Positions 1 to 64,000 of a stretch of 64,000 bases of DNA are shown piece after piece. The notes under the pieces were generated by a model that was not told the origin of the DNA, made no database searches, and worked only from the letters and a program-made list of their open reading frames with translations. Location: NCBI RefSeq assembly GCF_008327825.1, contig NZ_AP019827.1, positions 1,364,001 through 1,428,000 of the forward strand. The letters are read 5' to 3'. A program made the position numbers and the translations under genes. This stretch comes from Leptotrichia shahii. Its GTDB lineage: Bacteria > Fusobacteriota > Fusobacteriia > Fusobacteriales > Leptotrichiaceae. The stretch's first letter is position 1, and the number at the start of each line of letters is the position of its first letter.

Positions 1-928
1 ATCCCAAATAACTTCCTGTTGTGCCATTTCCTGTTTCTCCATTCCAAGGTGCTGATGTTATATCACCACCACTACTAAGAGATCCCCATGGCGATGTCCC
101 ACTGTATTGATTGTACTCATAGTCCATTGTACCATTAGATTTTCTAATAATATTAAAATTACCCTTTCCTGAAGCAACACTTTCAATTGCACCGTTACTT
201 CTATTTTTTTGAAAAGCTGTACGTGAAGAACTATTTCCATTTGATTCTCCTGTTAAATTGAAACTAAATGAACCAATACTTGGAGCTTTTGGAGCACTCG
301 GAGCTAATGGATCATTCACCGTTCTAGGCTCAAACGACGGTAAACTTGCAATCGCCACATTTTTTTGAATATTTGGATTAGTTTTTGTTATTGATTTTGG
401 TGTGATTGAAGCACTTATAGGAATTGCTGCATTTGGCTCGTAGGCAAATCCTAATGTTGTTGTGTTATTCGCATTTTTTTCGTTTATTGGTTTTGCGATA
501 TATTTGTTTAAAGTCTGATCTCTTTTGTAAATGATGTTGTCAATTTTATTTCCTTTACCTTTGAAAGTTCCATGCCAGTCATTATAAAAATAATTCATTC
601 CATATTGCCAGCTGCTCCAAGGTGATTTTGTTACATGATCTCCTTGTTCCATTAACTGAGTCAGTTCTAAATTCGTATCTTTAATTAATTTATTGTTTTC
701 CTTTCTAGCCCTTTTAAAATTTGTACGAATTTGAGCAATTGAAGTGTTTATCTCGCTCACCTGATTCTTAATACCTGAATCTTCACTTGCAGCTAGACCA
801 TTACCTGTAATAAAGACTAGACCAGTCATTAAAAATGTAATCAGTGAAGAATCTGTATACTTAAATCCTTTTGTTCTTTTCGCAAATGTACGCAGATCCT
901 GTGAAATCTTTCTAAGATTATTTGTCAT
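1..928 (-). CDS. Autotransporter-associated N-terminal domain protein, partial (C-terminus outside window)
   Basis: The reading frame is open from an ATG preceded by AGGAGA to the window edge, about 309 codons. The first residues read MTNNLRKISQDLRTFAKR, the head I recognise from large Leptotrichia/Fusobacterium autotransporter-like surface proteins. A hydrophobic stretch at about residues 29-48 ending in GLAA looks like an unusual signal peptide that starts late. After it comes a short helical segment (about 50-85), then Asn/Ser/Gly/Thr-rich sequence with a Pro/Ala/Ser linker, as in passenger domains. The beta-barrel would lie beyond the window, so adhesin function is inferred. It is the last gene in its direction here, with a long upstream region containing an inverted-repeat element. 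Confidence 0.75.
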   Translation of the reverse strand, partial: MTNNLRKISQDLRTFAKRTKGFKYTDSSLITFLMTGLVFITGNGLAASEDSGIKNQVSEINTSIAQIRTNFKRARKENNKLIKDTNLELTQLMEQGDHVTKSPWSSWQYGMNYFYNDWHGTFKGKGNKIDNIIYKRDQTLNKYIAKPINEKNANNTTTLGFAYEPNAAIPISASITPKSITKTNPNIQKNVAIASLPSFEPRTVNDPLAPSAPKAPSIGSFSFNLTGESNGNSSSRTAFQKNRSNGAIESVASGKGNFNIIRKSNGTMDYEYNQYSGTSPWGSLSSGGDITSAPWNGETGNGTTGSYLG

Positions 929-956
929 TAAATTTCTCCTTTTAATTTTAGTTTTT

Positions 957-1115
957 TAGTCATTTGTAAAAGTCTAAAAATTGCAATAAATACTGTATTT
1001 TTTTAATGTTTAATTTCCTTATTTTCTCTATTCACTGACAAGGAGTCTTCTTCTCTTGTGATTACAAATACTGCTGTTATTCAATCTTTATATCTTTTAC
1101 TTTTACAACTGCCTA
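957..1115. repeat. MITE-like inverted repeat element, copy A
   Basis: About 159 bp beginning TAGTCATTTGTAAAAGTC and ending in the inverted counterpart CTTTTACAACTGCCTA. The centre contains a hairpin built on TGACAAGGAG. A closely matching copy lies between the GNAT and NUDIX genes and a more diverged one upstream of ftsH's terminator. It has no coding capacity. It lies in the 5' region of the autotransporter gene, between that gene and its likely promoter. Confidence 0.65.
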
Positions 1116-1487
1116 ATTTTAATTTTTATGAATCCTGCTCTTTCAGTCTATTTAATTCTTCCTATGAATAATGAACTGCTTTCATTTATAGAAGCAGTAA
1201 ATTTTTCAGATAGCTGTTAAAAGAATACTGATAATTGTATTCTCAATAGCAATAAATAAAGATATATCCTTATTTGAATATATCTTTAAAAAAAGAAATC
1301 GAATATGATTTTCCAAACATTCATCATATTTCTTGTAAATTTACTCTTGCTTATAAAAGCAAGAACTTCCTACAAACCACAAACTAATGTTTGTGTATTT
1401 CTATTCTGTATAATTATAGTATCATATTTTTAAGATTTTGTAAAATTTTTTTTTAATTATAAATTGACTGTAAAGCAATCACATAAA
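1116..1487. other. Intergenic region with hairpins and a likely promoter
   Basis: No gene is visible. The stretch holds a terminator-like stem (AAAGATATAT/ATATATCTTT, 1258-1287), two perfect short hairpins (CTTGCTT with AAGCAAG near 1350, and CACAAAC with GTTTGTG at 1378-1395) and a minus-strand TATAAT at about 1416 that could be the -10 box of the autotransporter gene, giving it a 5' leader of nearly 500 nt. The -35 is unclear. Confidence 0.35.
1258..1287 (-). terminator. Possible terminator after the LprI-like gene
   Basis: Ten-base arms AAAGATATAT and ATATATCTTT flank a 10-base loop. On the minus strand the stem runs into TTTATTTATT, a weak U tract. It follows the small secreted-protein genes in their direction of transcription. 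Confidence 0.4.
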
Positions 1488-1916
1488 TTATTTTGAAAGT
1501 TTATCATACATCTTTGCTAATTTCAAAGCTCTATCCTTTGTTTCTTCCAAACTGTCACTAGCAGCCAATTCCCCTGCCATTCTTTCTCCTTCTTCCACAA
1601 CATATTTATCGTATGCTTTTTTCAATTTAATTTTTGTATCTTGTTTCCATTTTTGCTGTTCAGCTTTAAATTTTGTTTTTTCTTTTGCTGGCAGTTTTTT
1701 CAAAATCAAGTCGTAAACTTTATTTAATTCCTTTTCCCATTCATCATCTAAATTGACTGAAGCATTAATCATATCCGCTCTTACTCCGCTATCCCAAGCA
1801 GACTGAGCTTTTTCTTCCTCCACTTTCATTCTTTCTGTCAATTCATCTTCATATTTCCCTGCAAATGCACTAACTCCTAAAAGCAGTAATCCTGCTATTA
1901 ACAACAATTTTTTCAT
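1488..1916 (-). CDS. Secreted LprI/DUF1311-like protein
   Basis: A 142-residue protein with a clear signal peptide (MKKLLLIAGLLLLGVSAFAG, cleavage expected after AFA). The mature part is helical and charged. Its core, an acidic/Trp segment followed by LNKVYDLILKKLP and QQKWKQDTK, resembles the DUF1311 domain of lysozyme inhibitor LprI-type proteins, although the usual cysteine pair is absent. AGGAG lies 9 nt before the ATG. A paralogue with the same core (LYNLLLVELSDKE...EQKEWEKK) sits two genes upstream, so this is a tandem family in the envelope. Inhibition of host lysozyme is a family-level possibility, not shown here. Confidence 0.6.
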   Translation of the reverse strand: MKKLLLIAGLLLLGVSAFAGKYEDELTERMKVEEEKAQSAWDSGVRADMINASVNLDDEWEKELNKVYDLILKKLPAKEKTKFKAEQQKWKQDTKIKLKKAYDKYVVEEGERMAGELAASDSLEETKDRALKLAKMYDKLSK

Positions 1917-1976
1917 TTTTCTCAGCTCCTCTTTTTATATTTTTTATTCATCTGATTTTTTAGTCAATTATAAAAT

Positions 1977-2453
1977 TTATTTATACAATTTATAATAATC
2001 TCTATATAATTTATACATTTCAGGATTATCTTCTGGAAATTTTGCTAAATGTTCAGGATCATCTATTTTATCATAACCTTCTGGACGTACAGTAACAATT
2101 ATTCTTTTGGTTTTTCTGTTTAAAATTACTGGTGTATTTAATTTTGTGTCATATCCCACACAGATATATTCATCACAAAGCACATTTTTTTCTACAGTTG
2201 CATTTGTAATTTGTGGTGATTCATTTTCATCTCCACTATCTGAGGCATAATCCCAAAATTGATACTTCCCATCTTTTAATTTCTTGATTTCTATCGAGAC
2301 ATCATCAGCATTTATCGCTCTTTTCAATAACGCTTCCTCATGCAATTTCCCATCACTTGTAAAAGGCAAGTCATAACCTTTATAGCCGAATTCCTCTTCT
2401 GAAAATCCAATAGCTCCAATTAGCAGCAATAATGCCATAATAATTTTTTTCAT
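1977..2453 (-). CDS. Small secreted protein of unknown function
   Basis: I do not recognise the family. The start is set at the ATG giving MKKIIMALLLLIGAIGF, because the longer GTG start falls inside the GGAGG ribosome-binding site that serves this ATG. The product is 158 residues: a signal peptide, then a soluble acidic domain with one close Cys pair (CDEYIC) in the middle that could form a disulphide, and a Tyr-rich C-terminus (YRDYYKLYK). It lies between two LprI-like secreted proteins with short gaps, suggesting one transcription unit of small envelope proteins. Confidence 0.6.
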   Translation of the reverse strand: MKKIIMALLLLIGAIGFSEEEFGYKGYDLPFTSDGKLHEEALLKRAINADDVSIEIKKLKDGKYQFWDYASDSGDENESPQITNATVEKNVLCDEYICVGYDTKLNTPVILNRKTKRIIVTVRPEGYDKIDDPEHLAKFPEDNPEMYKLYRDYYKLYK

Positions 2454-2555
2454 TTTTGTTTCCTCCACTTTCTATTTTTTATTCCCTGACAATAATTTAT
2501 CATATTTTTATTAAAGAAAAATGAGAATATCTTAATTTTTACAATTTTTTTATTT

Positions 2556-2972
2556 CTATTTTTTACGTATCTTATCATACCTTTTTGCCATTTCTATTGC
2601 TTTCTTCTCTGTTTTTTCTAGCTTTTTTTCTTTAGGCTCAGTATTTACTTTTTTTTCCCATTCCTTTTGCTCCACTCGCAATTTCTCTCTCTCTTTATCA
2701 GATAACTCCACTAAAAGCAAATTATAAAGTTTTGCAATCTCTGATTTCCAAACTTCCAGCATTTGACCAGTAACATCCTCTGGCAAAACATCTTTTTTTG
2801 CATCTTCCATTCTCTGCTTCATGTAATCCTCATAGCTAATCTTTAAAATATCTGGCTTTTTTGAAACTGCTTCTATATTTCGCTTTTTACTTTTTTTATT
2901 TACTTTTCCAGTTTTTGAACAGCTCATAATTCCCACTGCCAAAATTACTATCATTACAATTATTTTTTTCAT
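2556..2972 (-). CDS. Putative LprI/DUF1311-like lipoprotein
   Basis: A 138-residue protein led by MKKIIVMIVILAVGIMSC, with the Cys placed as a lipobox cysteine (IMSC), then a Lys-rich linker. The C-terminal half (about 60-138) has the same pattern as the LprI-like protein two genes downstream: acidic/Trp, LYNLLLVEL, then EQKEWEKK and a Lys/Glu helix ending AKRYDKIRKK. AAGGAGG lies 8 nt before the ATG, a strong site. Probably anchored in a membrane facing the periplasm. The inhibitor role is inferred only from the family resemblance. Confidence 0.6.
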   Translation of the reverse strand: MKKIIVMIVILAVGIMSCSKTGKVNKKSKKRNIEAVSKKPDILKISYEDYMKQRMEDAKKDVLPEDVTGQMLEVWKSEIAKLYNLLLVELSDKEREKLRVEQKEWEKKVNTEPKEKKLEKTEKKAIEMAKRYDKIRKK

Positions 2973-3004
2973 TTAATCTACCTCCTTATATAATTATCTA
3001 ACTT

Positions 3005-3150
3005 TAGTCATTTATAAAAGTCTAAAAATCCAATAAATTCAGTTTTTTAGCTTAATTTTTTATTTTTCTCCACTCTCTGACAAGAGGCCTTGACCTCTTG
3101 CTAAATGGAATTATGACAGCCTCATTGTTTTACTATTATATTTTTTAGTT
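3005..3150. repeat. Diverged copy C of the inverted-repeat element
   Basis: Starts TAGTCATTTATAAAAGTC, matching the left end of copies A and B, and carries the central palindrome TGACAAGAGG...CCTCTTGC. The right half is poorly conserved, so the end is approximate. It fills most of the gap between the lipoprotein gene and the ftsH terminator. Confidence 0.5.
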
Positions 3151-3213
3151 AGGTACTAGCATAAATCCAGAAAGTTTTTGAACAAGTCTATCCTATTATA
3201 CTATATATTTCTA

Positions 3214-3256
3214 ATAAAAAAAAGAGAAACAACAACGTTTATCAATGTTATTTCTC
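3214..3256 (-). terminator. Terminator of ftsH
   Basis: On the minus strand the arms GAGAAATAACA and TGTTGTTTCTC pair over 11 positions (one G-U), followed by eight T. It begins about 20 nt after the ftsH stop codon. Confidence 0.75.
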
Positions 3257-3277
3257 AATATTCTAAATTTTTATATT

Positions 3278-5677
3278 TTACTCCATAAAACTAGGCAATT
3301 TAAAATTATTTTTTTTCTTTTTATTATTACCCGCTTGATTTGAAGAATCGTTATTTTCATCTTTATTTTCGTCATTTTCAGAACCGCCATTATTATTAGA
3401 AGAATCATCAGAATTGTTATCATCTTTATTTTTTTTATCTTTGTCTTTATTTTCATTATCATTTTTATTTTTTTCTGTTTCTTCTGAATCAAAATCTTCT
3501 TCCAATGTCCAGTCTGATTTTCCAGTAATTTCTCTTACAACTTCAGCTAATTTTTTAGTTTTATTCTTTTCTTCCAGCTTTTTAGCATCTTCTTCCACTT
3601 GATTTTCTATTTCATTTTCAAGTTCTAATTTCTGCTTAACATTTTCTGACGCTTTTTCACTTTCTTTATCTTTTTTTTCAAAATCTTTATTTTTAGATTC
3701 TTCTGCTTCAAAGCTTTGAGGTTTTTCATCTTTTTTATCAGAATTTTCAGATTCTTTTAAAATTTGTTCAGCTGTTTCACCTTTAATAATTCGTCTAACT
3801 TCATCTCCAGTAATAGTTTCTTTTCTCAGCAATAACGCCACTACTTCTTCCAGCTTATCCCAATTATCCTGCAAAGTATTCAAAGTATTAAAATATTCTT
3901 CAGTTAATATTTTTCTTATTTCAAGATCAATTTCCCTGACTGTTTCATCACTTTTATTCGGAGCAAATGAATATTCATCGTCTGAATTCTCAAAGTTAAT
4001 TGGTCCTAATTTTTTACTCATTCCAACACTTTCAACATAAGCTCTTGCAACTTTTGTAGCACGTTTTATATCAGAATAAGCTCCTGTACTTATATCTTCC
4101 AATCCAATTTCTTCAGCGGCACGACCACCAAACAGCACTTTTATTTCAGCTAACATCTGCTTACTTGTAGTCACTAATTTTTCTTCAGGAAGCGGCATCA
4201 TAAATCCTCCAGCTTCACCCCTAGGAATTATTGTAACCTTATGAACTGGATCAGCTCCTGGCGTTAATTCAGTCATAATAGCATGTCCAGCTTCGTGATA
4301 AGCCAACAATTTTTTCTCTTCAGGTTTAATAATTTTACCTTTTTGTCCAAGTCCCATTCCAATTTTATCTACAGCCTCATCTAAATCAGCCATTTTTATT
4401 GTATCACTAGCTCTTCTTGCCGCCAAAATAGCCGCTTCATTTAACAAGTTAGCTAAATCAGCCCCAACAAACCCTGGAGTTATTTTAGCAATATCCTCAA
4501 GCCTTACATCTTTAGCAAGTTTTTTATTTCTTGAATGAACTTCCAATATAGCAATACGCCCTTGCAAATCAGGTGCATCAACTGTCACACGTCTGTCAAA
4601 ACGTCCAGCACGCAGCAATGCAGGATCAAGTACATCTTCTCTATTTGTTGCTGCAAGTACAATAACTTTTGTATCAGTTTCAAATCCATCCATTTCAACA
4701 AGTAATTGATTTAATGTTTGTTCCCTTTCATCATTACTTCCACTATTTTTGCCAACACTTCTTCTTCTACCAATAGCATCAATTTCATCAATAAATATAA
4801 TTGACGGACTAGATTCCTTAGCTTTTTCAAACAAATCCCTTACACGTGAAGCACCAACCCCAACAAACATTTCCACAAATTCCGAACCTGAAATGCTGAA
4901 GAATGAAGCTCCTGATTCACCAGCTACAGCTTTTGCAAGTAATGTCTTCCCAGTTCCAGGTCTTCCTAATAGAAGTACACCTTTAGGCACTCTTGCTCCA
5001 GCTTTTGTATATTTTTCAGGATTTTTCAAAAAGTCAACAACTTCCCGTAATTCCTCTTTCGCTCCGTCAACCCCTGCAACATCATCAAATTTTACATCAG
5101 GCTTTTTATCAATTTTATTAACTCTCGATTTTCCAAACCCAAAAATATTTCCAGGTCCTCCACCTTGCGAACCTCCAACCATTTTCTTAGCCAAATAAAC
5201 CATAAGTGCAATCATTATAATCATTGGTAAAAATTGTCCTAGAAGTAACAAAAAGAAACTTCCTCCTGATGGTTGCAATGAATTTAATTTTACTTTCTTA
5301 CGCTCAATTGCATTGATGATAATCGGCTCATTTCCGACTCTGTCTGTTATTTTCTTCGTGAAATAAAGAGTATCTTTTCCATTTTCACGAGACTGCGCAA
5401 TTAATTTATCATCTTTTTCATTTATTTCTGCAAATTCTCCAGCTTGTGTTCTATTAACAAATTCTGTATAAGAAATTTCCTTTTTAGCTTGAAAATAAGT
5501 TTGTATATCTTGATGAAATATTGCTGTAAAAGTGAATAGCAACACTACAAAAATAAAGAACAGAAAACCTGAAAATGGAGATTTATTCTTATTATCCTGT
5601 CTATTATTTTTTCTGTTGTTATCCTTCCGTAATTCTTCCAATCGCTTTCTAATGTCATTTTTATCTTTCTCTTCCAT
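3278..5677 (-). CDS. ftsH: ATP-dependent zinc metalloprotease FtsH
   Basis: Membrane-bound AAA+ protease for misfolded membrane and regulatory proteins. Visible in order: TM helix at about 35-55, a periplasmic domain, second TM at about 143-165, AAA module with Walker A GRPGTGKT (about 238-245), Walker B IIFIDEID, the second region of homology, and the zinc site HEAGH (about 461). The start is the ATG after GGGAGG; a longer TTG start would lie within that site. The product is 799 residues, long for FtsH, because the last ~140 residues are a low-complexity Lys/Glu/Asp/Asn tail. Its start overlaps the end of tilS by 17 bp, so the two are translationally close. Confidence 0.97.
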
Positions 5678-7205
5678 TTTTCCTCCCAATTATTAATAAT
5701 TTACTTTTACTCTCATTTCTTAATTTTTTTATTTCTTTTTTTCGAATTTTTTCCAAAAATTTTGAAAATTTTATATTTGAAATTGCTAAAATTTCTGTTA
5801 TTTCACTATTATTTCCATTATCATTTCCCAATTTTACTCCGTTATCTGAAGACTCCAAATCATTTTGAACTCTAAAAACCTTAACTCCCACAATTGGAAC
5901 AAAATCTCTTTCCCCTTTTGGAACTTTTTCATCAATTAAAACTTTTTTTACCTTTTTATGTCCCAAATTTTTGAGAGAAATCCTATCTCCATCTTTTCTG
6001 CTTCTGACAAAAAATTCCCCATTTTCCACTCTATCATCAATCTTAAAAAAAGTATAACTTATATTTTCATCATTCACAAAATTCTTTTTAAAATCTTTAA
6101 TATTTTTATATAGAGTTATTTTATAATTATACCATTTGATACTTTGATTTTCCTTTAAAATTGTAGCTTTATCATGTAATATTCCATTTTTATCACTTTT
6201 TAAATTTCTTATCTCATTTTTATTTGTAATCTCTACAATTTTCAATTCACCATACATATTTTGTAAAATTTTATTTTCTCCCAGATAAAATTCCTTTGTC
6301 CCTGAACTTTTCAATTTTCCATTCTTAGTAAAGAAACTCTCAAAAATTTGATTAATTTTTTCCCTTGAAATTTGCACATTATTTTTTTTTAAAAGAAAAC
6401 TCAATTTATCCTTTTTATTAATACTATTTTCCTTTAAAATTTTAAAATTTTCCTTTTCTAAATTTTTCTCATTTTCAAATTTTTCTACCTCAGCAAAATT
6501 TCTTTCATTAATTTCCATAATCAAAGATTCCACTTTTTTTCTAAAATCTGGATTAATCTTTTCAAAATAGGGGAAAATTTCATTTCTAATAAAATTCCTT
6601 GTATAGTTATTTTCATTATTTGTATAATCAACCAAATATTCTTGATTTTTATTTTTCAAAAAATACAAAATTTCACGTTTTTCAAATCCTAAGATTGGTC
6701 TTAATATATTCTTTCGCATTTCTGGAATACCCTTTAATCCAGTCATCGACGTTCCACGCAAAATCCGAAAAATAAAAGTTTCCACATTATCATCCATATT
6801 GTGTCCCGTTGCAATTTTATTATACCCAATTTTTTTTCTAATATCTTCAATCGCTTTATATCGTAATTCCCTAGCCGCCAGTTCCACGGATTTCTTATTT
6901 TCTATTGCATATTTTTTCACATCTACGCTTTGGATATAATAATCAACATTATTTTCATCTGCAAACTTTTTTACAAATTCCAAGTCATTCCCAACATCAA
7001 CCCGCAAATTATGATTAACATAAACAAGTGAAATTTCTATCAAAATTCGACTTTTTAAAAACTTTAAAAAATTATAAAGAAAAACCGAATCAGGCCCTCC
7101 AGAAAATGCAATAAGAATTTTATCTCCTTCAGAAATCAATTTTTTTTCAATAATTTCGATTGATCTCTTCAATATTTTTTTTTCTATTTTTTTTAATTTT
7201 TCCAT
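5661..7205 (-). CDS. tilS: tRNA(Ile)-lysidine synthase TilS
   Basis: Modifies C34 of the CAU-anticodon tRNA-Ile to lysidine with ATP and lysine, which is essential for reading AUA. The PP-loop signature SGGPDS is at about residue 35, followed by the conserved HNLR and [15 protein letters not shown] segments of the N-terminal catalytic domain. The C-terminal domain includes the [19 protein letters not shown] segment typical of TilS. At 514 residues it is slightly long, with a Lys/Asn-rich middle. It lies directly before ftsH and overlaps it. The tilS-ftsH pairing is common in bacteria and supports both calls. Confidence 0.93.
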
Positions 7206-7279
7206 TAAATTTAATTCCCAATTTTTTATTTCTTTTTATTAATTTATATGCTCAATAAATTAAAATAATTTTTACTTCA

Positions 7280-7299
7280 AAAGGAGTCCATCCTCCTTG
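7280..7299. repeat. Short intercistronic palindrome (AAGGAG/CTCCTT)
   Basis: Small hairpin AAGGAG-tccatc-CTCCTT between tilS and mltG. It belongs to a set of similar AAGGRG/CYCCTT palindromes in gaps across the window, the core also found in the MITE-like element. Confidence 0.45.
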
Positions 7300-7349
7300 T
7301 TTCATAATACTTATTTTATTATAATTTTAAATATAGTTAAAAATTTTAT

Positions 7350-8300
7350 TTACTTTAATTGCCCACTTTCACGACGTTTTTTCAAATGTTCTTCATGTGT
7401 CTTTGAATAATATGTTTTTCCCTTATACGTAAAGAAAAATAAATCATCTGTTTTCTCAGCATTTAACACAGCCTTAAAAGTTTCAATTGGAGGATTTCCA
7501 ATTGGTGTCGGAGGCAATCCTTTGACTTTATACGAATTATACGCTGTATTTTGAGATTTTAAATCATTTCTCGTAGCCTGTCTCCCCAATTCATATTTTA
7601 ACGTAGCATCTGATTCCAGCTTCATCCCAACTTCCAATCTTTTCAAAAATATTCCAGCAACTTTAGGTTTATCCTCCGCATCAGGCACCTCTGCTTCCAC
7701 AATAGAAGCCAATTTCAAATTATCATAAAATTTTTGCTTATCTGGATACTTTTCAGGCGGAAATTTCTTCAAAAATTCATCAAGAATAGTTCTAATGACT
7801 TGCTTTGTTGTAACATTTTCAGAAAAAATGTAAGTTTCGGGATAAAAATATCCTTCGAAATTATTATTTTCGTGCGGATACGGAAAGTCAACTTCACTCA
7901 AAACTTTATTTATTTCTTCCGCATTTCCCAATTCAAGCGCCTCCATACGAGCAAACACTTGCTTCGACGTAAAGCCTTCAGGAATTGTAAGTCTTATTCC
8001 ATTAGTTTCGCTATTCTTAATTTTTTTTATAATTTCATATTTTGAAAATTTTCCATTAAATTTATAAGTTCCCACTTTTAACTTTATATTTCCACCATTT
8101 AATTTTAGATATATTCTATCCATAATTCCATAATTTAATTTTAAATCCTTATAAATCTGTATAAAATTTGTCCCTTTTTTTACATTTATATTAACATTCT
8201 TGTACTCTCTTTTTGTAAAAAAGAAGTTAAAAAAAAGTGATAAACATATAAACAATATTAAAAATATTGTAACATAAACAATTTTTAGTGTATTTTTCAT
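7350..8300 (-). CDS. mltG: Endolytic murein transglycosylase MltG
   Basis: Cleaves nascent peptidoglycan glycan strands near the inner membrane to set their length. There is one N-terminal TM helix (about 8-27), then a LysM-like segment, then the YceG/MltG catalytic domain. The signature region reads ASIVEAEVPDAEDKPKVAGI and continues to FLKRLEVGMKLESDATLKYE; the Glu of VEAE is the expected catalytic acid. The C-terminal PPTPIGNPP motif is also diagnostic. At 316 residues it is near the family norm. It lies upstream of tilS in the same direction with a 144-nt gap, so co-transcription is possible. Confidence 0.93.
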   Translation of the reverse strand: MKNTLKIVYVTIFLILFICLSLFFNFFFTKREYKNVNINVKKGTNFIQIYKDLKLNYGIMDRIYLKLNGGNIKLKVGTYKFNGKFSKYEIIKKIKNSETNGIRLTIPEGFTSKQVFARMEALELGNAEEINKVLSEVDFPYPHENNNFEGYFYPETYIFSENVTTKQVIRTILDEFLKKFPPEKYPDKQKFYDNLKLASIVEAEVPDAEDKPKVAGIFLKRLEVGMKLESDATLKYELGRQATRNDLKSQNTAYNSYKVKGLPPTPIGNPPIETFKAVLNAEKTDDLFFFTYKGKTYYSKTHEEHLKKRRESGQLK

Positions 8301-8408
8301 TTTTTTCTCCCAAATATTTAGTATTTTTATTTGTAAAAGTCAACAAATTTGAATTAATGTAATGCGATCTCTTTCAATTAATTTTTTTAGTGTTTCATAT
8401 CTTTACCA

Positions 8409-9467
8409 TTATTTTTTATTTTCATTTTTTAAATCCTTATCATTAAGCTCAATTACCTCTACATTTTGAACTCCATTCTTCGTTTCAAACCTTGTCATTC
8501 CTTCTTTTCTCTTTCTTCTCATAAATTCTTTTCTTGCACCAATTGTATCAATTTGAAACACGCTTTCAGGATTTTCACTCAGTCTTCTTTCCAAATCATC
8601 AGTTTTACTCTTTAATTCAGCTTTTTTCCTTTCATTTTCAATTTCCCTAATACTTTTCATATTTATATCATAATCAAGATTTTTAAGATTAGATTTATTA
8701 TCTGCAATTTTTTCAAATTCATCCAATTCCTCATCTTCAAGGGAAATTTTATTATTATTCGGATAACGTGAAAGAACTCTTGTAACTCCATTATAATACC
8801 TTATAATCATATAACGATAATTTTTATCAAAAAATATAATTTCATTCCTATTATTTTTAAAATATTTCTTCTCAATATCTAGATACACATTCCCCTTTCT
8901 CTCCTCAATCCATCCTCTCTGCATTTCTTCATTCCATTTATCAGTCTGTGGATCAAAATAACTTTTAATAATATGATACCCATTTTCTTCTTGCAAAAAA
9001 TCATATCTTACATTTTTCAAATTTTTTTCTAAATTATCATCTGTCTTTATCAAATACCAAGTTCCATAACTTTTCGACGTCTGAAATTTTTTAACTGGAT
9101 TAACCTTTTCATCTATTTTTTTTATGAAACGCTCAATCCTATTAGTTTTTTCCAATTTTTTCTGCCTTTTTTCCTCTTCCTCATCTTGAATCCGATCCAA
9201 ATAAATCAAATCTCCATCTTCCTCATCGGTTTTGCCTAAATCTCTATCTTCATTTTCAAAATCAGTATTACTATTTTTATTGATAATAATATCAATTTTT
9301 ACTGCCTCATCCTCAACTCTATTTCCATTAATTTTCTTTTCACTACTTTTATTTTCCTTAACAGATTTTTTACCCCCACTAGCAAACATTGACAATGAAA
9401 ATATCCAGAAACAGACTGCAATGTAAAATTTTATTTTCCCATATTGATTAAATTTCTGCTTATCCAA
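8409..9467 (-). CDS. Secreted charged protein of unknown function
   Basis: Not recognised. About 352 residues: a Lys-containing N-terminus, hydrophobic segment FYIAVCFWIFSLSMFASG (signal peptide or anchor), then a long very charged, partly coiled-coil region. The middle (about 120-230) has Tyr/Trp-containing strands that could form a small beta domain (YGTWYLIKTDD, GWIEERKGNVYLD). I place the start at the TTG six nt after AAGGTG; a GTG three codons upstream overlaps that site and has no ribosome-binding site of its own. A promoter (TTGAAA, 16 nt, TATAAT) precedes it. It lies immediately upstream of mltG, hinting at an envelope role. Confidence 0.6.
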   Translation of the reverse strand: MDKQKFNQYGKIKFYIAVCFWIFSLSMFASGGKKSVKENKSSEKKINGNRVEDEAVKIDIIINKNSNTDFENEDRDLGKTDEEDGDLIYLDRIQDEEEEKRQKKLEKTNRIERFIKKIDEKVNPVKKFQTSKSYGTWYLIKTDDNLEKNLKNVRYDFLQEENGYHIIKSYFDPQTDKWNEEMQRGWIEERKGNVYLDIEKKYFKNNRNEIIFFDKNYRYMIIRYYNGVTRVLSRYPNNNKISLEDEELDEFEKIADNKSNLKNLDYDINMKSIREIENERKKAELKSKTDDLERRLSENPESVFQIDTIGARKEFMRRKRKEGMTRFETKNGVQNVEVIELNDKDLKNENKK

Positions 9468-9657
9468 AGTATTCACCTTTTTTTCATTTTTTTATTATAA
9501 TAAAACCTCTTTATACTAAATCCTGTTTGAAACAAATATCTTTACATTAGGTCATTGAAATCCTTTACTAAAATTCAGATAGAAAAAGCGTAAATTCCAA
9601 ACCCTAAAATTACAATAATTTTTTCAAACTTTAGTTTTATTATTCCAGTTTTTTCTA

Positions 9658-9685
9658 ATTATATCACACATTTTTCAAATTTCAA
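9658..9685 (-). promoter_or_regulatory. Promoter of the unknown secreted protein upstream of mltG
   Basis: Minus-strand TTGAAA, 16-nt spacer, TATAAT, about 180 nt before the start codon. The rest of this roughly 330-nt gap holds only the purD terminator. Confidence 0.5.
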
Positions 9686-9754
9686 ATCAAATATTTTATA
9701 TTATATATTTCTATTTTTAAAACGAGGTTTAGTATTAAATAGAAAATTTTATAA

Positions 9755-9790
9755 AACAAAAAAACTGTCCTAAAATTAAAACAGTTTTTT
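9755..9790 (-). terminator. Terminator of purD
   Basis: Perfect arms AAAAAACTGT and ACAGTTTTTT around a 12-nt loop, 13 nt after the purD stop codon, with T runs on both strands so it could work both ways. Confidence 0.8.
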
Positions 9791-9803
9791 CTTCCCAATT
9801 ATT

Positions 9804-11066
9804 TTACTTAATTCTACCTATATCTTTTCTAAAGTACATTCCATCAAATTTAATTTTATCCAACAATTTATAAGCATTTTTCTTAGCTTCATCCAAAGTT
9901 TCTCCAAATGCAACAGCATTCAACACCCTTCCGCCATTAGTCTTGAATTTTCCATTTTCAAATTTAGCTCCTGCAATAAATACTAATTCATTATCTGAAG
10001 CATTTTCAATTCCAGTTATAATATCGCCTTTTCTGTAAGTTTCTGGATATCCTTTTGCAGCTCCTACAACACAACAAGCATGAAGTGGTTTCCATATAAC
10101 ATTTAATTCCGATAATTTTTTGTCAAACGAATATTCTACCAATTCTAACAAATCATTTTCCAACAACGGTAAAACTGCTTGAGTTTCAGGATCTCCCAAT
10201 CTCATATTGTATTCAAGCAAGTAAACACCTTTTTCTGTAATCATTAACCCAAAGAAGATTACACCTTCAAAGTCCATTCCTTCAGCTTTTATTCCTTTTA
10301 AAGTTGGATTCATAATATCATTTTTAAAACTTTCAAAAACTTCATCTGTAACATAAGGATTAGGACTTATAACTCCCATTCCACCTGTATTTAGTCCAGT
10401 TTCATTTTCTCCAATTTTTTTGTGATCTTTTGCTGACAATAATGGTACAATAATTTTACTATCTGTAAATGAAAGTATCGACGCTTCTACACCATCCAGA
10501 AATTCTTCAATTACAACTTGGCTTCCAGCGTTTCCAAATTTCTCGTCAATCATTATATCATCAATCGCTTTTATCGCCTCATCAAGATTTTGAGCAATAA
10601 TTACACCTTTCCCAGCCGCAAGACCACTAGCTTTTACAACTACAGGGAAATCTTTCCAATTATTCAAAAATTCTTTTGCTTTTTCAGCATTATCAAAAAT
10701 TTCATAAACAGCAGTTTTTATCCCATATTTTTTCATAAAATCTTTAGAATAAGCCTTGCTTCCTTCAAGAATCGCCGCTTGTTTATTAGGCCCAAAAATT
10801 TTCAACCCATTTTTATGAAATTCATCAACAATCCCAGCTACCAATAATTCTTCACTTCCAACAAATGTCAAATCAATATTATTTTCCTTCGCAAATTTAA
10901 CATACTCGTCTATATTATTCGATAAATTTACATTTTCAACTTTTGGCAACAACTCAGCTCCTGCATTTCCTGGTGCTATAAATATTTTCTCTACCTTTTC
11001 ATTTTGAGATATTTTCCAAGCAATTGCATGTTCTCTTCCACCTGCTCCTACTATTAACACTCTCAT
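9804..11066 (-). CDS. purD: Phosphoribosylamine-glycine ligase (GARS) PurD
   Basis: Second step of purine synthesis: joins phosphoribosylamine and glycine with ATP to give GAR. At 420 residues it has the usual length. The N-terminus MRVLIVGAGGREHAIAWK is the PurD hallmark. The ATP-grasp parts are visible: VVKASGLAAGKGVIIA (about 142-157), GMGVISPNPY, and EYNMRLGDPETQ in the magnesium-binding loop. It stands alone, away from the main pur cluster, between its own terminator and the divergently transcribed sfsA. A good AGGAGG-like site precedes the ATG. Control by a purine repressor is possible but I see no riboswitch in the upstream gap. Confidence 0.97.
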   Translation of the reverse strand: MRVLIVGAGGREHAIAWKISQNEKVEKIFIAPGNAGAELLPKVENVNLSNNIDEYVKFAKENNIDLTFVGSEELLVAGIVDEFHKNGLKIFGPNKQAAILEGSKAYSKDFMKKYGIKTAVYEIFDNAEKAKEFLNNWKDFPVVVKASGLAAGKGVIIAQNLDEAIKAIDDIMIDEKFGNAGSQVVIEEFLDGVEASILSFTDSKIIVPLLSAKDHKKIGENETGLNTGGMGVISPNPYVTDEVFESFKNDIMNPTLKGIKAEGMDFEGVIFFGLMITEKGVYLLEYNMRLGDPETQAVLPLLENDLLELVEYSFDKKLSELNVIWKPLHACCVVGAAKGYPETYRKGDIITGIENASDNELVFIAGAKFENGKFKTNGGRVLNAVAFGETLDEAKKNAYKLLDKIKFDGMYFRKDIGRIK

Positions 11067-11215
11067 TTTCTTATCTCCTCCTTGAATATTTATATTTCTG
11101 ATTTACTTTATATCTTTCTTATAAATATATTCTATCATATTTTCTTGCAATATTAAATCTAAAAAATAATTTTTTCCTATTTTTGAATCAATATTTACAA
11201 TTTTATAAAATTTTC

Positions 11216-11244
11216 TTGCTCCTTAACTTCAAATATGTTATCCT
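11216..11244 (+). promoter_or_regulatory. Promoter of sfsA
   Basis: TTGCTC, 17-nt spacer, TATCCT, ending 32 nt before the sfsA start codon. The -10 is followed by a purine-rich leader containing AAAAGGAAAA as ribosome-binding site. Confidence 0.45.
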
Positions 11245-11276
11245 AAAATTAAAAACACTAAAAAAAGGAAAAATAT

Positions 11277-12014
11277 ATGAAAAAAAACAAAATTCTTTAT
11301 ACGATAAACTATGACAAAATTGTGAATTTTAAAGAAAGAGTAACTCGTTTTACTGTTAGATTTGAATTTAAAGATTCTGAAAATGAAGAATATTCAGGAG
11401 AAGACTTTGCTCATTTGCATGATACTGGAAGATTGACGGAATTATTGATTGATGGTGCAGAATTGTTGATAAAAAAGGCAAATAATAAAAATCGTAAAAC
11501 TAAATGGGATATTATTGCAGTGAAAGTTCATGGGGAAGTTATTCTTATAAATACGGCTTTTCATCGCTATATTACAGAAACCATATTTCACGATAATGAA
11601 ATTTCTCCATTTGGAAAACCTTCGTATATAAAACCTGAAATTAAGCATAATAATAGCAAACTTGATTTTTATTTAGAAACTGAAAAAGAAAAAATTTACA
11701 TTGAAGTAAAAGGTTGCACTTTGGTAAACAGAAAAATTGCTCAATTTCCTGGTTCTCCTTCAATTCGTGCCTTAAAACATTTGAAAGAACTTATGGAACT
11801 TAAAAAAGAAGGCTTTAGGACAGCAGTTTTTATTTTGATATTCAGAAAATCTGAAATTTTCGCACCCGAACATATTATCGACAGAGAGTTTTCTGAAACT
11901 TTTTATGAAGCGATGGAAAATGGTGTTGAAATTTATCCGATGCTTTTGGAATATAGGGAAGATGAGAATGTTTATTTTGTTAAGAAAATTGGGATAATGA
12001 AGAAGAGATTTTAG
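11277..12014 (+). CDS. sfsA: SfsA family DNA/RNA nuclease-like protein
   Basis: Sugar fermentation stimulation protein family, 245 residues (usual about 230-240). The family core is clear: an N-terminal OB-like part (RFTVRFEF, HLHDTGRLTELL), then the PD-(D/E)XK-like catalytic core with KLDFYLE (Asp) and IYIEVKGCTLV (Glu-x-Lys), then the C-terminal AQFPGSPSIRALKHLKEL, a variant of the usual FPDAPTxRGxKHL. Described in E. coli as a nucleic-acid-binding protein affecting maltose genes; the true role is uncertain. It is divergent from purD and has its own promoter and terminator. Confidence 0.88.
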   Translation: MKKNKILYTINYDKIVNFKERVTRFTVRFEFKDSENEEYSGEDFAHLHDTGRLTELLIDGAELLIKKANNKNRKTKWDIIAVKVHGEVILINTAFHRYITETIFHDNEISPFGKPSYIKPEIKHNNSKLDFYLETEKEKIYIEVKGCTLVNRKIAQFPGSPSIRALKHLKELMELKKEGFRTAVFILIFRKSEIFAPEHIIDREFSETFYEAMENGVEIYPMLLEYREDENVYFVKKIGIMKKRF

Positions 12015-12034
12015 TAATTTTCTAGAATCTCTTT
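11998..12034 (+). terminator. Terminator of sfsA
   Basis: Arms AAGAGATT and AATCTCTT, followed by TTTCC; the 5' arm overlaps the end of the coding region and the loop includes the stop codon. Confidence 0.6.
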
Positions 12035-12128
12035 TCCCTCTTATTTCTTAATCTGAAATATTTAATTTTTTGTTTAATTATAAAGAAATTTAATATTACT
12101 TTAACTTAATTTACAAAAATTATAAACT

Positions 12129-13250
12129 TTATTTATCTAATTTTTGATGTCGTGGACAATCTATCAAAAAACAGTCATATAAAAATTTAGGATAAATTTT
12201 TACTTCTGGTTTATAATCTGTTTTCAATATTTTTTCATATTCTGCCTTCAAATTCTTTATTTGCCTTTTTATCTCCCTAATTTCTTCTTTTTTATACGAT
12301 TTCGTACATTCTGTTAAAAATTCTCCATTTTTAATGCTCTCTATTTCTTCATCTTTAATCTTCAAAACTATTTTAAAATTTTCTTGTAATTTTTCTATTT
12401 CATTTAACTGCTTTAGAGAATAAAAATAGAATCTCAGCCACCAAGCTGGAAATTGATAATCTTGTATTTTAAACTTTGAATAAATTTTTCGGCTTTTCTC
12501 ATAACTTCCTGCCAAATAATATAGCTCTGCAAACTCTTCCTCAAAAAAATCATCTTTATTAACCGTTTCTAGCATTAATTCATTAATTTCATCCTCAATA
12601 TTTTCAAATTTCCTTAATTGAATTTTATTTGCAATATAACTATATTTTATCTTAGCAAAATCTTCTTTTTCAAATTCAAAATCTTTTTTTATTAATTCTT
12701 CCAAAATTATTTTCGCCTCTTTATATTTTCCATTAATCATCAGCAAATTCGCATATTCAAACTTATAAATTGGATTATTCTCCAATTCACAAGCTCTTTT
12801 ATACATTTCTTCCGACTTATCATATTTCCCAGCACCATAATAATTCGCCCCAAGTCCATAATAAGCCTTTGAATTATTCGGATTAAACATCACAGCCTTT
12901 CTCAAAGTTCTAATCGCTCTTTTACTGCCATCTCTCTGATCATCATAATAATATCCTAAATTTGTATAAATCCGTGATTTTTCCTCATCAGTCAATTCAT
13001 TTTCATATTTTTTAATAAATTCATTCAATAATTTATAAATATCATCCCATTGATAAGTTAATTCATTGTAAACTGCCGCTAGTTGACAAACAACTTCCAC
13101 ATTTTTGGGCTTTTCTTTCAATTTATTTTCCAAAAATATTTTATACTCTTCATAAACAGAATCATAATCACTATTATTTCTAATTTTTTCTTGAATATAT
13201 TTTATCCATTCTTTTATCGTTTTTCTTTCTAAATTTTTTTGTTTTTCCAA
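12129..13250 (-). CDS. TPR-repeat protein with C-terminal DCPxH motif, copy 3
   Basis: One of three tandem paralogues, about 373 residues, helical throughout, no signal peptide. TPR-like units are evident, best in NNSKAYYGLGANYYGAGKYD and the following ones. Shared landmarks with the other copies are KEWIKYIQ near the start, VVCQLA at about 65, and a Cys-x4-Cys-x2-His tail (CFLIDCPRH). I chose the TTG start 4 nt after AGGAGG; the longer frame would read through that site and overlap the preceding gene. It starts 8 nt after the middle copy's stop, so the three form an operon. TPR arrays bind proteins; the partner is unknown. Confidence 0.75.
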   Translation of the reverse strand: MEKQKNLERKTIKEWIKYIQEKIRNNSDYDSVYEEYKIFLENKLKEKPKNVEVVCQLAAVYNELTYQWDDIYKLLNEFIKKYENELTDEEKSRIYTNLGYYYDDQRDGSKRAIRTLRKAVMFNPNNSKAYYGLGANYYGAGKYDKSEEMYKRACELENNPIYKFEYANLLMINGKYKEAKIILEELIKKDFEFEKEDFAKIKYSYIANKIQLRKFENIEDEINELMLETVNKDDFFEEEFAELYYLAGSYEKSRKIYSKFKIQDYQFPAWWLRFYFYSLKQLNEIEKLQENFKIVLKIKDEEIESIKNGEFLTECTKSYKKEEIREIKRQIKNLKAEYEKILKTDYKPEVKIYPKFLYDCFLIDCPRHQKLDK

Positions 13251-13258
13251 TTTTCCTC

Positions 13259-14317
13259 CTAATCTAATTTCTGATGCATTGGACAATCAACTAAATAGCA
13301 AGTTTTATACATTTTTTCTAAATTTATTTTTGTATTTTGAGGCTTATAATTACTATTCATTATCTTTTTATATATCTCCAAAATCTTTTTTATTTCATTC
13401 TTTTCTTCTTCAATAAATTCATCAATCTCTTCTTCATTCCAGTATTTTTTGTCATAAATTTCTCCAACTTCAATTTTTTCAATATACTTATTATGTTTTT
13501 GAATCAATTCTGACAATTTGTTTTCTGCTTTCTTAAAATTTCCTAATTTTTTTAAACTGTAAAAATAAAATGAAAAACCCATATTATAATAAAAACGTTC
13601 TTCCCAGTCAAGTTCATCTATCTCTTTTTCAAAAACCAAGACACACCTATCGTATTCTTCAAATAAATAATATAAGTCTATAAGTTCTTCAAATAAAATT
13701 TGCTCATCATAATAATATTTCTCTAACGACACTTTCTCTAACAATTTATCCAGAATTGGCTCAGCCAATTTTTTATCATTGGTATAATGTAAGCACAGTA
13801 ACCACAATAAAACAACGTTATCCCATAATTATAATCATCTTCTATTTCCTTCTCATCTGAAAATTTTTCCATTTCCTGAAAACATTCAAGTGCCTTTTTG
13901 TATTTTTTTCTTTTTAAATAATATTCTCCCAATACTTCCCATACAACCACTGATTGTTTCCCCATTTTAATTAATTTTGTCAAATAATACTTACACATTT
14001 TATCATCATAAGCATCTTTTTCATATAAATCAGCCAAATCCTGATAAATAATAGCCTTCTCATCATCATTTAAATCTTTTGAATATTTTTTCAAAAACTC
14101 CTCTAATACATTCACACTCTTTTTTCCATCTTGATATACCGTAAAATAGGCTATCGCTAATTGACAAACCTTTTCCACATCTCGTGGGTTTTCCAAAAGA
14201 CATTCCTCCAAATAATCCTTATATTCAACAAATGCATACCTATAATTATCGTAATTATCATTTTTTTTTGATTTCATCTTGAATATATCTTGCCCATTCT
14301 TTTTGTGTTCGTTCCAT
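13259..14317 (-). pseudogene. TPR-repeat protein, middle copy, frameshifted twice
   Basis: Compared with its two neighbours this is one gene split over frames. The real start is an ATG 8 nt after AAAGGA, giving a head (KEWARYIQDEIKK) that matches KEWIKYIQEKI in the next copy. At a run of nine A (14261-14269) this frame hits TGA; with eight A it would join the frame carrying VCQLAIAYF and the TPR units. A second shift, of opposite sign, occurs between 13738 and 13807, near LFYCGYC, after which the other frame continues to the conserved tail CYLVDCPMHQ. Against the paralogues about 20-30 residues are missing around the second break. Either a decayed gene or sequence errors; the span is divisible by three overall. 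Confidence 0.7.
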
Positions 14318-14339
14318 AATTTTATTCCTTTCATATTTT

Positions 14340-15494
14340 TCAATTCTCATCAATTATCAAATGTTGTGGACAATCCAGTAACCAACATTCATATTTTAAA
14401 TACAGGAATATTTCCATCTTAGGCTTAAAATCCGTATTCAATATTTTTTCCAGCACTAAATTAATGTTTTTCAATTTCTGCTTTTCATCTTCTATCATTT
14501 CCAAAAGTTCTTCTTCTGTTGTATCTTTCTGATATTCTTCGTCAGTCTTTATTTCTTCAATGTTTTGAAAAATCTCTTTTTCAGCTTCTTTCAATATTCT
14601 ATCTATTTTCTCAAATTTATTCAATTGTTTCAAAGAATAAAGATACGGTGCCATATAATTTGCTTCTAAATTAAAATTAACATTCTCTGCATATTTACAA
14701 TATTTTTCATAATTATCGCATAAATAAAATAAATCTTTTATTACATCTTCATCAAACGTGTGAAAACCTTCATACGTCAACCAATTCAAATATTTTTCAT
14801 AATCTGTTTTCTCCAGCATTTCAAACTCTTTTATTTTTTCCAAAAGTTTTTCTATATTTTCAGTATCTTTATTTCCTAAATAAATTTTACAAAGAACCCT
14901 ATAAAAATGATATTTAATGTTGTTTGAGTCTCCCATTAACAAATTATCTAAAATTTTTTCAGCTTTTTTATATTCTTTATTTTGAATTAAAATCAGTGCA
15001 TATCCATAACTATATTTCGCTTCATCACTCATTTTGCAGGCAATTTCTATATTTTCAAGAGATTTTTGATACATTTTAACATGAAAACAAATACCTGCAA
15101 GTCTGTAATAAATGTCTGCATTATTTGAATTAATTTTTATTGCTTTTTCAAGATAATCAATAGCCTTTTCTTCCATACATCCCCTATCTTCACACAAATA
15201 AGCCAAATCAGCATACATTCTAAACTTTTCATCTTCTGTTAAAATATCAAAATTCCTTTTCAAAAATGTTTCTAAAATTTCTATACCGTCGCATTTCCTG
15301 CTCAAATAGTAAACTCCCGCCAACTGACAAACGACTGAAACATCCTCAGGATTTTTTACAGTTTCCTTTAACAAGTATTTCCTATAATTTTCAAGTGCAA
15401 CATCATATTCTGTTCTGTCTTCATTTTCCAATTTTTCCCATATTTTATAAATATATTTTTTCATACCTTCATTCAATTTAACTTCAATATCCAA
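14340..15494 (-). CDS. TPR-repeat protein with C-terminal DCPxH motif, copy 1
   Basis: First gene of the TPR trio, 384 residues from a TTG start 6 nt after GGGAG; an ATG two codons upstream touches the ribosome-binding site and is less likely. No signal peptide or TM. VVCQLAGVYYLSR at about 55-67 begins the repeat region, with a classic unit around INSNNADIYYRLAGICFHVK. The tail CWLLDCPQHL keeps the Cys-x4-Cys-x2-His spacing of the other copies. The stop codon overlaps the beginning of the next ORF region, consistent with operon structure. Function unknown; cytosolic scaffold or regulatory role is a guess from TPR biology. Confidence 0.78.
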   Translation of the reverse strand: MDIEVKLNEGMKKYIYKIWEKLENEDRTEYDVALENYRKYLLKETVKNPEDVSVVCQLAGVYYLSRKCDGIEILETFLKRNFDILTEDEKFRMYADLAYLCEDRGCMEEKAIDYLEKAIKINSNNADIYYRLAGICFHVKMYQKSLENIEIACKMSDEAKYSYGYALILIQNKEYKKAEKILDNLLMGDSNNIKYHFYRVLCKIYLGNKDTENIEKLLEKIKEFEMLEKTDYEKYLNWLTYEGFHTFDEDVIKDLFYLCDNYEKYCKYAENVNFNLEANYMAPYLYSLKQLNKFEKIDRILKEAEKEIFQNIEEIKTDEEYQKDTTEEELLEMIEDEKQKLKNINLVLEKILNTDFKPKMEIFLYLKYECWLLDCPQHLIIDEN

Positions 15495-15546
15495 TTTCAT
15501 CTCCCAATTTTTATTTTACACTTATTATAACATCTTTTCCCAAAAC

Positions 15547-15580
15547 AAAAAAGGCTACAATAAAATTCCGTAACCTTTTT
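15547..15580 (-). terminator. Terminator of the DUF4424-like gene
   Basis: Arms AAAAAGGcTAC and GTAaCCTTTTT with one internal mismatch and an 11-nt loop, T runs on both sides; lies between the DUF4424-like gene and the TPR operon. Confidence 0.65.
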
Positions 15581-15595
15581 CTATCTTCAAATTAT

Positions 15596-16789
15596 CTATT
15601 TCCCATTCTTCCTATCATTTATAACTTTATCCACATCTTTAACAGACTCATAATCATATTCTCCCAATTTCACATCTTTTCCAGTCGGCACATACCACAA
15701 AAATTTTGAAAAATAGTCTTTTAATTTTTTGTCTGAAAAATCATAACCTGCCAAAGCATAAGGATAATTTCTCATTATTTGCAATTCTTCATCTGAAATA
15801 TTTTTTATTTCATCTTTATCTAAATATTTTATCGAATAGGCATTATCTGTTAAATCATCTTTAAATTTAAAACCTTTTTCCGTTTTATCAGGAAATACAT
15901 AATTAACTCTCAAACCTTTTATTTCTCTCAATTCAAATTCTTCTTCAGGTTTAAAATTATTTGTTTTAAAATATAAATAACCTTTTTTCAATCTGGCATA
16001 AAGAATTTTATATGGCTCATTTGTTTCATAATTTTCTTTGTAAGCATAATCAACATTTCCTTCTCCAGCCAATTGCCATTTTATCTCTTTCCCATCTTTT
16101 GTTTTTATCACAGGCATCGCAATAAGAGCATCTCCTGGCTCAACAATCACTTCAAAATCATCCACTTTCTGATTTTTCCATTTTGAAATAGTCGACCAGA
16201 CATAGTTAAAATCAACAATTCCAACACCGCCACTTCCATCGTAACGATAGCTATGCTCAATTACATTTTCTCCCTTTTTAAAGTTTGCTTTAAAATAATA
16301 AACATAGCTTCTTTTATAATAGTCGGCTTCCTCTTTTGCCTTTTCTTCGTCATATTCCTTAAAATATTTTTTCACTTCTTCAAGTTTCTTTACGTCCTTT
16401 GGAACAAAATCAGTCAATCTATAAGAAACTGTATTTACACTTTTCCCATTTACAACAGTTCTAAAATTTTTAAAATGATTAACTTCATCCCATTCTTCAT
16501 TTCCACCTTCAGGCGTGATAAATCCAATATATTTCTCCCCAGCTTCAGGACTATCAAACACAAATCTAACAGTTACTACCATTTCATTATCTAGCGTCCC
16601 ATACTCTGACTTAAATTTTTCCAATTTAAAATGAAGTCTTTCACTCTTTATTGAAATATTTGAAACATTCATAGGCACAATATGCCCACCTTCCGATCCA
16701 AATTCCCAGTCATTCGCCAACAAATTTACACCAAAAATAATAACTAGAGCAAATAATAGCAGTATTTTGACTTTTTTCATAACTATCAT
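15596..16789 (-). CDS. Secreted DUF4424-like protein
   Basis: A 397-residue exported protein: signal peptide (hydrophobic ILLLFALVIIFGVNLLAND), then a beta-rich domain. The early mature region, with SEGGHIVPM and SNISIKSERLHFKLE followed by a VRFVFDSP strand and GFITPEG, resembles DUF4424 family members, which carry a small N-terminal beta domain of unknown function. I am moderately sure of that resemblance. Two ATGs are possible (MIV and MKK three codons later); neither has a clearly better ribosome-binding site. Surrounded by other secreted or helical proteins of unknown role, with its own terminator. Confidence 0.6.
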   Translation of the reverse strand: MIVMKKVKILLLFALVIIFGVNLLANDWEFGSEGGHIVPMNVSNISIKSERLHFKLEKFKSEYGTLDNEMVVTVRFVFDSPEAGEKYIGFITPEGGNEEWDEVNHFKNFRTVVNGKSVNTVSYRLTDFVPKDVKKLEEVKKYFKEYDEEKAKEEADYYKRSYVYYFKANFKKGENVIEHSYRYDGSGGVGIVDFNYVWSTISKWKNQKVDDFEVIVEPGDALIAMPVIKTKDGKEIKWQLAGEGNVDYAYKENYETNEPYKILYARLKKGYLYFKTNNFKPEEEFELREIKGLRVNYVFPDKTEKGFKFKDDLTDNAYSIKYLDKDEIKNISDEELQIMRNYPYALAGYDFSDKKLKDYFSKFLWYVPTGKDVKLGEYDYESVKDVDKVINDRKNGK

Positions 16790-16869
16790 CTCACTTTCTT
16801 TTATTTTTTATTTCTCATTAGAATTATACCTTATTTTTATTTTTTTTCAATATAATTCAATTTTATTTT

Positions 16870-18519
16870 TCATTGTTTCATAGTCTTACAATACTCATAT
16901 TTATGATTTTTATCCCCAGCTCGTGAACTATGCTCGTCCACCACTTTAAATGTATTTGGATCCGCATCATTCAATACATCTTCATTACAATATACATAAT
17001 CATTATCCTTGATATAGAAATCATTCAAAAATTTACCCTTATCAGTAATTTTATTGAAATAATTACCAAAATCATTTATTTTTAGAAAATAAATTCCATT
17101 TTTATCTTCTACATAATAACCATTCCTATTTTGACTATTTAAATTCAAAATTTTAAAACTTTTAGAATCTAAATCTTCTTCTCTATCAGTTCCAAAATAT
17201 ACATTATCCTTATCTTTTGAAAAATCATTATTCAACACTTCAAATGTTTTTATATCAGCCCCTTTTATCAAAGGATCTTTTTCAACAATCCAACTTATAT
17301 AAAATATATTTTTATCATCTTTACTGTAATAATCATTTATTACTTCAAATGTATTAGGATTTGCACCTTTCAAAACTTTAACAACATTTTTTAAAGTATT
17401 ATCTGTATCTAAAATATATGATGGATCTAATTGAATATAATACACATTTTTACTATCTTTTGCATAATACGAATTATCTTTTTTTAAATTATTTTTTCTT
17501 ATAATTTTAAAACTATTTGGATCAATTTCTTCTATTTTTTCACCTAAATAATACATGCCATCTTTATTTTTTACAAGTTTTTCTTCAATTATTTTAAAAT
17601 TTCCATCAGTATTTTTTATTCTTTTTATATCCGAATTTGAATTTAAATTATAATATATATTATTTTTATCAATATCATAATATTCATTTAACTTTCTAAA
17701 AGTTTGGATATCTGCTCCCTCTAACTTTTTCCCATTAGAATAAATGCTATTTTTATCTTTCACAATATCCACTTTTACCTCAAATGTGCTAATATCTGCC
17801 CCTGACACTTTTTTATCCTCATAATAAACATTATTTCTATCTTTCGCATAATCCCATTCCATTATTTCAAAACTATTTTTATCAGCTCCTTTAATTATCT
17901 TATCAAGATAATAAATCCCATTTTTATCAGATATGTAGCTATCTGACAATTTTTTAAAACTTGCTTTATCAATAAACTTTAAAGGCTTTTCAAAATAATA
18001 AATATAATTCTTATCTCTTGCAAAAAAATCTCCTAAATCTTCAAAAGTTTCCTTATCATAGTGCCGATTTACTTCTACATCAGGACTTCCAATCCAATAT
18101 ATACCGTTTTTATCCTTCACATAATTAATAAAATCATATTTAGATTTTACAATTTTTACTGTATTTACATCCACATTGGGATAATCAATTCCATTAATAT
18201 AAACCGTATTTTTATCTCTTGCCACATTCTTTTCCAAAATTTCAAATGTTTTTATATCTACTTCATTATCCCCATTTTGTTTTTTCACTGTTTCTCCATC
18301 ATAATAAATAGTTCCTTTATCTCTTGCATACCCATCTTTTAATATTTTAAAACTTTCCACATCAGGTAAAAATTTATTGTACTGACCGACTACCCCATTT
18401 ACATATTTCACGACAAGTTCATCATCCCAATAAACTTTGCCATCTTTAATCGTATATTCTGCAAATCCAATATTTCCAATTAAAATAATTAATCCTAACA
18501 TTCTAAAAAATTTTTTCAT
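16870..18519 (-). CDS. DKNYY repeat secreted protein
   Basis: A 549-residue exported protein. The start is the ATG 8 nt after AAGGAG (giving MKKFFRMLGLIILIG); an upstream ATG would overlap that site. After the signal peptide the whole protein is a tandem array of about 30-40-residue DKNYY units, each with a DKNxxY/DKDNVYF core, a hydrophobic strand, then GADxxTFE; I count around a dozen, with variable spacing. The family is common in fusobacterial and other oral bacteria; function unknown, perhaps a solenoid for surface or periplasmic contacts. A shorter paralogue lies near the right end of the window. The tRNA-Lys terminator precedes it. Confidence 0.82.
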   Translation of the reverse strand: MKKFFRMLGLIILIGNIGFAEYTIKDGKVYWDDELVVKYVNGVVGQYNKFLPDVESFKILKDGYARDKGTIYYDGETVKKQNGDNEVDIKTFEILEKNVARDKNTVYINGIDYPNVDVNTVKIVKSKYDFINYVKDKNGIYWIGSPDVEVNRHYDKETFEDLGDFFARDKNYIYYFEKPLKFIDKASFKKLSDSYISDKNGIYYLDKIIKGADKNSFEIMEWDYAKDRNNVYYEDKKVSGADISTFEVKVDIVKDKNSIYSNGKKLEGADIQTFRKLNEYYDIDKNNIYYNLNSNSDIKRIKNTDGNFKIIEEKLVKNKDGMYYLGEKIEEIDPNSFKIIRKNNLKKDNSYYAKDSKNVYYIQLDPSYILDTDNTLKNVVKVLKGANPNTFEVINDYYSKDDKNIFYISWIVEKDPLIKGADIKTFEVLNNDFSKDKDNVYFGTDREEDLDSKSFKILNLNSQNRNGYYVEDKNGIYFLKINDFGNYFNKITDKGKFLNDFYIKDNDYVYCNEDVLNDADPNTFKVVDEHSSRAGDKNHKYEYCKTMKQ

Positions 18520-18552
18520 AAATCCATTCTCCTTCATTGAAAATCATTTAAT

Positions 18553-18579
18553 AAATAAAAAAAGACTGAAAAAACAGCC
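18553..18579 (-). terminator. Terminator of tRNA-Lys
   Basis: Minus-strand GGCTG, six-T loop, CAGTC (one G-U pair), then seven T. Lies about 85 nt beyond the tRNA 3' end. Confidence 0.65.
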
Positions 18580-18665
18580 TCAATTTTAATCATATATTTG
18601 TATTATAATAATTACCTTTCAGGGTTTACACAACCTAGGTAAATACATTTATTATAAGTCCTTTA

Positions 18666-18742
18666 TGGTGGGACCAGTGGGGATCGAACCCACAACCTAC
18701 CGATTAAGAGTCGGTTGCTCTGACCAGTTGAGCTACGGTCCC
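18666..18742 (-). tRNA. tRNA-Lys (anticodon CTT)
   Basis: Cloverleaf of 77 nt including an encoded CCA. The acceptor stem pairs GGGACCG with TGGTCCC (last pair G-U), followed by discriminator A and CCA. The anticodon stem is ACCGA/TCGGT with loop CTCTTAA, giving anticodon CTT (reads AAG). The T arm has GGTTCGATCC. Its own promoter and terminator flank it, so it is a single-gene unit. Confidence 0.96.
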
Positions 18743-18775
18743 AAATCATTTATAACTCTTTTAAACAACACAATT

Positions 18776-18804
18776 ATAATATCATAATCTTATATATTTG
18801 TCAA
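18776..18804 (-). promoter_or_regulatory. Promoter of tRNA-Lys
   Basis: Minus-strand TTGACA, 17-nt spacer, TATTAT, about 34 nt before the tRNA 5' end. A near-consensus sigma-70 promoter. Confidence 0.75.
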
Positions 18805-18961
18805 GACTTTAATTTCATAAATTTTTAAAGGAAATATTGTTAGCTAAACAACAACTGCAGTAAATCTCACTTTAAAATTGGAACTATTTTGCATCTTTCT
18901 TTAAATATCTTATTTATTTACTAACTTTTATTAAAAATTCAAAGATTCAAATGGAAAATAT

Positions 18962-18994
18962 TAAAAACATAAGCAGGACTACTATTAATCCTGC
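18962..18994 (-). terminator. Terminator of purH
   Basis: GCAGGA and TCCTGC arms with a 10-nt loop, followed on the minus strand by TTATGTTTTT. It lies 28 nt after the purH stop. Confidence 0.6.
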
Positions 18995-19021
18995 CCTGTT
19001 TTTCACAATTCTCTCTTAAAA

Positions 19022-20545
19022 TTAATGTTTAAAGTGTCTAATCCCAGTAAATACCATTGTAATCCCATGTTCATTACAAGCCTCAATTGATTCTTTATCT
19101 CTCATTGATCCACCAGGTTGTACAATCGCTTTAATTCCTATTTTTGCAGCTGTATCTACGCAATCTCTGAATGGGAAGAAGGCGTCTGATGCTAATACTG
19201 CTCCTGTCAAGTCTTTTCCAACTTTTTCTTGAGCATGTTGCAATGCGTGTTCTGTTGACCAAATTCTGTTAGTTTGACCAGTTCCTACACCGACTGCCAT
19301 TCCATCTTTAACAACTACAATCGCATTTGATTTTACATATTTTACAACTTTCATTCCTAATTCCATATCAGCTTTTTCTTTTTCAGTAGGCTTCTTTTCA
19401 GTAACAACATTCATTTCATCAATCATTTTGCTGTTTGTTCCTTGAACCAAAATTCCGCCGTCAACTTTTACATAGTCGAATTTGTCTTGAGGTTTTGGAG
19501 TTTTACATTCGATAACTCTCAAGTTTTTCTTTGTTTTCAAGATTTCCAACGCTTCATCTGTAAATGAAGGTGCAATTACGATTTCCAAGAAGATTTTTTT
19601 CAATTCTTCAGCAGTTTCTTTATTAACTTCTCTGTTTAGTGCAACAATTCCACCAAAAATTGATACTGGGTCGCAATCGTGAGCTTTTTTATATGCTGTG
19701 AAAATATCATCTGCAACAGCCACACCACAAGGAGTTGAGTGTTTTATTGCACAAGCTGCTGGACCGTCAAATTCTCCAACCACTTTCCAAGCAATATCCA
19801 TATCTCTAATATTGTTAAATGATAATTCTTTTCCGTTCAATTGCTCAATATCTTTCATGCTTCCATTTTCAGTAGTTGAAACATAATAAGCTGAAGATTG
19901 ATGAGGATTTTCCCCATATCTCAAGTCAAATTTTTTCTCATAAGAAACATTCAAATATTTTGGATAATCTTCTTCTAACAAGAATGCAGAAATTGCCGCA
20001 TCATAAGCCGATGTCAAGTTAAATACTTTCCCAGCCAATCTTTTCTTAGTTTCATAAGAAACTTTTCCATCTTTTTCCATTTCTTCCATAACTACTGAAT
20101 AATCTTCAGTTTCACAAATAACTGTTACATCTTTAAATGATTTTGCAGCTGAACGAAGCATTGTAGGTCCACCTATATCAATAAATTCGATTTTTTCATC
20201 AAAAGTTTTGTCAGTTTGAACTTCTCTAAAGAACGGATAAAGATTAACAACAACATAATCAATTGTTTCAATTCCTTCTCTTGCAATTGTGTCCATATGT
20301 TCCTTATTATCTCTAATCGCCAAAATTCCACCATGAATATTTGGATGCAAAGTTTTTACTCTCCCATCGAGCATTTCTTTAAAATTAGTAACTTCTGAAA
20401 CATCTATTACAGAAAGACCATTTTCCTTTAAATATTTATAAGTTCCTCCTGTTGAGATGATTTCCACACCTTTTTGATCTAAAAACTGTGCAAATTCTAA
20501 AATTCCCGTCTTATCAAAAACACTAATCAAAGCTCTTTTTTTCAT
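19022..20545 (-). CDS. purH: Bifunctional AICAR transformylase/IMP cyclohydrolase PurH
   Basis: Last two steps to IMP. 507 residues, normal length. N-terminal MGS-like cyclohydrolase domain (about 1-190) opens with [17 protein letters not shown] and contains STGGTYKYL and [13 protein letters not shown]. The C-terminal transformylase domain (about 195-507) has [29 protein letters not shown] with the catalytic Lys-His, and [30 protein letters not shown] precedes the ATG, and a promoter lies just upstream. It is a single-gene unit, separate from the main pur cluster and from purD. Confidence 0.98.
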
Positions 20546-20579
20546 TTGGTATCATTCCTCCAATACATTTTGTTAATTT

Positions 20580-20608
20580 ATTTTATCATAAAGTATTGTA
20601 TTTATCAA
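20580..20608 (-). promoter_or_regulatory. Promoter of purH
   Basis: Minus-strand TTGATA, 17-nt spacer, TAAAAT, some 35 nt before the start codon, leaving no room for a riboswitch in the leader. Confidence 0.6.
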
Positions 20609-20758
20609 GGTTGCCAAAAATATTAACTTTTTAAAAATTATAAATTTATAATTACTTTATAATAGTCTATAAAATTAATTTTAATTTAATTTATTTATGA
20701 TAAAAAATGTTATAATTAATATAAAAATATAACTTTAAAGTAAATAAGGAGGTTTTTT

Positions 20759-21775
20759 ATGGGATTTATTAATCCATTTCAAATTTACTCTAAAGAAGAA
20801 AATACTATTACAAATAATATTCTATTACTTCTATCAAACTTGTATAGAATAAACCCCAAAATCTATGAATTGTTTATAAACAGTATTCTTCCAGAAAATA
20901 TCAATTATCAAGTTATCCCTGTTTTTACACAGCAAAAATCACAAAAGGAAGGAGGAATTATTGACGGTCATATTCAGACAAAAGCAACAAAAATCATTAT
21001 TGAAACCAAAGTTACAGGATTAGATAATACAAAAAAACTTATTAATTACTGCAAAAACGAAAATCCATCTGAAACAAACATATTAATTCACATAAGTCAT
21101 TCTACCTTTGATGAAGCTACCATAAAATCTATAAATCAAAAAATAGGAATTTATAATTTTAATTTTGTTTCAATAACTTTTTCCGAATTAATTTCTTCCC
21201 TTCAGGAAATTGCGGACGAATATCCTTTTAATGAAGAACTATGCCGTTTATCCAAAGATTTTTATTATTATTGCAGTTCAATGGGTCTAATAAAAAACGT
21301 ATTCAGAATCGTTCCATGCAATAAAAGTTTTGAATTAAACAAAAAATATCGTTTATACTTTCAACCTGAGTTCAGAGGATATTCAAACCATCAATTTACT
21401 GGAATATATACTGCAAAAGAAGTGAAATATATTGGAAAAGTAAACAAAGTTTTTTTGGCTGAACTTACAAAAGAAGGAACATTAATTACTAAAAAAATTT
21501 CAGGCAATGGGGAAATTACTAGCGAGGAGGAAAATAGAATTATCAATACAATAAGGGCATTCCCAGAAATTTATGGCTATGGCGATATTTCAAAAGGACA
21601 TATCTTCTTTTTATTTGATGATAATGATTTTTGTCCAACAAAATTTAAAAAATTAACTTCAAGAGGATTAAGAAAAAATAAATACTATGAATTAAAATCC
21701 CTTTTAAATATTGAAAATATAGAAAATTCATCAACTTTAGAAATTGCGGAAAAATTAAATGATATTACTTGGTAA
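20759..21775 (+). CDS. Orphan PD-(D/E)XK-like protein, function unknown
   Basis: A 338-residue cytosolic protein with a strong AAGGAGG start. Not a family I can name. The N-terminal third shows a nuclease-fold core: GGIIDGHIQTKATKIIIETK, that is an Asp in a first strand, a second strand, then Glu-x-Lys, the spacing of PD-(D/E)XK enzymes. A helical region follows, then from about residue 190 a second beta-rich domain (KYRLYFQPEFRGYSNHQFTGIY). There is no partner methylase or helicase beside it; the next gene is a secreted SH3 protein. It could be a defence nuclease or a degenerate sensor; the activity is inferred from three residues only. Confidence 0.55.
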   Translation: MGFINPFQIYSKEENTITNNILLLLSNLYRINPKIYELFINSILPENINYQVIPVFTQQKSQKEGGIIDGHIQTKATKIIIETKVTGLDNTKKLINYCKNENPSETNILIHISHSTFDEATIKSINQKIGIYNFNFVSITFSELISSLQEIADEYPFNEELCRLSKDFYYYCSSMGLIKNVFRIVPCNKSFELNKKYRLYFQPEFRGYSNHQFTGIYTAKEVKYIGKVNKVFLAELTKEGTLITKKISGNGEITSEEENRIINTIRAFPEIYGYGDISKGHIFFLFDDNDFCPTKFKKLTSRGLRKNKYYELKSLLNIENIENSSTLEIAEKLNDITW

Positions 21776-21806
21776 AAATAAATTTTTAAAAGATTGGAGA
21801 AGAATT

Positions 21807-22598
21807 GTGAGAAAATTGTTGTTAATTTTAAGTTTGTTCGTTATAAATATTGTTGGATTGGCTTATGAGAAATGTAATCCTAAAACAATCTATGAAATTA
21901 GTGTAAATGATTTAAATGGAAGTTATTTTGGACAAAACAAAAAAGATGGAACAATTATGATAAAACTTGGTAAAAATGCTAATAAAGTACAGGCAATTCA
22001 CTTTGATGAAAATAGGATTTTAAATAATTGTATTCTTGATCCAAAAATAACAGAATTTCATATTGAACACGGTTTATTTATCAATGCGATGTACGACGAA
22101 ATGTTGGATGGTGTGTATAATAATGATCAGGACATAAAAATAGATTATGATTCGTGTCTTGAGAAAAATCATCAATTTTGTAAAATTTCTAAAGATGCAG
22201 ACATTAACGGAAATCCTGTGGGAATTTCATTTAATCAAGAAGTTCAGGATATTGAAATTTATGGAAATATAGTTGACGTTGAAAAAAGAAATGATTATAA
22301 AAGAATAATAATAGGCGAAGATTATGAAGAAGATGATATTCCTGTATGTGCAAGTAAAAGTATTAGTGAAGAAAATTGTAAAAAAGAAAAATTCATAGTA
22401 AAATCTCCAAATGGTTATGCCAATCTTACTAGAAAAGCGTATGATAATTCAACTATTCGTGATAAAATAAAAAATGGAACAATTGTGGTCATAGATCCAA
22501 TTGATATAAGTCCTTTTGATGTCGAAGGAGTATATGTTGAAGTTTTAGGACAACATAAATTTGGATATATTAATTGGAAATATTTGGAAAAAAAATAA
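21807..22598 (+). CDS. Secreted protein with C-terminal SH3-like domain
   Basis: I set the start at a GTG 7 nt after GGAG, giving VRKLLLILSLFVINIVGLAY as signal peptide; the longer ATG frame overlaps the preceding gene and lacks a site. The mature protein is about 240 residues with several Cys residues. The last 70 residues (SPNGYANLTRKAYDNSTIRD, then KNGTIVVID, ending FGYINWKYLEKK) form a bacterial SH3 (SH3b) module, similar to the SH3 protein near deoC (GYANLREKPTKESKIV). Such domains usually bind peptidoglycan or peptides in the periplasm. It is followed closely by another membrane-anchored gene. Confidence 0.65.
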   Translation: MRKLLLILSLFVINIVGLAYEKCNPKTIYEISVNDLNGSYFGQNKKDGTIMIKLGKNANKVQAIHFDENRILNNCILDPKITEFHIEHGLFINAMYDEMLDGVYNNDQDIKIDYDSCLEKNHQFCKISKDADINGNPVGISFNQEVQDIEIYGNIVDVEKRNDYKRIIIGEDYEEDDIPVCASKSISEENCKKEKFIVKSPNGYANLTRKAYDNSTIRDKIKNGTIVVIDPIDISPFDVEGVYVEVLGQHKFGYINWKYLEKK

Positions 22599-22639
22599 AT
22601 GTTTAGGTACATTAAATTTGAATTTTAGGAGAAATATAA

Positions 22640-23317
22640 ATGGAAAATAATAATATTGAAAATAAAAATTTAGTAAAAATTCTAATTGGAATAATAATTG
22701 CTCTTGTTCTAGTTATAGGCTTTATCATCATAGGTGGTGGTATTTACCAATTTATAAGTATGAAAAATAAGATAAGCGAGATGGAAAAAGTCCAAAAGGA
22801 ACAGGAAAAAAGACAGTTAGAAAATCAAATGATGGCTTCAGTACAAACTCAAACTAAAGAAAATAATAAATCAAGTGAAACCAAAACCAATGAAGCTAAA
22901 ACTGAAACTAAAGAAGTTGATCCGTATGAAAGAAGATTTACGGCTTCTGATATGAATGATACACTTGTAGAAATTAAAGGTGTAAGAGATGGGAATAAAG
23001 TTTTAGTCCGTGTTTTGGAAGGAAATAATAAAGGTAAAAGAGGATATATTAATTTAAAAGGTTTCAAAAATATAACTAATTCTGCCTTAAGATCATTAAT
23101 TGGCAGCACTTGGGCAGCAACTGGTGTTAATAACGGAGTTGAAATGGAATACGGTTTAATTCTTCATCATCCTGGTTCAGACATTTATAGTTACAATTTA
23201 AATAAAGAATTGATAGATTACAAGTTATCTGGTCATGATTCAGCAGTAAAATACGACTGTGGACGTGATACTGCAAGAAATTTTATACAAAGTTATGACC
23301 CTTCAGCTTGTTATTAG
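22640..23317 (+). CDS. Membrane-anchored protein with SH3-like segment, unknown
   Basis: A 225-residue protein: one strong TM helix at about 12-34, a short coiled coil with Gln/Glu/Lys (about 40-65), a Lys/Thr/Glu low-complexity linker, then a globular C-terminal domain facing outside. Within that domain VLVRVLEGNNKGKRGYINLKG looks like the last strands of an SH3-like barrel. The last 70 residues contain two Cys (CGRD, SACY) that could pair. TTAGGAGAAA precedes the ATG. It follows the SH3 secreted gene by 41 nt and ends before a shared terminator. Function unknown. Confidence 0.6.
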   Translation: MENNNIENKNLVKILIGIIIALVLVIGFIIIGGGIYQFISMKNKISEMEKVQKEQEKRQLENQMMASVQTQTKENNKSSETKTNEAKTETKEVDPYERRFTASDMNDTLVEIKGVRDGNKVLVRVLEGNNKGKRGYINLKGFKNITNSALRSLIGSTWAATGVNNGVEMEYGLILHHPGSDIYSYNLNKELIDYKLSGHDSAVKYDCGRDTARNFIQSYDPSACY

Positions 23318-23322
23318 AGATT

Positions 23323-23370
23323 AAAAAAAATACTCTTGCAATAAGCTATATCATTGTTTGAGTATTTTTT
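23323..23370. terminator. Bidirectional terminator between the SH3-type operon and rarA
   Basis: AAAAAATACTC and GAGTATTTTTT arms, with inner CAAT/ATTG pairing possible; placed between two convergent genes. Confidence 0.7.
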
Positions 23371-23403
23371 ATACCAACTATTTTCCAAAATTCAATAGAC
23401 AAT

Positions 23404-24633
23404 TTATTTTTCATTCTTTTTTATTTTCTTAAAATATTCCTTCGCCGCCATCTCAAACTTATTCTCCCCAAACTCATAAAACTTAATTTTTTCATTCATA
23501 TAAACCTGCTCCACATAGTGATTTTCATAGTTATGAGGATATTTATAATCTTTTTTCCCAACTTTTGTAAGATGAATTGGCGTATCTTGAATTTTTTCAT
23601 TCTCAATGTGACTAAGTGCTGAATTTATCGCATTGTAAGCCGAATTGCTCTTTGGAGAAATTGCCAAATAAATTGCAACTTCCGAGAGAATTATTCTTGC
23701 TTCTGGCATTCCAATTTCCTTTACTGCATTAAGCCCTGCCACAGCAACTGATAAAGCCTGTGGATTTGCAAGTCCAATATCTTCAGAAGCCAAAATTACA
23801 AGTCTTCTAGCAATATACAAAATATCTTCACCACCAGAAAGCATTTTTGCCATCCAATAAATCGCCGCATCAGGGTCACTCCCACGAATACTTTTTATCA
23901 TCGCAGAAACTGTGTTATATTTGTCTTCCGTCTTGTGATAAGATTTTTTCGTATTCAGCACTCCCTTCACTTCATCAAGCGTAAAATCCACCCCAACATT
24001 CGCAATCAATTCCAAAATATTTATAGCCTGTCTTGCATCTCCTTCAATAATTTCCGAAATATATTCTAAAATCTCATTTGAAATTCCAATTTTCTCTTTC
24101 TCATTAATATTTTTCAAAATTTTAAGCAAATCTTTTTCACTCAATTTTTTAAATTCAAATGCCATACATCGTGACAACAACGCATTATTCAAATTATAAT
24201 AAGGATTTTCAGTCGTCGCACCAATCAAAATAATATTTCCATTTTCCAAATCCTGTAAAAGTGAATCCTGCTGCAACTTATTAAATCTATGAATCTCATC
24301 CAGGAACAGAAGTGTCTGCTGTCCGTTCGTATGAAATCTGTTGTGTGCCTTATCAGAAATCTCCTTTATATCAGTCACAGATGCCTTTATCGCATTCAAA
24401 TATTCATAATGATAATTCATTTTTTCAGCAACAATTTCCGCAAGAGTCGTTTTCCCTGTTCCCGGTGCTCCCCAAAAAATCGCATTCATAAAATTTCCAC
24501 GCTCAATAATCTTCCTCAAAATCCCATTTTCTCCAACCAGCTTTTCCTGTCCATAAAAATCGTCCAAACTTTTTGGTCGGTATCTAAAGGCAAGTGGTTT
24601 CTTATTTTCATATACTTTATCAAATAAATTCAT
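23404..24633 (-). CDS. rarA: Replication-associated recombination protein A (RarA/MgsA)
   Basis: AAA+ clamp-loader-like ATPase acting at stalled forks. 409 residues. Visible: RYRPKSLDDFYGQEKLVG at the start, Walker A GAPGTGKT (about 56-63), Walker B LFLDEIHRFNKLQQD, sensor 1 IGATTENPYYNLN and the SRC arginine-finger region, then the MgsA C-terminal tetramer domain with YWMAKMLSGGEDILYIARRL, ASEDIGLANP and the terminal YPHNY motif. GGGAG lies before the ATG. It stands alone, converging on the SH3-type genes and divergent from the AAA/DUF1703 gene. Confidence 0.95.
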   Translation of the reverse strand: MNLFDKVYENKKPLAFRYRPKSLDDFYGQEKLVGENGILRKIIERGNFMNAIFWGAPGTGKTTLAEIVAEKMNYHYEYLNAIKASVTDIKEISDKAHNRFHTNGQQTLLFLDEIHRFNKLQQDSLLQDLENGNIILIGATTENPYYNLNNALLSRCMAFEFKKLSEKDLLKILKNINEKEKIGISNEILEYISEIIEGDARQAINILELIANVGVDFTLDEVKGVLNTKKSYHKTEDKYNTVSAMIKSIRGSDPDAAIYWMAKMLSGGEDILYIARRLVILASEDIGLANPQALSVAVAGLNAVKEIGMPEARIILSEVAIYLAISPKSNSAYNAINSALSHIENEKIQDTPIHLTKVGKKDYKYPHNYENHYVEQVYMNEKIKFYEFGENKFEMAAKEYFKKIKKNEK

Positions 24634-24756
24634 TTTTCTACTCCCTTTTACTTTTCAAATTACAATAATAAATACAAAATTTTTCTTATAAATTTATTGC
24701 ATTTTACTATACAGTCTATTTTATAAATTTAAAACTATTTTATAACAATCAAACAA

Positions 24757-24785
24757 TTTACTTTTTTTACAATTCATATTATAAT
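24757..24785 (+). promoter_or_regulatory. Promoter of the AAA/DUF1703 gene
   Basis: TTTACT, 17-nt spacer, TATAAT, about 65 nt before the start codon. Confidence 0.5.
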
Positions 24786-24850
24786 ATATTCACTTACTTA
24801 AAACAATAAATTATTAATAAATAAAAATTAAAAAGGAAGGAGTACTAAAG

Positions 24851-26554
24851 ATGAAAAATCGCAGAAAAAAGAGATTACCTATCGGAATATCTGATTTTAA
24901 AGAGATTATCGAAAATAACTACTACTATTTCGATAAAACAAAATTTATAGAAAATATTTTAGAAGATGGCTCAAAAGTTAAATTATTTACTCGTCCGAGA
25001 AGATTTGGCAAAACACTGAATATGTCGATGTTAAAATATTTTTTTGATATTAAAAATAAAGGCGAAAATAGAAAATTATTTGAAAATTTAGAAATTTCTA
25101 AAAGTGAATATTTTGAAAAGCAGGGAAATTTCTTTGTAATCTCTATTTCTTTCAAAAATTATGATGCAGAAAGCTGGGAAAGCGGATTTAACACGATTAA
25201 AAATGAGATAAAATTACTATATAACGAATTTTATTTGATAAGAGATAATTTGAATCAAAGTGATTTAGCAGATTTTGACGCTATTTGGCTGAAAAAAAAT
25301 AATGCTGACTGGATTAATTCTTTATTTAATTTGACCAGATATTTATACGAACTTTCTGGAAAAAAAGTAGTTGTTTTAATAGATGAGTATGACCAGCCAA
25401 TAATTGATTCCTATATAAAAAGGAATTATGAGAAATGTATCGCGTTTTTTAAAGCATTTTATGGAAAAGTTTTGAAAGATAATAATTACTTGGAAATGGG
25501 GATTTTGACAGGTATTTTGCGAGTCGCAAAGGAAAACATCTTTTCAGGTTTGAATAATTTAGAAGTTCACACAATTTTAGATGATGAATTTACAGAATAC
25601 TTTGGAATTATGGAAAATGAAGTTGAAAAATCTCTTGAAGATTTTGACTTAAAATATGAATTAAATGATGTTCAAAAATGGTACAATGGGTATTTATTCG
25701 GCGAAAAAAAAGTTTATAATCCTTGGTCGATTATTAATTTTTTAAAAAACGGAAAATTAAAGCCTTATTGGGTAAATACAAGTGAAAATGGGTTTATAAA
25801 GCTATATTTACAAAAAATGAAAAAAGAAATTTTCGATGATTTTTCAAAACTTTTGAATAAAGAAGAAATTTTTGAAATAATTAACGATAGTATGACTTTT
25901 GGAAATTTAGAAGCGAATTTTGAGAAAAACATTTGGAATCTATTTTTTCATAGTGGCTATTTAACACTAGCTAGAGAATATAATGAAAATAACGAAGAAA
26001 CATATTTAAAAATTCCAAATGAAGAAATTTTAAAAATGTTCTCAAATATGTTTATTGAAGTATATTTTGGAAATTCTAATAATTTTTCAAAATTAACTAA
26101 TGCATTAAAAAATGGAAATATCGAAAATTTTAAAATTGAACTAAATAAAATTTTGTTAGAAAATACAAGTATTTTTGATGTGTCTGGAATCTATAAAGAA
26201 CAATTTTATCATGGATTAATACTCGGATTAATTTTAAAATTAAAAAATGAATACGAAATTTTATCAAATAGTTTCGCTGGAAAAGGTCGATACGATTTAC
26301 TTTTGAAACCTAAAAATATTTTTGAAAGAAAAGAAGGAATTATCATTGAATTAAAAGCAATAAATACAGATAATTTAAAATTAAATTCAGAAAAAATTCA
26401 CGAAAAATTGTTAAACGAATGTGAAGTCGCACTACATCAAATTGAAGAAAAAGAGTATACTTCAATTTTGAAAAATGCTGGAATTGACAATATTTTAAAG
26501 ATTGGAATTGCGTTTTTTGGAAAAGAATTTGAAGTAAAATTTGCGAGAGAATAA
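24851..26554 (+). CDS. AAA-ATPase-like protein with C-terminal PD-(D/E)XK nuclease domain (DUF1703 type)
   Basis: 567 residues. The N-terminal AAA_ATPase-like (PF09820-type) domain is clear: PIGISDFKEIIENNYYYFDK, a Walker A-like FTRPRRFGKTLNMSML in which the usual P-loop is RRFGKT, Walker B VVLIDEYDQPI, and GILTGILRVAKENIFSGLNN. The C-terminal DUF1703/PDDEXK_9 part has GRYDLLL (Asp) and EGIIIELKAI (Glu-x-Lys). These proteins are numerous in fusobacteria and Bacteroidetes and their role is not established; a mobile or defence link has been suggested. A paralogue of 554 residues lies further right. AAGGAAGGAG precedes the ATG. Confidence 0.88.
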   Translation: MKNRRKKRLPIGISDFKEIIENNYYYFDKTKFIENILEDGSKVKLFTRPRRFGKTLNMSMLKYFFDIKNKGENRKLFENLEISKSEYFEKQGNFFVISISFKNYDAESWESGFNTIKNEIKLLYNEFYLIRDNLNQSDLADFDAIWLKKNNADWINSLFNLTRYLYELSGKKVVVLIDEYDQPIIDSYIKRNYEKCIAFFKAFYGKVLKDNNYLEMGILTGILRVAKENIFSGLNNLEVHTILDDEFTEYFGIMENEVEKSLEDFDLKYELNDVQKWYNGYLFGEKKVYNPWSIINFLKNGKLKPYWVNTSENGFIKLYLQKMKKEIFDDFSKLLNKEEIFEIINDSMTFGNLEANFEKNIWNLFFHSGYLTLAREYNENNEETYLKIPNEEILKMFSNMFIEVYFGNSNNFSKLTNALKNGNIENFKIELNKILLENTSIFDVSGIYKEQFYHGLILGLILKLKNEYEILSNSFAGKGRYDLLLKPKNIFERKEGIIIELKAINTDNLKLNSEKIHEKLLNECEVALHQIEEKEYTSILKNAGIDNILKIGIAFFGKEFEVKFARE

Positions 26555-26624
26555 TTTATGAAAAATCTTTTATGATTTGAATTTAATTTTTAAATTAATC
26601 ATGAAAAAATTAAGAGGTAAAACA

Positions 26625-27120
26625 ATGAGAAAAATATCTATTTTATGAAACAAATACTCCAATTGGAAAAATTGGGATTGCTACGACAGAAAATGACTCT
26701 CACATCACAGATTTAACTTGGGAATCTGATTTTGAAAATTTAAAAAAAGAAAATAATTTTCAAATTTGTGAAACTGAACTGATTAAACAAGCGAAAAAAC
26801 AGCTTTTTGAATATTTTGAAAAAAAGCGAAAAAATTTTGATTTGCCACTTTTGAAAGAAGGAACACCATTTCAAATTTCTGTTTGGAACGCTCTTGAAAA
26901 AATTCCTTATGGCGAAACTCGTTCTTACAAAGATATTGCAATCGCAATTGACAATCCAAAAGCTGTTCGTGCAGTTGGAATGGCAAATAATCGAAATAAA
27001 ATTGCTATTTTTATTCCATGTCATCGTGTGATTGGTGCGGATGGGAAGTTAGTTGGATACGGTGGCGGACTTCATATTAAGCAATTTTTGTTGGAACTGG
27101 AAGGTATTAAAATAAAATAG
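26625..27120 (+). pseudogene. ogt: Methylated-DNA-protein-cysteine methyltransferase (Ogt), N-terminal frameshift
   Basis: Suicidal repair of O6-methylguanine. The active-site block PCHRVIGADGKLVGYGGG is intact, as are FQISVWNALEKIPYGETRSY and RAVGMANNRN. An ATG with AGAGG upstream starts MRKIS and stops after seven codons, while the homologous frame (FYETNTPIGKIGIATTENDS) has no start codon. Removing one A from the five-A run at 26630-26634 joins them as MRKYLFYETNTP, a typical head. So a one-base insertion or a sequence error disrupts codon 4. An internal TTG could still give a truncated 92-residue C-terminal domain carrying the active site. About 164 residues when restored. Confidence 0.8.
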
Positions 27121-27204
27121 TTTAATAAAACCTTTTCGTTGCTTTTTATTATCTTTTATGTTAAAATTTTATTAACTAAAATAACAAGAAAGGGTGTGAA
27201 ATCA

Positions 27205-27441
27205 ATGATAACCGTTTCTATAAATGCTAATCCTGACATAGAAAATAAAATAAATAACTATGTTAAGGAAAACAATATCAATTTAAACCAAGTAATGTTA
27301 GATTTAATTCTTGAAAAAATCGAAGATGAAGAGGACTATAAATTGGCTGTTGAGGCTTATAAAGAAGAAAAAGACAACAGAGGAAACTGGATTAGCCACG
27401 AAGATTTAATAAAAAAATTAGGGTTGGAAAATGAAATATAG
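27205..27441 (+). CDS. RelB/DinJ-family antitoxin
   Basis: 78 residues from an ATG preceded by GAAAGGGTGTG. The N-terminus (TVSINANPDIENKINNYVKE) is a ribbon-helix-helix DNA-binding fold as in RelB/DinJ antitoxins, and the C-terminal half (EDEEDYKLAVEAYKEEK to WISHEDLIKKLG) is the flexible toxin-binding region. It overlaps the toxin gene by 11 nt, the usual arrangement. Antitoxins of this class bind their own promoter, so autoregulation is expected; the site is not evident here. Confidence 0.82.
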   Translation: MITVSINANPDIENKINNYVKENNINLNQVMLDLILEKIEDEEDYKLAVEAYKEEKDNRGNWISHEDLIKKLGLENEI

Positions 27442-27697
27442 TCTAATGTACTCTGAAAAAGCACAGAAACAGCTAAATAAACTAGATAATTCTATGAAAT
27501 CAAAAATTTTAAAATATATCGATCAAAATCTTTTCGATACAGATAATCCAAAAAAATTTGGAAAACCTTTGAGATATAATCTAAAAGGATTTTGGAGATA
27601 TCGAGTTGAAAATTATAGAATTATTGTAAAAATTGAAGAAAGTGAACTAGTTATTTTGATTGTTCAAATAGATAAAAGGGATAAAATTTATATTTAG
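27431..27697 (+). CDS. RelE/ParE-family toxin
   Basis: 88 residues. The pattern YSLMYSEKAQKQLNKLDNSM, KPLRYNLKGFWRYRVENYRI and ILIVQIDKRDKIYI is the RelE fold with the conserved Arg residues on the central strands and the terminal Arg-Asp-x-Ile-Tyr. It would cleave mRNA at the ribosome if RelE-like, or act on gyrase if ParE-like; the Leu-Arg-Tyr/Tyr-Arg-Val pattern favours RelE. Translation is coupled to the antitoxin by an 11-nt overlap. It lies next to a broken ogt and an AAA/DUF1703 gene in an accessory-looking stretch. Confidence 0.85.
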   Translation: MKYSLMYSEKAQKQLNKLDNSMKSKILKYIDQNLFDTDNPKKFGKPLRYNLKGFWRYRVENYRIIVKIEESELVILIVQIDKRDKIYI

Positions 27698-27744
27698 AAT
27701 TTCTGAATTGAATTTTAAATTATTGGGTTAAATTGAGTATTAAA

Positions 27745-27796
27745 AACAAAAAAACTGTCTGATATTCCTATTTTTAAGAATATAAGGCAGTTTTTT
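27745..27796. terminator. Bidirectional terminator after the relBE-type pair
   Basis: Long hairpin: AAACTGTC pairs with GGCAGTTT and the inner GATATTC with GAATATA. T runs on both strands; sits between convergent genes. Confidence 0.8.
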
Positions 27797-27896
27797 ATTT
27801 CATTAAAATTAAATAGTATTAATATAAACTTTATTTACAGAATAAAAATTATATTTTAATTAAACAGTAAGATATCTTAAATTTAATAAAATATTA

Positions 27897-28238
27897 TTAA
27901 TGTCTTACATATATAGTTCTTGTATCATAGTTAATTTCAATATCATATCCATCTAAATTTATGTTTTTTACTTGTTTTGCAACAAATTTTCCATCATCTC
28001 TTGTACGATATGAAAATTTTATATTTCTATATCGTAATCCATTTATTTTACATAATGGATATGTTACTCTTACATAAGCAAGATAATTTTCGGTATTTGG
28101 ATCTTCTTTAATAGAAGTTACTTTCCCATTTTCACAATAACCTGTAACATTTTCAAATGTTTTAGTTCCCACTTCCCCAGCTCTTGCATAAGCTACCATA
28201 GAAGTAAAAAAAGTCATTAATAGTAAAAATTTTTTCAT
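27897..28238 (-). CDS. Small secreted protein of unknown function
   Basis: 113 residues with a signal peptide (MKKFLLLMTFFTSMVAYARA). The mature 94 residues are beta-rich with many Tyr and Arg and two Cys (TGYCEN and PLCKIN) that could form a disulphide. No family recognised. AAGGAG lies 8 nt before the ATG. It is a single gene between two terminators. Confidence 0.6.
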   Translation of the reverse strand: MKKFLLLMTFFTSMVAYARAGEVGTKTFENVTGYCENGKVTSIKEDPNTENYLAYVRVTYPLCKINGLRYRNIKFSYRTRDDGKFVAKQVKNINLDGYDIEINYDTRTIYVRH

Positions 28239-28403
28239 TTTTTATTTCTCCTTAAAATTTTAATTTAATAATTATTTGTAACTAACTAGTATAAAAACTA
28301 AATCTACTATATTATACCCCCCACATTTGATTTAAATTATATTTTACTTAAAAAAAACTTATTTTAATAACCAAAATTATAATAGTAACAACTTCCTTTT
28401 AAG

Positions 28404-28453
28404 ATGCAAAAAACTACACCTTCTAAATTACAAATAATTTTTTAGGTGCAGTT
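28404..28453 (-). terminator. Terminator of the GH13 glucosidase gene
   Basis: Minus-strand AACTGCACCT pairs with AGGTGTAGTT (one mismatch) across a 22-nt loop, followed by six T. Nine nt after the stop codon. Confidence 0.65.
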
Positions 28454-28461
28454 CATATTTT

Positions 28462-30204
28462 TTATAAAATCTCAACTAACAAACTTTGAAATCCTTCAAG
28501 AACAACTTTCTCCCCATCATTCTCAATCCCATCAAAATTATTAATCAAAATCTTTCCAATTTTAATTTCTTTTTCTTCAAGAACTTTTGCAATTTCACTC
28601 AACTTAACTTCTTGTTTCAACTCAGAAAAATTATTGATACAAAGAACTTTCTGATTTTCATATTTTCTTATATATGCGATTATTTCATCATTTTCCAATT
28701 CTACTGGAATAAATTCTCCAAAAGTCAAACAATCTGAATATTTTCCATTTTGCCGTAACTCAATCATTTTTTTATAATGGGCAAAAATTGAATTTTCATT
28801 ATTTATTTGAGATTCTGCATTTACTTTATCTTGACTTCCAGTTAATTCTATCCACGCTTTTACATTTTCATTTTTTGAAAATCCAGCATTTTTACTGCTA
28901 TTCCATTGGAAAGGTGTTCTTGAATTGTCACGGCTTCTTTTGTTTACAAAATATAGTGCTTCTTTAGGAGAAAATCCTTCTCCCAATGCACGTTGATACT
29001 GATCTTTGCTGGCAATATCATCAAACTGTGCTATATCAGTTCTCTCAAAATTGTCCATTCCTATTTCCTGTCCCTGATAAATAAACGGTGTCCCACGTAA
29101 AAAGAAAAACAATGTCGCAAGTAATTTTGCATTTATTTCATTTGCTTTCTTCCCTAAAAATTTATTCAAACTTCTAGGTAAATCATGATTTTCCAAAAAT
29201 GGTGCTCCCCATCCATATTTCTGCTGTGTCAGCTGACTTTCAAAAATTTTTTTTCTCAATTCATTAATTTTCACATCCTGCACTGAATAGTAAAAACCTT
29301 CTTTCGCCATATCCAAATCAGAATAGCTGAAATCAAAAATCATTGAAAAAAATCCATCTTCACCAATAAAATCATTGTATCTTTCGTATTCAAGTAAAGG
29401 TGTTTCAGCTACAGTCATGCAGTTGTACTTCTTAAATGTTTTTTCTGTCAGTTCTCCTAAAAATTCCTCAATTCCTGGCTGATTTAACGTATATTTTATG
29501 CTAAATGCAAAGCCATCGGCTCCATCAACAGGCAAGTCTAGATAATCTTTGTCTTTTTTTATTGAATTTATAGCATCTACTCTGAAACCTGCAATTCCTC
29601 TTTTCAGCCAGTAATTTACCATTTTATAAAGTTCTTGCCTAACTTCTGGATTTTCCCAGTTCAAGTCAGGCTGTTTTTTTGTAAATAAATGCAGATAATA
29701 CATTTCATTTCCGTTTTCATCAGTTTCCCCTTCAACCTTTTCCCAAGCAGAACCTCCAAAGTGACTTCTCCAGTTTGTCGGTGGCAGTCCATTTTTCCCT
29801 CTCTTAAAAATGTAATAATTTCTGTATTTGCTTTCAGGATTTTTCAATGCTTCTATAAACCACTCATGCTCATCAGAAGTATGATTAATTACTAAATCTA
29901 GAATTATCTTTATTCCTCTTTTTTCTGCCTCTGAAATTAATCTTTCCAAATCTTCCTTTGTTCCAAATTCAGGATTTATATCATAATAATCAGAAATATC
30001 ATATCCATTGTCATCCATTGGTGACTTATACACAGGACAAATCCAAATAAGAGTTATCCCTAGTTCTTTTAGATAATCCAATTTTTCAGTAATTCCATTC
30101 AAATCTCCAATTCCATCATTGTTGCTATCATAAAAACTTCTTGGATATATTTGATATCCAACTTCTTTTTTCCACCATTTTTTATCTAGTTTTTTTGTAT
30201 CCAT
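28462..30204 (-). CDS. Alpha-glucosidase, glycoside hydrolase family 13 (oligo-1,6-glucosidase type)
   Basis: 580-residue cytosolic enzyme. GH13 conserved regions: the start WWKKEVGYQIYPRSFYDSNN, region I LVINHTSDEHEWF, region II GFRVDAIN with the nucleophile Asp, region III AETPLLEYE with the acid/base Glu, region IV FLENHDLPR. QPDLNWENPEV and HFGGSAWE are typical of the oligo-1,6-glucosidase/alpha-glucosidase/trehalose-6-P hydrolase group (subfamily 31-like); the exact substrate is not readable. It lies with malH, malB and malQ, so it probably hydrolyses unphosphorylated maltodextrin or isomaltose ends. GAAGGAG precedes the ATG. Confidence 0.9.
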   Translation of the reverse strand: MDTKKLDKKWWKKEVGYQIYPRSFYDSNNDGIGDLNGITEKLDYLKELGITLIWICPVYKSPMDDNGYDISDYYDINPEFGTKEDLERLISEAEKRGIKIILDLVINHTSDEHEWFIEALKNPESKYRNYYIFKRGKNGLPPTNWRSHFGGSAWEKVEGETDENGNEMYYLHLFTKKQPDLNWENPEVRQELYKMVNYWLKRGIAGFRVDAINSIKKDKDYLDLPVDGADGFAFSIKYTLNQPGIEEFLGELTEKTFKKYNCMTVAETPLLEYERYNDFIGEDGFFSMIFDFSYSDLDMAKEGFYYSVQDVKINELRKKIFESQLTQQKYGWGAPFLENHDLPRSLNKFLGKKANEINAKLLATLFFFLRGTPFIYQGQEIGMDNFERTDIAQFDDIASKDQYQRALGEGFSPKEALYFVNKRSRDNSRTPFQWNSSKNAGFSKNENVKAWIELTGSQDKVNAESQINNENSIFAHYKKMIELRQNGKYSDCLTFGEFIPVELENDEIIAYIRKYENQKVLCINNFSELKQEVKLSEIAKVLEEKEIKIGKILINNFDGIENDGEKVVLEGFQSLLVEIL

Positions 30205-30242
30205 ATTTTCTCCTTCATATTCAATAAAGTCATTTTTTTAAA

Positions 30243-30273
30243 CCTGCCAATCTAAATATGCAGATTGACAGGC
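30243..30273 (-). terminator. Hairpin ending the candidate toxin mRNA
   Basis: On the minus strand CCTGTCAATCT and AGATTGGCAGG pair over 11 positions (one G-U) with an 8-nt loop, then TTTAAAAAAA, a poor U tract. The hairpin also contains the -35 box of the opposing promoter. Confidence 0.45.
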
Positions 30274-30293
30274 ATTAAGGTGATGCCGATGAT
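30265..30293 (+). promoter_or_regulatory. Candidate promoter of an antisense RNA
   Basis: Perfect TTGACA, 17-nt spacer, GATGAT (four of six matches to TATAAT), pointing at the reverse of the 21-codon ORF. The start would be near 30300. No ORF follows on this strand, so any transcript would be non-coding. Confidence 0.45.
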
Positions 30294-30302
30294 GAATTTT
30301 AA

Positions 30303-30368
30303 CTATTTTTTACTAATAATCAAAAACAAAATGACTATAGCTATCAAAATAGTAAAATCCCAATTCAT
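30303..30368 (-). CDS. Candidate type I toxin: 21-residue hydrophobic peptide
   Basis: A 22-codon ORF with an exceptional ribosome-binding site (GGAGGTGAT, 4 nt before ATG). The peptide starts MNWDFTILIAIVI and ends LIISKK: one short TM helix with a charged tail, the form of type I toxins (Fst, TisB, Ldr groups). It has its own promoter (TTGAAG-18-TATAAT) and a 3' stretch GGCATCACCTTAATGCC whose ATCACC can pair with the GGTGAT of the ribosome-binding site, a known way of keeping toxin mRNA untranslated. A divergent antisense promoter lies beyond its stop. It sits between malH and the GH13 gene, unrelated to either. I do not recognise the exact peptide family. Confidence 0.6.
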   Translation of the reverse strand: MNWDFTILIAIVILFLIISKK

Positions 30369-30427
30369 TTTTATCACCTCCATTCAGCGTGGATTCATTG
30401 CCAAGTTTGCATTCTTGACAATATGAT

Positions 30428-30457
30428 ATTATATCACAAAAAAAGACACTACTTCAA
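30428..30457 (-). promoter_or_regulatory. Promoter of the candidate toxin mRNA
   Basis: Minus-strand TTGAAG, 18-nt spacer, TATAAT. The -35 is in the loop and arm of the malH terminator. The expected transcript has a 5' leader of about 53 nt. Confidence 0.5.
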
Positions 30458-30475
30458 TAGTAGTGCCTTTATTTT
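30438..30475. terminator. Terminator of malH, possibly also of the antisense RNA
   Basis: Minus strand: GGCACTACT and AGTAGTGTC with a 5-nt loop followed by seven T, ending malH transcription. Plus strand: the same stem, with one mismatch, followed by TTTATTTTT. Confidence 0.7.
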
Positions 30476-30594
30476 TGCAATTTATTTTACCATACCACGC
30501 CGAATGGTTATTTTTCTAAATAATTATATCATAAACTGATTAACATTTCAAGCACTAAAAATTTATTTTCATTTTAAAATTATTCAAATGTAAT

Positions 30595-31923
<1,329 letters not shown>

Positions 31924-31973
31924 TCATCTCCATTTCTATATTTTATTAATTTTTATTTCCTATTTACATTGTT

Positions 31974-32002
31974 ATAATAACACACTTTTTTTAAAAAGTC
32001 AA
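31974..32002 (-). promoter_or_regulatory. Promoter of malH
   Basis: Minus-strand TTGACT, 17-nt spacer, TATTAT. The spacer contains TTTAAAAAAAGTGTG, nearly the same as in the malB promoter. Confidence 0.65.
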
Positions 32003-32038
32003 TACTTTTATATAATTCTTTTTAAAGATTTAAAAAGA

Positions 32039-32142
32039 TTTATATAAACCTTTTTTTATTGCTATTTATTATTATTTATTGTATAATCATAGTAATAATA
32101 ATTAAAATCGAATTTAAGAATTGTAAGAAAGGTTTATATAAA
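32039..32142. promoter_or_regulatory. Operator pair between malH and malR
   Basis: TTTATATAAACC (32039-32050) and its exact inverse GGTTTATATAAA (32131-32142), about 80 bp apart. Each holds the palindrome TTTATATAAA, plausible for a GntR dimer. The second copy covers the ribosome-binding site and the first base of the regulator's start codon, suggesting autorepression; DNA looping between the two is possible. Confidence 0.5.
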
Positions 32143-32849
32143 TGAATAAATATGAAAAAGTCTATTATGACATAAAAGACAAAATTAAAAATGGTATCAT
32201 AAAATCAGGAGATTTTTTAAAAAAGGAAGCTGATCTTGCAAAAGACTATAATTTTTCCAAACTTACTGTAAGAAAAGCTCTTGCTATGCTGGAAACGGAA
32301 GGTTATATTCAAAAAGTGAAAGGAAAAAAATCAATTGTACTGGAGAAAAAAAATTTGGAAAATATTTCTCTGACTTCAATTCAAACTGTACAGGAAATTA
32401 GTAGACTTCAAAATATTAATCTTGAAACTGACTTAATCAGTTTATATATTGTTCAAGGGAATAAAAAATTAATGAAAGAATTTCAAGTTTCTGAAAGTGC
32501 TGATTTTTATAAAATTGTTCGTACAAATTCCTTGAATGGGGAAGTCCTAAATTATTCTATTAGTTTTTTTGATAGAAGAATTGTACCTTTTTTGAATGAA
32601 GAGATTGCTAAAAAGTCAATATATGAATATTTGGAAAAGGAATTAAAGCTAAAGATTGGTTATTCCCGAAGAGACATCAATTTTAGAAAAATTACTCCCG
32701 AAGAACAGAAATACCTTAAATTAGAAGATATAAATATGGTTGTTGTTATCAAAACTCATGCCTATTTATCAAATGGCACATTATTTCAATATGAAACAAT
32801 AATTCATCATCCTGAAAAATTTACTTTCACTGCTATTGCTAAAAGATAA
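32142..32849 (+). CDS. malR: GntR/HutC-family transcriptional regulator of alpha-glucoside genes
   Basis: 235 residues. N-terminal winged helix-turn-helix (about 1-68): YYDIKDKIKNGIIKSGDFL, LTVRKALAMLETEGYI. The C-terminal UTRA effector domain (about 85-235) has FYKIVRTNSLNGEVLNYSIS and ends QYETIIHHPEKFTFTAIAKR. Divergent from malH with inverted operator sites between, so it is probably the local repressor, relieved by a sugar phosphate. A paralogue with about 60 percent similar UTRA sequence is cut by the right window edge. The name malR is by position and family, not proven. Confidence 0.85.
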   Translation: MNKYEKVYYDIKDKIKNGIIKSGDFLKKEADLAKDYNFSKLTVRKALAMLETEGYIQKVKGKKSIVLEKKNLENISLTSIQTVQEISRLQNINLETDLISLYIVQGNKKLMKEFQVSESADFYKIVRTNSLNGEVLNYSISFFDRRIVPFLNEEIAKKSIYEYLEKELKLKIGYSRRDINFRKITPEEQKYLKLEDINMVVVIKTHAYLSNGTLFQYETIIHHPEKFTFTAIAKR

Positions 32850-33115
32850 CATAATAAATGCTTCTTGCTGGATAATAAACTTATACTATTTTCTGATGAA
32901 TTTATTATAAATCCTGTTTAGCAAGGAATCCTGTTGTCTTACCAGAAAATAAATAAAATATGTTTTCAATTTTTTAATAGAGTTTAATATTTTGTATAAA
33001 AAGAAAGAACTTTCTCAAGTCTCGTATTCTAAAACTTTAAAATTTTTGACTTTTGAAAATTCTTTCTTAATTTTTTTTATAAAATTTAATTTCAATTATT
33101 TATCAAATTTTATTT

Positions 33116-34708
33116 TTATCCTTTTTTCATCATGTCTTCAATTCTTTCTCTTACTTGAGGTACTGACAATCCGATGATTACTTGAATAGCTGATCCTTTT
33201 CTAACTACACCATGAGCTCCTGCTGCTTTAAATGCTGCATCTGGCAATAATTTGCTTGGATCTTTTACACTTACTCTAAGTCTAGTTGCACAGTTATTAA
33301 GTTCTTCGATATTTTCTCTTCCACCTAATGCTTCAAGAATGATTGCACCTTTTTGAGCATATTCATCTCCACCAGCTATGGCTGCTGCACCTTGCGCTCC
33401 ATCTTCACCATGTTTAGCTTTATAGTCAGCTTTTGTATAGAGTTTCATTTCTTCATCTTCATCTTCTCTACCTGGTGTTTTCAGATTCATTTTTTGAATT
33501 AAGAATCTAAATACAAAGAAGTATATTGCTGTAAATATTAATCCAATTACTATTTGAATAATTACTGTTCCAGAGTGATTTTTAAACATTGGTATCCAGT
33601 TCAGGAATAAGAAGTCTAGTAATCCTCCACCCATATTTCCAACAACTCCGAAAGCATACATTGTTGCAGCCATTGTTGCAGCCAAGAAAGCATGAACTGC
33701 AAATAACACTGGAGCTATAAATAAGAATGTAAATTCCAATGGTTCAGTTATACCTGAAATTATTGCTGTAAATACTATAGGTATTAATAATGCTGCTACA
33801 GCTTTCTTTTTATTAGGTTTTGCAGTAGCATACATAGCAAGTGCTATTCCCGGTGCACCGAATATTTTTGAATTTCCGTGTAATGCAAATCCACCTTGCG
33901 GGAATAAAGATTTCAATGATTGTGCACTTTGAGCAAATTCTTTTATATGTTGAACCCAGTAAACTTGAATTCCATCAGGAACTGCTGCTGGCCCAAATAT
34001 AAATGGTGTGTAAACAAAGTGGTGTAATCCTGTAGGAATTAATATTCTTTCTAAGAATGTATAAATCCATACTCCAAATATTCCTGAAGCTTTCATAAAT
34101 CCTTGCAATGCACCAATTCCCATTTGAATCTTAGGCCAAATTAATACTGTTAAGAAAGCACAAGGAATCATAACTACAAATCCTACTATATATACAAATA
34201 CTGAACCTTGGAATACTCCCAAGAAATCAGGCAATTTTTTATCAAAGTATTTATTATGTAGATATACTACTAACGCTGCTATTAAAATACCACCAAATAA
34301 GTTTGTATCTAATGTTGGAACTCCACCTATTGCAGCATATCCTGTTACTTTGTTAGTTATTTGTTCAGCTGCATCTATTCCATAAAATACTTTTAATATT
34401 GCACTTACAAAATAATTAAATGTTGTATATAATGCAAATGTTTCCATACATGCTCTGGCATTTGTTTTTGTTGCAAGACTAATTGGCAATCCAATCGCAA
34501 ACATTATTGGCATTTGTCTAAATACTGTCCAACCACCTTCTTGTATCACGAACCAAAAATTATACCATATTGTTCCCTCTTCAGCAATTTTTCCCATAAC
34601 TTGCGTATTAGTAAATACTGAAGACAATCCTACGACTATCCCAGTGAACGCAAATAATAAAACCGGTGCCATCATCGCCCCACCAAATCGTTGAATTTTT
34701 TTCATCAT
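33116..34708 (-). CDS. malB: PTS alpha-glucoside transporter subunit IICB
   Basis: 530 residues. EIIC membrane domain (about 1-400, eight or more TM segments) starting KIQRFGGAMMAPVLLFAF and including LHHFVYTPF and ITEPLEFTFLF, the substrate-loop motif of glucose-type IIC domains. An acidic, Ala/Gly-rich linker (about 410-450) leads to the EIIB domain (about 455-530) with the phospho-accepting Cys in LNNCATRLRVSV. No IIA domain is attached, so a separate IIA is needed. Imports maltose and isomers as 6-phosphates that feed MalH. AGGAGGT precedes the ATG. Promoter with a palindromic site upstream. Confidence 0.93.
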   Translation of the reverse strand: MMKKIQRFGGAMMAPVLLFAFTGIVVGLSSVFTNTQVMGKIAEEGTIWYNFWFVIQEGGWTVFRQMPIMFAIGLPISLATKTNARACMETFALYTTFNYFVSAILKVFYGIDAAEQITNKVTGYAAIGGVPTLDTNLFGGILIAALVVYLHNKYFDKKLPDFLGVFQGSVFVYIVGFVVMIPCAFLTVLIWPKIQMGIGALQGFMKASGIFGVWIYTFLERILIPTGLHHFVYTPFIFGPAAVPDGIQVYWVQHIKEFAQSAQSLKSLFPQGGFALHGNSKIFGAPGIALAMYATAKPNKKKAVAALLIPIVFTAIISGITEPLEFTFLFIAPVLFAVHAFLAATMAATMYAFGVVGNMGGGLLDFLFLNWIPMFKNHSGTVIIQIVIGLIFTAIYFFVFRFLIQKMNLKTPGREDEDEEMKLYTKADYKAKHGEDGAQGAAAIAGGDEYAQKGAIILEALGGRENIEELNNCATRLRVSVKDPSKLLPDAAFKAAGAHGVVRKGSAIQVIIGLSVPQVRERIEDMMKKG

Positions 34709-34762
34709 AGTTGAATACCTCCTAAAAATTTTATATATTTGATTTATTTTTTCCTTATTTTA

Positions 34763-34807
34763 AATATACCACACTTTTTTAAATTGTCAAGACATTTACG
34801 TATATCT
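34763..34807 (-). promoter_or_regulatory. malB promoter with upstream palindromic site
   Basis: Minus-strand TTGACA, 16-nt spacer, TATATT. One base upstream of the -35 lies ACATTTACGTATATCT (34792-34807 as read on the plus strand), which is nearly the same 16-mer as the one in front of malQ. Confidence 0.6.
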
Positions 34808-34821
34808 TTTTTAAAAAATTT

Positions 34822-34862
34822 TTTCAAAAAAATAATCGCCAAGTTAAAAATAGCGATTATTT
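34822..34862 (-). terminator. Terminator of the EEP nuclease gene
   Basis: Minus-strand AAATAATCGC and GCGATTATTT arms around a 13-nt loop, then seven T in all. It insulates malB's promoter from the gene upstream. Confidence 0.8.
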
Positions 34863-34925
34863 AAGACTTTTCTTTATTTTACAGTTATTATTTTCTTTTA
34901 AAATTATTAATTTTTTAATTTAAAT

Positions 34926-35716
34926 TTAAAATTCAATTTTAACTTCTATTCCAAAATGATCTGACACTATTTCCTTATTTTTGTTATTAAATATGACTTT
35001 GCTTTCCTTCACTTTTAATTTCTTGTTACTAAATATATAATCTAGCCGTTTTGGGCTTTATCATTGTCCCAGCCATGAATATTTTTATCTACAGTTATTC
35101 CGTTGTCTTTCTTTTCAGCCATGGTGTATGTATCAAAAAGTCCTTGAGCTAATATATTTTCATAATCTTTTTTATTTCCAATTGCATCTGTATTAAAATC
35201 ACCCATTAATATTTTCAAATTATTATTTTGAGTTCTATTTAAAATTGTCTGAATATTTTTCCCCATATCTTCAGTTTCACAATTTGGCAGATTCATATGG
35301 CAACTGTAAAATTCGATATCCTGACCTTCATAGTTTATTGTGATGCTGACAATTCTTCTTGCGGAAATTGTTCTCACAGACTGTGCAAAAGTACAGTAAA
35401 ATTCATCCTCGGCTTTTATTTTATGTCTTGTAATGACTGCCACGCCTTCATTATATTTCCCAAAACCTATATGTGAATTGCTCCAATGAAGGTAGTAATC
35501 TGTATCTGTATATTTTTGCAATGTTTCCAGAAGTACCCAGGCATAGTTTCCTTCTCTTATGTCATCAAAAATAATTTTATTGTTCATAAGCTGGTTCACT
35601 TCCTGCATCGCAATAACATCATATTGTTTTTCCGCAATGGTTCTTGCCAGAATATCAATTTTTTCCATTTGATTTTCTTCCAGCCATGCATGAACATTTA
35701 CTGTTAATATTTTCAT
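34926..35716 (-). pseudogene. Endonuclease/exonuclease/phosphatase family protein, C-terminal frameshift
   Basis: EEP-fold hydrolase: MKILTVNVHAWLEENQ start, IAMQEVN (metal Glu), MGDFNTDA. The ATG is 6 nt after GAGGAG. The frame ends at TAG after DNDKAQNG, but the neighbouring frame continues with KRLDYIFSNKKLKVKES and SDHFGIEV, the normal C-terminal motifs with the catalytic Asp-His. One extra A in the four-A run at 35049-35052 would restore a protein of about 263 residues. Without it the catalytic SDH is lost and the product should be inactive. A second EEP protein further right is intact. It lies between malB and malQ. Confidence 0.78.
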
Positions 35717-35872
35717 AATATTCTCCTCATTCATTCTTAAATTTTATTTTTAATAAAATTTATAGTTTTTTTTTACAGAAAAAATAAATCATATTTTTAT
35801 TATGTTAATTTAATGTTACAATATTTTTTTTACTTTGTCAACGAAATAATGCCAAAAATAAAAATTAAAATA

Positions 35873-35916
35873 ACATTTACGTATATGTTGACTTTTGGCA
35901 TAAAATATAGTATATT
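35873..35916 (+). promoter_or_regulatory. malQ promoter with overlapping palindromic site
   Basis: TTGACT, 17-nt spacer, TATATT. ACATTTACGTATATGT (35873-35888), palindromic except one central pair, abuts the -35 and shares its first base. The same site is at malB. Confidence 0.65.
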
Positions 35917-35971
35917 TAGTATTGAGAAAGAAAAATTTAATTTTATTAATAATTTTAAGGAGGAAATAGAA

Positions 35972-37462
35972 ATGTTTGAGAGAAGTTCTGGTATTTTGTT
36001 ACATCCTACTTCACTTCCTGGAAAATATGGAATTGGAAGTTTAGGAAAGGAAGCATATAAATTTGTTGATTTCCTAAAAAAATCAAATCAAAAATTATGG
36101 CAAATTTTCCCACTTGGACCGACTGGATATGGTGATTCGCCTTACCAATGTTTTTCATCATTTGCTGGAAACCCATATTTAATTGATTTTGACTTGTTAA
36201 TCGAGCAAAATTTATTAACTGAGGAAGATTTGAAAGATGTTAATTTTGGAGGAAATGAAGAATATATTGATTATGGTGCTATTTATAATCAAAAATATCC
36301 TTTGTTAAGAAAAGCATATGAAAACTTTAAAGCTAACGGAAATAAAGAATTAAAAGAAAAATTGGAAACTTTTAAAACTGAAAATAGCTCTTGGCTAGAT
36401 GATTACAGCCTTTATATTTCTTTAAAAAATCACTTTAACGGACTTCCTTGGAATGAATGGGAAGATGACATTAGAACTAGAAAAGAAGCTGCTATAAATA
36501 AATACAAAGCTGAATTAGTTAATGAAATTGAATATCATAATTTTATTCAATTCCTATTCTTTACTCAATGGAATAATGTAAAAAAATACGCTAATGACAA
36601 TGGAATAAAAATAATCGGAGATATACCAATCTTCGTTGCAGTAGACAGCTCAGACGCATGGGCAAATCCAGAAATTTTCCTATTCGATCCTGAACTAAAA
36701 CCTGTTAAAGTAGCTGGTGTTCCGCCTGATTATTTCAGTGCCACAGGACAACTTTGGGGAAATCCTTTGTACGACTGGGACAAATTAAAAGAGTTAAACT
36801 ACAAATGGTGGGTAGACAGAGTTAGAGCCAACCTTTCCACTTGTGACATCATAAGAATTGACCATTTCAGAGGATTTGATGAATATTGGGCTGTTCCTTA
36901 TGGAGATAAAACAGCTGAAAATGGTACTTGGTGTCCAGGGCCTAGAACGGACTTATTTAACGCCATTAAAAATGAACTTGGAGAATTACCTATAATTGCT
37001 GAAGATTTAGGAACAATGACGCAAGGTGTTATTGATTTGAGAGAAGCAACTGGATTCCCTGGAATGAAAATTCTAGGATTTGCATTTGATTCCAAAGAAG
37101 AAAATGACTACTTGCCTCATACTTATACCAAAAATTGTGTAGTTTATACAGGAACTCATGATAACGACACATTAATTGGATGGTTTACAAAAGCCAATGA
37201 AGACGATAAACAATTTGCAAGAAACTATTTAAATTCAAGATCGGATAATGAAATCCATTGGGATGCAATAAGAGGTGCATGGAGCTCTGTTGCAAACATG
37301 GCAATCGCTCCAATTCAAGATTTTTTAGGATTAGGAAGCGAAGCTAGAATCAATACTCCTGGACTTGCTAGCGGAAACTGGCAATGGAGATTAAAAGATG
37401 GTGTATTGACAGATGAATTGGCAGAAAGAATTGCTAAATTAACAAAAGTTTACTCAAGATAG
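35972..37462 (+). CDS. malQ: 4-alpha-glucanotransferase (amylomaltase) MalQ
   Basis: Transfers glucan segments between maltodextrins, releasing glucose. GH77 pattern: SSGILLHPTSLPGKYGIGSL at the start, GYGDSPYQCFSSFAGNPYL, DIPIFVAVDSSDAWANP, then IRIDHFRGFDEYWAVP with the nucleophile Asp, IIAEDLG with the acid Glu, and YTGTHDNDT. The start ATG follows AAGGAGG, giving 496 residues, the usual length; a much longer frame upstream contains the promoter and is not real. Its terminator follows directly. It may share regulation with malB through a common operator. Confidence 0.96.
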   Translation: MFERSSGILLHPTSLPGKYGIGSLGKEAYKFVDFLKKSNQKLWQIFPLGPTGYGDSPYQCFSSFAGNPYLIDFDLLIEQNLLTEEDLKDVNFGGNEEYIDYGAIYNQKYPLLRKAYENFKANGNKELKEKLETFKTENSSWLDDYSLYISLKNHFNGLPWNEWEDDIRTRKEAAINKYKAELVNEIEYHNFIQFLFFTQWNNVKKYANDNGIKIIGDIPIFVAVDSSDAWANPEIFLFDPELKPVKVAGVPPDYFSATGQLWGNPLYDWDKLKELNYKWWVDRVRANLSTCDIIRIDHFRGFDEYWAVPYGDKTAENGTWCPGPRTDLFNAIKNELGELPIIAEDLGTMTQGVIDLREATGFPGMKILGFAFDSKEENDYLPHTYTKNCVVYTGTHDNDTLIGWFTKANEDDKQFARNYLNSRSDNEIHWDAIRGAWSSVANMAIAPIQDFLGLGSEARINTPGLASGNWQWRLKDGVLTDELAERIAKLTKVYSR

Positions 37463-37503
37463 TTTGTAAACTTTTTTGAAATTATACAATTTATGATAAA
37501 TAA

Positions 37504-37548
37504 AATAGAGAGAATATACAAAATTTGTATTGACTCTCTATTTTTTTT
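37504..37548 (+). terminator. Terminator of malQ
   Basis: AATAGAGAG and CTCTCTATT arms, a further AATACAAA-type inner pairing, then eight T. Confidence 0.85.
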
Positions 37549-37575
37549 GCTTTTTTTTTCATATTTGACAGTAAT

Positions 37576-37608
37576 CAAAAAAAAACAACTTTATAAAAAG
37601 TTGTTTTT
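37576..37608 (-). terminator. Terminator downstream of the CRISPR array
   Basis: AACAACTTT-ATA-AAAAGTTGTT hairpin followed on the minus strand by nine T. It ends leftward transcription just after the degenerate last repeat. Confidence 0.75.
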
Positions 37609-37617
37609 AAATATTAT

Positions 37618-38022
37618 TTTCAATCCTTATTTTAATGGATACTCTACTTTAACCTTTTAAAATCAAATCAAAGTAAACATAAGATAACTTGTTTCAATCC
37701 TTGTTTTAATGGATACTCTACTTTAACTCCAATTTCAGATCCCGTAGACCCATCTGTAAGAAAGTTTCAATCCTTGTTTTAATGGATACTCTACTTTAAC
37801 ATACGTAGAAATTTACTTCGAAAAAATAGAATATGGTTTCAATCCTTGTTTTAATGGATACTCTACTTTAACAACAACGTGCCAGTTTATATAGGAGAGA
37901 GAAATGAAGTTTCAATCCTTGTTTTAATGGATACTCTACTTTAACCTATAGATAAATTAAAAGGAAGAATAGAAATATGGACACCGTTTCAATCCTTGTT
38001 TTAATGGATACTCTACTTTAAC
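37618..38022 (-). CRISPR. CRISPR array, six repeats and five spacers
   Basis: Repeats of 37 nt at 37618, 37691, 37764, 37836, 37909 and 37986. Five are identical (on the plus strand beginning GTTTCAATCCTTG and ending CTCTACTTTAAC); the one at 37618 has two changes and is the trailer end. Spacers are 36, 36, 35, 36 and 40 nt, all different. On the minus strand the repeat ends in GGATTGAAAC, the 3' end typical of type I-B and III arrays (8-nt tag ATTGAAAC), so transcription runs leftward from a leader on the right. No cas gene is in the window. I see no spacer match elsewhere here. Confidence 0.96.
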
Positions 38023-38406
38023 CCCGTCTTTTGAGAAAATCCTTTATTTATTAGTATTACAGCGATTTTTTCAGACATTAAAATCACATTTTTTTGCTTA
38101 ATTTTTATTATTTTTTGCTGTTTTTTTATCATTTTCCGTAACTCCTAATGCTCATTTTTATTGGCTTTGAGTGGATTTTTCTTCTTATTTTTCATTTCTT
38201 ATAGTGGTAGGAATTTTTTCCACAGTCTTATTTTACCATATTTTTCTAATTTTTCAAAATTTTTTTTGATTTTTTGTATAAATAACTTCTATTGCCGTTC
38301 AGTTGGATAGTGTATTTGTTATGAATTTTTTCAGCAAGGGGACAAGCCCCTTATTATTAAAAATATTTTAGTTTTTAAATAAAATTTAGTATCACACTTC
38401 CAATTT
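38023..38406 (-). other. CRISPR leader and AT-rich intergenic region
   Basis: No ORF. The first 100-200 bp next to the newest repeat are the expected leader: AT-rich, with short A/T runs; a weak -10 (TAATACT, minus strand) is visible about 40 nt before the array, but I cannot define a -35. Further right is a small hairpin AAGGGG/CCCCTT (38336-38352) of the intercistronic palindrome type. Confidence 0.45.
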
Positions 38407-38520
38407 CTATCTGTTTTCATTTTTATCTTTTAATTTTTTCTGAATAAACTTTACCAGCAAAAATCCAGTTAATCCTCCAGTAATCACTGCAATAACTACT
38501 AGTATTTCTTCTAAATCCAT
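38407..38520 (-). CDS. Small single-TM membrane peptide at the end of the pur cluster
   Basis: A 37-codon ORF: MDLEEILVVIAVITGG, then a hydrophobic stretch to LLVKFI, then a Lys/Asp/Asn-rich tail (QKKLKDKNENR). One TM helix with cytosolic basic tail by the positive-inside rule. AAAGGTG lies about 5 nt before the ATG. It starts 27 nt after the purN stop codon in the same direction, so it is probably the last gene of the purine transcript. Not a family I recognise. Confidence 0.55.
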   Translation of the reverse strand: MDLEEILVVIAVITGGLTGFLLVKFIQKKLKDKNENR

Positions 38521-38547
38521 ATTTCACCTTTTTCTTTACTTTCAAAA

Positions 38548-39141
38548 TTATTTTCCTAATAACTTCTTAATTCCTTCAATCAGCAAAACATGCTCCTTCT
38601 CAAGCACCCTCTTCTGCAAGATTTCAGGTGTATCATCACTAAGCACAGGAACTTTCATCTGTAAAATTACTTCTCCCGTATCAACTCCTGTATCAACAAA
38701 ATGAATTGTGCAACCGCTTTCAGTTTCTTTTGCTTCGATAACTGCTCTGTGAACATTCATTCCATACATTCCTTTTCCACCAAATTTTGGAAGCAATGAT
38801 GGATGGATATTTATAATTTTTCTTGACCATTTTTTTATAAATTCTGGCGATAAAATTGACAGATATCCTGCTAATACGATATAATCTGTTTTTTTGTCAT
38901 CATTTTCAAGGATATCGCTAATTTCATCAGATAATTTTTCTTTTAATACTTTTCTGTCAAGCAAAACATTTTTTATACCATGTTTTTCTGCTCTCTCCAA
39001 TCCATAGCACTCTCTATCTGCAATTACATAAGAAATTTCACAATTTAAGTTTCCTTGCTCAATATTGTTAATAATTGATTGTAAGTTCGACCCTCCACCA
39101 GAAACTAGAACTGCTATTCTTTTTTTATTTTTATTAAACAT
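38548..39141 (-). CDS. purN: Phosphoribosylglycinamide formyltransferase PurN
   Basis: Transfers formyl from 10-formyl-THF to GAR. 197 residues from an ATG preceded by AGAGAGTG; a TTG twelve codons earlier lies within the palindromic repeat and is not likely. The nucleotide motif RIAVLVSGGGSNLQSIINN opens the protein; the catalytic Asn-His-Asp region is seen as INIHPSLLPKF and HFVDTGVDTGEVI with GCTIHF. Follows purM. Confidence 0.93.
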   Translation of the reverse strand: MFNKNKKRIAVLVSGGGSNLQSIINNIEQGNLNCEISYVIADRECYGLERAEKHGIKNVLLDRKVLKEKLSDEISDILENDDKKTDYIVLAGYLSILSPEFIKKWSRKIINIHPSLLPKFGGKGMYGMNVHRAVIEAKETESGCTIHFVDTGVDTGEVILQMKVPVLSDDTPEILQKRVLEKEHVLLIEGIKKLLGK

Positions 39142-39171
39142 TTTTTCACTCTCTTTAAAATTTTTAAATTT

Positions 39172-39196
39172 TGACAAGGAGTCAAGACCCCTTGTT
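39172..39196. repeat. Intercistronic palindrome between purM and purN
   Basis: TGACAAGGAGTCAAGACCCCTTG, an imperfect inverted repeat matching the centre of the MITE-like element. Related palindromes lie between purF and purC and between purC and purE. Confidence 0.5.
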
Positions 39197-39221
39197 TTAG
39201 AAATGTATTTTATTTATAATT

Positions 39222-40220
39222 TTAGTATAAATTAATTTTTTTGTCGCCTTTAACGATAGTTCCTAATTCATAGGCTTCTTCTCCATTTTCAGCTAAGATA
39301 TCAATAACTGTTTGAGCATCATTTTTATTTACAATAACAACAAATCCAACTCCCATATTGAATGTTCCCCACATTTCTTCTTCTGGAACTTTTGAGAATG
39401 TTTCGTGCTTGAATATTGAATGAACTTTTACTTTCGCTTTTTCGATATTTGCACAAAGTCCGTCAGGTATTGTTCTTGGAACATTTTCAATTAGCCCTCC
39501 ACCAGTGATATGAGCCATTCCGTTAATTTTTACTTCCTTCATTACAGCCTGAACTGGTTTTACATAAATCTTTGTAGGAGTCAATAAATGCTCTCCAATT
39601 GGTTTCCCATTGTAAACTTCAGTAAAGTCAGTAAATAATTTTCTAATTAGTGAAAAACCGTTACTATGAGCTCCGCTTGATGGAATTGCAATTAAAACAT
39701 CGTTTTCTTTAACATCTGAACCATTGACAATTTGATCCTCTTCTACTGCACCTACTGCAAATCCTGCTATATCGTATTCTCCTGGTGTGTAAAATCCCGG
39801 CATTTCCGCTGTTTCTCCACCAATTAAGGAAGCTTCTGACTGCAAGCATCCTTCCACAACTCCACTTACAATTTCAGCCGATACATTTGAATCTAATTTT
39901 CCACAAGCTAAGTAATCTAGGAAAAATAGCGGTTTTGCTCCGTGACACAAAATATCGTTTATACACATTGCCACACAGTCTATTCCAACTGTGTTGTAAA
40001 TTCCTGTTTCAAATGCAACTTTTAATTTTGTCCCAACTCCGTCAGTTCCAGAAACCAGCACAGGCTTTTTATAATCTCCTAATTTGTACAATGCCCCAAA
40101 ACTTCCTAAATCATTCATAACATTGGCATTATACGTACTTTTTGCACCATTTTTTATTTTTTCTACACTTTTGTATCCTTCTTCTTTATCTACTCCCGAA
40201 TCTTTATAAGAAATTGACAT
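39222..40220 (-). CDS. purM: Phosphoribosylformylglycinamidine cyclo-ligase (AIRS) PurM
   Basis: Closes the imidazole ring of FGAM using ATP. 332 residues. Conserved pieces: SISYKDSGVDKEEGYKSV at the start, the ATP-binding VSGTDGVGTKLKVA, GIDCVAMCINDILCHGAKPL, GGETAEMPGFY, GAHSNGFSLIR and HITGGGLIENVPR. AGGAGGA precedes the ATG. Middle of the purine cluster, following the DUF3298-like gene by about 65 nt. Confidence 0.98.
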   Translation of the reverse strand: MSISYKDSGVDKEEGYKSVEKIKNGAKSTYNANVMNDLGSFGALYKLGDYKKPVLVSGTDGVGTKLKVAFETGIYNTVGIDCVAMCINDILCHGAKPLFFLDYLACGKLDSNVSAEIVSGVVEGCLQSEASLIGGETAEMPGFYTPGEYDIAGFAVGAVEEDQIVNGSDVKENDVLIAIPSSGAHSNGFSLIRKLFTDFTEVYNGKPIGEHLLTPTKIYVKPVQAVMKEVKINGMAHITGGGLIENVPRTIPDGLCANIEKAKVKVHSIFKHETFSKVPEEEMWGTFNMGVGFVVIVNKNDAQTVIDILAENGEEAYELGTIVKGDKKINLY

Positions 40221-40284
40221 TTTCTCCTCCTAATTTTATTGTATTGATATTTCATATTTATTATTTTATCATCAATGTTTTTAA

Positions 40285-41103
40285 TTAATCCCACCAACGA
40301 TCAAAAATTGATACTTCATTTTCTCTATACTCTGGATATAACAATGGATTTATTTTTTTCCAAGGTATTGTTAATATGCTTCCTGCATCACTAAATGTAT
40401 CTGTTAGTTCAAGTGTAGCAAATTCAAATGTTAAGCCTTCATCTGAAAAATAAAATCTTTCTGGAACATTTCCTGTATATCTTGATTTTTCTTCATATTC
40501 AAGCCCTTGATCATAATTTTCTTTCAATAACCTTGAAATTCTGCCATCATTTTCCTTATAATTTATTATTATATCTTTTAATTTTAATTTTTTCTTTTTA
40601 TTAATATCAATATTTATATAATTAACATCGCCATAGTCTCTCACAGCCAATGTAGCACCTCGACTTATACTTTTAAATGAAACAATATTTCCTTTTTGTC
40701 CTAAATATACTATAGCTGCACCGAATGTATAATTATAAGCACTTTCATTTTCATAGTTTTCATTATTTAACTTATTGAATTTATTTGAAATCATTTCTTT
40801 TAATTTTTCTTTATCAGAAACATTTTTTTCTCCATCAAATATAGCATTACTTAATTCTTTAACTAAAATGTCATTCACCCATTTTATCTTTGTTACAGGT
40901 AACATAATTCTATATTCATTATATGCTATACCTTCTGATGTCTTAACATTTTTTACTTTATCAAAAATAACTTCATAATTCACATCTAAATGCGGTACAT
41001 CACTTTCTATATTTTTATTATATGTATCAGTATACCCAATACTTGCTATTACTATTGACATTATTAAAATAAACTTTTTCATATTCTCATTAATTTCTTT
41101 CAT
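40285..41103 (-). CDS. Secreted DUF3298-like protein embedded in the pur cluster
   Basis: 272 residues with a signal peptide (KKFILIMSIVIASIGYTDT); the true start may be the second ATG seven codons in. The C-terminal part (VPERFYFSDEGLTFEFATLE to ILTIPWKKINPLLYPEY) resembles the DUF3298 domain, also seen in RsiV, a lysozyme-sensing anti-sigma factor. The middle (NIDINKKKKLKLKDII) fits the same family. No sigma factor is nearby and there is no cytosolic segment, so it would be a free periplasmic protein. It starts only 10 nt after the purF stop, so it must share that transcript. Confidence 0.65.
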   Translation of the reverse strand: MKEINENMKKFILIMSIVIASIGYTDTYNKNIESDVPHLDVNYEVIFDKVKNVKTSEGIAYNEYRIMLPVTKIKWVNDILVKELSNAIFDGEKNVSDKEKLKEMISNKFNKLNNENYENESAYNYTFGAAIVYLGQKGNIVSFKSISRGATLAVRDYGDVNYINIDINKKKKLKLKDIIINYKENDGRISRLLKENYDQGLEYEEKSRYTGNVPERFYFSDEGLTFEFATLELTDTFSDAGSILTIPWKKINPLLYPEYRENEVSIFDRWWD

Positions 41104-41112
41104 ATAAATTTT

Positions 41113-42564
41113 CTATTTTTTTAATTCTTTCAAAGCCTCTTTTTGAATTGGTGTCAACGAAGCATAAAATTCTTCCTCATAATCTCCCAATCCAGCAGGA
41201 TAATCTCCATTAAAGCACTCCATGCAAAGCCCAGTATAAGGTGCATCAAAATCAAGCCCTATCGAATCAATCAGTCCATCTATGCTAAGAAATGCAAGTG
41301 AATCTGCCCCTATATACTCTCTTACTTCCTCAACAGTTTTATTCGCTGAAATCAATTCAGAGGATTTTGAAACATCTATTCCGTAAAAGATAGGAAATTT
41401 AAATTCTGGAGAGGCAATACGGACATGCACTTCTTTTACTCCTGCTTCTTTTAACAGTTGAACTATACGGCTTGAAGTTGTTCCACGGACTATTGAGTCA
41501 TCTATCATAACCACAACTTTATCTTTTACAACACTTTTTACAGCAGATAACTTCATTCTGACACCTTGCTCACGCAATTCCTGAGTTGGCTGAATAAAAG
41601 TACGGGCTACATATTGATTTTTTATTAGTCCCATTTCATAAGGCTTTCCAATTTCCTCTGCATATCCGCTTGCCGCTGATAATGATGAGTTGGGAACTCC
41701 GATTATCATATCTGCATGTTCAACTGGGGCTTCCTGTGCCAATCTTCTACCACATCTTTTACGGGCAGAATGAACATTTACTCCTGAAATATCTGAATCA
41801 GGTCTTGAAAAATACACATATTCCATTGCCGCAATGGCAGTTGAAGTATTTTCAGTATATTTTTCAATTCTATATCCTTCTTTGTTAATGATAATTATTT
41901 CTCCAGATCTAATATTTCTAATAAATTCTGCTCCCACGATTTCCAATGCACATGTTTCACTTGCCAAAATATACGCTCCGTTTTTGGTTTGCCCTAAAAT
42001 TAATGGACGAAATTCAAAGGGATCAACTGCACCATATAATTCCGTTTGAGTTTGAACTAAGAAAGAAAATCCGCCTTTTATTTGTCTTAACGCATCTTTC
42101 AATTGGCTTAAAAAGTTCTTTTCTTTACTTCTTCTAATCAAATGAACCAACACTTCTGTGTCTGATGTAGAATGAAAAATCGCACCATGTTCTTCCAGCT
42201 CTTTTTTTAATGTTTTTGCATTAATCAAGTTTCCATTGTGTGCCAAAGCAATACTTCCATCAAAAAATTGAAATAAAAATGGCTGAATATTACGTCCGCT
42301 ACCGCTTCCAGAAGTTGCATATCTAACGTGTCCAATAGCACAACTTCCTTTCAAACGGTTAAAAATTCTGTCATCATTAAATACTTCCGACACTAATCCA
42401 GGCCCACGATGTCCATTTACACGTTTACCATCACTTACCACAATTCCTGCCGCTTCTTGCCCTCTGTGCTGAAGACTGTGAAGTCCGTAATAAGTCAGTC
42501 TTGCTGCATCAGGATGTCCATAAACTCCAAATACTCCACATTCCTCATTCAAACTCTTAATCAT
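41113..42564 (-). CDS. purF: Amidophosphoribosyltransferase PurF
   Basis: Committed step of purine synthesis: PRPP plus glutamine to phosphoribosylamine. 483 residues. The N-terminal Ntn-glutaminase begins at Cys9 after a short MIKSLNEE propeptide ([10 protein letters not shown]), with [23 protein letters not shown] and QPFLFQ following. The PRPP-binding loop [16 protein letters not shown] is at about 350. The tail with [13 protein letters not shown] matches B. subtilis-type enzymes that carry an Fe-S cluster; Cys residues in that tail and one upstream are present. GGAGGA precedes the ATG. Confidence 0.98.
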
Positions 42565-42637
42565 TTGTAGTTTTCCTCCATTTTTATTATAAATATTTTA
42601 GTTTATAATTTATCAGTATTTTCTAATTTTATTTAAA

Positions 42638-42662
42638 TGACAAGGGGTCTTAACCTCTTGCT
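42638..42662. repeat. Intercistronic palindrome between purF and purC
   Basis: TGACAAGGGGTCTTAACCTCTTG, very close to the centre of copy B of the MITE-like element. Confidence 0.5.
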
Positions 42663-42681
42663 AATATTTAATTTTAGAAAT

Positions 42682-43398
42682 TTATTTTAAAACTTCTTCC
42701 AGACGACGAAGCACTTCACGATATGCTCCCATTACATCTCCCAAATCTTGTCTAAATCTATCTTTATCCAATTTTTTAAGCGTATCTTTATCCCAAAGTC
42801 TCATTGAATCTGGACTAATTTCATCTGCAAGCAATATATTTCCGTCTTTATCTCTTCCAAATTCAATTTTATAATCTACTAAAATCAAGTTCATTTTGTC
42901 AAATAATGTAGACAACAAATCATTAATTAAGAAAGTTTGTTTTTTTATCTCAGCCAATTCTTCTTCAGTAACCAATTCCAATGCTAAAGCGTGATCATCA
43001 TTCAACAACGGATCTCCTAAATCATCATTTTTGTAAGACAATTCAAAAGTAGGTCTTTTAAAAATTTTCCCTTCTTCAGCCGCATATCTTTTTACAAAAC
43101 TTCCAGTCGCCCTATTTCTAATAATCACTTCCAAAGGAACAATTTCCACCTTTTTACAAAGCTGTTCCCTTTCATTCAAAGTTTTAATCCAGTGAGTTTT
43201 TACACCATGTTTAATTAAATATCCATAAAGTAATGTAGAAATTTTATTATTCAAAATCCCCTTATCTTCCAATTGATCTTTTTTAATCCCATTAAATGCA
43301 GTCGCATCATCTTTAAAGTACATAATTATTTCATCTGCTTTATCTGTTTCAAAAATTGATTTTGCTTTTCCTTCGTAAATTTGTTCTCTTTTTTCCAT
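42682..43398 (-). CDS. purC: Phosphoribosylaminoimidazole-succinocarboxamide synthase PurC
   Basis: Couples CAIR and aspartate with ATP. 238 residues from the ATG 6 nt after GGAGG; the upstream ATG overlaps that site. SAICAR synthetase motifs: REQIYEGKAKSIFET, ATAFNGIKKDQLEDKG, IPLEVIIRNRATGSFVKR in the form IVPLEVIIRNRATGSF, DYKIEFGRD and LADEISPDSMRLWD. The order purE-purC-purF fits the common bacterial arrangement. Confidence 0.98.
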   Translation of the reverse strand: MEKREQIYEGKAKSIFETDKADEIIMYFKDDATAFNGIKKDQLEDKGILNNKISTLLYGYLIKHGVKTHWIKTLNEREQLCKKVEIVPLEVIIRNRATGSFVKRYAAEEGKIFKRPTFELSYKNDDLGDPLLNDDHALALELVTEEELAEIKKQTFLINDLLSTLFDKMNLILVDYKIEFGRDKDGNILLADEISPDSMRLWDKDTLKKLDKDRFRQDLGDVMGAYREVLRRLEEVLK

Positions 43399-43452
43399 TT
43401 TTATTTCCTCCATTTTTTACATTTTTATTTTAAATTTTTTATACTTTCACAC

Positions 43453-43471
43453 AAGGAATCAAAATTCCCTT
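43453..43471. repeat. Intercistronic palindrome between purE and purC
   Basis: AAGGAATCAAAATTCCCTT, inverted arms AAGGAAT/ATTCCCTT with one bulge; same family style as the other two in the cluster. Confidence 0.4.
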
Positions 43472-43518
43472 ATCGCTTTTATTTTTTAAATTAAGTTATG
43501 TTAGACAAATATTAAAGA

Positions 43519-43998
43519 TTATAGCTCAACTTTTTTCTCATTATCAGCAATAAATTTAGCTTTCATTTCTTTTCTAAATGTAACCAATTTTTCTCTAATT
43601 TCAGGATATTTAATCGCAAGAATTTGCACAGCTAACATTCCTGAATTGTATGAATTATTAATTCCAACAGTTGCCACTGGAATAGATTTTGGCATTTGAA
43701 CAATTGAATAAAGTGCATCCAATCCTTCAATTGCACCATTTAAAGGTACTCCAACTACAGGCAATATTGTTTTTGAAGCAATAACTCCTGGTAAATGTGC
43801 CGCAAGTCCAGCTCCAGCGATAATCACTTCTGCACCTCTTTTTTCAACATCAGCTAAAACTTCCTCCAATTTTTCAGGAACTCTGTGAGCTGACAATACA
43901 TAAGCTTCAAACTCAATCCCAAATTCTCTCAAGCAATTTGCTGCACCTCTCATTTTATCAGTATCTGACTGACTTCCAAAAAATATTGCTACTTTCAT
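43519..43998 (-). CDS. purE: N5-carboxyaminoimidazole ribonucleotide mutase PurE
   Basis: Class I PurE, moves the carboxylate to C4 of the ring. 159 residues, standard size. FGSQSDTDKMRGAANCL, YVLSAHRVPEKL (the catalytic His), IAGAGLAAHLPGVIASKT and PLNGAIEGLDALYSIVQMP are all present. No purK is in the window, although class I enzymes need N5-CAIR from PurK; purK may lie elsewhere. AAGGAGGA precedes the ATG. First pur gene after the purL-lipoprotein pair. Confidence 0.98.
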   Translation of the reverse strand: MKVAIFFGSQSDTDKMRGAANCLREFGIEFEAYVLSAHRVPEKLEEVLADVEKRGAEVIIAGAGLAAHLPGVIASKTILPVVGVPLNGAIEGLDALYSIVQMPKSIPVATVGINNSYNSGMLAVQILAIKYPEIREKLVTFRKEMKAKFIADNEKKVEL

Positions 43999-44021
43999 TA
44001 TAATTCCTCCTTCTAAGTTTA

Positions 44022-45095
44022 TTATTTTACTATTAGATTTTGCCGTATATTTATATACATCTCAAGCGTATTTACAACATTGTCAACTGCAAGCGCATTC
44101 AAATTATCATAATTTTTATTATCTATTTTATCCAATATTTTTTTAGATAATTCCACACCCTTATCCCCTTGCTCAAGTATTTTTATATACACATCTTTTT
44201 TTAAATACATTGAATATATTTTAGAATCTGTTGTTAATTCTTTTGTTTTTTTTAATTGTTTTTCTACTTCCATTAAAATTAACTCTAATTCTGCCCTGTA
44301 TTTCTTCTGATTCTTTATATCAACATTAAATTTTTCATTTTTTCCAATAGAAATCTCATTCCAGTCATATAATCTGTCATCAAAAATTCCCATTAATAGA
44401 TTTAATTTTCTTAAATTCATGTATAAATTATCATCAGATATGGAATTTGATATTATTGTTTTTTCTTCCTCGTAATCTTCTTGTTTCACTTTCTTATTAA
44501 GTGTTCTAAATATTTGTTTTCTTTTATATAAAATTTTTAAATATTCATCATTTAAAATTTTGCCTTTTGAATAATCATCTTTTTTATATTCTCCAGTTTC
44601 ATAATAACTTCTAATTTCTTTTATTTTTGCTCTCTCTTCTCGTAGAATATTTATCCAATCCTGTACATACTTATCGAGATCTGCTAATTTAGGCTCTTTT
44701 TTTTGTACTTTTTCAAGATTGTCAATCTCTTTATAAAACTTTTCTAATCCAACATCCATTACTTTTTCATATACAAGAAAATCCTCAATATTCTTAGGTG
44801 TTCCTTTTACAAAATTATCATTTCCATCTAGGAAGCTTGACCTGTAAACATTATAATAGGCATCTTTATCTGGTGAATAAGCATAACCTGATAAAATCAG
44901 GCTATACTCACCTTTTTTATTTCTTATATCTAGTTCCTTTGAGTATTCTTTATCATAATAATTTATCTTCTTATTTTCAGTTTTTTCTGGAAAATGTAAT
45001 ATTTGCTCTATTGGTATTCCATCTTCCTGATTTGACTGACAGCTTATAATAAACAGAAAAGTTATAATCACTAAGAATAATCGTTTTTTATTCAT
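44022..45095 (-). CDS. Lipoprotein, DUF3829/YiiG-like, inside the pur cluster
   Basis: 357 residues with a lipobox (LFIISC, Cys19). The mature protein is almost all helical and charged: YSPDKDAYYNVYRSSFL early, long helices through the centre, ending in a helix ALAVDNVVNTLEMYINIRQ. This layout resembles DUF3829 (YiiG) lipoproteins, which I hold with moderate confidence. It sits 23 nt upstream of purE and 38 nt downstream of purL, so it is cotranscribed with purine enzymes despite having no evident metabolic link. Confidence 0.6.
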   Translation of the reverse strand: MNKKRLFLVIITFLFIISCQSNQEDGIPIEQILHFPEKTENKKINYYDKEYSKELDIRNKKGEYSLILSGYAYSPDKDAYYNVYRSSFLDGNDNFVKGTPKNIEDFLVYEKVMDVGLEKFYKEIDNLEKVQKKEPKLADLDKYVQDWINILREERAKIKEIRSYYETGEYKKDDYSKGKILNDEYLKILYKRKQIFRTLNKKVKQEDYEEEKTIISNSISDDNLYMNLRKLNLLMGIFDDRLYDWNEISIGKNEKFNVDIKNQKKYRAELELILMEVEKQLKKTKELTTDSKIYSMYLKKDVYIKILEQGDKGVELSKKILDKIDNKNYDNLNALAVDNVVNTLEMYINIRQNLIVK

Positions 45096-45133
45096 AATTT
45101 TATAAAAATTCCTCTCGGTTAAAAATTTATTAT

Positions 45134-48100
45134 TTATTTGAAAAATTTAATTCCATTTCTAAAGATATTTTGTTCTTTATCTCCATAAATATTTTTATAA
45201 ACATTCTTTCCTTTTCTTTCAGAATGTCCCATTTTACCAAAGATTCTACCGTTATAAGCTAACATTCCTTCAATCGCATAATATGAACCATTTGGATTAA
45301 ATTGTGAATCCATTGTCGAATTTCCATCCAAATCAACATATTTTGTAGCAATTTGATTGTTTTTGAATAATTTTTTGTATTCATCTTCTGTAATAATTAT
45401 TCTTCCTTCACCGTGAGAAATTGCTACTGAATGAATATCCCCTTCTTTCATGCTAGAAAGCCAAGGCGAATTATTTGTAATAATTTTTGTTTGCACAATT
45501 TTTGACATATGCTTGTCAATTGAATTAAATGTCAATGTTGGTGAAGTTTCATTCAATTCACGAATTTCTCCATAAGGAAGTAATCCTGATTTTATCAACG
45601 CTTGGAATCCGTTACAAATTCCTAAAATTAATCCATCTCTCTTCAACAGATTTTCCACTGCTTCTTTAACCTTTTTATTCTTCAGCACAGCAACCATAAA
45701 CTTAGCTGATCCATCTGGTTCATCTCCCGCACTAAATCCACCAGGTAACATTAAAATTTGCGAATTATTAATTTCTTTGACAAAATTATCAATTGAGCTT
45801 AAAATATTTCTATGTGACAAATTATTAAATACACCAATTTTTGCAAGTCCGCCTTCTCTATTAAAAGCTCTTTCCAAATCATATTCTGAGTTCGTTCCAG
45901 GGAATACTGGAATAAATACTCTTGGTTTTGCATAAGTGTTAGAAATATTACTAATTACATTTTGAGTTTCGATTTTTTCAAGTTTTTCATATTTTATACC
46001 TTTACAATGTGCAGTTTTATGTTCTTCGTCGACTTTTTTCTTAACTGGGAATATTTTTTCAAGTTTACTTTCCCAATTTCCAATTAATTCATCCAAGTCA
46101 AAAGTTGTATTATCTATAGTAATTTTCGCATTATCTATAACTTTTCCAAGTAAAACAGCATTTTTATTTTCAATATTTTCAGCAGTTTCTACAATAAATG
46201 CTCCATAATTTACCTTAAACCAGTCATTTTCATCAATTTGCGCTGTAACATCTACACCAAGTTTATTTCCAAATGCCATTTTTGCAATGCTTTCAGCAAT
46301 TCCACCATTTTTTACAGCCACAGCAGAAATAATTTTTTTATTTCTTATATTTTCAGTTATAAAATCAAAGTTTGCTTTTAGCTCGTCAAGTTCTGGCAAA
46401 TCATTTTCATCATTTGGCGTTGTAATCAAGTACACATTGTTTCCAGCCTTCTTAAATTCGCTAGAAATTACATTTTCCGCATCCGTAACACTCACAGCAA
46501 ATGATACCAATGTTGGCGGCACAGAAATTTCGTTAAATGTTCCGCTCATTGAGTCCTTCCCACCAATTGACGGCAATCCAAAGGCTTTTTGTATATGCAA
46601 TGTCCCTAATAATGCTGACAGCGGTTTACCCCATTTTTTAGAATCCTGTCCCAATCTTTCAAAATATTCCTGAAATGTAAATCTGATATTTTTGTAATTT
46701 CCTCCACCAGCAACAACTTTTGCCATTGATTCAATCACAGCATAAGCACCGCCGTGGAATGTGCTTTGTTTTGCAACATAAGGATTATATCCGTATCCAA
46801 CCATTGAAGCAACATCAGTTTCTGCATTGATTACCGACACTTTTTGCACCGAAACTTCCGCAGGAGTCAACTGATATTTTCCACCAAATGGCATTAATAC
46901 CGTCGTTGCTCCAATTGTTGAATCAAAAGTTTCAACTAATCCCCTTTGCGAAGCTACATTCAAGTCTTTTAAGTTATTTATAAATTTACTTCTAAAGTCA
47001 TTTCCTTCAATTTCTCTGTTCAAATTCAATTTTGGTGTATTTTCAATTGTAATATTGATGTTTGAAGCAGCTCCGTTTGTATTTAGGAAATCTCTGGAAA
47101 TATCAACAATCGCTTTTCCGTTGTATTTCATAACAAGTCTGTTTGAATCATTAATTTCAGCTACTTGATACGCTTCCAGATTTTCCTCGTTTGCAAATTC
47201 TATAAATTTATCCAAGTTTTGTTTTTCGATAACAACAGCCATTCTCTCCTGCGACTCTGAAATAGCAAGTTCTGTACCATTTAGCCCAATATATTTCACT
47301 CTTACCTTATTCAAGTCAATTTCAAGCCCGTCAGCTAATTCTCCAATTGCGACCGAAACTCCTCCAGCTCCAAAGTCGTTACATTTTTTAATTAATTTTG
47401 TAACATTTCTATTTCTGAAAAGTCTTTGAATTTTTCTTTCTACAATTGCATTTCCTTTTTGAACTTCTGCACTTGATTTTTCCGAAGATTCTGTTGTATG
47501 TTCCTTAGACGACCCTGTTGCTCCACCAATTCCATCTCTTCCAGTTCTTCCACCAAGTAAAATTACAATATCTCCATTTTCAGGCTTTTCCCGAATAATA
47601 TTTTCAGCAGGTGCCGCTCCTACGACAAGCCCCAGTTCCATTCTTTTAGCCTTGTAGCCTTCATCATAAATTTCATTTACGTGAGTTGTTGCAAGCCCAA
47701 TCTGGTTTCCATAAGAAGAAAATCCATGTGCAGCCACTTGTGTAATAACCTTTTGCGGTAATTTTCCAGCCATTGTATCTGCAATTTTTTCAGTTGGATC
47801 AGCAGAACCGCTAATTCTCACAGCCTGATAAACATAAGTTCTTCCAGATAATGGATCACGGATTGCTCCACCAATACAAGTAGAAGCCCCTCCAAACGGC
47901 TCAATTTCTGTCGGATGGTTATGAGTTTCATTTTTAAACTGCAAAATCCATTTTTCAGTAGTTATATTTTTTTCCCCATCTTCATTGATTCTTTCAATTG
48001 GCACATCAATATAAATTGAACAAGCATTTATTTCATCTGAAACTTCCAAATCTGGCAAATTCCCATTTTTTCTCTGCTCTTTTCCAAAAATTGTAGCAAT

Positions 48101-48940
48101 ATCCATAAGAGTCATCGGCTTTTTAGAAATTCTGTCAGCATGAACGTACTCCCTGCTTTCCAAGTACTCATTAATAGCCTTTTCTATAATATTTTTGTAA
48201 GTTTCATTTTCAATTTTTATATCGTCAATGATTGTTTCAAAAGTTGTGTGTCGGCAGTGGTCACTCCAGTAAGTATCAAGAACACGAATTTCAGTTTCTG
48301 TAGGATTTCTTTTTTCCTCATTTTTGAAATATTCCTGAATAAATAACAAGTCATTTACTGTCATTGCCAGTTCCAATTTATTTTTTAAATTTTCAATTTC
48401 TTCTTTTGTTTTTTCAGTAAATCCATCGTACACAATAACATCATCTTTATTTTCAGTTTCAACATTTTCACTTAAAATGTTCAAATCCTTTTCTCTTGCC
48501 TCAACTTCATTTATATAATATTTTTTTATTCTCGCAAGTTCATCAGGAGAAATTTTTCCGTATAAAATTATCAATTTTCCACTCTTTACGTTAATATTAT
48601 TGTCTTTATCGATTAATAAATTTACACATTGAATTGCAGAATCTGCTCTCTGGTCATACTGACCTGGCAAAAATTCTACTGAGAAATATACATTTTCTGA
48701 ATCTTTTTCTTCAAACACTTCATCCAGCGATCTAAAAACATTGTCAACATTTATTTCTGAAAATACCGTTGTTTCCAATTTTTCCAAATCATTTTCACCC
48801 AAGTTAAACACATCATAAATATTCAGAACTCTCACATCTCTAAGCCCGCTTATGCCTATATTTTCCTTCAAATCACTGAATAAATTCTGTGTTTCTACTC
48901 TAAAATCTTTCTTTTTTTCCACAAAGATTCTATAATTCAT
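45134..48940 (-). CDS. purL: Phosphoribosylformylglycinamidine synthase PurL, long form
   Basis: Converts FGAR to FGAM with glutamine and ATP. 1268 residues: the long single-chain form with N-terminal PurS-like domain (about 1-150), linker, two AIRS-like halves and a C-terminal class I glutaminase, so no separate purS or purQ is needed. Visible: TYWSDHCRHTTFE, KNETHNHPTEIEPFGGASTC, GGRTGRDGIGGATGSS, GGKDSMSGTF, and glutaminase FPGTNSEYDLERAF, LPGGFSAGDEPDGSAKF, ILGICNGFQALIKSGLLP (nucleophile Cys) and SHGEGRI. GAAGGAGAG precedes the ATG. First enzyme gene of the cluster, behind a leader ORF and hairpin. Confidence 0.97.
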   Translation of the reverse strand: MNYRIFVEKKKDFRVETQNLFSDLKENIGISGLRDVRVLNIYDVFNLGENDLEKLETTVFSEINVDNVFRSLDEVFEEKDSENVYFSVEFLPGQYDQRADSAIQCVNLLIDKDNNINVKSGKLIILYGKISPDELARIKKYYINEVEAREKDLNILSENVETENKDDVIVYDGFTEKTKEEIENLKNKLELAMTVNDLLFIQEYFKNEEKRNPTETEIRVLDTYWSDHCRHTTFETIIDDIKIENETYKNIIEKAINEYLESREYVHADRISKKPMTLMDIATIFGKEQRKNGNLPDLEVSDEINACSIYIDVPIERINEDGEKNITTEKWILQFKNETHNHPTEIEPFGGASTCIGGAIRDPLSGRTYVYQAVRISGSADPTEKIADTMAGKLPQKVITQVAAHGFSSYGNQIGLATTHVNEIYDEGYKAKRMELGLVVGAAPAENIIREKPENGDIVILLGGRTGRDGIGGATGSSKEHTTESSEKSSAEVQKGNAIVERKIQRLFRNRNVTKLIKKCNDFGAGGVSVAIGELADGLEIDLNKVRVKYIGLNGTELAISESQERMAVVIEKQNLDKFIEFANEENLEAYQVAEINDSNRLVMKYNGKAIVDISRDFLNTNGAASNINITIENTPKLNLNREIEGNDFRSKFINNLKDLNVASQRGLVETFDSTIGATTVLMPFGGKYQLTPAEVSVQKVSVINAETDVASMVGYGYNPYVAKQSTFHGGAYAVIESMAKVVAGGGNYKNIRFTFQEYFERLGQDSKKWGKPLSALLGTLHIQKAFGLPSIGGKDSMSGTFNEISVPPTLVSFAVSVTDAENVISSEFKKAGNNVYLITTPNDENDLPELDELKANFDFITENIRNKKIISAVAVKNGGIAESIAKMAFGNKLGVDVTAQIDENDWFKVNYGAFIVETAENIENKNAVLLGKVIDNAKITIDNTTFDLDELIGNWESKLEKIFPVKKKVDEEHKTAHCKGIKYEKLEKIETQNVISNISNTYAKPRVFIPVFPGTNSEYDLERAFNREGGLAKIGVFNNLSHRNILSSIDNFVKEINNSQILMLPGGFSAGDEPDGSAKFMVAVLKNKKVKEAVENLLKRDGLILGICNGFQALIKSGLLPYGEIRELNETSPTLTFNSIDKHMSKIVQTKIITNNSPWLSSMKEGDIHSVAISHGEGRIIITEDEYKKLFKNNQIATKYVDLDGNSTMDSQFNPNGSYYAIEGMLAYNGRIFGKMGHSERKGKNVYKNIYGDKEQNIFRNGIKFFK

Positions 48941-48964
48941 CTTTATCTCTCCTTCTCTATTTCA

Positions 48965-49010
48965 TATTTTATAAAAAATAAAAATCCAAGCAAAAAAATT
49001 ACCTAGATTT
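48965..49010 (-). terminator. Terminator hairpin (candidate attenuator) in the purL leader
   Basis: Minus strand AAATCTAGGTAA pairs with TTGCTTGGATTT over all 12 positions (four G-U) around a T loop, then TTATTTTTTAT. The 5' arm contains the last codons and the stop codon of the leader ORF, so a ribosome finishing that ORF would melt the hairpin. It lies about 25 nt before the purL start codon. Confidence 0.6.
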
Positions 49011-49127
49011 TCCATATATTTGTATATTTAATTTTTTATATTTTTTATATAACAAAGCAGACAATTTTACAATTTGTCTATTAAAAAATATCCTGATCGC
49101 TCTTCTGACAAAAAAATTTTTTTTCAT
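48999..49127 (-). CDS. Leader peptide ORF upstream of purL, 42 residues
   Basis: Starts MKKNFFVRRAIRIFFNRQ and ends NIQIYGKSR, strongly basic (about a third Lys/Arg) with aromatic residues, no acidic residue. GGAGGAAAG directly precedes the ATG. The promoter is about 70 nt upstream and the only downstream gene is purL. The stop codon lies in the arm of a terminator-like hairpin. The arrangement of promoter, small ORF, hairpin and biosynthetic gene is that of attenuation, although there is no run of one regulatory codon. It could alternatively be an independent small basic protein with its own terminator. Confidence 0.5.
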   Translation of the reverse strand: MKKNFFVRRAIRIFFNRQIVKLSALLYKKYKKLNIQIYGKSR

Positions 49128-49193
49128 CTTTCCTCCAATAAAATATTTCCCTAAAAAAATCTCACATTACTGTAAAATCTTCTACCTATTAAA

Positions 49194-49222
49194 AGTATAA
49201 CAAAATTTTACTATTTTTTCAA
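49194..49222 (-). promoter_or_regulatory. Promoter of the purL cluster
   Basis: Minus-strand TTGAAA, 17-nt spacer, TATACT. The predicted leader to purL is about 250 nt. I find no purine-riboswitch core or PRPP-PurR box in it. Confidence 0.65.
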
Positions 49223-49393
49223 TACCCAAAAATTATTTCTGTGCCAAAATAAATTACTCTTTTCATAACATATTTTCCCAATATTTCTTAAATCTCAATT
49301 TCTTATTTTACTATTTTTTCTTTAATTTAATAGAATTTTATAATATTATTTATAATATTTTACTAAAAAATTTTAATTATTTTATTTTTACTA

Positions 49394-49421
49394 TTGACAT
49401 TTTGAATTTTCAAGGTACAAT
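49394..49421 (+). promoter_or_regulatory. Promoter of hpf
   Basis: TTGACA, 16-nt spacer, TACAAT, about 33 nt before the start codon. Divergent from the purL promoter across about 170 nt of featureless AT-rich DNA. Confidence 0.65.
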
Positions 49422-49454
49422 ATTATTGACATAGATGAAAGGATGTGATGATTT

Positions 49455-49775
49455 ATGAAAATCATTATTAGTGGAAAACAACTTAAAGTCACAGATGCAA
49501 TTAAAACTTACGCTGAAGAAAAAATAAGCCGAATTTCCAAGTATTCAGATGCTATCACAGAAGTCGATGTTGTTCTGACTGTTGAAGATACAAAATCTGA
49601 AGGTCCAGTTCACAAAGCTGACGGATTAGTTTTTGCAAGTGGTACAAAAATAAAAATAGAAGCTGAAAATAAAGACTTATACGCAGCAATTGATGACTTA
49701 TCAGACAGACTAGAAAGACAAGTTAGAAAGTATAAAGAAAAACAAAAAGACCACAATAAAAAAGGTACTCGTTAA
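49455..49775 (+). CDS. hpf: Ribosome hibernation-promoting factor (short HPF/RaiA)
   Basis: 106 residues: the S30AE/RaiA domain alone, beginning MKIIISGKQLKVTDAIKTYA with KISRISKYSDAITEVDVVLT and the beta-alpha-beta order of the family, then a basic tail DRLERQVRKYKEKQKDHNKK. No C-terminal dimerisation domain, so it is a short HPF rather than the long form. Binds the 30S decoding region in stationary phase. AAAGGATGTG is before the ATG; good promoter and a terminator flank it, so it is a single-gene unit. Confidence 0.93.
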   Translation: MKIIISGKQLKVTDAIKTYAEEKISRISKYSDAITEVDVVLTVEDTKSEGPVHKADGLVFASGTKIKIEAENKDLYAAIDDLSDRLERQVRKYKEKQKDHNKKGTR

Positions 49776-49825
49776 TCTTATATCTAAAAAATAAATACTT
49801 TAAGAACAAATAAACCTTGATATAT

Positions 49826-49865
49826 AAAAAAAGACTATTTTAGATTTTAAAATTAGTCTTTTTTA
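49826..49865. terminator. Bidirectional terminator between hpf and putP
   Basis: AAAAAGACTA and TAGTCTTTTTT arms with an AT-rich inner palindrome (ATTTTAgATTTTAAAAT); convergent genes on both sides. Confidence 0.8.
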
Positions 49866-49871
49866 AATTTT

Positions 49872-51290
49872 TTATTTTTTATCTTTATTAATCTTTTCCA
49901 AAATATATAAAACTATCACATTCATCAAAAATCCTGGTACAATTTCATAAATTATTTTACCAAGTCCGCTTTGATTCCATAAAATTACTGTAACTGTAGC
50001 AACTGTCATCGAAATTAAAATATTCTTCCAGTATATTTCTTTTTTGTATAAAACAAATAAAATCACTGGAGAAAAGACAGCTCCAAATCCAGCCCATGCA
50101 TAAGACACAAGCGATAGTACTTCTGAATTGGGATTCATTGCAAGTAATGTTGCAATCACAAAAATTATTATTATACAAATTCTTCCAACCCAGATAAGTT
50201 CTTTATTTGACTTTTCCCTTTTTACAATATATTTATAAAAATCTTCAGTTAATGTGTTTGAAGCAACCAATAGCTGTGCTGAAATTGTTGACATTATCGC
50301 TGATAAAATTGCGGCATATAAAACACCTGCTACCCAAGGATTGAATAATTTCCCTATCATGTAGATGAAGATTTTTTCTGGATCTTGAACTGTTTTATAA
50401 AGAGCAATTCCTGTAAGACCTATCGCAATTGAACCAATCAGTGAAATAACAACCCAAACCATTGCAATCAATCTAGCTTTCCATAATTCATCTACACTTT
50501 TTATGCTCATAAATTTTACAATTATATGTGGCTGCCCAAAATATCCAAGCCCCCACCCTAATCCAGAAATAATTACTGGTATGCTAAGTGCTTCCGGATA
50601 TTTCAGCAAATTAATTGAAATATTTTTTTGAGTCATCGCAACATCAATCGCACCACTTCCTCCAACTGCAAAATATGCCACAACTGGGACAATTATAATC
50701 GCAAAAAACATCAATATCCCTTGAAAAAAATCTGTCCAAACACCCGCCAGATATCCACCTAAAAATGTATAGAATATTATTGTCCCTCCACCTATCAGTA
50801 CTCCTAGCCGATAATCAATTCCTAAAAGCGATTCAAATAACTTACCATTAGAAACTAAACCTGAAGCTGAATAAATTGTAAAGAAAAATAAAATTACAAT
50901 TGCTGAAAAAGTTTTTACATAACCTTTCGTATCATTTGACTTCCTCGATATAAATGTCGGAATTGTTAATGCTTCGTGTTCTTCTGTTTGCATTCTTAAT
51001 CTCGGTGCTACCAATTTCCAATTTATATAAGTTCCTATAGTTAGCCCTATTATAACCCAAATTTGCTTTAATCCTGATAAATAAACAGCTCCCGGCAATC
51101 CTAAGAGCAGCCATCCACTCATGTCGCTTGCTTGAGCTGACATTGCTGTTACCCAGTATCCTACACCTCTTCCGCCTAAAATATATTCTTCATGAGTATC
51201 TGTCTTTACATAAAAATATACTCCTATCGCCATCAGAAATAGTAAATATACTCCAAATGTTATAAAAGTCTCTATTCCTCCTGTTGTCAT
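49872..51290 (-). CDS. putP: Sodium/proline symporter PutP
   Basis: 472-residue sodium:solute symporter with about 13 TM helices. SSS family features: EYILGGRGVGYWVTAMSAQA (TM2 with the sodium-site residues), SDMSGWLLLGLPGAVY, then GGYLAGVWTDFFQGILMF and ILSAIMSTISAQLLVASN in the conserved signature regions. The SDMSGWLLLGLPGA block is specific to PutP-like members. No signal for another substrate, but SSS specificity is hard to read from sequence. No proline-catabolic gene is adjacent. Confidence 0.9.
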   Translation of the reverse strand: MTTGGIETFITFGVYLLFLMAIGVYFYVKTDTHEEYILGGRGVGYWVTAMSAQASDMSGWLLLGLPGAVYLSGLKQIWVIIGLTIGTYINWKLVAPRLRMQTEEHEALTIPTFISRKSNDTKGYVKTFSAIVILFFFTIYSASGLVSNGKLFESLLGIDYRLGVLIGGGTIIFYTFLGGYLAGVWTDFFQGILMFFAIIIVPVVAYFAVGGSGAIDVAMTQKNISINLLKYPEALSIPVIISGLGWGLGYFGQPHIIVKFMSIKSVDELWKARLIAMVWVVISLIGSIAIGLTGIALYKTVQDPEKIFIYMIGKLFNPWVAGVLYAAILSAIMSTISAQLLVASNTLTEDFYKYIVKREKSNKELIWVGRICIIIIFVIATLLAMNPNSEVLSLVSYAWAGFGAVFSPVILFVLYKKEIYWKNILISMTVATVTVILWNQSGLGKIIYEIVPGFLMNVIVLYILEKINKDKK

Positions 51291-51377
51291 TTCTTATCTC
51301 CGTTCTTTTTTATTTTATAACCTATTATATCACATTAACTATTTTTTAGCGATACTACTTTTTTATTTCTCAATTTT

Positions 51378-51863
51378 TTAAAAAATAATCCTCATATTAT
51401 ACCAAACCGCATCCCCATGAGTCGACTCCGATAACCCTTCATTCATAAACCCAATCTTCCCATAAAACGGAACAAGCCTATCTTTACAAGTCAATACAAC
51501 ACCCTTTCTCCCATCGTTTTTCGCATCTTCCAAAACTTTTCTCAAAACCTTTTCAGCATAGCCTCTATGTCGAAATTCTGGAATCGTATTCACTCCAAAA
51601 ATCATCTGCCAATCGCCATTTTCATCATGTAAATTAGGATTTTCAAACATTTCATCAGTCAAAATATAATCATTCGTAGCCATTCCATTTACAAACGAAA
51701 CAATTTTACCATCCTCATTTTCCAAAATCCAAAAAAAATCTGGATAAATTTCCAATCTCCCACGAAAACTCTCTTCAGTTGCCGCCTCTGCAGCTGGAAA
51801 ACATTCTGCCTCTATTTTCGTCAATTCTTCCAAATCATTAATTGTCGCTTTTCTAATTTTCAT
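51378..51863 (-). CDS. GNAT family N-acetyltransferase
   Basis: 161 residues. The GNAT fold is plain: MKIRKATINDLEELTKIEAE at the N-terminus, MIFGVNTIPEFRHRGYAEKV as the acetyl-CoA binding motif A (RHRGYA), then the YGKIGF-type motif B (VPFYGKIGFMNEG). The first part, with CFPAAEAATEE, is like AANAT-type acetyltransferases of small amines, but the substrate is not readable. AAAGGA lies before the ATG. Stands alone next to the MITE-like element. Confidence 0.87.
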   Translation of the reverse strand: MKIRKATINDLEELTKIEAECFPAAEAATEESFRGRLEIYPDFFWILENEDGKIVSFVNGMATNDYILTDEMFENPNLHDENGDWQMIFGVNTIPEFRHRGYAEKVLRKVLEDAKNDGRKGVVLTCKDRLVPFYGKIGFMNEGLSESTHGDAVWYNMRIIF

Positions 51864-51892
51864 TCTTTATTTTTCCTTTTCTAATTTTTTTA

Positions 51893-52050
51893 TAGCCATT
51901 TGTAAAAGTCTAAAAATGCAATAAACACAGTATTTTTTATGCTTGATTTTTCTTGTTTTTCTCCGCTTCCTGACAAGGGGTCTTGACCCCTTGCAATCAC
52001 AAATACTGCTGTTGTTCAATATTTATCGCTTTTACTTTTACAATTGCCTA
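51893..52050. repeat. MITE-like inverted repeat element, copy B
   Basis: 158 bp, TAGCCATTTGTAAAAGTC at one end and the inverted CTTTTACAATTGCCTA at the other; perfect central palindrome TGACAAGGGGTCTTGACCCC... ending TTGCAA. Matches copy A over its entire length with internal blocks such as GACAAGG, ACAAATACTGCTGTT conserved. The rest of the roughly 380-nt gap shows nothing else. Confidence 0.7.
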
Positions 52051-52245
52051 AAATTTTTTTTTATTAAGAGATTTTAAATTTTTCTGAATAATCAAAAAAC
52101 TATCTTAATTTAAATAGTATACAACTTAAAAAAAATTTAAGTACTCTCAAGATTTACAAAATTAATATTTTTTTCAAAATAATCAATATCCCTGTTTCTA
52201 AAAAATTTTTAACTTATAAAATGTTCTATCTAATTTTAGATACTT

Positions 52246-52881
52246 CTAATCAAAGACAACCTTCCATTCATCCCTATTTCTATTCGCCTCAAAGCACATT
52301 TTTATTTGCTCAGCTGTGATTTTCTTTGTTTCCAGTTCAGGCAATTCATCAATCCCAAAATATCTGCTGTCAACCGTTTCAATATTTTTCTCAAATTTTC
52401 CACTCACATATTCACACAAAACAAATACTTTCGTTATACCGTACGGTATCTTTTTGCCTTGATTTTTTGTAACATCAAGCAAAGCTATAATCATCTCAGC
52501 ACTAGCCTCAATCCCAGCTTCTTCCTTAACTTCCTTCAACACATTTTCCTTCACAGAAAGATAAACATCCGCCCATCCACCTGGCAATGCCCATTTTCCA
52601 TTACTTTCCTGAATTAAAAGAACTTTATCATTTTCAAAAATCACGCCTCTCACATCAATCTTAGGCGTCTGATACCCACCTTCATTACAAAATAAATCCT
52701 TTACCTTTTCCACCGAAATCTCAGTTTTGTGTGCCACCATTTCTGCCGAAATTTCCCTAATTCTCTCAAACCGCTCAATATCAAATTTATCTTTCCCATA
52801 AGCAAGTCCTGCTTGTGCTAGACTTTGAAGTTCAATTGCCCAGTCTAGCCATTTTTGTTCTTCTTCTTCATTTTTATTCAC
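52246..52881 (-). CDS. NUDIX hydrolase with N-terminal helical domain
   Basis: 211 residues from a GTG preceded by TAGGTGAT. N-terminal NUDIX_N-type domain (about 1-60: QKWLDWAIELQSLAQAGLAY, ERIREISAEM), then the NUDIX domain with box GGWADVYLSVKENVLKEVKE followed by EAGI; the key EE and the glycine are present. This domain pair is found in enzymes acting on nucleoside diphosphate-linked substrates such as ADP-ribose or in CDP-choline type hydrolases. Physiological substrate unknown. It is next to the second AAA/DUF1703 gene. Confidence 0.88.
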   Translation of the reverse strand: MNKNEEEEQKWLDWAIELQSLAQAGLAYGKDKFDIERFERIREISAEMVAHKTEISVEKVKDLFCNEGGYQTPKIDVRGVIFENDKVLLIQESNGKWALPGGWADVYLSVKENVLKEVKEEAGIEASAEMIIALLDVTKNQGKKIPYGITKVFVLCEYVSGKFEKNIETVDSRYFGIDELPELETKKITAEQIKMCFEANRNRDEWKVVFD

Positions 52882-52950
52882 TGATTATCACCTACTGTTT
52901 TAAAGTTATTAATTAACTGTTATTCTTCAATATTTTTACAAATATCTAAT

Positions 52951-54615
52951 TTATTTACTAAAAACTTTCACTTTTTTCCCATAAAATGCTATCCCTATCT
53001 TTAAAATATTTTTTATTCCTCTAGCCTTTAATCTCGTGTCATATTTTTTCTCATCAATCTGTTTTAGAGCTTCTTCTGCCTTTAAAGTCATCCTATTTTC
53101 CGTTTTAGAAATTTTAAATTCCATTAAATACGCTTTTTCATTGCTTTTTATTGGAATCATCGCAAGATCATATCTTCCATATCCACTCTCATTATTTGAA
53201 ATAATTTCATATTTTCCCATTAAAAATCCTACAAGTCCTATCATAAACACTTGATAAATTTTCTCCATTTCACTATCCAAATCAAAATGACTAAGCATAT
53301 TTACCATTATTTCACCTAATGTCTTTTCAAATTTCTTAATATCTCCACTTTCCAATGCTTTTATCAAAATACTTGTTTTCAATTCTGTTCCAAAAAATCT
53401 ATTTAAAAACATATTTCCAAAATATTTTCTAATTTCCTTATTTGGAATTTTTAAATTATAAATATTTGTATATTCTAAAGTTTCATCAATTTCAATTTGC
53501 TCTTTCGCCTTCGTCAAATATCCGCTATACAAAAACAATTGCCATATTTCATCCTCATTACCCAAAAGACTTTTTATCGTTGTCCCATCTGAAATATACT
53601 TTTCAATACTTTCTCCATCAGTAAATCGCTTCAAATCTGTATAAACATCTTCTCCCGCATGATCCAACATATTTTCTAAAAGCGTGTTCCCAGAAACATT
53701 TGCCCAATATGCTTTCAATTCTTTCTCTTTTATGTAATTAATAATTGACCAAGGATTATAAATTTCCTTATCTCCAAATCGATATCCATTGTACCAATCT
53801 TTAACTTCCTTTGTTTTATACTTCATTTGAAAATAATCCAGCATTTCAATCACTTCATTTTCAAGAAGACCAAAATATTCTGAATAATTTTTACTAAGTA
53901 TCGTGTTCACATAAAGGTTATTCAAACCAGAAAAAATCCCTTCCTTTATAATCCGAGTTATTCCAGTCAAAATCCCATATTTCAAAGAATCATTAGTTTT
54001 TAATGCCGAACTATAAAATACTTGAAAAAAATTTATTGCTTCATTGTAATAACCTTTATCAAAAGCATTAATTATTGGTGCATCATATTCGTCAATTAAA
54101 ATTATTACTTTTTTTCCATAATACTTATAAATATAATTTGATAATAATTTTAAAGCAGTTTCATAATCACCTTTTTCCTCTTCATAAAATATTTTATCAA
54201 ATTTTATTTTATCTCGCTTATTCATTATTTCTCTCATATCTTCAAATTCAGCATACAAATCAGAAATAAAAGATTTTAAATTTTCAAAAGTACCTTCCCA
54301 AGTATCCGCCCTTAAATCCTTCAACGAAACAAAAATAACAGGATATTTCCCTTGCTCTTTCATATATTCGCTACCAAATATCTTCAATCCCTCAAAAAGT
54401 TTCCTATTCTCATCTTTATTTCTCACATCAAAAAAATACTTAATCATCGATATATTAAGCGTTTTCCCAAACCTTCTCGGCCTTGTAAAAAGTGTCACAG
54501 CAGCTCTATTTACAAGAATATCTTCTATTAACATTGACTTATCTACATAATAATAATTATCTTTTATAATATCTTCAAAGTTTTCAATTTCTATGGGTAT
54601 TGCTTTTTTCTCCAT
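52951..54615 (-). CDS. AAA-ATPase-like protein with C-terminal PD-(D/E)XK nuclease domain (DUF1703 type), second copy
   Basis: 554 residues, paralogue of the gene downstream of rarA. PIEIENFEDIIKDNYYYVDK at the start, Walker A-like LFTRPRRFGKTLNISMIKYF, Walker B VIILIDEYDAPIINAF, GILTGITRIIKEGIFSGLNN, and C-terminal GYGRYDLAM plus EKAYLMEFKISK with the Asp and Glu-x-Lys of the nuclease core. AGAGGGGGG precedes the ATG. The two copies are recognisably related along their length but clearly diverged, so the duplication is not recent. Confidence 0.88.
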   Translation of the reverse strand: MEKKAIPIEIENFEDIIKDNYYYVDKSMLIEDILVNRAAVTLFTRPRRFGKTLNISMIKYFFDVRNKDENRKLFEGLKIFGSEYMKEQGKYPVIFVSLKDLRADTWEGTFENLKSFISDLYAEFEDMREIMNKRDKIKFDKIFYEEEKGDYETALKLLSNYIYKYYGKKVIILIDEYDAPIINAFDKGYYNEAINFFQVFYSSALKTNDSLKYGILTGITRIIKEGIFSGLNNLYVNTILSKNYSEYFGLLENEVIEMLDYFQMKYKTKEVKDWYNGYRFGDKEIYNPWSIINYIKEKELKAYWANVSGNTLLENMLDHAGEDVYTDLKRFTDGESIEKYISDGTTIKSLLGNEDEIWQLFLYSGYLTKAKEQIEIDETLEYTNIYNLKIPNKEIRKYFGNMFLNRFFGTELKTSILIKALESGDIKKFEKTLGEIMVNMLSHFDLDSEMEKIYQVFMIGLVGFLMGKYEIISNNESGYGRYDLAMIPIKSNEKAYLMEFKISKTENRMTLKAEEALKQIDEKKYDTRLKARGIKNILKIGIAFYGKKVKVFSK

Positions 54616-54665
54616 AAAATCCCCCCTCTTAAAATTTTATTTATTTCTCATATCTAGCTGTCTAA

Positions 54666-55868
54666 TCATTTTTTTTCTTTTAATATCTCACTTAAAATAT
54701 CAAAAAACTCTTTATCATTATTTTTAACAGAATATCTTACTACATATACATTATTTCCTAATTTACAATAATTATTACTATCAAATTTATCCTTAAATCT
54801 TTCCTCCATTTCTAAATTATCAGTATCAAATACAAAAATACGAAAATTTTTATTTTTAAAAAGTTTATTATATTCACAAATTGATAACAATATCTCACTT
54901 TCATTAAAGTTTTCTTCATTTGATTCTAATAAACATGATTCATATTTTAAAAATTTTAATTTCCTATTTTTATACATTTTTTTGTCTTCTTTCTTTAATC
55001 TTTTGAAATAATCTTTTAATTTTTTCCAAGTTTCTGGTTTTTCAGTTATAATAAGGTTAGTTTGAGTCTCTAATATTTTTTTTACATTACTCTTTGGATT
55101 CCAAAGGCGTTCTTTTATAAAATAAAATATTATTGTTGTAATTAGTTTTATTATTATTTCTTTTGATAAAACTTTCGGATTTTCCTTCCAAATTATAGCA
55201 CTTAATATTATACGAATATCTATAATTACAATCAAAAAAATCATTAACTGATTAATTGATTGGATTGTCTTTTTTTTCTTTAGAAAAAATTCTACTAAAA
55301 AATATAAATAAAATTGTTCTAAAATAGTTATTATTACATTAAATAAATTTAAAATTTCTAAATTTGATTTTTGATTAAAATCAGAATCCAAAAATTTTAC
55401 CACAATAAGAGATACAACAGTTAAAACCAATACTGCTGCTTTCTCGCATCCATTCTTTTTTATCCATAAAATTGGTAATATTATATATACATAAAACATC
55501 ATACATATAATTATAATAATGAATATCAATTGTAATTTTGGACACAGAGGTAACATCATTTTTATAACAAATGCAACGCTAAATCCACTAATCAAAACAA
55601 TTTCTTTAATCCCTATTAATTTATTATTCTTGGGTTTGTTTATTTTACTTTCTTTAATTTGTATAAAAAACATTAATGGAACTAATAATACTATTGGAAA
55701 CAATATTATCCAATCTATAATCTTTAAAGTAATTATAAAAGTAAAATTTATGTCTAAACTCTTAGAAAAAAATAATGATAAAATAACCTAAATTCCAACA
55801 ATAATGTACAATAAAGAATAGCATAATTTCCTCATTTTTTCTTTTTTAAAAAGGGCTTGACAATTCAT
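54666..55868 (-). pseudogene. Membrane protein of unknown function with an in-frame amber codon
   Basis: The proper start seems to be the ATG 7 nt after AAAGGAG just beyond deoB: MNCQALFKKEKMRKLCYSLL. The frame then meets a TAG at codon 27 (55788-55790) and continues open for 374 more codons as VILSLFFSKSLDINFTFIIT and onward. The only later starts are a TTG about 28 codons after the TAG without a ribosome-binding site. After it come about six TM helices and a charged cytosolic C-terminal domain (from about residue 205 of the short form) with KKLKDYFKRLKKEDKK. Probably a nonsense mutation, or the TTG form (345 residues) is made. No family recognised. Confidence 0.6.
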
Positions 55869-55892
55869 AGTTAATCTCCTTTCCTATTTTTC

Positions 55893-57074
55893 CTAGTCTT
55901 CCAAAACCTCTTTCGCAAAACTCCCCTCATTTTCAGTCCCCAACAAAATTTCCTCAACAGTTGCCGCAATATCAGCAAAAGTTTTTCTAGTTCCAATATT
56001 TACATTCTTTTTAACATTTTTACCGTAAATCAATATTGGAATGTACTCTCTTGTGTGATCAGTTCCTTTATAAGTAGGGTCATTTCCGTGATCGGCAGTG
56101 ATAATCAAGATTTCATCATCTTTCAAGTTTTTCTCAATTTCAGGCAGCCAGTTGTCAAATTCAATCAAAGCGTTTACATAACCTTCCACATTTCTTCTAT
56201 GCCCATAAACTGCATCAAAGTCAACCAAATTAGTGAAAATCAATCCTTTTGTATCTTCTTTCAATGCCACAATTGTTTTCTTAATTCCATCCAAATTATC
56301 CTGGTTAGCTTTTCTATTATCTGTAATTCCTTTTCCATTGAACAAGTCGCTTGTTTTTCCAATTCCAACTACATCAAGTCCAGCTTTTTCCAATCTTTCA
56401 AGCATTGTTTCTTTTGGCGGATCAATCGAAAAGTCGTGTCTGTTTGCAGTTCTTTTAAATTCTCCAACTTTTTTACCAACATAAGGTCTTGCAATTACCC
56501 TTGCCACAGGCGATTTTTCATTACAAATTTCAAGTGCAATTTCACATGCTTTGTAAAGTTCTTCTAATGGTATAATTTCTTCATTTGCAGCAATTTGAAA
56601 CACAGGGTCCGCTGAACCGTAAACTATCCAATTTCCAGTTTTAATTTGTTCTTCTCCATATTGGTCAATCGCTACAGTCCCTGAAATTGGCTTATTCAAC
56701 ATAGCTTTTCTTCCTGTTTTCTCTTCAAATTCCTTTATAACCTCATCTGAAAATCCATTTTGGTAATTTGGAAATGGTCTTTCTAGCGGCACACCAGCAA
56801 TTTCCCAATGCCCAGTCGTAGAATCTTTCCCATGCGATACCTCAATCGCTCTTCCATAGGCCCCTTCAGCACTTTCCACAGCTGGAGTCCCTTCAATCTC
56901 AGTAATATTTCCAAGTCCTAATTTACCCATATTAGGCAAACTCATTCCACCATGAGCTTTCGCCATATTCCCTAAAGTATTCGATCCACAGTCATCAAAC
57001 AAATTCGCATCAGGCAATTCTCCTGCTCCAACACTATCTAAAACTATTATTGTTATTCTTTCTATTTTTTTCAT
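55893..57074 (-). CDS. deoB: Phosphopentomutase DeoB
   Basis: Interconverts ribose-1-P/ribose-5-P and the deoxy forms, linking nucleoside breakdown to DeoC. 393 residues, normal. Alkaline-phosphatase-superfamily metal sites: IIVLDSVGAGELPDANLFDD at the start, SHGKDSTTGHWEI with the phospho-Thr, NLVDFDAVYGHRRN, and ITADHGNDPTYKGTDHTREY. AAAGGAAG precedes the ATG. deoC is a few genes upstream in the same direction but not directly linked. A fragment similar to residues around ERPFPNYQN lies just upstream. Confidence 0.97.
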   Translation of the reverse strand: MKKIERITIIVLDSVGAGELPDANLFDDCGSNTLGNMAKAHGGMSLPNMGKLGLGNITEIEGTPAVESAEGAYGRAIEVSHGKDSTTGHWEIAGVPLERPFPNYQNGFSDEVIKEFEEKTGRKAMLNKPISGTVAIDQYGEEQIKTGNWIVYGSADPVFQIAANEEIIPLEELYKACEIALEICNEKSPVARVIARPYVGKKVGEFKRTANRHDFSIDPPKETMLERLEKAGLDVVGIGKTSDLFNGKGITDNRKANQDNLDGIKKTIVALKEDTKGLIFTNLVDFDAVYGHRRNVEGYVNALIEFDNWLPEIEKNLKDDEILIITADHGNDPTYKGTDHTREYIPILIYGKNVKKNVNIGTRKTFADIAATVEEILLGTENEGSFAKEVLED

Positions 57075-57152
57075 TTTTTTATCTTCCTTTCTTTTTTAGT
57101 TAATTATATCTTTTATCTGTTTTAAAAGCAATTAATTTTAAAATTTTTCATT

Positions 57153-58049
57153 TTATTTTTCTAAATTAGTATATTTTTTATAATTTTTAGGCATAACATT
57201 ATTCTGAACATAATAGAAATTAAATTTTACACTATCAAAATTTGTATTTTCATAATTAATTATTACTTTTTTATCTGTTTCAAAAAAATCATCCATAATA
57301 TAAATTTCTTTTTTCTTTTCAGATATTGATATACTGTAATTATTGTATCTTTTCATAATATAATCTTTTCTAAAAAATTTTATCATAGTCATCACTAGTA
57401 ATAATATTATTATTACAAATAATTCAATCATTAATTCTAAATACCCCCAAGCAATTCCAACTGAAAAAATTACTATTATACAAAATACTGCAAAACACAT
57501 CATATAATGCTTTTCAAAAATTGAATATTTCACATATAATTTTTCTACATTTACTTTTTCACGAATTTCTTTTTTTGGATAACCTATTTTCTCCAACAAA
57601 TATTCCAAAATTTCGTCTTTATTTTTTATGTCACAAAAAATATAACTTTTCTCATGATTATTTTCTATTGAAACATCCATTATTAAATTACAGAAATACT
57701 TATAAATATTTATTGAGCTGTCAAAATTTAAAAGAATATCATACGATCCTAATATATTTTTTCTCACTGTCAAAGTTTTTATATCATTATATGCAATAGT
57801 TTTCTCAAAAAATAGACCTTTTATTTTCACTTTATAATCAGAAAAATCAAATTTCATCTTGCTTTTAATAATCATTACCAAAAGAAATCTGTATACTAAA
57901 TAACTTATTCCAATAACCAAAAAAATTATTCCAACCTTTTCTTTTTTATTAAATAAAATATCAATTCCTCCTAATAAATGACTTAAATATATTACTAGAA
58001 AAAATATATCCCACATATTAATTTCAAACTTTGAATATTTTATTTCCAT
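57153..58049 (-). CDS. Membrane protein of unknown function, possible PH-like domain
   Basis: 298 residues from the ATG 7 nt after GGAGAT. Two N-terminal TM helices (about 14-65), then a soluble segment of beta strands (KMKFDFSDYKVKIKGLFFEK, IAYNDIKTLTVRKN, YDILLNFDS) like a bacterial PH-type domain, then a second pair of TM helices (about 185-230) and a C-terminal beta segment. Not a family I can name. It lies between deoB and a stretch of decayed gene fragments. Confidence 0.55.
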   Translation of the reverse strand: MEIKYSKFEINMWDIFFLVIYLSHLLGGIDILFNKKEKVGIIFLVIGISYLVYRFLLVMIIKSKMKFDFSDYKVKIKGLFFEKTIAYNDIKTLTVRKNILGSYDILLNFDSSINIYKYFCNLIMDVSIENNHEKSYIFCDIKNKDEILEYLLEKIGYPKKEIREKVNVEKLYVKYSIFEKHYMMCFAVFCIIVIFSVGIAWGYLELMIELFVIIILLLVMTMIKFFRKDYIMKRYNNYSISISEKKKEIYIMDDFFETDKKVIINYENTNFDSVKFNFYYVQNNVMPKNYKKYTNLEK

Positions 58050-58070
58050 ATAATTTATCTCCAAATTTTA

Positions 58071-58235
58071 CTATTTCTTTCTATATTTTCTCCCTTTCTT
58101 CTCTCCAATCGGTTTCAAAATCCCACCTTTTACAAGTTTATTTAAAAATCTTCTTGCTGTTGAATCTGAAAATCAATTTTGGTAGTTTAAAAACGGTCTT
58201 TCAAATGGTACTCCAACAATTCTCTTGTTACTATG
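58071..58235 (-). pseudogene. Decayed fragment: deoB-like piece joined to a winged-helix tail
   Basis: One frame reads IVGVPFERPFLNYQN, TGA, FSDSTARRFLNKLVKGG and on to ILKPIGEKKGRKYRKK before a TAG. The first part matches the intact DeoB (GVPLERPFPNYQNGFSDE) almost residue for residue, the TGA standing where DeoB has a Gly codon GGA. The second part looks like the last winged-helix segment of Fic-type or similar regulators. No start codon or ribosome-binding site. A remnant of two genes or of a duplicated deoB region. Confidence 0.55.
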
Positions 58236-58247
58236 CTTCTAGTACAA

Positions 58248-59405
58248 TTAATTTAATTCTCTTAATAATTTTTTTACTTCTGTAGAAAATTCTTCCATAT
58301 TTTGAAATCTATTTTCTATATCACTTATTCCTTTTTCTAAAAAAGCTCTAATTTTTTTATTCTTTATATTGGAAAAATTTCTTTTTCCAGTTAATAAGAA
58401 TGTTATTAATTGACTTAAAGCATATGTTTCATGCCTTATTTCATAATTTTTAAATCCTACCACCTTTAACTGAGGATCATTTAATGAACCTTTTATATCT
58501 GTATTTGTTGAAGTTAAAAAGCTTTCTTCTGTTTTCACTAATCCAAAATCACTTACTTTTATCAAAACATTATTATCATATTTTTTAATTAATATATTAT
58601 ACGGGCTTATATCTCTATGCAAAATATCATTTTGTGATAAATATAAAAAACATCCTAAAATTTGGTGAATTATTTGCTTAATTTTTTCCATATTTGGTTT
58701 AGTTTTTTGAATATAATCAAATAATGTTATATCTAAATACTCCATAATATATTTATTTTCAGATGCTAAATATTTATATACTTTGACTATAAAAGGCGAA
58801 TTTAATCTTTTCATTGTACTAAATTCTCTTCTAAAGCGTTCTATCTCTTTTGAATCTTCACCTTTTAATTTTTTCACTGCAAACCATTCCTCATAATCCT
58901 CATCATAATATTTATACACTTTAGCATATGAACCTTCACCAACAGGCTGCAATTTTATACTTTTATTTTTTTTGATTATTGTTTCGTTAAAATAAAATAT
59001 TGGTTCTGTTTCTATTATATTAATTTTCGAAAAAGTCTCTGGAACAGATGTTCCACCAGATTTACAGATAAATACATTTATTTCTGCTATTTTATCTTTA
59101 TATTCTTTCTGTAGTTCTATTTTTTGACTATACAAATTAGAAATAAAAATATCTATTTCACTATCTAAACTTATAAACTCTCTTGAATCATCTGCATGAA
59201 AATACCTAGATTGTAATTGACTATTCATATATCTAAAAATATTATTCAACCAATTTTGAAAAGAACTACATACTAAACTTAAATTTTCATCTTCAAATTC
59301 ATATATTTCTTTGTATTTAATTGAAAATTTTCCAAGTTCTCTTAAATCTTCTACAACATTTTTCAAAAAACTTTTTTCACCTTTTGATAATTCCAATTTT
59401 TTCAC
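58248..59405 (-). CDS. Soluble Hanks-type serine/threonine protein kinase
   Basis: 385 residues. N-terminal helical region without known domain (about 1-145), then a protein kinase domain: Gly loop VGEGSYAKVYK (about 155-165), Lys of FAVKKLKG (about 178), catalytic loop HRDISPYN (about 263-270), DFG (about 286), with a poorly conserved APE segment. No TM helix or PASTA repeats, unlike PknB-type sensors, so it is a cytosolic kinase, possibly controlled by its N-terminal part. The GTG start has AGAGG only 3-4 nt before it; a TTG three codons later is possible. It follows an EEP nuclease gene by 12 nt. Confidence 0.85.
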   Translation of the reverse strand: MKKLELSKGEKSFLKNVVEDLRELGKFSIKYKEIYEFEDENLSLVCSSFQNWLNNIFRYMNSQLQSRYFHADDSREFISLDSEIDIFISNLYSQKIELQKEYKDKIAEINVFICKSGGTSVPETFSKINIIETEPIFYFNETIIKKNKSIKLQPVGEGSYAKVYKYYDEDYEEWFAVKKLKGEDSKEIERFRREFSTMKRLNSPFIVKVYKYLASENKYIMEYLDITLFDYIQKTKPNMEKIKQIIHQILGCFLYLSQNDILHRDISPYNILIKKYDNNVLIKVSDFGLVKTEESFLTSTNTDIKGSLNDPQLKVVGFKNYEIRHETYALSQLITFLLTGKRNFSNIKNKKIRAFLEKGISDIENRFQNMEEFSTEVKKLLRELN

Positions 59406-59417
59406 TTTCCTCTCTCA

Positions 59418-60140
59418 TTAAATCTCCAAAACCGCCATATACGGCAAATGATCCGACAGTTTTGTCCATTCCTGCGAATCATCATTTATAAAAAAACTTT
59501 GCTTAGTTCTGTAATTTTCACCTTTTTTTGCCATTATATAATCAATTCTCTGTGTTTCAAGATTTCTGTTTTCAAGATTTGATTTATTTTCCAAGTCCTT
59601 GCCTTCAAAATAAGTGTCATTCCAGTTTTTACAAATTTCCCAATAATGCTCTGTTGTTGGCAAAAGGTTAAAATCACCACATAGAAATTTTATATCTCCC
59701 TTAAAATAATCTATAACTGTCACCAAATCGTCAATTTGGGTACTTTTTACTGCAAGCTCATAATCTAGATGAGTATTTATAACCAAAATATGTTTTTTAT
59801 ATTTTGAACTGTTAATTTGTGCTGCCAAAACCTGTCTTTTTTCATTTCCAGCAGATGGTAGCTCGTGAACATATATATTTTTCACATCATATTTTGAAAC
59901 AAACGCAATTCCAAACTCCCCTTTGTCAAAATCTATTGCCTTTTGAAAATAATAATAATTATACCCAAGTTCAAGTGCAAAATCCTGGGTTACGTCACGA
60001 AAATTACTTCTTTTCGTATTTTTATCAACTTCCTGCAATGCAACAAAATCAGGCTTGTATTTTTTTATGCTTTTTGCCAATTTCTTGCCATCCGCAAGCC
60101 TTGCTCCATAAATATTATAAGTCATTATTCTAAATTCCAT
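59418..60140 (-). CDS. Endonuclease/exonuclease/phosphatase family protein
   Basis: 240 residues. EEP motifs: RIMTYNIYGARLADG (first strand), FVALQEVDKNTKRSN (metal Glu), INTHLDYE, FLCGDFNLLP (catalytic Asp-x-Asn), QRIDYIMAKKG, and the final KLSDHLPYMAVLEI with Asp-His. Substrate could be a phosphodiester or phosphoinositide-like sugar phosphate; sphingomyelinase-like use is not indicated as there is no signal peptide. Twelve nt upstream of the kinase gene, so they probably form a pair. Confidence 0.85.
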   Translation of the reverse strand: MEFRIMTYNIYGARLADGKKLAKSIKKYKPDFVALQEVDKNTKRSNFRDVTQDFALELGYNYYYFQKAIDFDKGEFGIAFVSKYDVKNIYVHELPSAGNEKRQVLAAQINSSKYKKHILVINTHLDYELAVKSTQIDDLVTVIDYFKGDIKFLCGDFNLLPTTEHYWEICKNWNDTYFEGKDLENKSNLENRNLETQRIDYIMAKKGENYRTKQSFFINDDSQEWTKLSDHLPYMAVLEI

Positions 60141-60195
60141 TTTTTATTTCCTATCCTTTTTATTTTATTTATATAAATAATTAATTTTTTCTTGA

Positions 60196-60945
60196 TTAAA
60201 ACCATTTCCATTCATCTTTAGTCAAATATTCATAACTTCGATTTTTATCTTTTCCATTTCCATTTGGAAGCACTGCAAATGTATTGTAATCAACATCTTC
60301 TAGAATTTTACCTTCAAAATAAATGTTTTTATCATCTTTTATAAATTTTTTATTCAAGAATTTTACTTTATCTTTATTAATCCCTTCTACTTTAAACCCT
60401 ATCCAAGTATATGTACCAAAACTACTTAAAAATATCCTATTTACATAATAAACATTATATTTGTCTTTTCCATAAAATGAATCAGTATTTACAGTATCTG
60501 ATAAAAATTCGAATGTTTCAGGATTTTCAATTTTATCAAGTTTCCAAAGTCCTATGCTGCTATTTCCTATATACACATTATTTTTATCTTTCGCAAAATA
60601 TTCATTTAAAACTTTAAAACTCATAATATCAGCATTTTCTATTCTTTTATCCCGATAATAAATTTTATTATCATTTTTCCAATAATTTTTACCTAATTTT
60701 TCAAAATTTTTAATTTTTACATCTTTTACTTTTTCACCCATGTAATAAACATTCTTATCATCTTTTAAAAGAGAAAATCCTATCAACTCAGCAGTTTTCG
60801 GATTTGCTCCCTCCAAAATTTTATTTCCATAATAAACATTTCCTTTGTATATTGAATAACTATCTCCTAAAATTTGAATAATATCTCCAAAACCCACATT
60901 TGCCAAAACTAGAAATAACAATACTTTTAAGATATTTTTCTTCAC
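60196..60945 (-). CDS. DKNYY repeat secreted protein, short form
   Basis: 249 residues from a GTG 5 nt after AAAGGAG; signal peptide KNILKVLLFLVLANVGFG. The mature part is five to six DKNYY units: LLKDDKNVYYMGEKV, FAKDKNNVYIGNSS, YGKDKYNVYYVN, FIKDDKNIYFEGK, each followed by a DxxTFxxL-type strand. The same repeat type as the long protein near the tRNA gene; the C-terminal end (NGKDKNRSYEYLTKDEWK) resembles that protein's end too (GDKNHKYEYCKT). Function unknown. Confidence 0.8.
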   Translation of the reverse strand: MKKNILKVLLFLVLANVGFGDIIQILGDSYSIYKGNVYYGNKILEGANPKTAELIGFSLLKDDKNVYYMGEKVKDVKIKNFEKLGKNYWKNDNKIYYRDKRIENADIMSFKVLNEYFAKDKNNVYIGNSSIGLWKLDKIENPETFEFLSDTVNTDSFYGKDKYNVYYVNRIFLSSFGTYTWIGFKVEGINKDKVKFLNKKFIKDDKNIYFEGKILEDVDYNTFAVLPNGNGKDKNRSYEYLTKDEWKWF

Positions 60946-61016
60946 ATATTCTCCTTTCGATTCAAACCCAAAATTTTATAAATTTCTTTTCAAACAAAAA
61001 TTACAATAAAAATATC

Positions 61017-61730
61017 TCACTTCCAAACATCATCTTTCATCTCCGTTTTCCTCATCCCTGAAACAAATCTATTTCCTTCCACAAAAAATCGCAACTTTTT
61101 CTCAGTCCAAACACCTTTATTCGGAACTCCAATTCTCGCAGAAGTACCTATTTTCTTAGGATTTTTAGCATTTTCAAAATCAAGATACAAATATTTCTCA
61201 TCTATTTTAGAAATGTCATATTTAATTCCAAAATTTTTATTTTCTAATTTTTCAGAAAAATTTTCAATTTCAAACATATTTTTCTCAATAATCTGAATTT
61301 TCATCTTATAAAATCTATCATCAATCCCAAATGCCTTTGTAAATTTTCCCGGACCATTACTCACTAAAATTCCACTTTTCCCACGATTTTCTTCCATTCT
61401 TTCGACATTCAAAATTGGCTCTATCGCTCTAATTAACACACTTTGCGGATTTCCTTTTTCACAAGTGACAATATTTAACATTTTATGAGAGTGTATCGAA
61501 TGAATATAAACAGTTCCAGCTTTTTCAAATAACGCTTCTACTTTTGGAGTCCGTTTTTTCCCATAACCGTGAGCCGCTCTGTCAAATTCACCCAAATACG
61601 CCTCTGTTTCAACAATGTATCCAGCAAATATTTCATTTTTATTCTTTGAAATCAAAATTTTTCCAAGTAAGTCCTTTGCTACCATAATAGTGTCTTTCTT
61701 ATAAAATTTCTCTATTTCTTCAAAAGTCAT
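61017..61730 (-). CDS. mpg: DNA-3-methyladenine glycosylase (AAG/MPG family)
   Basis: Removes alkylated purines. 237 residues (family about 190-220; the extra is a C-terminal stretch). The family features are: FYKKDTIMVAKDLLGKILI, GYIVETEAYLGEFDRAAHGY with the catalytic Glu in the VETEAY motif, RTPKVEALFEKAGTVYIH, LIRAIEPI, then NGPGKFTKAFGI and ARIGVPNKG. AAAGGAAG precedes the ATG. With the broken ogt it represents alkylation repair, though the two are far apart. Confidence 0.93.
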   Translation of the reverse strand: MTFEEIEKFYKKDTIMVAKDLLGKILISKNKNEIFAGYIVETEAYLGEFDRAAHGYGKKRTPKVEALFEKAGTVYIHSIHSHKMLNIVTCEKGNPQSVLIRAIEPILNVERMEENRGKSGILVSNGPGKFTKAFGIDDRFYKMKIQIIEKNMFEIENFSEKLENKNFGIKYDISKIDEKYLYLDFENAKNPKKIGTSARIGVPNKGVWTEKKLRFFVEGNRFVSGMRKTEMKDDVWK

Positions 61731-61896
61731 TTTTTCTCTTCCTTTTTTTATATTTCCATACTATTTCCCATTAGATAGGAATTCTATTTAATGAGAGATT
61801 AAAACTCCTTAGCAAAAAATAAATAAAATATTTTCCTATTTTTCAAATGATATTTAATATAAAATTTTTGTATGAAATTTTTGTATTTTCAAATTT

Positions 61897-62718
61897 TTAA
61901 TCAATATATTTTTTCAACTGACTTTTATGAATAAAACCTCGATATTCCTTTATTTTTGAGAGCTTATTACTTTCATCAGGATACTCAACATCAAAAATAT
62001 AATACCAGTCGCCAAATTTTGTAATATATTTCACAACAGTTCCATTATCCATTTTTGAAACAATTTTTGATTCTTTTGTCGGTTTTTCACGCAAATTCGC
62101 ATATCCATCCTTTGAACTCACTTCATATTTTTTTAAATCAAAAGGTTCATTCGGATCTGTAAATTCTTCTTCCAAATCCTTTGATTTTTTCGTTTTAACT
62201 TCAGTAATTTTCGATTTCGCACCATCAACTCTCTTTAATTCTGTAGCATAAGCGTAAACAGTCGTAAAATCACATTCTGTATACGGCAAAACCTTTTTTA
62301 TCTTAACTGTCGCTGGAACTTCAAATTTCCCTTTACTAATTTTTTGCATTTTTTTGTACTCTTCTGGAAAACTTTTCTTCAATGTTTCAGTTATAATTTT
62401 CTCATCCTTAGCTGCTTCCTTTTCATAATCCACATTCACATCTGGATTATTATAGTCAAAATCTCTAAGCCTCAAAACTAACGGTTTCCCATTCACAATA
62501 TCCTTATTTTCAGGATAAAACAGCATTTCGCCATATCCAGTACCCGAGCAAGGCACCTCTGGATCACTTTTATCCCAATCCATCTTAAAAATCCCTCTTA
62601 AATTCAAAATTACATCGTTATCAGTCAATAAAATTTCTTGAGCATTCGTATTTTTTCCAAAACTAATTACAGAAATTAATAGTAAAAATACAAAAAATAA
62701 ATAATTTTTAAATTTCAT
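61897..62718 (-). CDS. Secreted protein with C-terminal SH3 domain
   Basis: 273 residues from the ATG after AGAGGTGG; the GTG three codons earlier lies within that site. Signal peptide LFFVFLLLISVISFGKN. The central part (about 25-190) has two Cys (PCSGTG and TECDF) and no family I know. The last 75 residues, VSSKDGYANLREKPTKESKI to KMDNGTVVKYIT and WYYIFD...GFIHKSQL, are a standard SH3_3 (SH3b) module. Sits upstream of the glycosylase gene with a 166-nt AT-rich gap. Likely periplasmic wall contact, by analogy. Confidence 0.72.
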   Translation of the reverse strand: MKFKNYLFFVFLLLISVISFGKNTNAQEILLTDNDVILNLRGIFKMDWDKSDPEVPCSGTGYGEMLFYPENKDIVNGKPLVLRLRDFDYNNPDVNVDYEKEAAKDEKIITETLKKSFPEEYKKMQKISKGKFEVPATVKIKKVLPYTECDFTTVYAYATELKRVDGAKSKITEVKTKKSKDLEEEFTDPNEPFDLKKYEVSSKDGYANLREKPTKESKIVSKMDNGTVVKYITKFGDWYYIFDVEYPDESNKLSKIKEYRGFIHKSQLKKYID

Positions 62719-62757
62719 CTTTCCCACCTCTTTTTTTATTTAAGAAAATACAAAAAT

Positions 62758-63423
62758 TTAATATCCAGAACCTTCGTTCTCAGCCCCAGTCACAATCGCA
62801 ATTCCAGAACTTGTTCCTAATCTTTCAGCACCCAGTTCAATATATTTTTTCGCAGTTTCAAAGTCTCTCACTCCACCACTTGCCTTAACCTTAGCTTTAT
62901 CTCCAACTGCTTTTTTCATAAGTTCCACATCATCAAATGTAGCCCCTCCAGTTCCAAAACCTGTCGAAGTTTTCACAAAATCAGCATTCGCATTAACAGC
63001 CAATTCACACGCCTTCACTTTTTCCTCATCAGTCAAATAGCAAGTTTCAATAATCACTTTCAAGATATTTTTTCCAATCGCTTCTTTAATTCTTCTAATT
63101 TCGTTTTCCACCAAATCGTAGTCCTTATCTTTCAATGCTCCAACATTAATAACCATGTCAATTTCTGAAGAACCATCTTCAATCGCCTTTTTCGCCTCGA
63201 ATACCTTTACATCAGTCGCCATAGCCCCCAAAGGAAACCCAACTACTGCTGCAACCTTTACATCACTATCCTTAACTTGACTAAAAGCATACTCAACATT
63301 TGCCCCATTCACGCAAACTGAATAAAATCCATATTTTTTAGCCTCTTCACATAATTTTTTTACATCTTCTCTCGTAGCACTCGCCTTCAAAATTGTGTGA
63401 TCGATAAATTTGTTTATTTCCAT
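62758..63423 (-). CDS. deoC: Deoxyribose-phosphate aldolase DeoC
   Basis: Splits deoxyribose-5-P to glyceraldehyde-3-P and acetaldehyde. 221 residues from the ATG about 9 nt after AAAGGA; an ATG three codons upstream is adjacent to that site. MEINKFIDHTILKASATRED at the start, VCVNGANVEYA, VVGFPLGAMATDVKVFEAK, then VIIETCYLTDEEK, FVKTSTGFGTGGAT with the Schiff-base Lys, and VKASGGVRDFETA with the second Lys. With deoB in the same stretch it makes the deoxynucleoside breakdown branch, though not adjacent. Confidence 0.97.
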   Translation of the reverse strand: MEINKFIDHTILKASATREDVKKLCEEAKKYGFYSVCVNGANVEYAFSQVKDSDVKVAAVVGFPLGAMATDVKVFEAKKAIEDGSSEIDMVINVGALKDKDYDLVENEIRRIKEAIGKNILKVIIETCYLTDEEKVKACELAVNANADFVKTSTGFGTGGATFDDVELMKKAVGDKAKVKASGGVRDFETAKKYIELGAERLGTSSGIAIVTGAENEGSGY

Positions 63424-63510
63424 TATTATCATTTCCTTTCTTTAATTTGTTATTTGTTGTTTTTATTCCATTACTACTATAAGTATACCGACTTTTTAAC
63501 CTTTTAGCAA

Positions 63511-64000
63511 CTACCTTTTAGCAATTGCCGTAAAAGTAAATTTATCAGGATGATAAGTTATTGTTTCGTATTGAAAAAGATTTCCGTTGGATAAATAGGC
63601 GTAAGTTTCAATAACTACAACTCTGTCAATATTTTCCAGATTTATATACCGTCTTTCTTCATCTGTTGCACTTCTGAACTTTATTTCCCGCCTTGAATAC
63701 GATATTTTTAAATTCAGTTCATTTTCTAGATATTCATAAATAGATTTGCTGGCTATTTCATCATTGAGATAGGTTACTATTTTTCTATCAAAATAAGAAG
63801 TGGCATACTGCACAACTTCGCCATCTAAGGAATAAGTACGTACAACTTTGTAAAAATCAGCAGTTTTAGAAACATTAAATTTTTCCATCAGTTCCTCGAC
63901 ACCTTGTACTATATATAGACTAACTAAATTTGCCTTGACATCTATATTTTTTATCTTATTCAATTCCTGAAACGTCTGTATCGAAGTAAGCGAAATATTT
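63511..64000 (-). CDS. GntR/HutC-family regulator, partial (N-terminus outside window)
   Basis: The frame is open to the window edge, about 162 residues, all UTRA effector domain: ISLTSIQTFQELNKIKNI, FYKVVRTYSLDGEVVQYATS, LKISYSRREIKFRSAT, VVVIETYAYLSNG and the closing YHPDKFTFTAIAKR. It is close to the MalR-like regulator between malH and malB through this whole stretch, including the identical final block. The winged helix lies beyond the window. It is upstream of deoC; regulation of deoC, or of another sugar operon to the right, is possible. Confidence 0.85.
   Translation of the reverse strand, partial: NISLTSIQTFQELNKIKNIDVKANLVSLYIVQGVEELMEKFNVSKTADFYKVVRTYSLDGEVVQYATSYFDRKIVTYLNDEIASKSIYEYLENELNLKISYSRREIKFRSATDEERRYINLENIDRVVVIETYAYLSNGNLFQYETITYHPDKFTFTAIAKR

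Follow-up and report, generated by a model that had tools for sequence, protein, structure and literature searches.

Purine operons are controlled by repressors and riboswitches, and we know of no purine operon under control by translation of a leader ORF; a search of open-access text found no such case in the literature either. The DNA upstream of purL in Leptotrichia shahii raises the question of whether such control exists. In the window, by which we mean the whole 64,000-nucleotide stretch analyzed, the first gene of a purine cluster is preceded by a short ORF that ends inside a terminator hairpin, an arrangement from which an earlier note had inferred translation-coupled control. We compared the purL upstream regions of 33 genomes, covering the family and much of the order. 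The best explanation for the leader, and in our judgment a fairly probable one, is that the purine cluster is governed by a ribosome-coupled transcription attenuator with a layout like that of pyrBI in E. coli.

Organization of the purL leader

The features of the leader and the cluster are as follows, with positions counted within the window.

49194..49222 (-): promoter, TTGAAA-17-TATACT with an extended -10, from a promoter scan; the -10 region is kept in the genus alignment
49128..49136 (-): ribosome-binding site GGAGGAAAG of the leader ORF, immediately 5' of the ATG
48999..49127 (-): leader ORF, 42 codons plus stop (129 bp); its frame is kept in relatives, its peptide is not
49059..49079 (-): core hairpin AGACAA-loop-UUGUCU within the ORF (codons R17-S23), a candidate pause hairpin, from comparison within the genus and with relatives
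49049..49058 (-): conserved unpaired rCUUUGUUAU 3' of the core hairpin, a candidate RNA-polymerase pause region, proposed from its conservation
48981..49011 (-): terminator hairpin, overlapped in its 5' arm by the end of the leader ORF (final codons and stop)
48966..48984 (-): T-rich tract of the terminator, from the sequence
45134..48940 (-): purL, which heads the cluster and encodes a single-chain FGAM synthase (TIGR01857)
38548..43998 (-): the other purine genes of the cluster, namely
43519-43998 (-): purE
42682-43413 (-): purC
41113-42564 (-): purF
39222-40220 (-): purM
38548-39177 (-): purN

The promoter, in which TTGAAA lies at 49222 and TATACT ends at 49194, scored 10 of 12 matches in the scan, with TG preceding the -10. 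Translation of the ORF gives MKKNFFVRRAIRIFFNRQIVKLSALLYKKYKKLNIQIYGKSR*, and GGAGG or AGGAGG stands 5' of the ATG in all 12 leaders listed. The terminator stem begins 116 nt past the AUG; its arms, AAAATCTAGG and CTTGGATTTT, are separated by an 11-nt loop and followed by TATTTTTTAT, and the final codons of the ORF, AAA TCT AGG TAA, fall within the 5' arm and the edge of the loop. The fold of the leader beats 200 of 200 shuffles (z = -4.9). Promoter scan, sequence and folding confirmed the promoter, the 42-codon ORF preceded by a strong ribosome-binding site and the hairpin overlapping the ORF, all as the earlier note had described them; the hairpin had been given 12 pairs, but this count varies with the A-U and G-U pairs accepted, and 10 are contiguous. 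The stem is AU-rich. The generic terminator scan did not list the window's leader terminator; a long loop and a stem with just two G-C pairs are the probable reason.

The cluster itself is interrupted by two minus-strand ORFs without purine function, at 44022-45095 (matched by no NCBIfam model) and 40285-41103; what lies between purL and purE differs among relatives.

Recurrence at purL and relation to the riboswitch

An ORF running to a terminator before purL was found in 25 leaders, representing about 12 lineages in two families. Besides Leptotrichia, the unit occurs in eight other genera, two of them in another family (leaders L028/L171/L172 and L180/L183) and the rest in the same family (L011, L015, L016, L017/L031, L030 and L037). 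When the terminator stems of 18 leaders were aligned, 96% of cells were paired and five pairs were altered on both sides; the covariation score was reached by 0 of 500 shuffles, and controls in which the arms were slid were 21-51% paired. Compensatory change in this stem, proposed earlier as a check, is thus present. Within Leptotrichia, the core GACAAATTNNNANATTGTCTRCTTTGTTAT, a 30-nt element inside the ORF, is found in exactly one copy per genome, near purL, in 13 of 13 genomes, and no second copy of the leader lies elsewhere in any of them. A scan of genome contigs for PurL gave matches almost exclusively from other phyla.

Six genomes carry insertions of several hundred bp downstream of the leader terminator and ahead of purL, and the unit is intact. 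These are two different insertions of ~400-800 bp (L004-L007, L009 and L010); genome G012 (L198) carries an IS-like insertion of >1 kb at the same place, again with the unit intact. The overlap of ORF and terminator therefore persists with the unit pushed ~0.5-1.7 kb from purL. That these genomes lack the leader was considered and rejected, as it sits farther upstream, behind the insertions. In the species that carry them, purL may have acquired extra promoters.

Is the ORF itself real? Dinucleotide shuffling of the segment from start codon to stem gave P = 0.0025-0.095 per leader (0.02 for the window) for a frame that begins with a Shine-Dalgarno sequence and ATG, stays open to the stem and stops nearby, values that cannot simply be multiplied because the leaders were selected for having such an ORF. 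Judged from the alignments, recurrence and frame-keeping indels are the stronger evidence. Indels 5' of the core differ between subgroups by 3 nt or multiples of 3, and between L001 and L004 the alignment has a +1 change past the core offset by a +2 change nearer the stem, with several codons altered and the K-S-R-stop ending restored. In L008, the stop falls 9 nt before the stem. We take the layout, on these comparisons, not to be chance, since it is the same at purL in about 12 lineages and the terminator arms covary. The two G-C pairs of the window's stem and its omission from the consensus scan would suit a weak terminator beside a fortuitous ORF in an AT-rich leader, with no regulation at all; we give this reading hardly any credence, as the ORF-terminator overlap is conserved, the stem covaries and the core is present in 13 of 13 genomes despite insertions near purL.

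The earlier note had found no purine riboswitch in the window's leader, which Rfam scans at both the gathering level and a relaxed threshold bore out; the relaxed scan returned a single meaningless match, and a hidden purine or other riboswitch was rejected. The gap between promoter and ribosome-binding site, only ~60 nt, leaves no room for the purine riboswitch aptamer. The RF00167 purine riboswitch was detected in 17 of 33 family genomes and lies upstream of the ORF (43-70 bits) in all eight other genera that have the ORF-terminator unit, but it was not detectable in any of the 13 Leptotrichia genomes. Where a riboswitch leader has just one terminator (L018, L161-L166, L169 and L189), no ATG-started ORF reaches it. 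Because riboswitch and ORF unit occur together in eight genera and two families, the comparison of leaders favors loss of the riboswitch in Leptotrichia over gain elsewhere. In L030, the P1 helix of the riboswitch ends immediately 5' of the leader ORF's ribosome-binding site, so that translation of the leader ORF might itself be under aptamer control.

Neither the series of riboswitch, ORF and terminator nor the ORF and terminator alone, as in Leptotrichia, had a precedent that we could find in the open-access literature. If the attenuator reading is correct, the relatives would carry two sensors of different kinds one behind the other in a single leader, and comparison across the family would suggest a lineage that shed its riboswitch and retained a ribosome-coupled gate.

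Nucleotide and peptide constraint in the leader ORF

In four pairs of closely related species, the leader ORF has accumulated 23 nonsynonymous and 6 synonymous changes, a pN/pS of 0.87 that resembles neutrality (P = 0.81), whereas the corresponding value for the beginning of purL, over these same pairs, is 0.094 (Fisher P = 1e-6 for leader versus purL). Synonymous change is about three times rarer in the leader (6/93 sites) than in purL (81/393). Across the genus, almost every difference in the core codons is nonsynonymous (R/G, V/I, K/I/T and A/T), and the Gln CAA, Leu UUG, Ser UCU and Leu UUG codons of the core are invariant; UCU, a 20% codon, is retained at the core in all other genera compared. 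This pattern of nonsynonymous changes around fixed Gln, Leu and Ser codons points to constraint on nucleotides rather than on the peptide. What the aligned leaders conserve is an open frame, its end at the terminator and an in-frame nucleotide core consisting of the UUGUCU arm and rCUUUGUU, not a peptide. One pair from another genus, L180 and L183, gave a pN/pS of 0.27 on 12 changes, and a peptide function may exist there. The leader peptides of this pair, MYFxPKIKMKKHKKRSYxIGHSV..., look conserved at the protein level, unlike those of Leptotrichia.

These rates bear on two readings in which the peptide or its codons would matter. In the first, an arrest peptide, Q-I-x-x-L-S-T/A-L-L, would stall the ribosome on a ligand, and the position of the stall would decide whether the terminator forms. 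Several genera share the Q, L, S and L of the core in a constant frame, and attenuators such as tlrB are governed by leader peptides with arrest motifs (PMC6851288). The distance from the AUG to the end of UGUCU is 60, 63, 66, 69 or 75 nt, always a multiple of 3; such constancy would follow from the need for an open frame and alone is no argument for a peptide. A ribosome stalled at the core, which precedes the stem by 27-78 nt in most leaders, would leave the terminator free, and the changes within the core mark nucleotide constraint. We therefore regard an arrest peptide as unlikely. The earlier note had asked for conservation of the ORF at the codon level and counted a lack of purifying selection in relatives against its proposal: the frame and its end are kept, the peptide evolves near neutrality (pN/pS about 0.9 in Leptotrichia), and the branch of that proposal that invoked an arrest peptide is weakened. 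In the second reading, attenuation of the trp type through hungry codons, the plan of a leader ORF ahead of a terminator would be the same as here. The leaders share no codon run for a single amino acid, however, their peptides change freely, and the fold of the alignment holds no conserved alternative antiterminator helix, making this type very improbable.

The core hairpin presents a different picture from the terminator. Its cells are 90% paired, compared with 31-45% when slid, and it shows no covariation beyond that of shuffles; that the hairpin is proven by covariation was accordingly rejected. Full-leader folds often disfavor it. When RNA folds were ended at the 3' arm of the core, a hairpin was present there in nearly every fold inspected; L002 pairs this arm elsewhere, and in the subgroup L004-L009 the same 3' arm pairs with a different 5' arm. 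By alignment and folding, the shared feature is a hairpin ending in UUGUC(U), followed by the conserved rCUUUGUU. The loop is variable in both sequence and length. An exact TTNTTT motif is absent from the window's core. As a general antiterminator, a helix between the AGACAA strand and the 5' arm of the terminator was tried and rejected; by eye it suits L016, L017 and L014, yet it does not work in L004-L010 or L031.

Slow synonymous sites, an unpaired rCUUUGUU conserved as much as the stem and occurrence once per genome, at purL only, would also fit a core that is an RNA element bound by a protein, a small RNA or a metabolite, in which the ligand sets the switch and the ORF merely supplies translation. 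We think this improbable: the hairpin loop varies in sequence and length, unlike that of an aptamer, no Rfam family matches, and a frame that always reaches the terminator would be left unexplained.

Coupling of ribosome and polymerase as the proposed mechanism

We return to ribosome-coupled attenuation, for which the leader offers several established elements: the ORF, its overlap with a covarying terminator, a frame kept without conservation of its peptide, the nucleotide core and the link to purL. On these we infer a pause, blocking of the terminator by the ribosome and the direction of the switch. RNA polymerase transcribing the leader ORF would probably pause just beyond the core, ~80 nt past the AUG, allowing a ribosome to initiate and catch up. 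A ribosome following closely would occupy the nascent 5' arm of the terminator at the end of the ORF, and transcription would read through into purL; if translation were absent, late or stalled upstream, or if the polymerase had moved ahead, the terminator would fold and transcription would stop. The leader peptide would be a by-product. The natural insertions, frame changes and stop positions in Leptotrichia leaders make the rule that ribosome position, not peptide, decides the outcome directly testable.

The pause and the blocking both have counterparts in known systems. In E. coli, placing a stop codon 5 bp upstream of a terminator lowers termination from ~90% to under 10%, and uncoupling translation restores it; a terminator within the first 100 bp of an ORF evades ribosomes unless ribosome and polymerase are brought into step by a pause, which is the case in pyrBI, with its terminator inside a leader gene of 135 bp (PMC4824070). 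The leader described here, with a 129-bp ORF, a stem at 116 nt and a candidate pause near +80, has the same layout in kind as this UTP-responsive system: the terminator is likewise inside the ORF, nucleotide-synthesis genes follow and the peptide sequence is apparently irrelevant. It differs in that the operon is for purines rather than pyrimidines, that the candidate pause is a conserved hairpin with the CUUUGUU core rather than a U-rich run, that the ORF usually ends in the stem and that relatives have a purine riboswitch ahead of it. Kinship with pyrBI is one of layout, and a response to NTPs would be a further, conjectural likeness.

In published cases, the pause follows its hairpin by 10-13 nt (PMC12288461), a geometry that the conserved flank of the core fits. 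NusG residues N81-T82 are said to recognize a pause motif in sequence-specific pausing (PMC12288461), and the NusG of this organism has N-T aligned with N81-T82 of the 177-residue NusG chain 8ehq_G. In B. subtilis tlrB, a pause synchronizes the polymerase with a ribosome that blocks the terminator (PMC6851288). That system combines a NusG pause, a leader peptide and a terminator, and the pro-pausing NusG residues are present here; tlrB requires an RYR arrest motif and a drug, whereas Leptotrichia has no arrest motif under peptide-level selection. The mgtM leader of Salmonella responds to ATP through coupling, with conserved nucleotides and an unconserved peptide (PMC3641672), the pattern seen here. 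The mgtCBR leader also carries tandem attenuators (mgtM for ATP, mgtP for proline), but its stem-loops are unlike intrinsic terminators and high ATP turns it on; in our leader an intrinsic terminator overlaps the ORF, and in the relatives of Leptotrichia the first element is a riboswitch. That riboswitch, of the guanine type (RF00167) and known with a terminator, precedes the same unit and gene in the eight other genera and was not found in the 13 Leptotrichia genomes.

As for the signal, the most likely, though held with low confidence, is that low purine NTPs slow the polymerase and promote coupling (ON) and that ample NTPs uncouple it from the ribosome (OFF). This is appealing because its direction is sensible, the genes being on when purines are low. 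Translation capacity is the other candidate. An A-rich stretch, which would confer sensitivity to ATP, stands out only in L011 and the window's subgroup; L014, L015, L016, L017, L031 and L198 show no unusual A-richness, and ATP sensing by an A tract is unsupported as a general rule beyond that subgroup and L011. Control coupled to translation, the central claim of the earlier note, is supported by the ORF-terminator overlap across genera, the covariation of the arms and the persistence of the unit despite insertions; its arrest-peptide variant is not strengthened by the same comparisons but weakened. The fullest version, which we put forward tentatively and would not expect to hold in every part, is a pyrBI-like gate sensing purine NTPs or translation capacity, second in line behind a guanine riboswitch in several related genera and left as the only leader control in Leptotrichia once the riboswitch had been lost.

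Two further observations concern the surroundings of the cluster. Six repeats of the CRISPR-DR7 type lie at 37617-38022 (-), between a malQ-like ORF (35813-37462) and purN, with no cas-like ORF of at least 110 aa listed beside them. Upstream of the purL leader, a gene for an HPF/YfiA ribosome hibernation factor (TIGR00741) occupies 49455-49775 (+) and is divergent from it.
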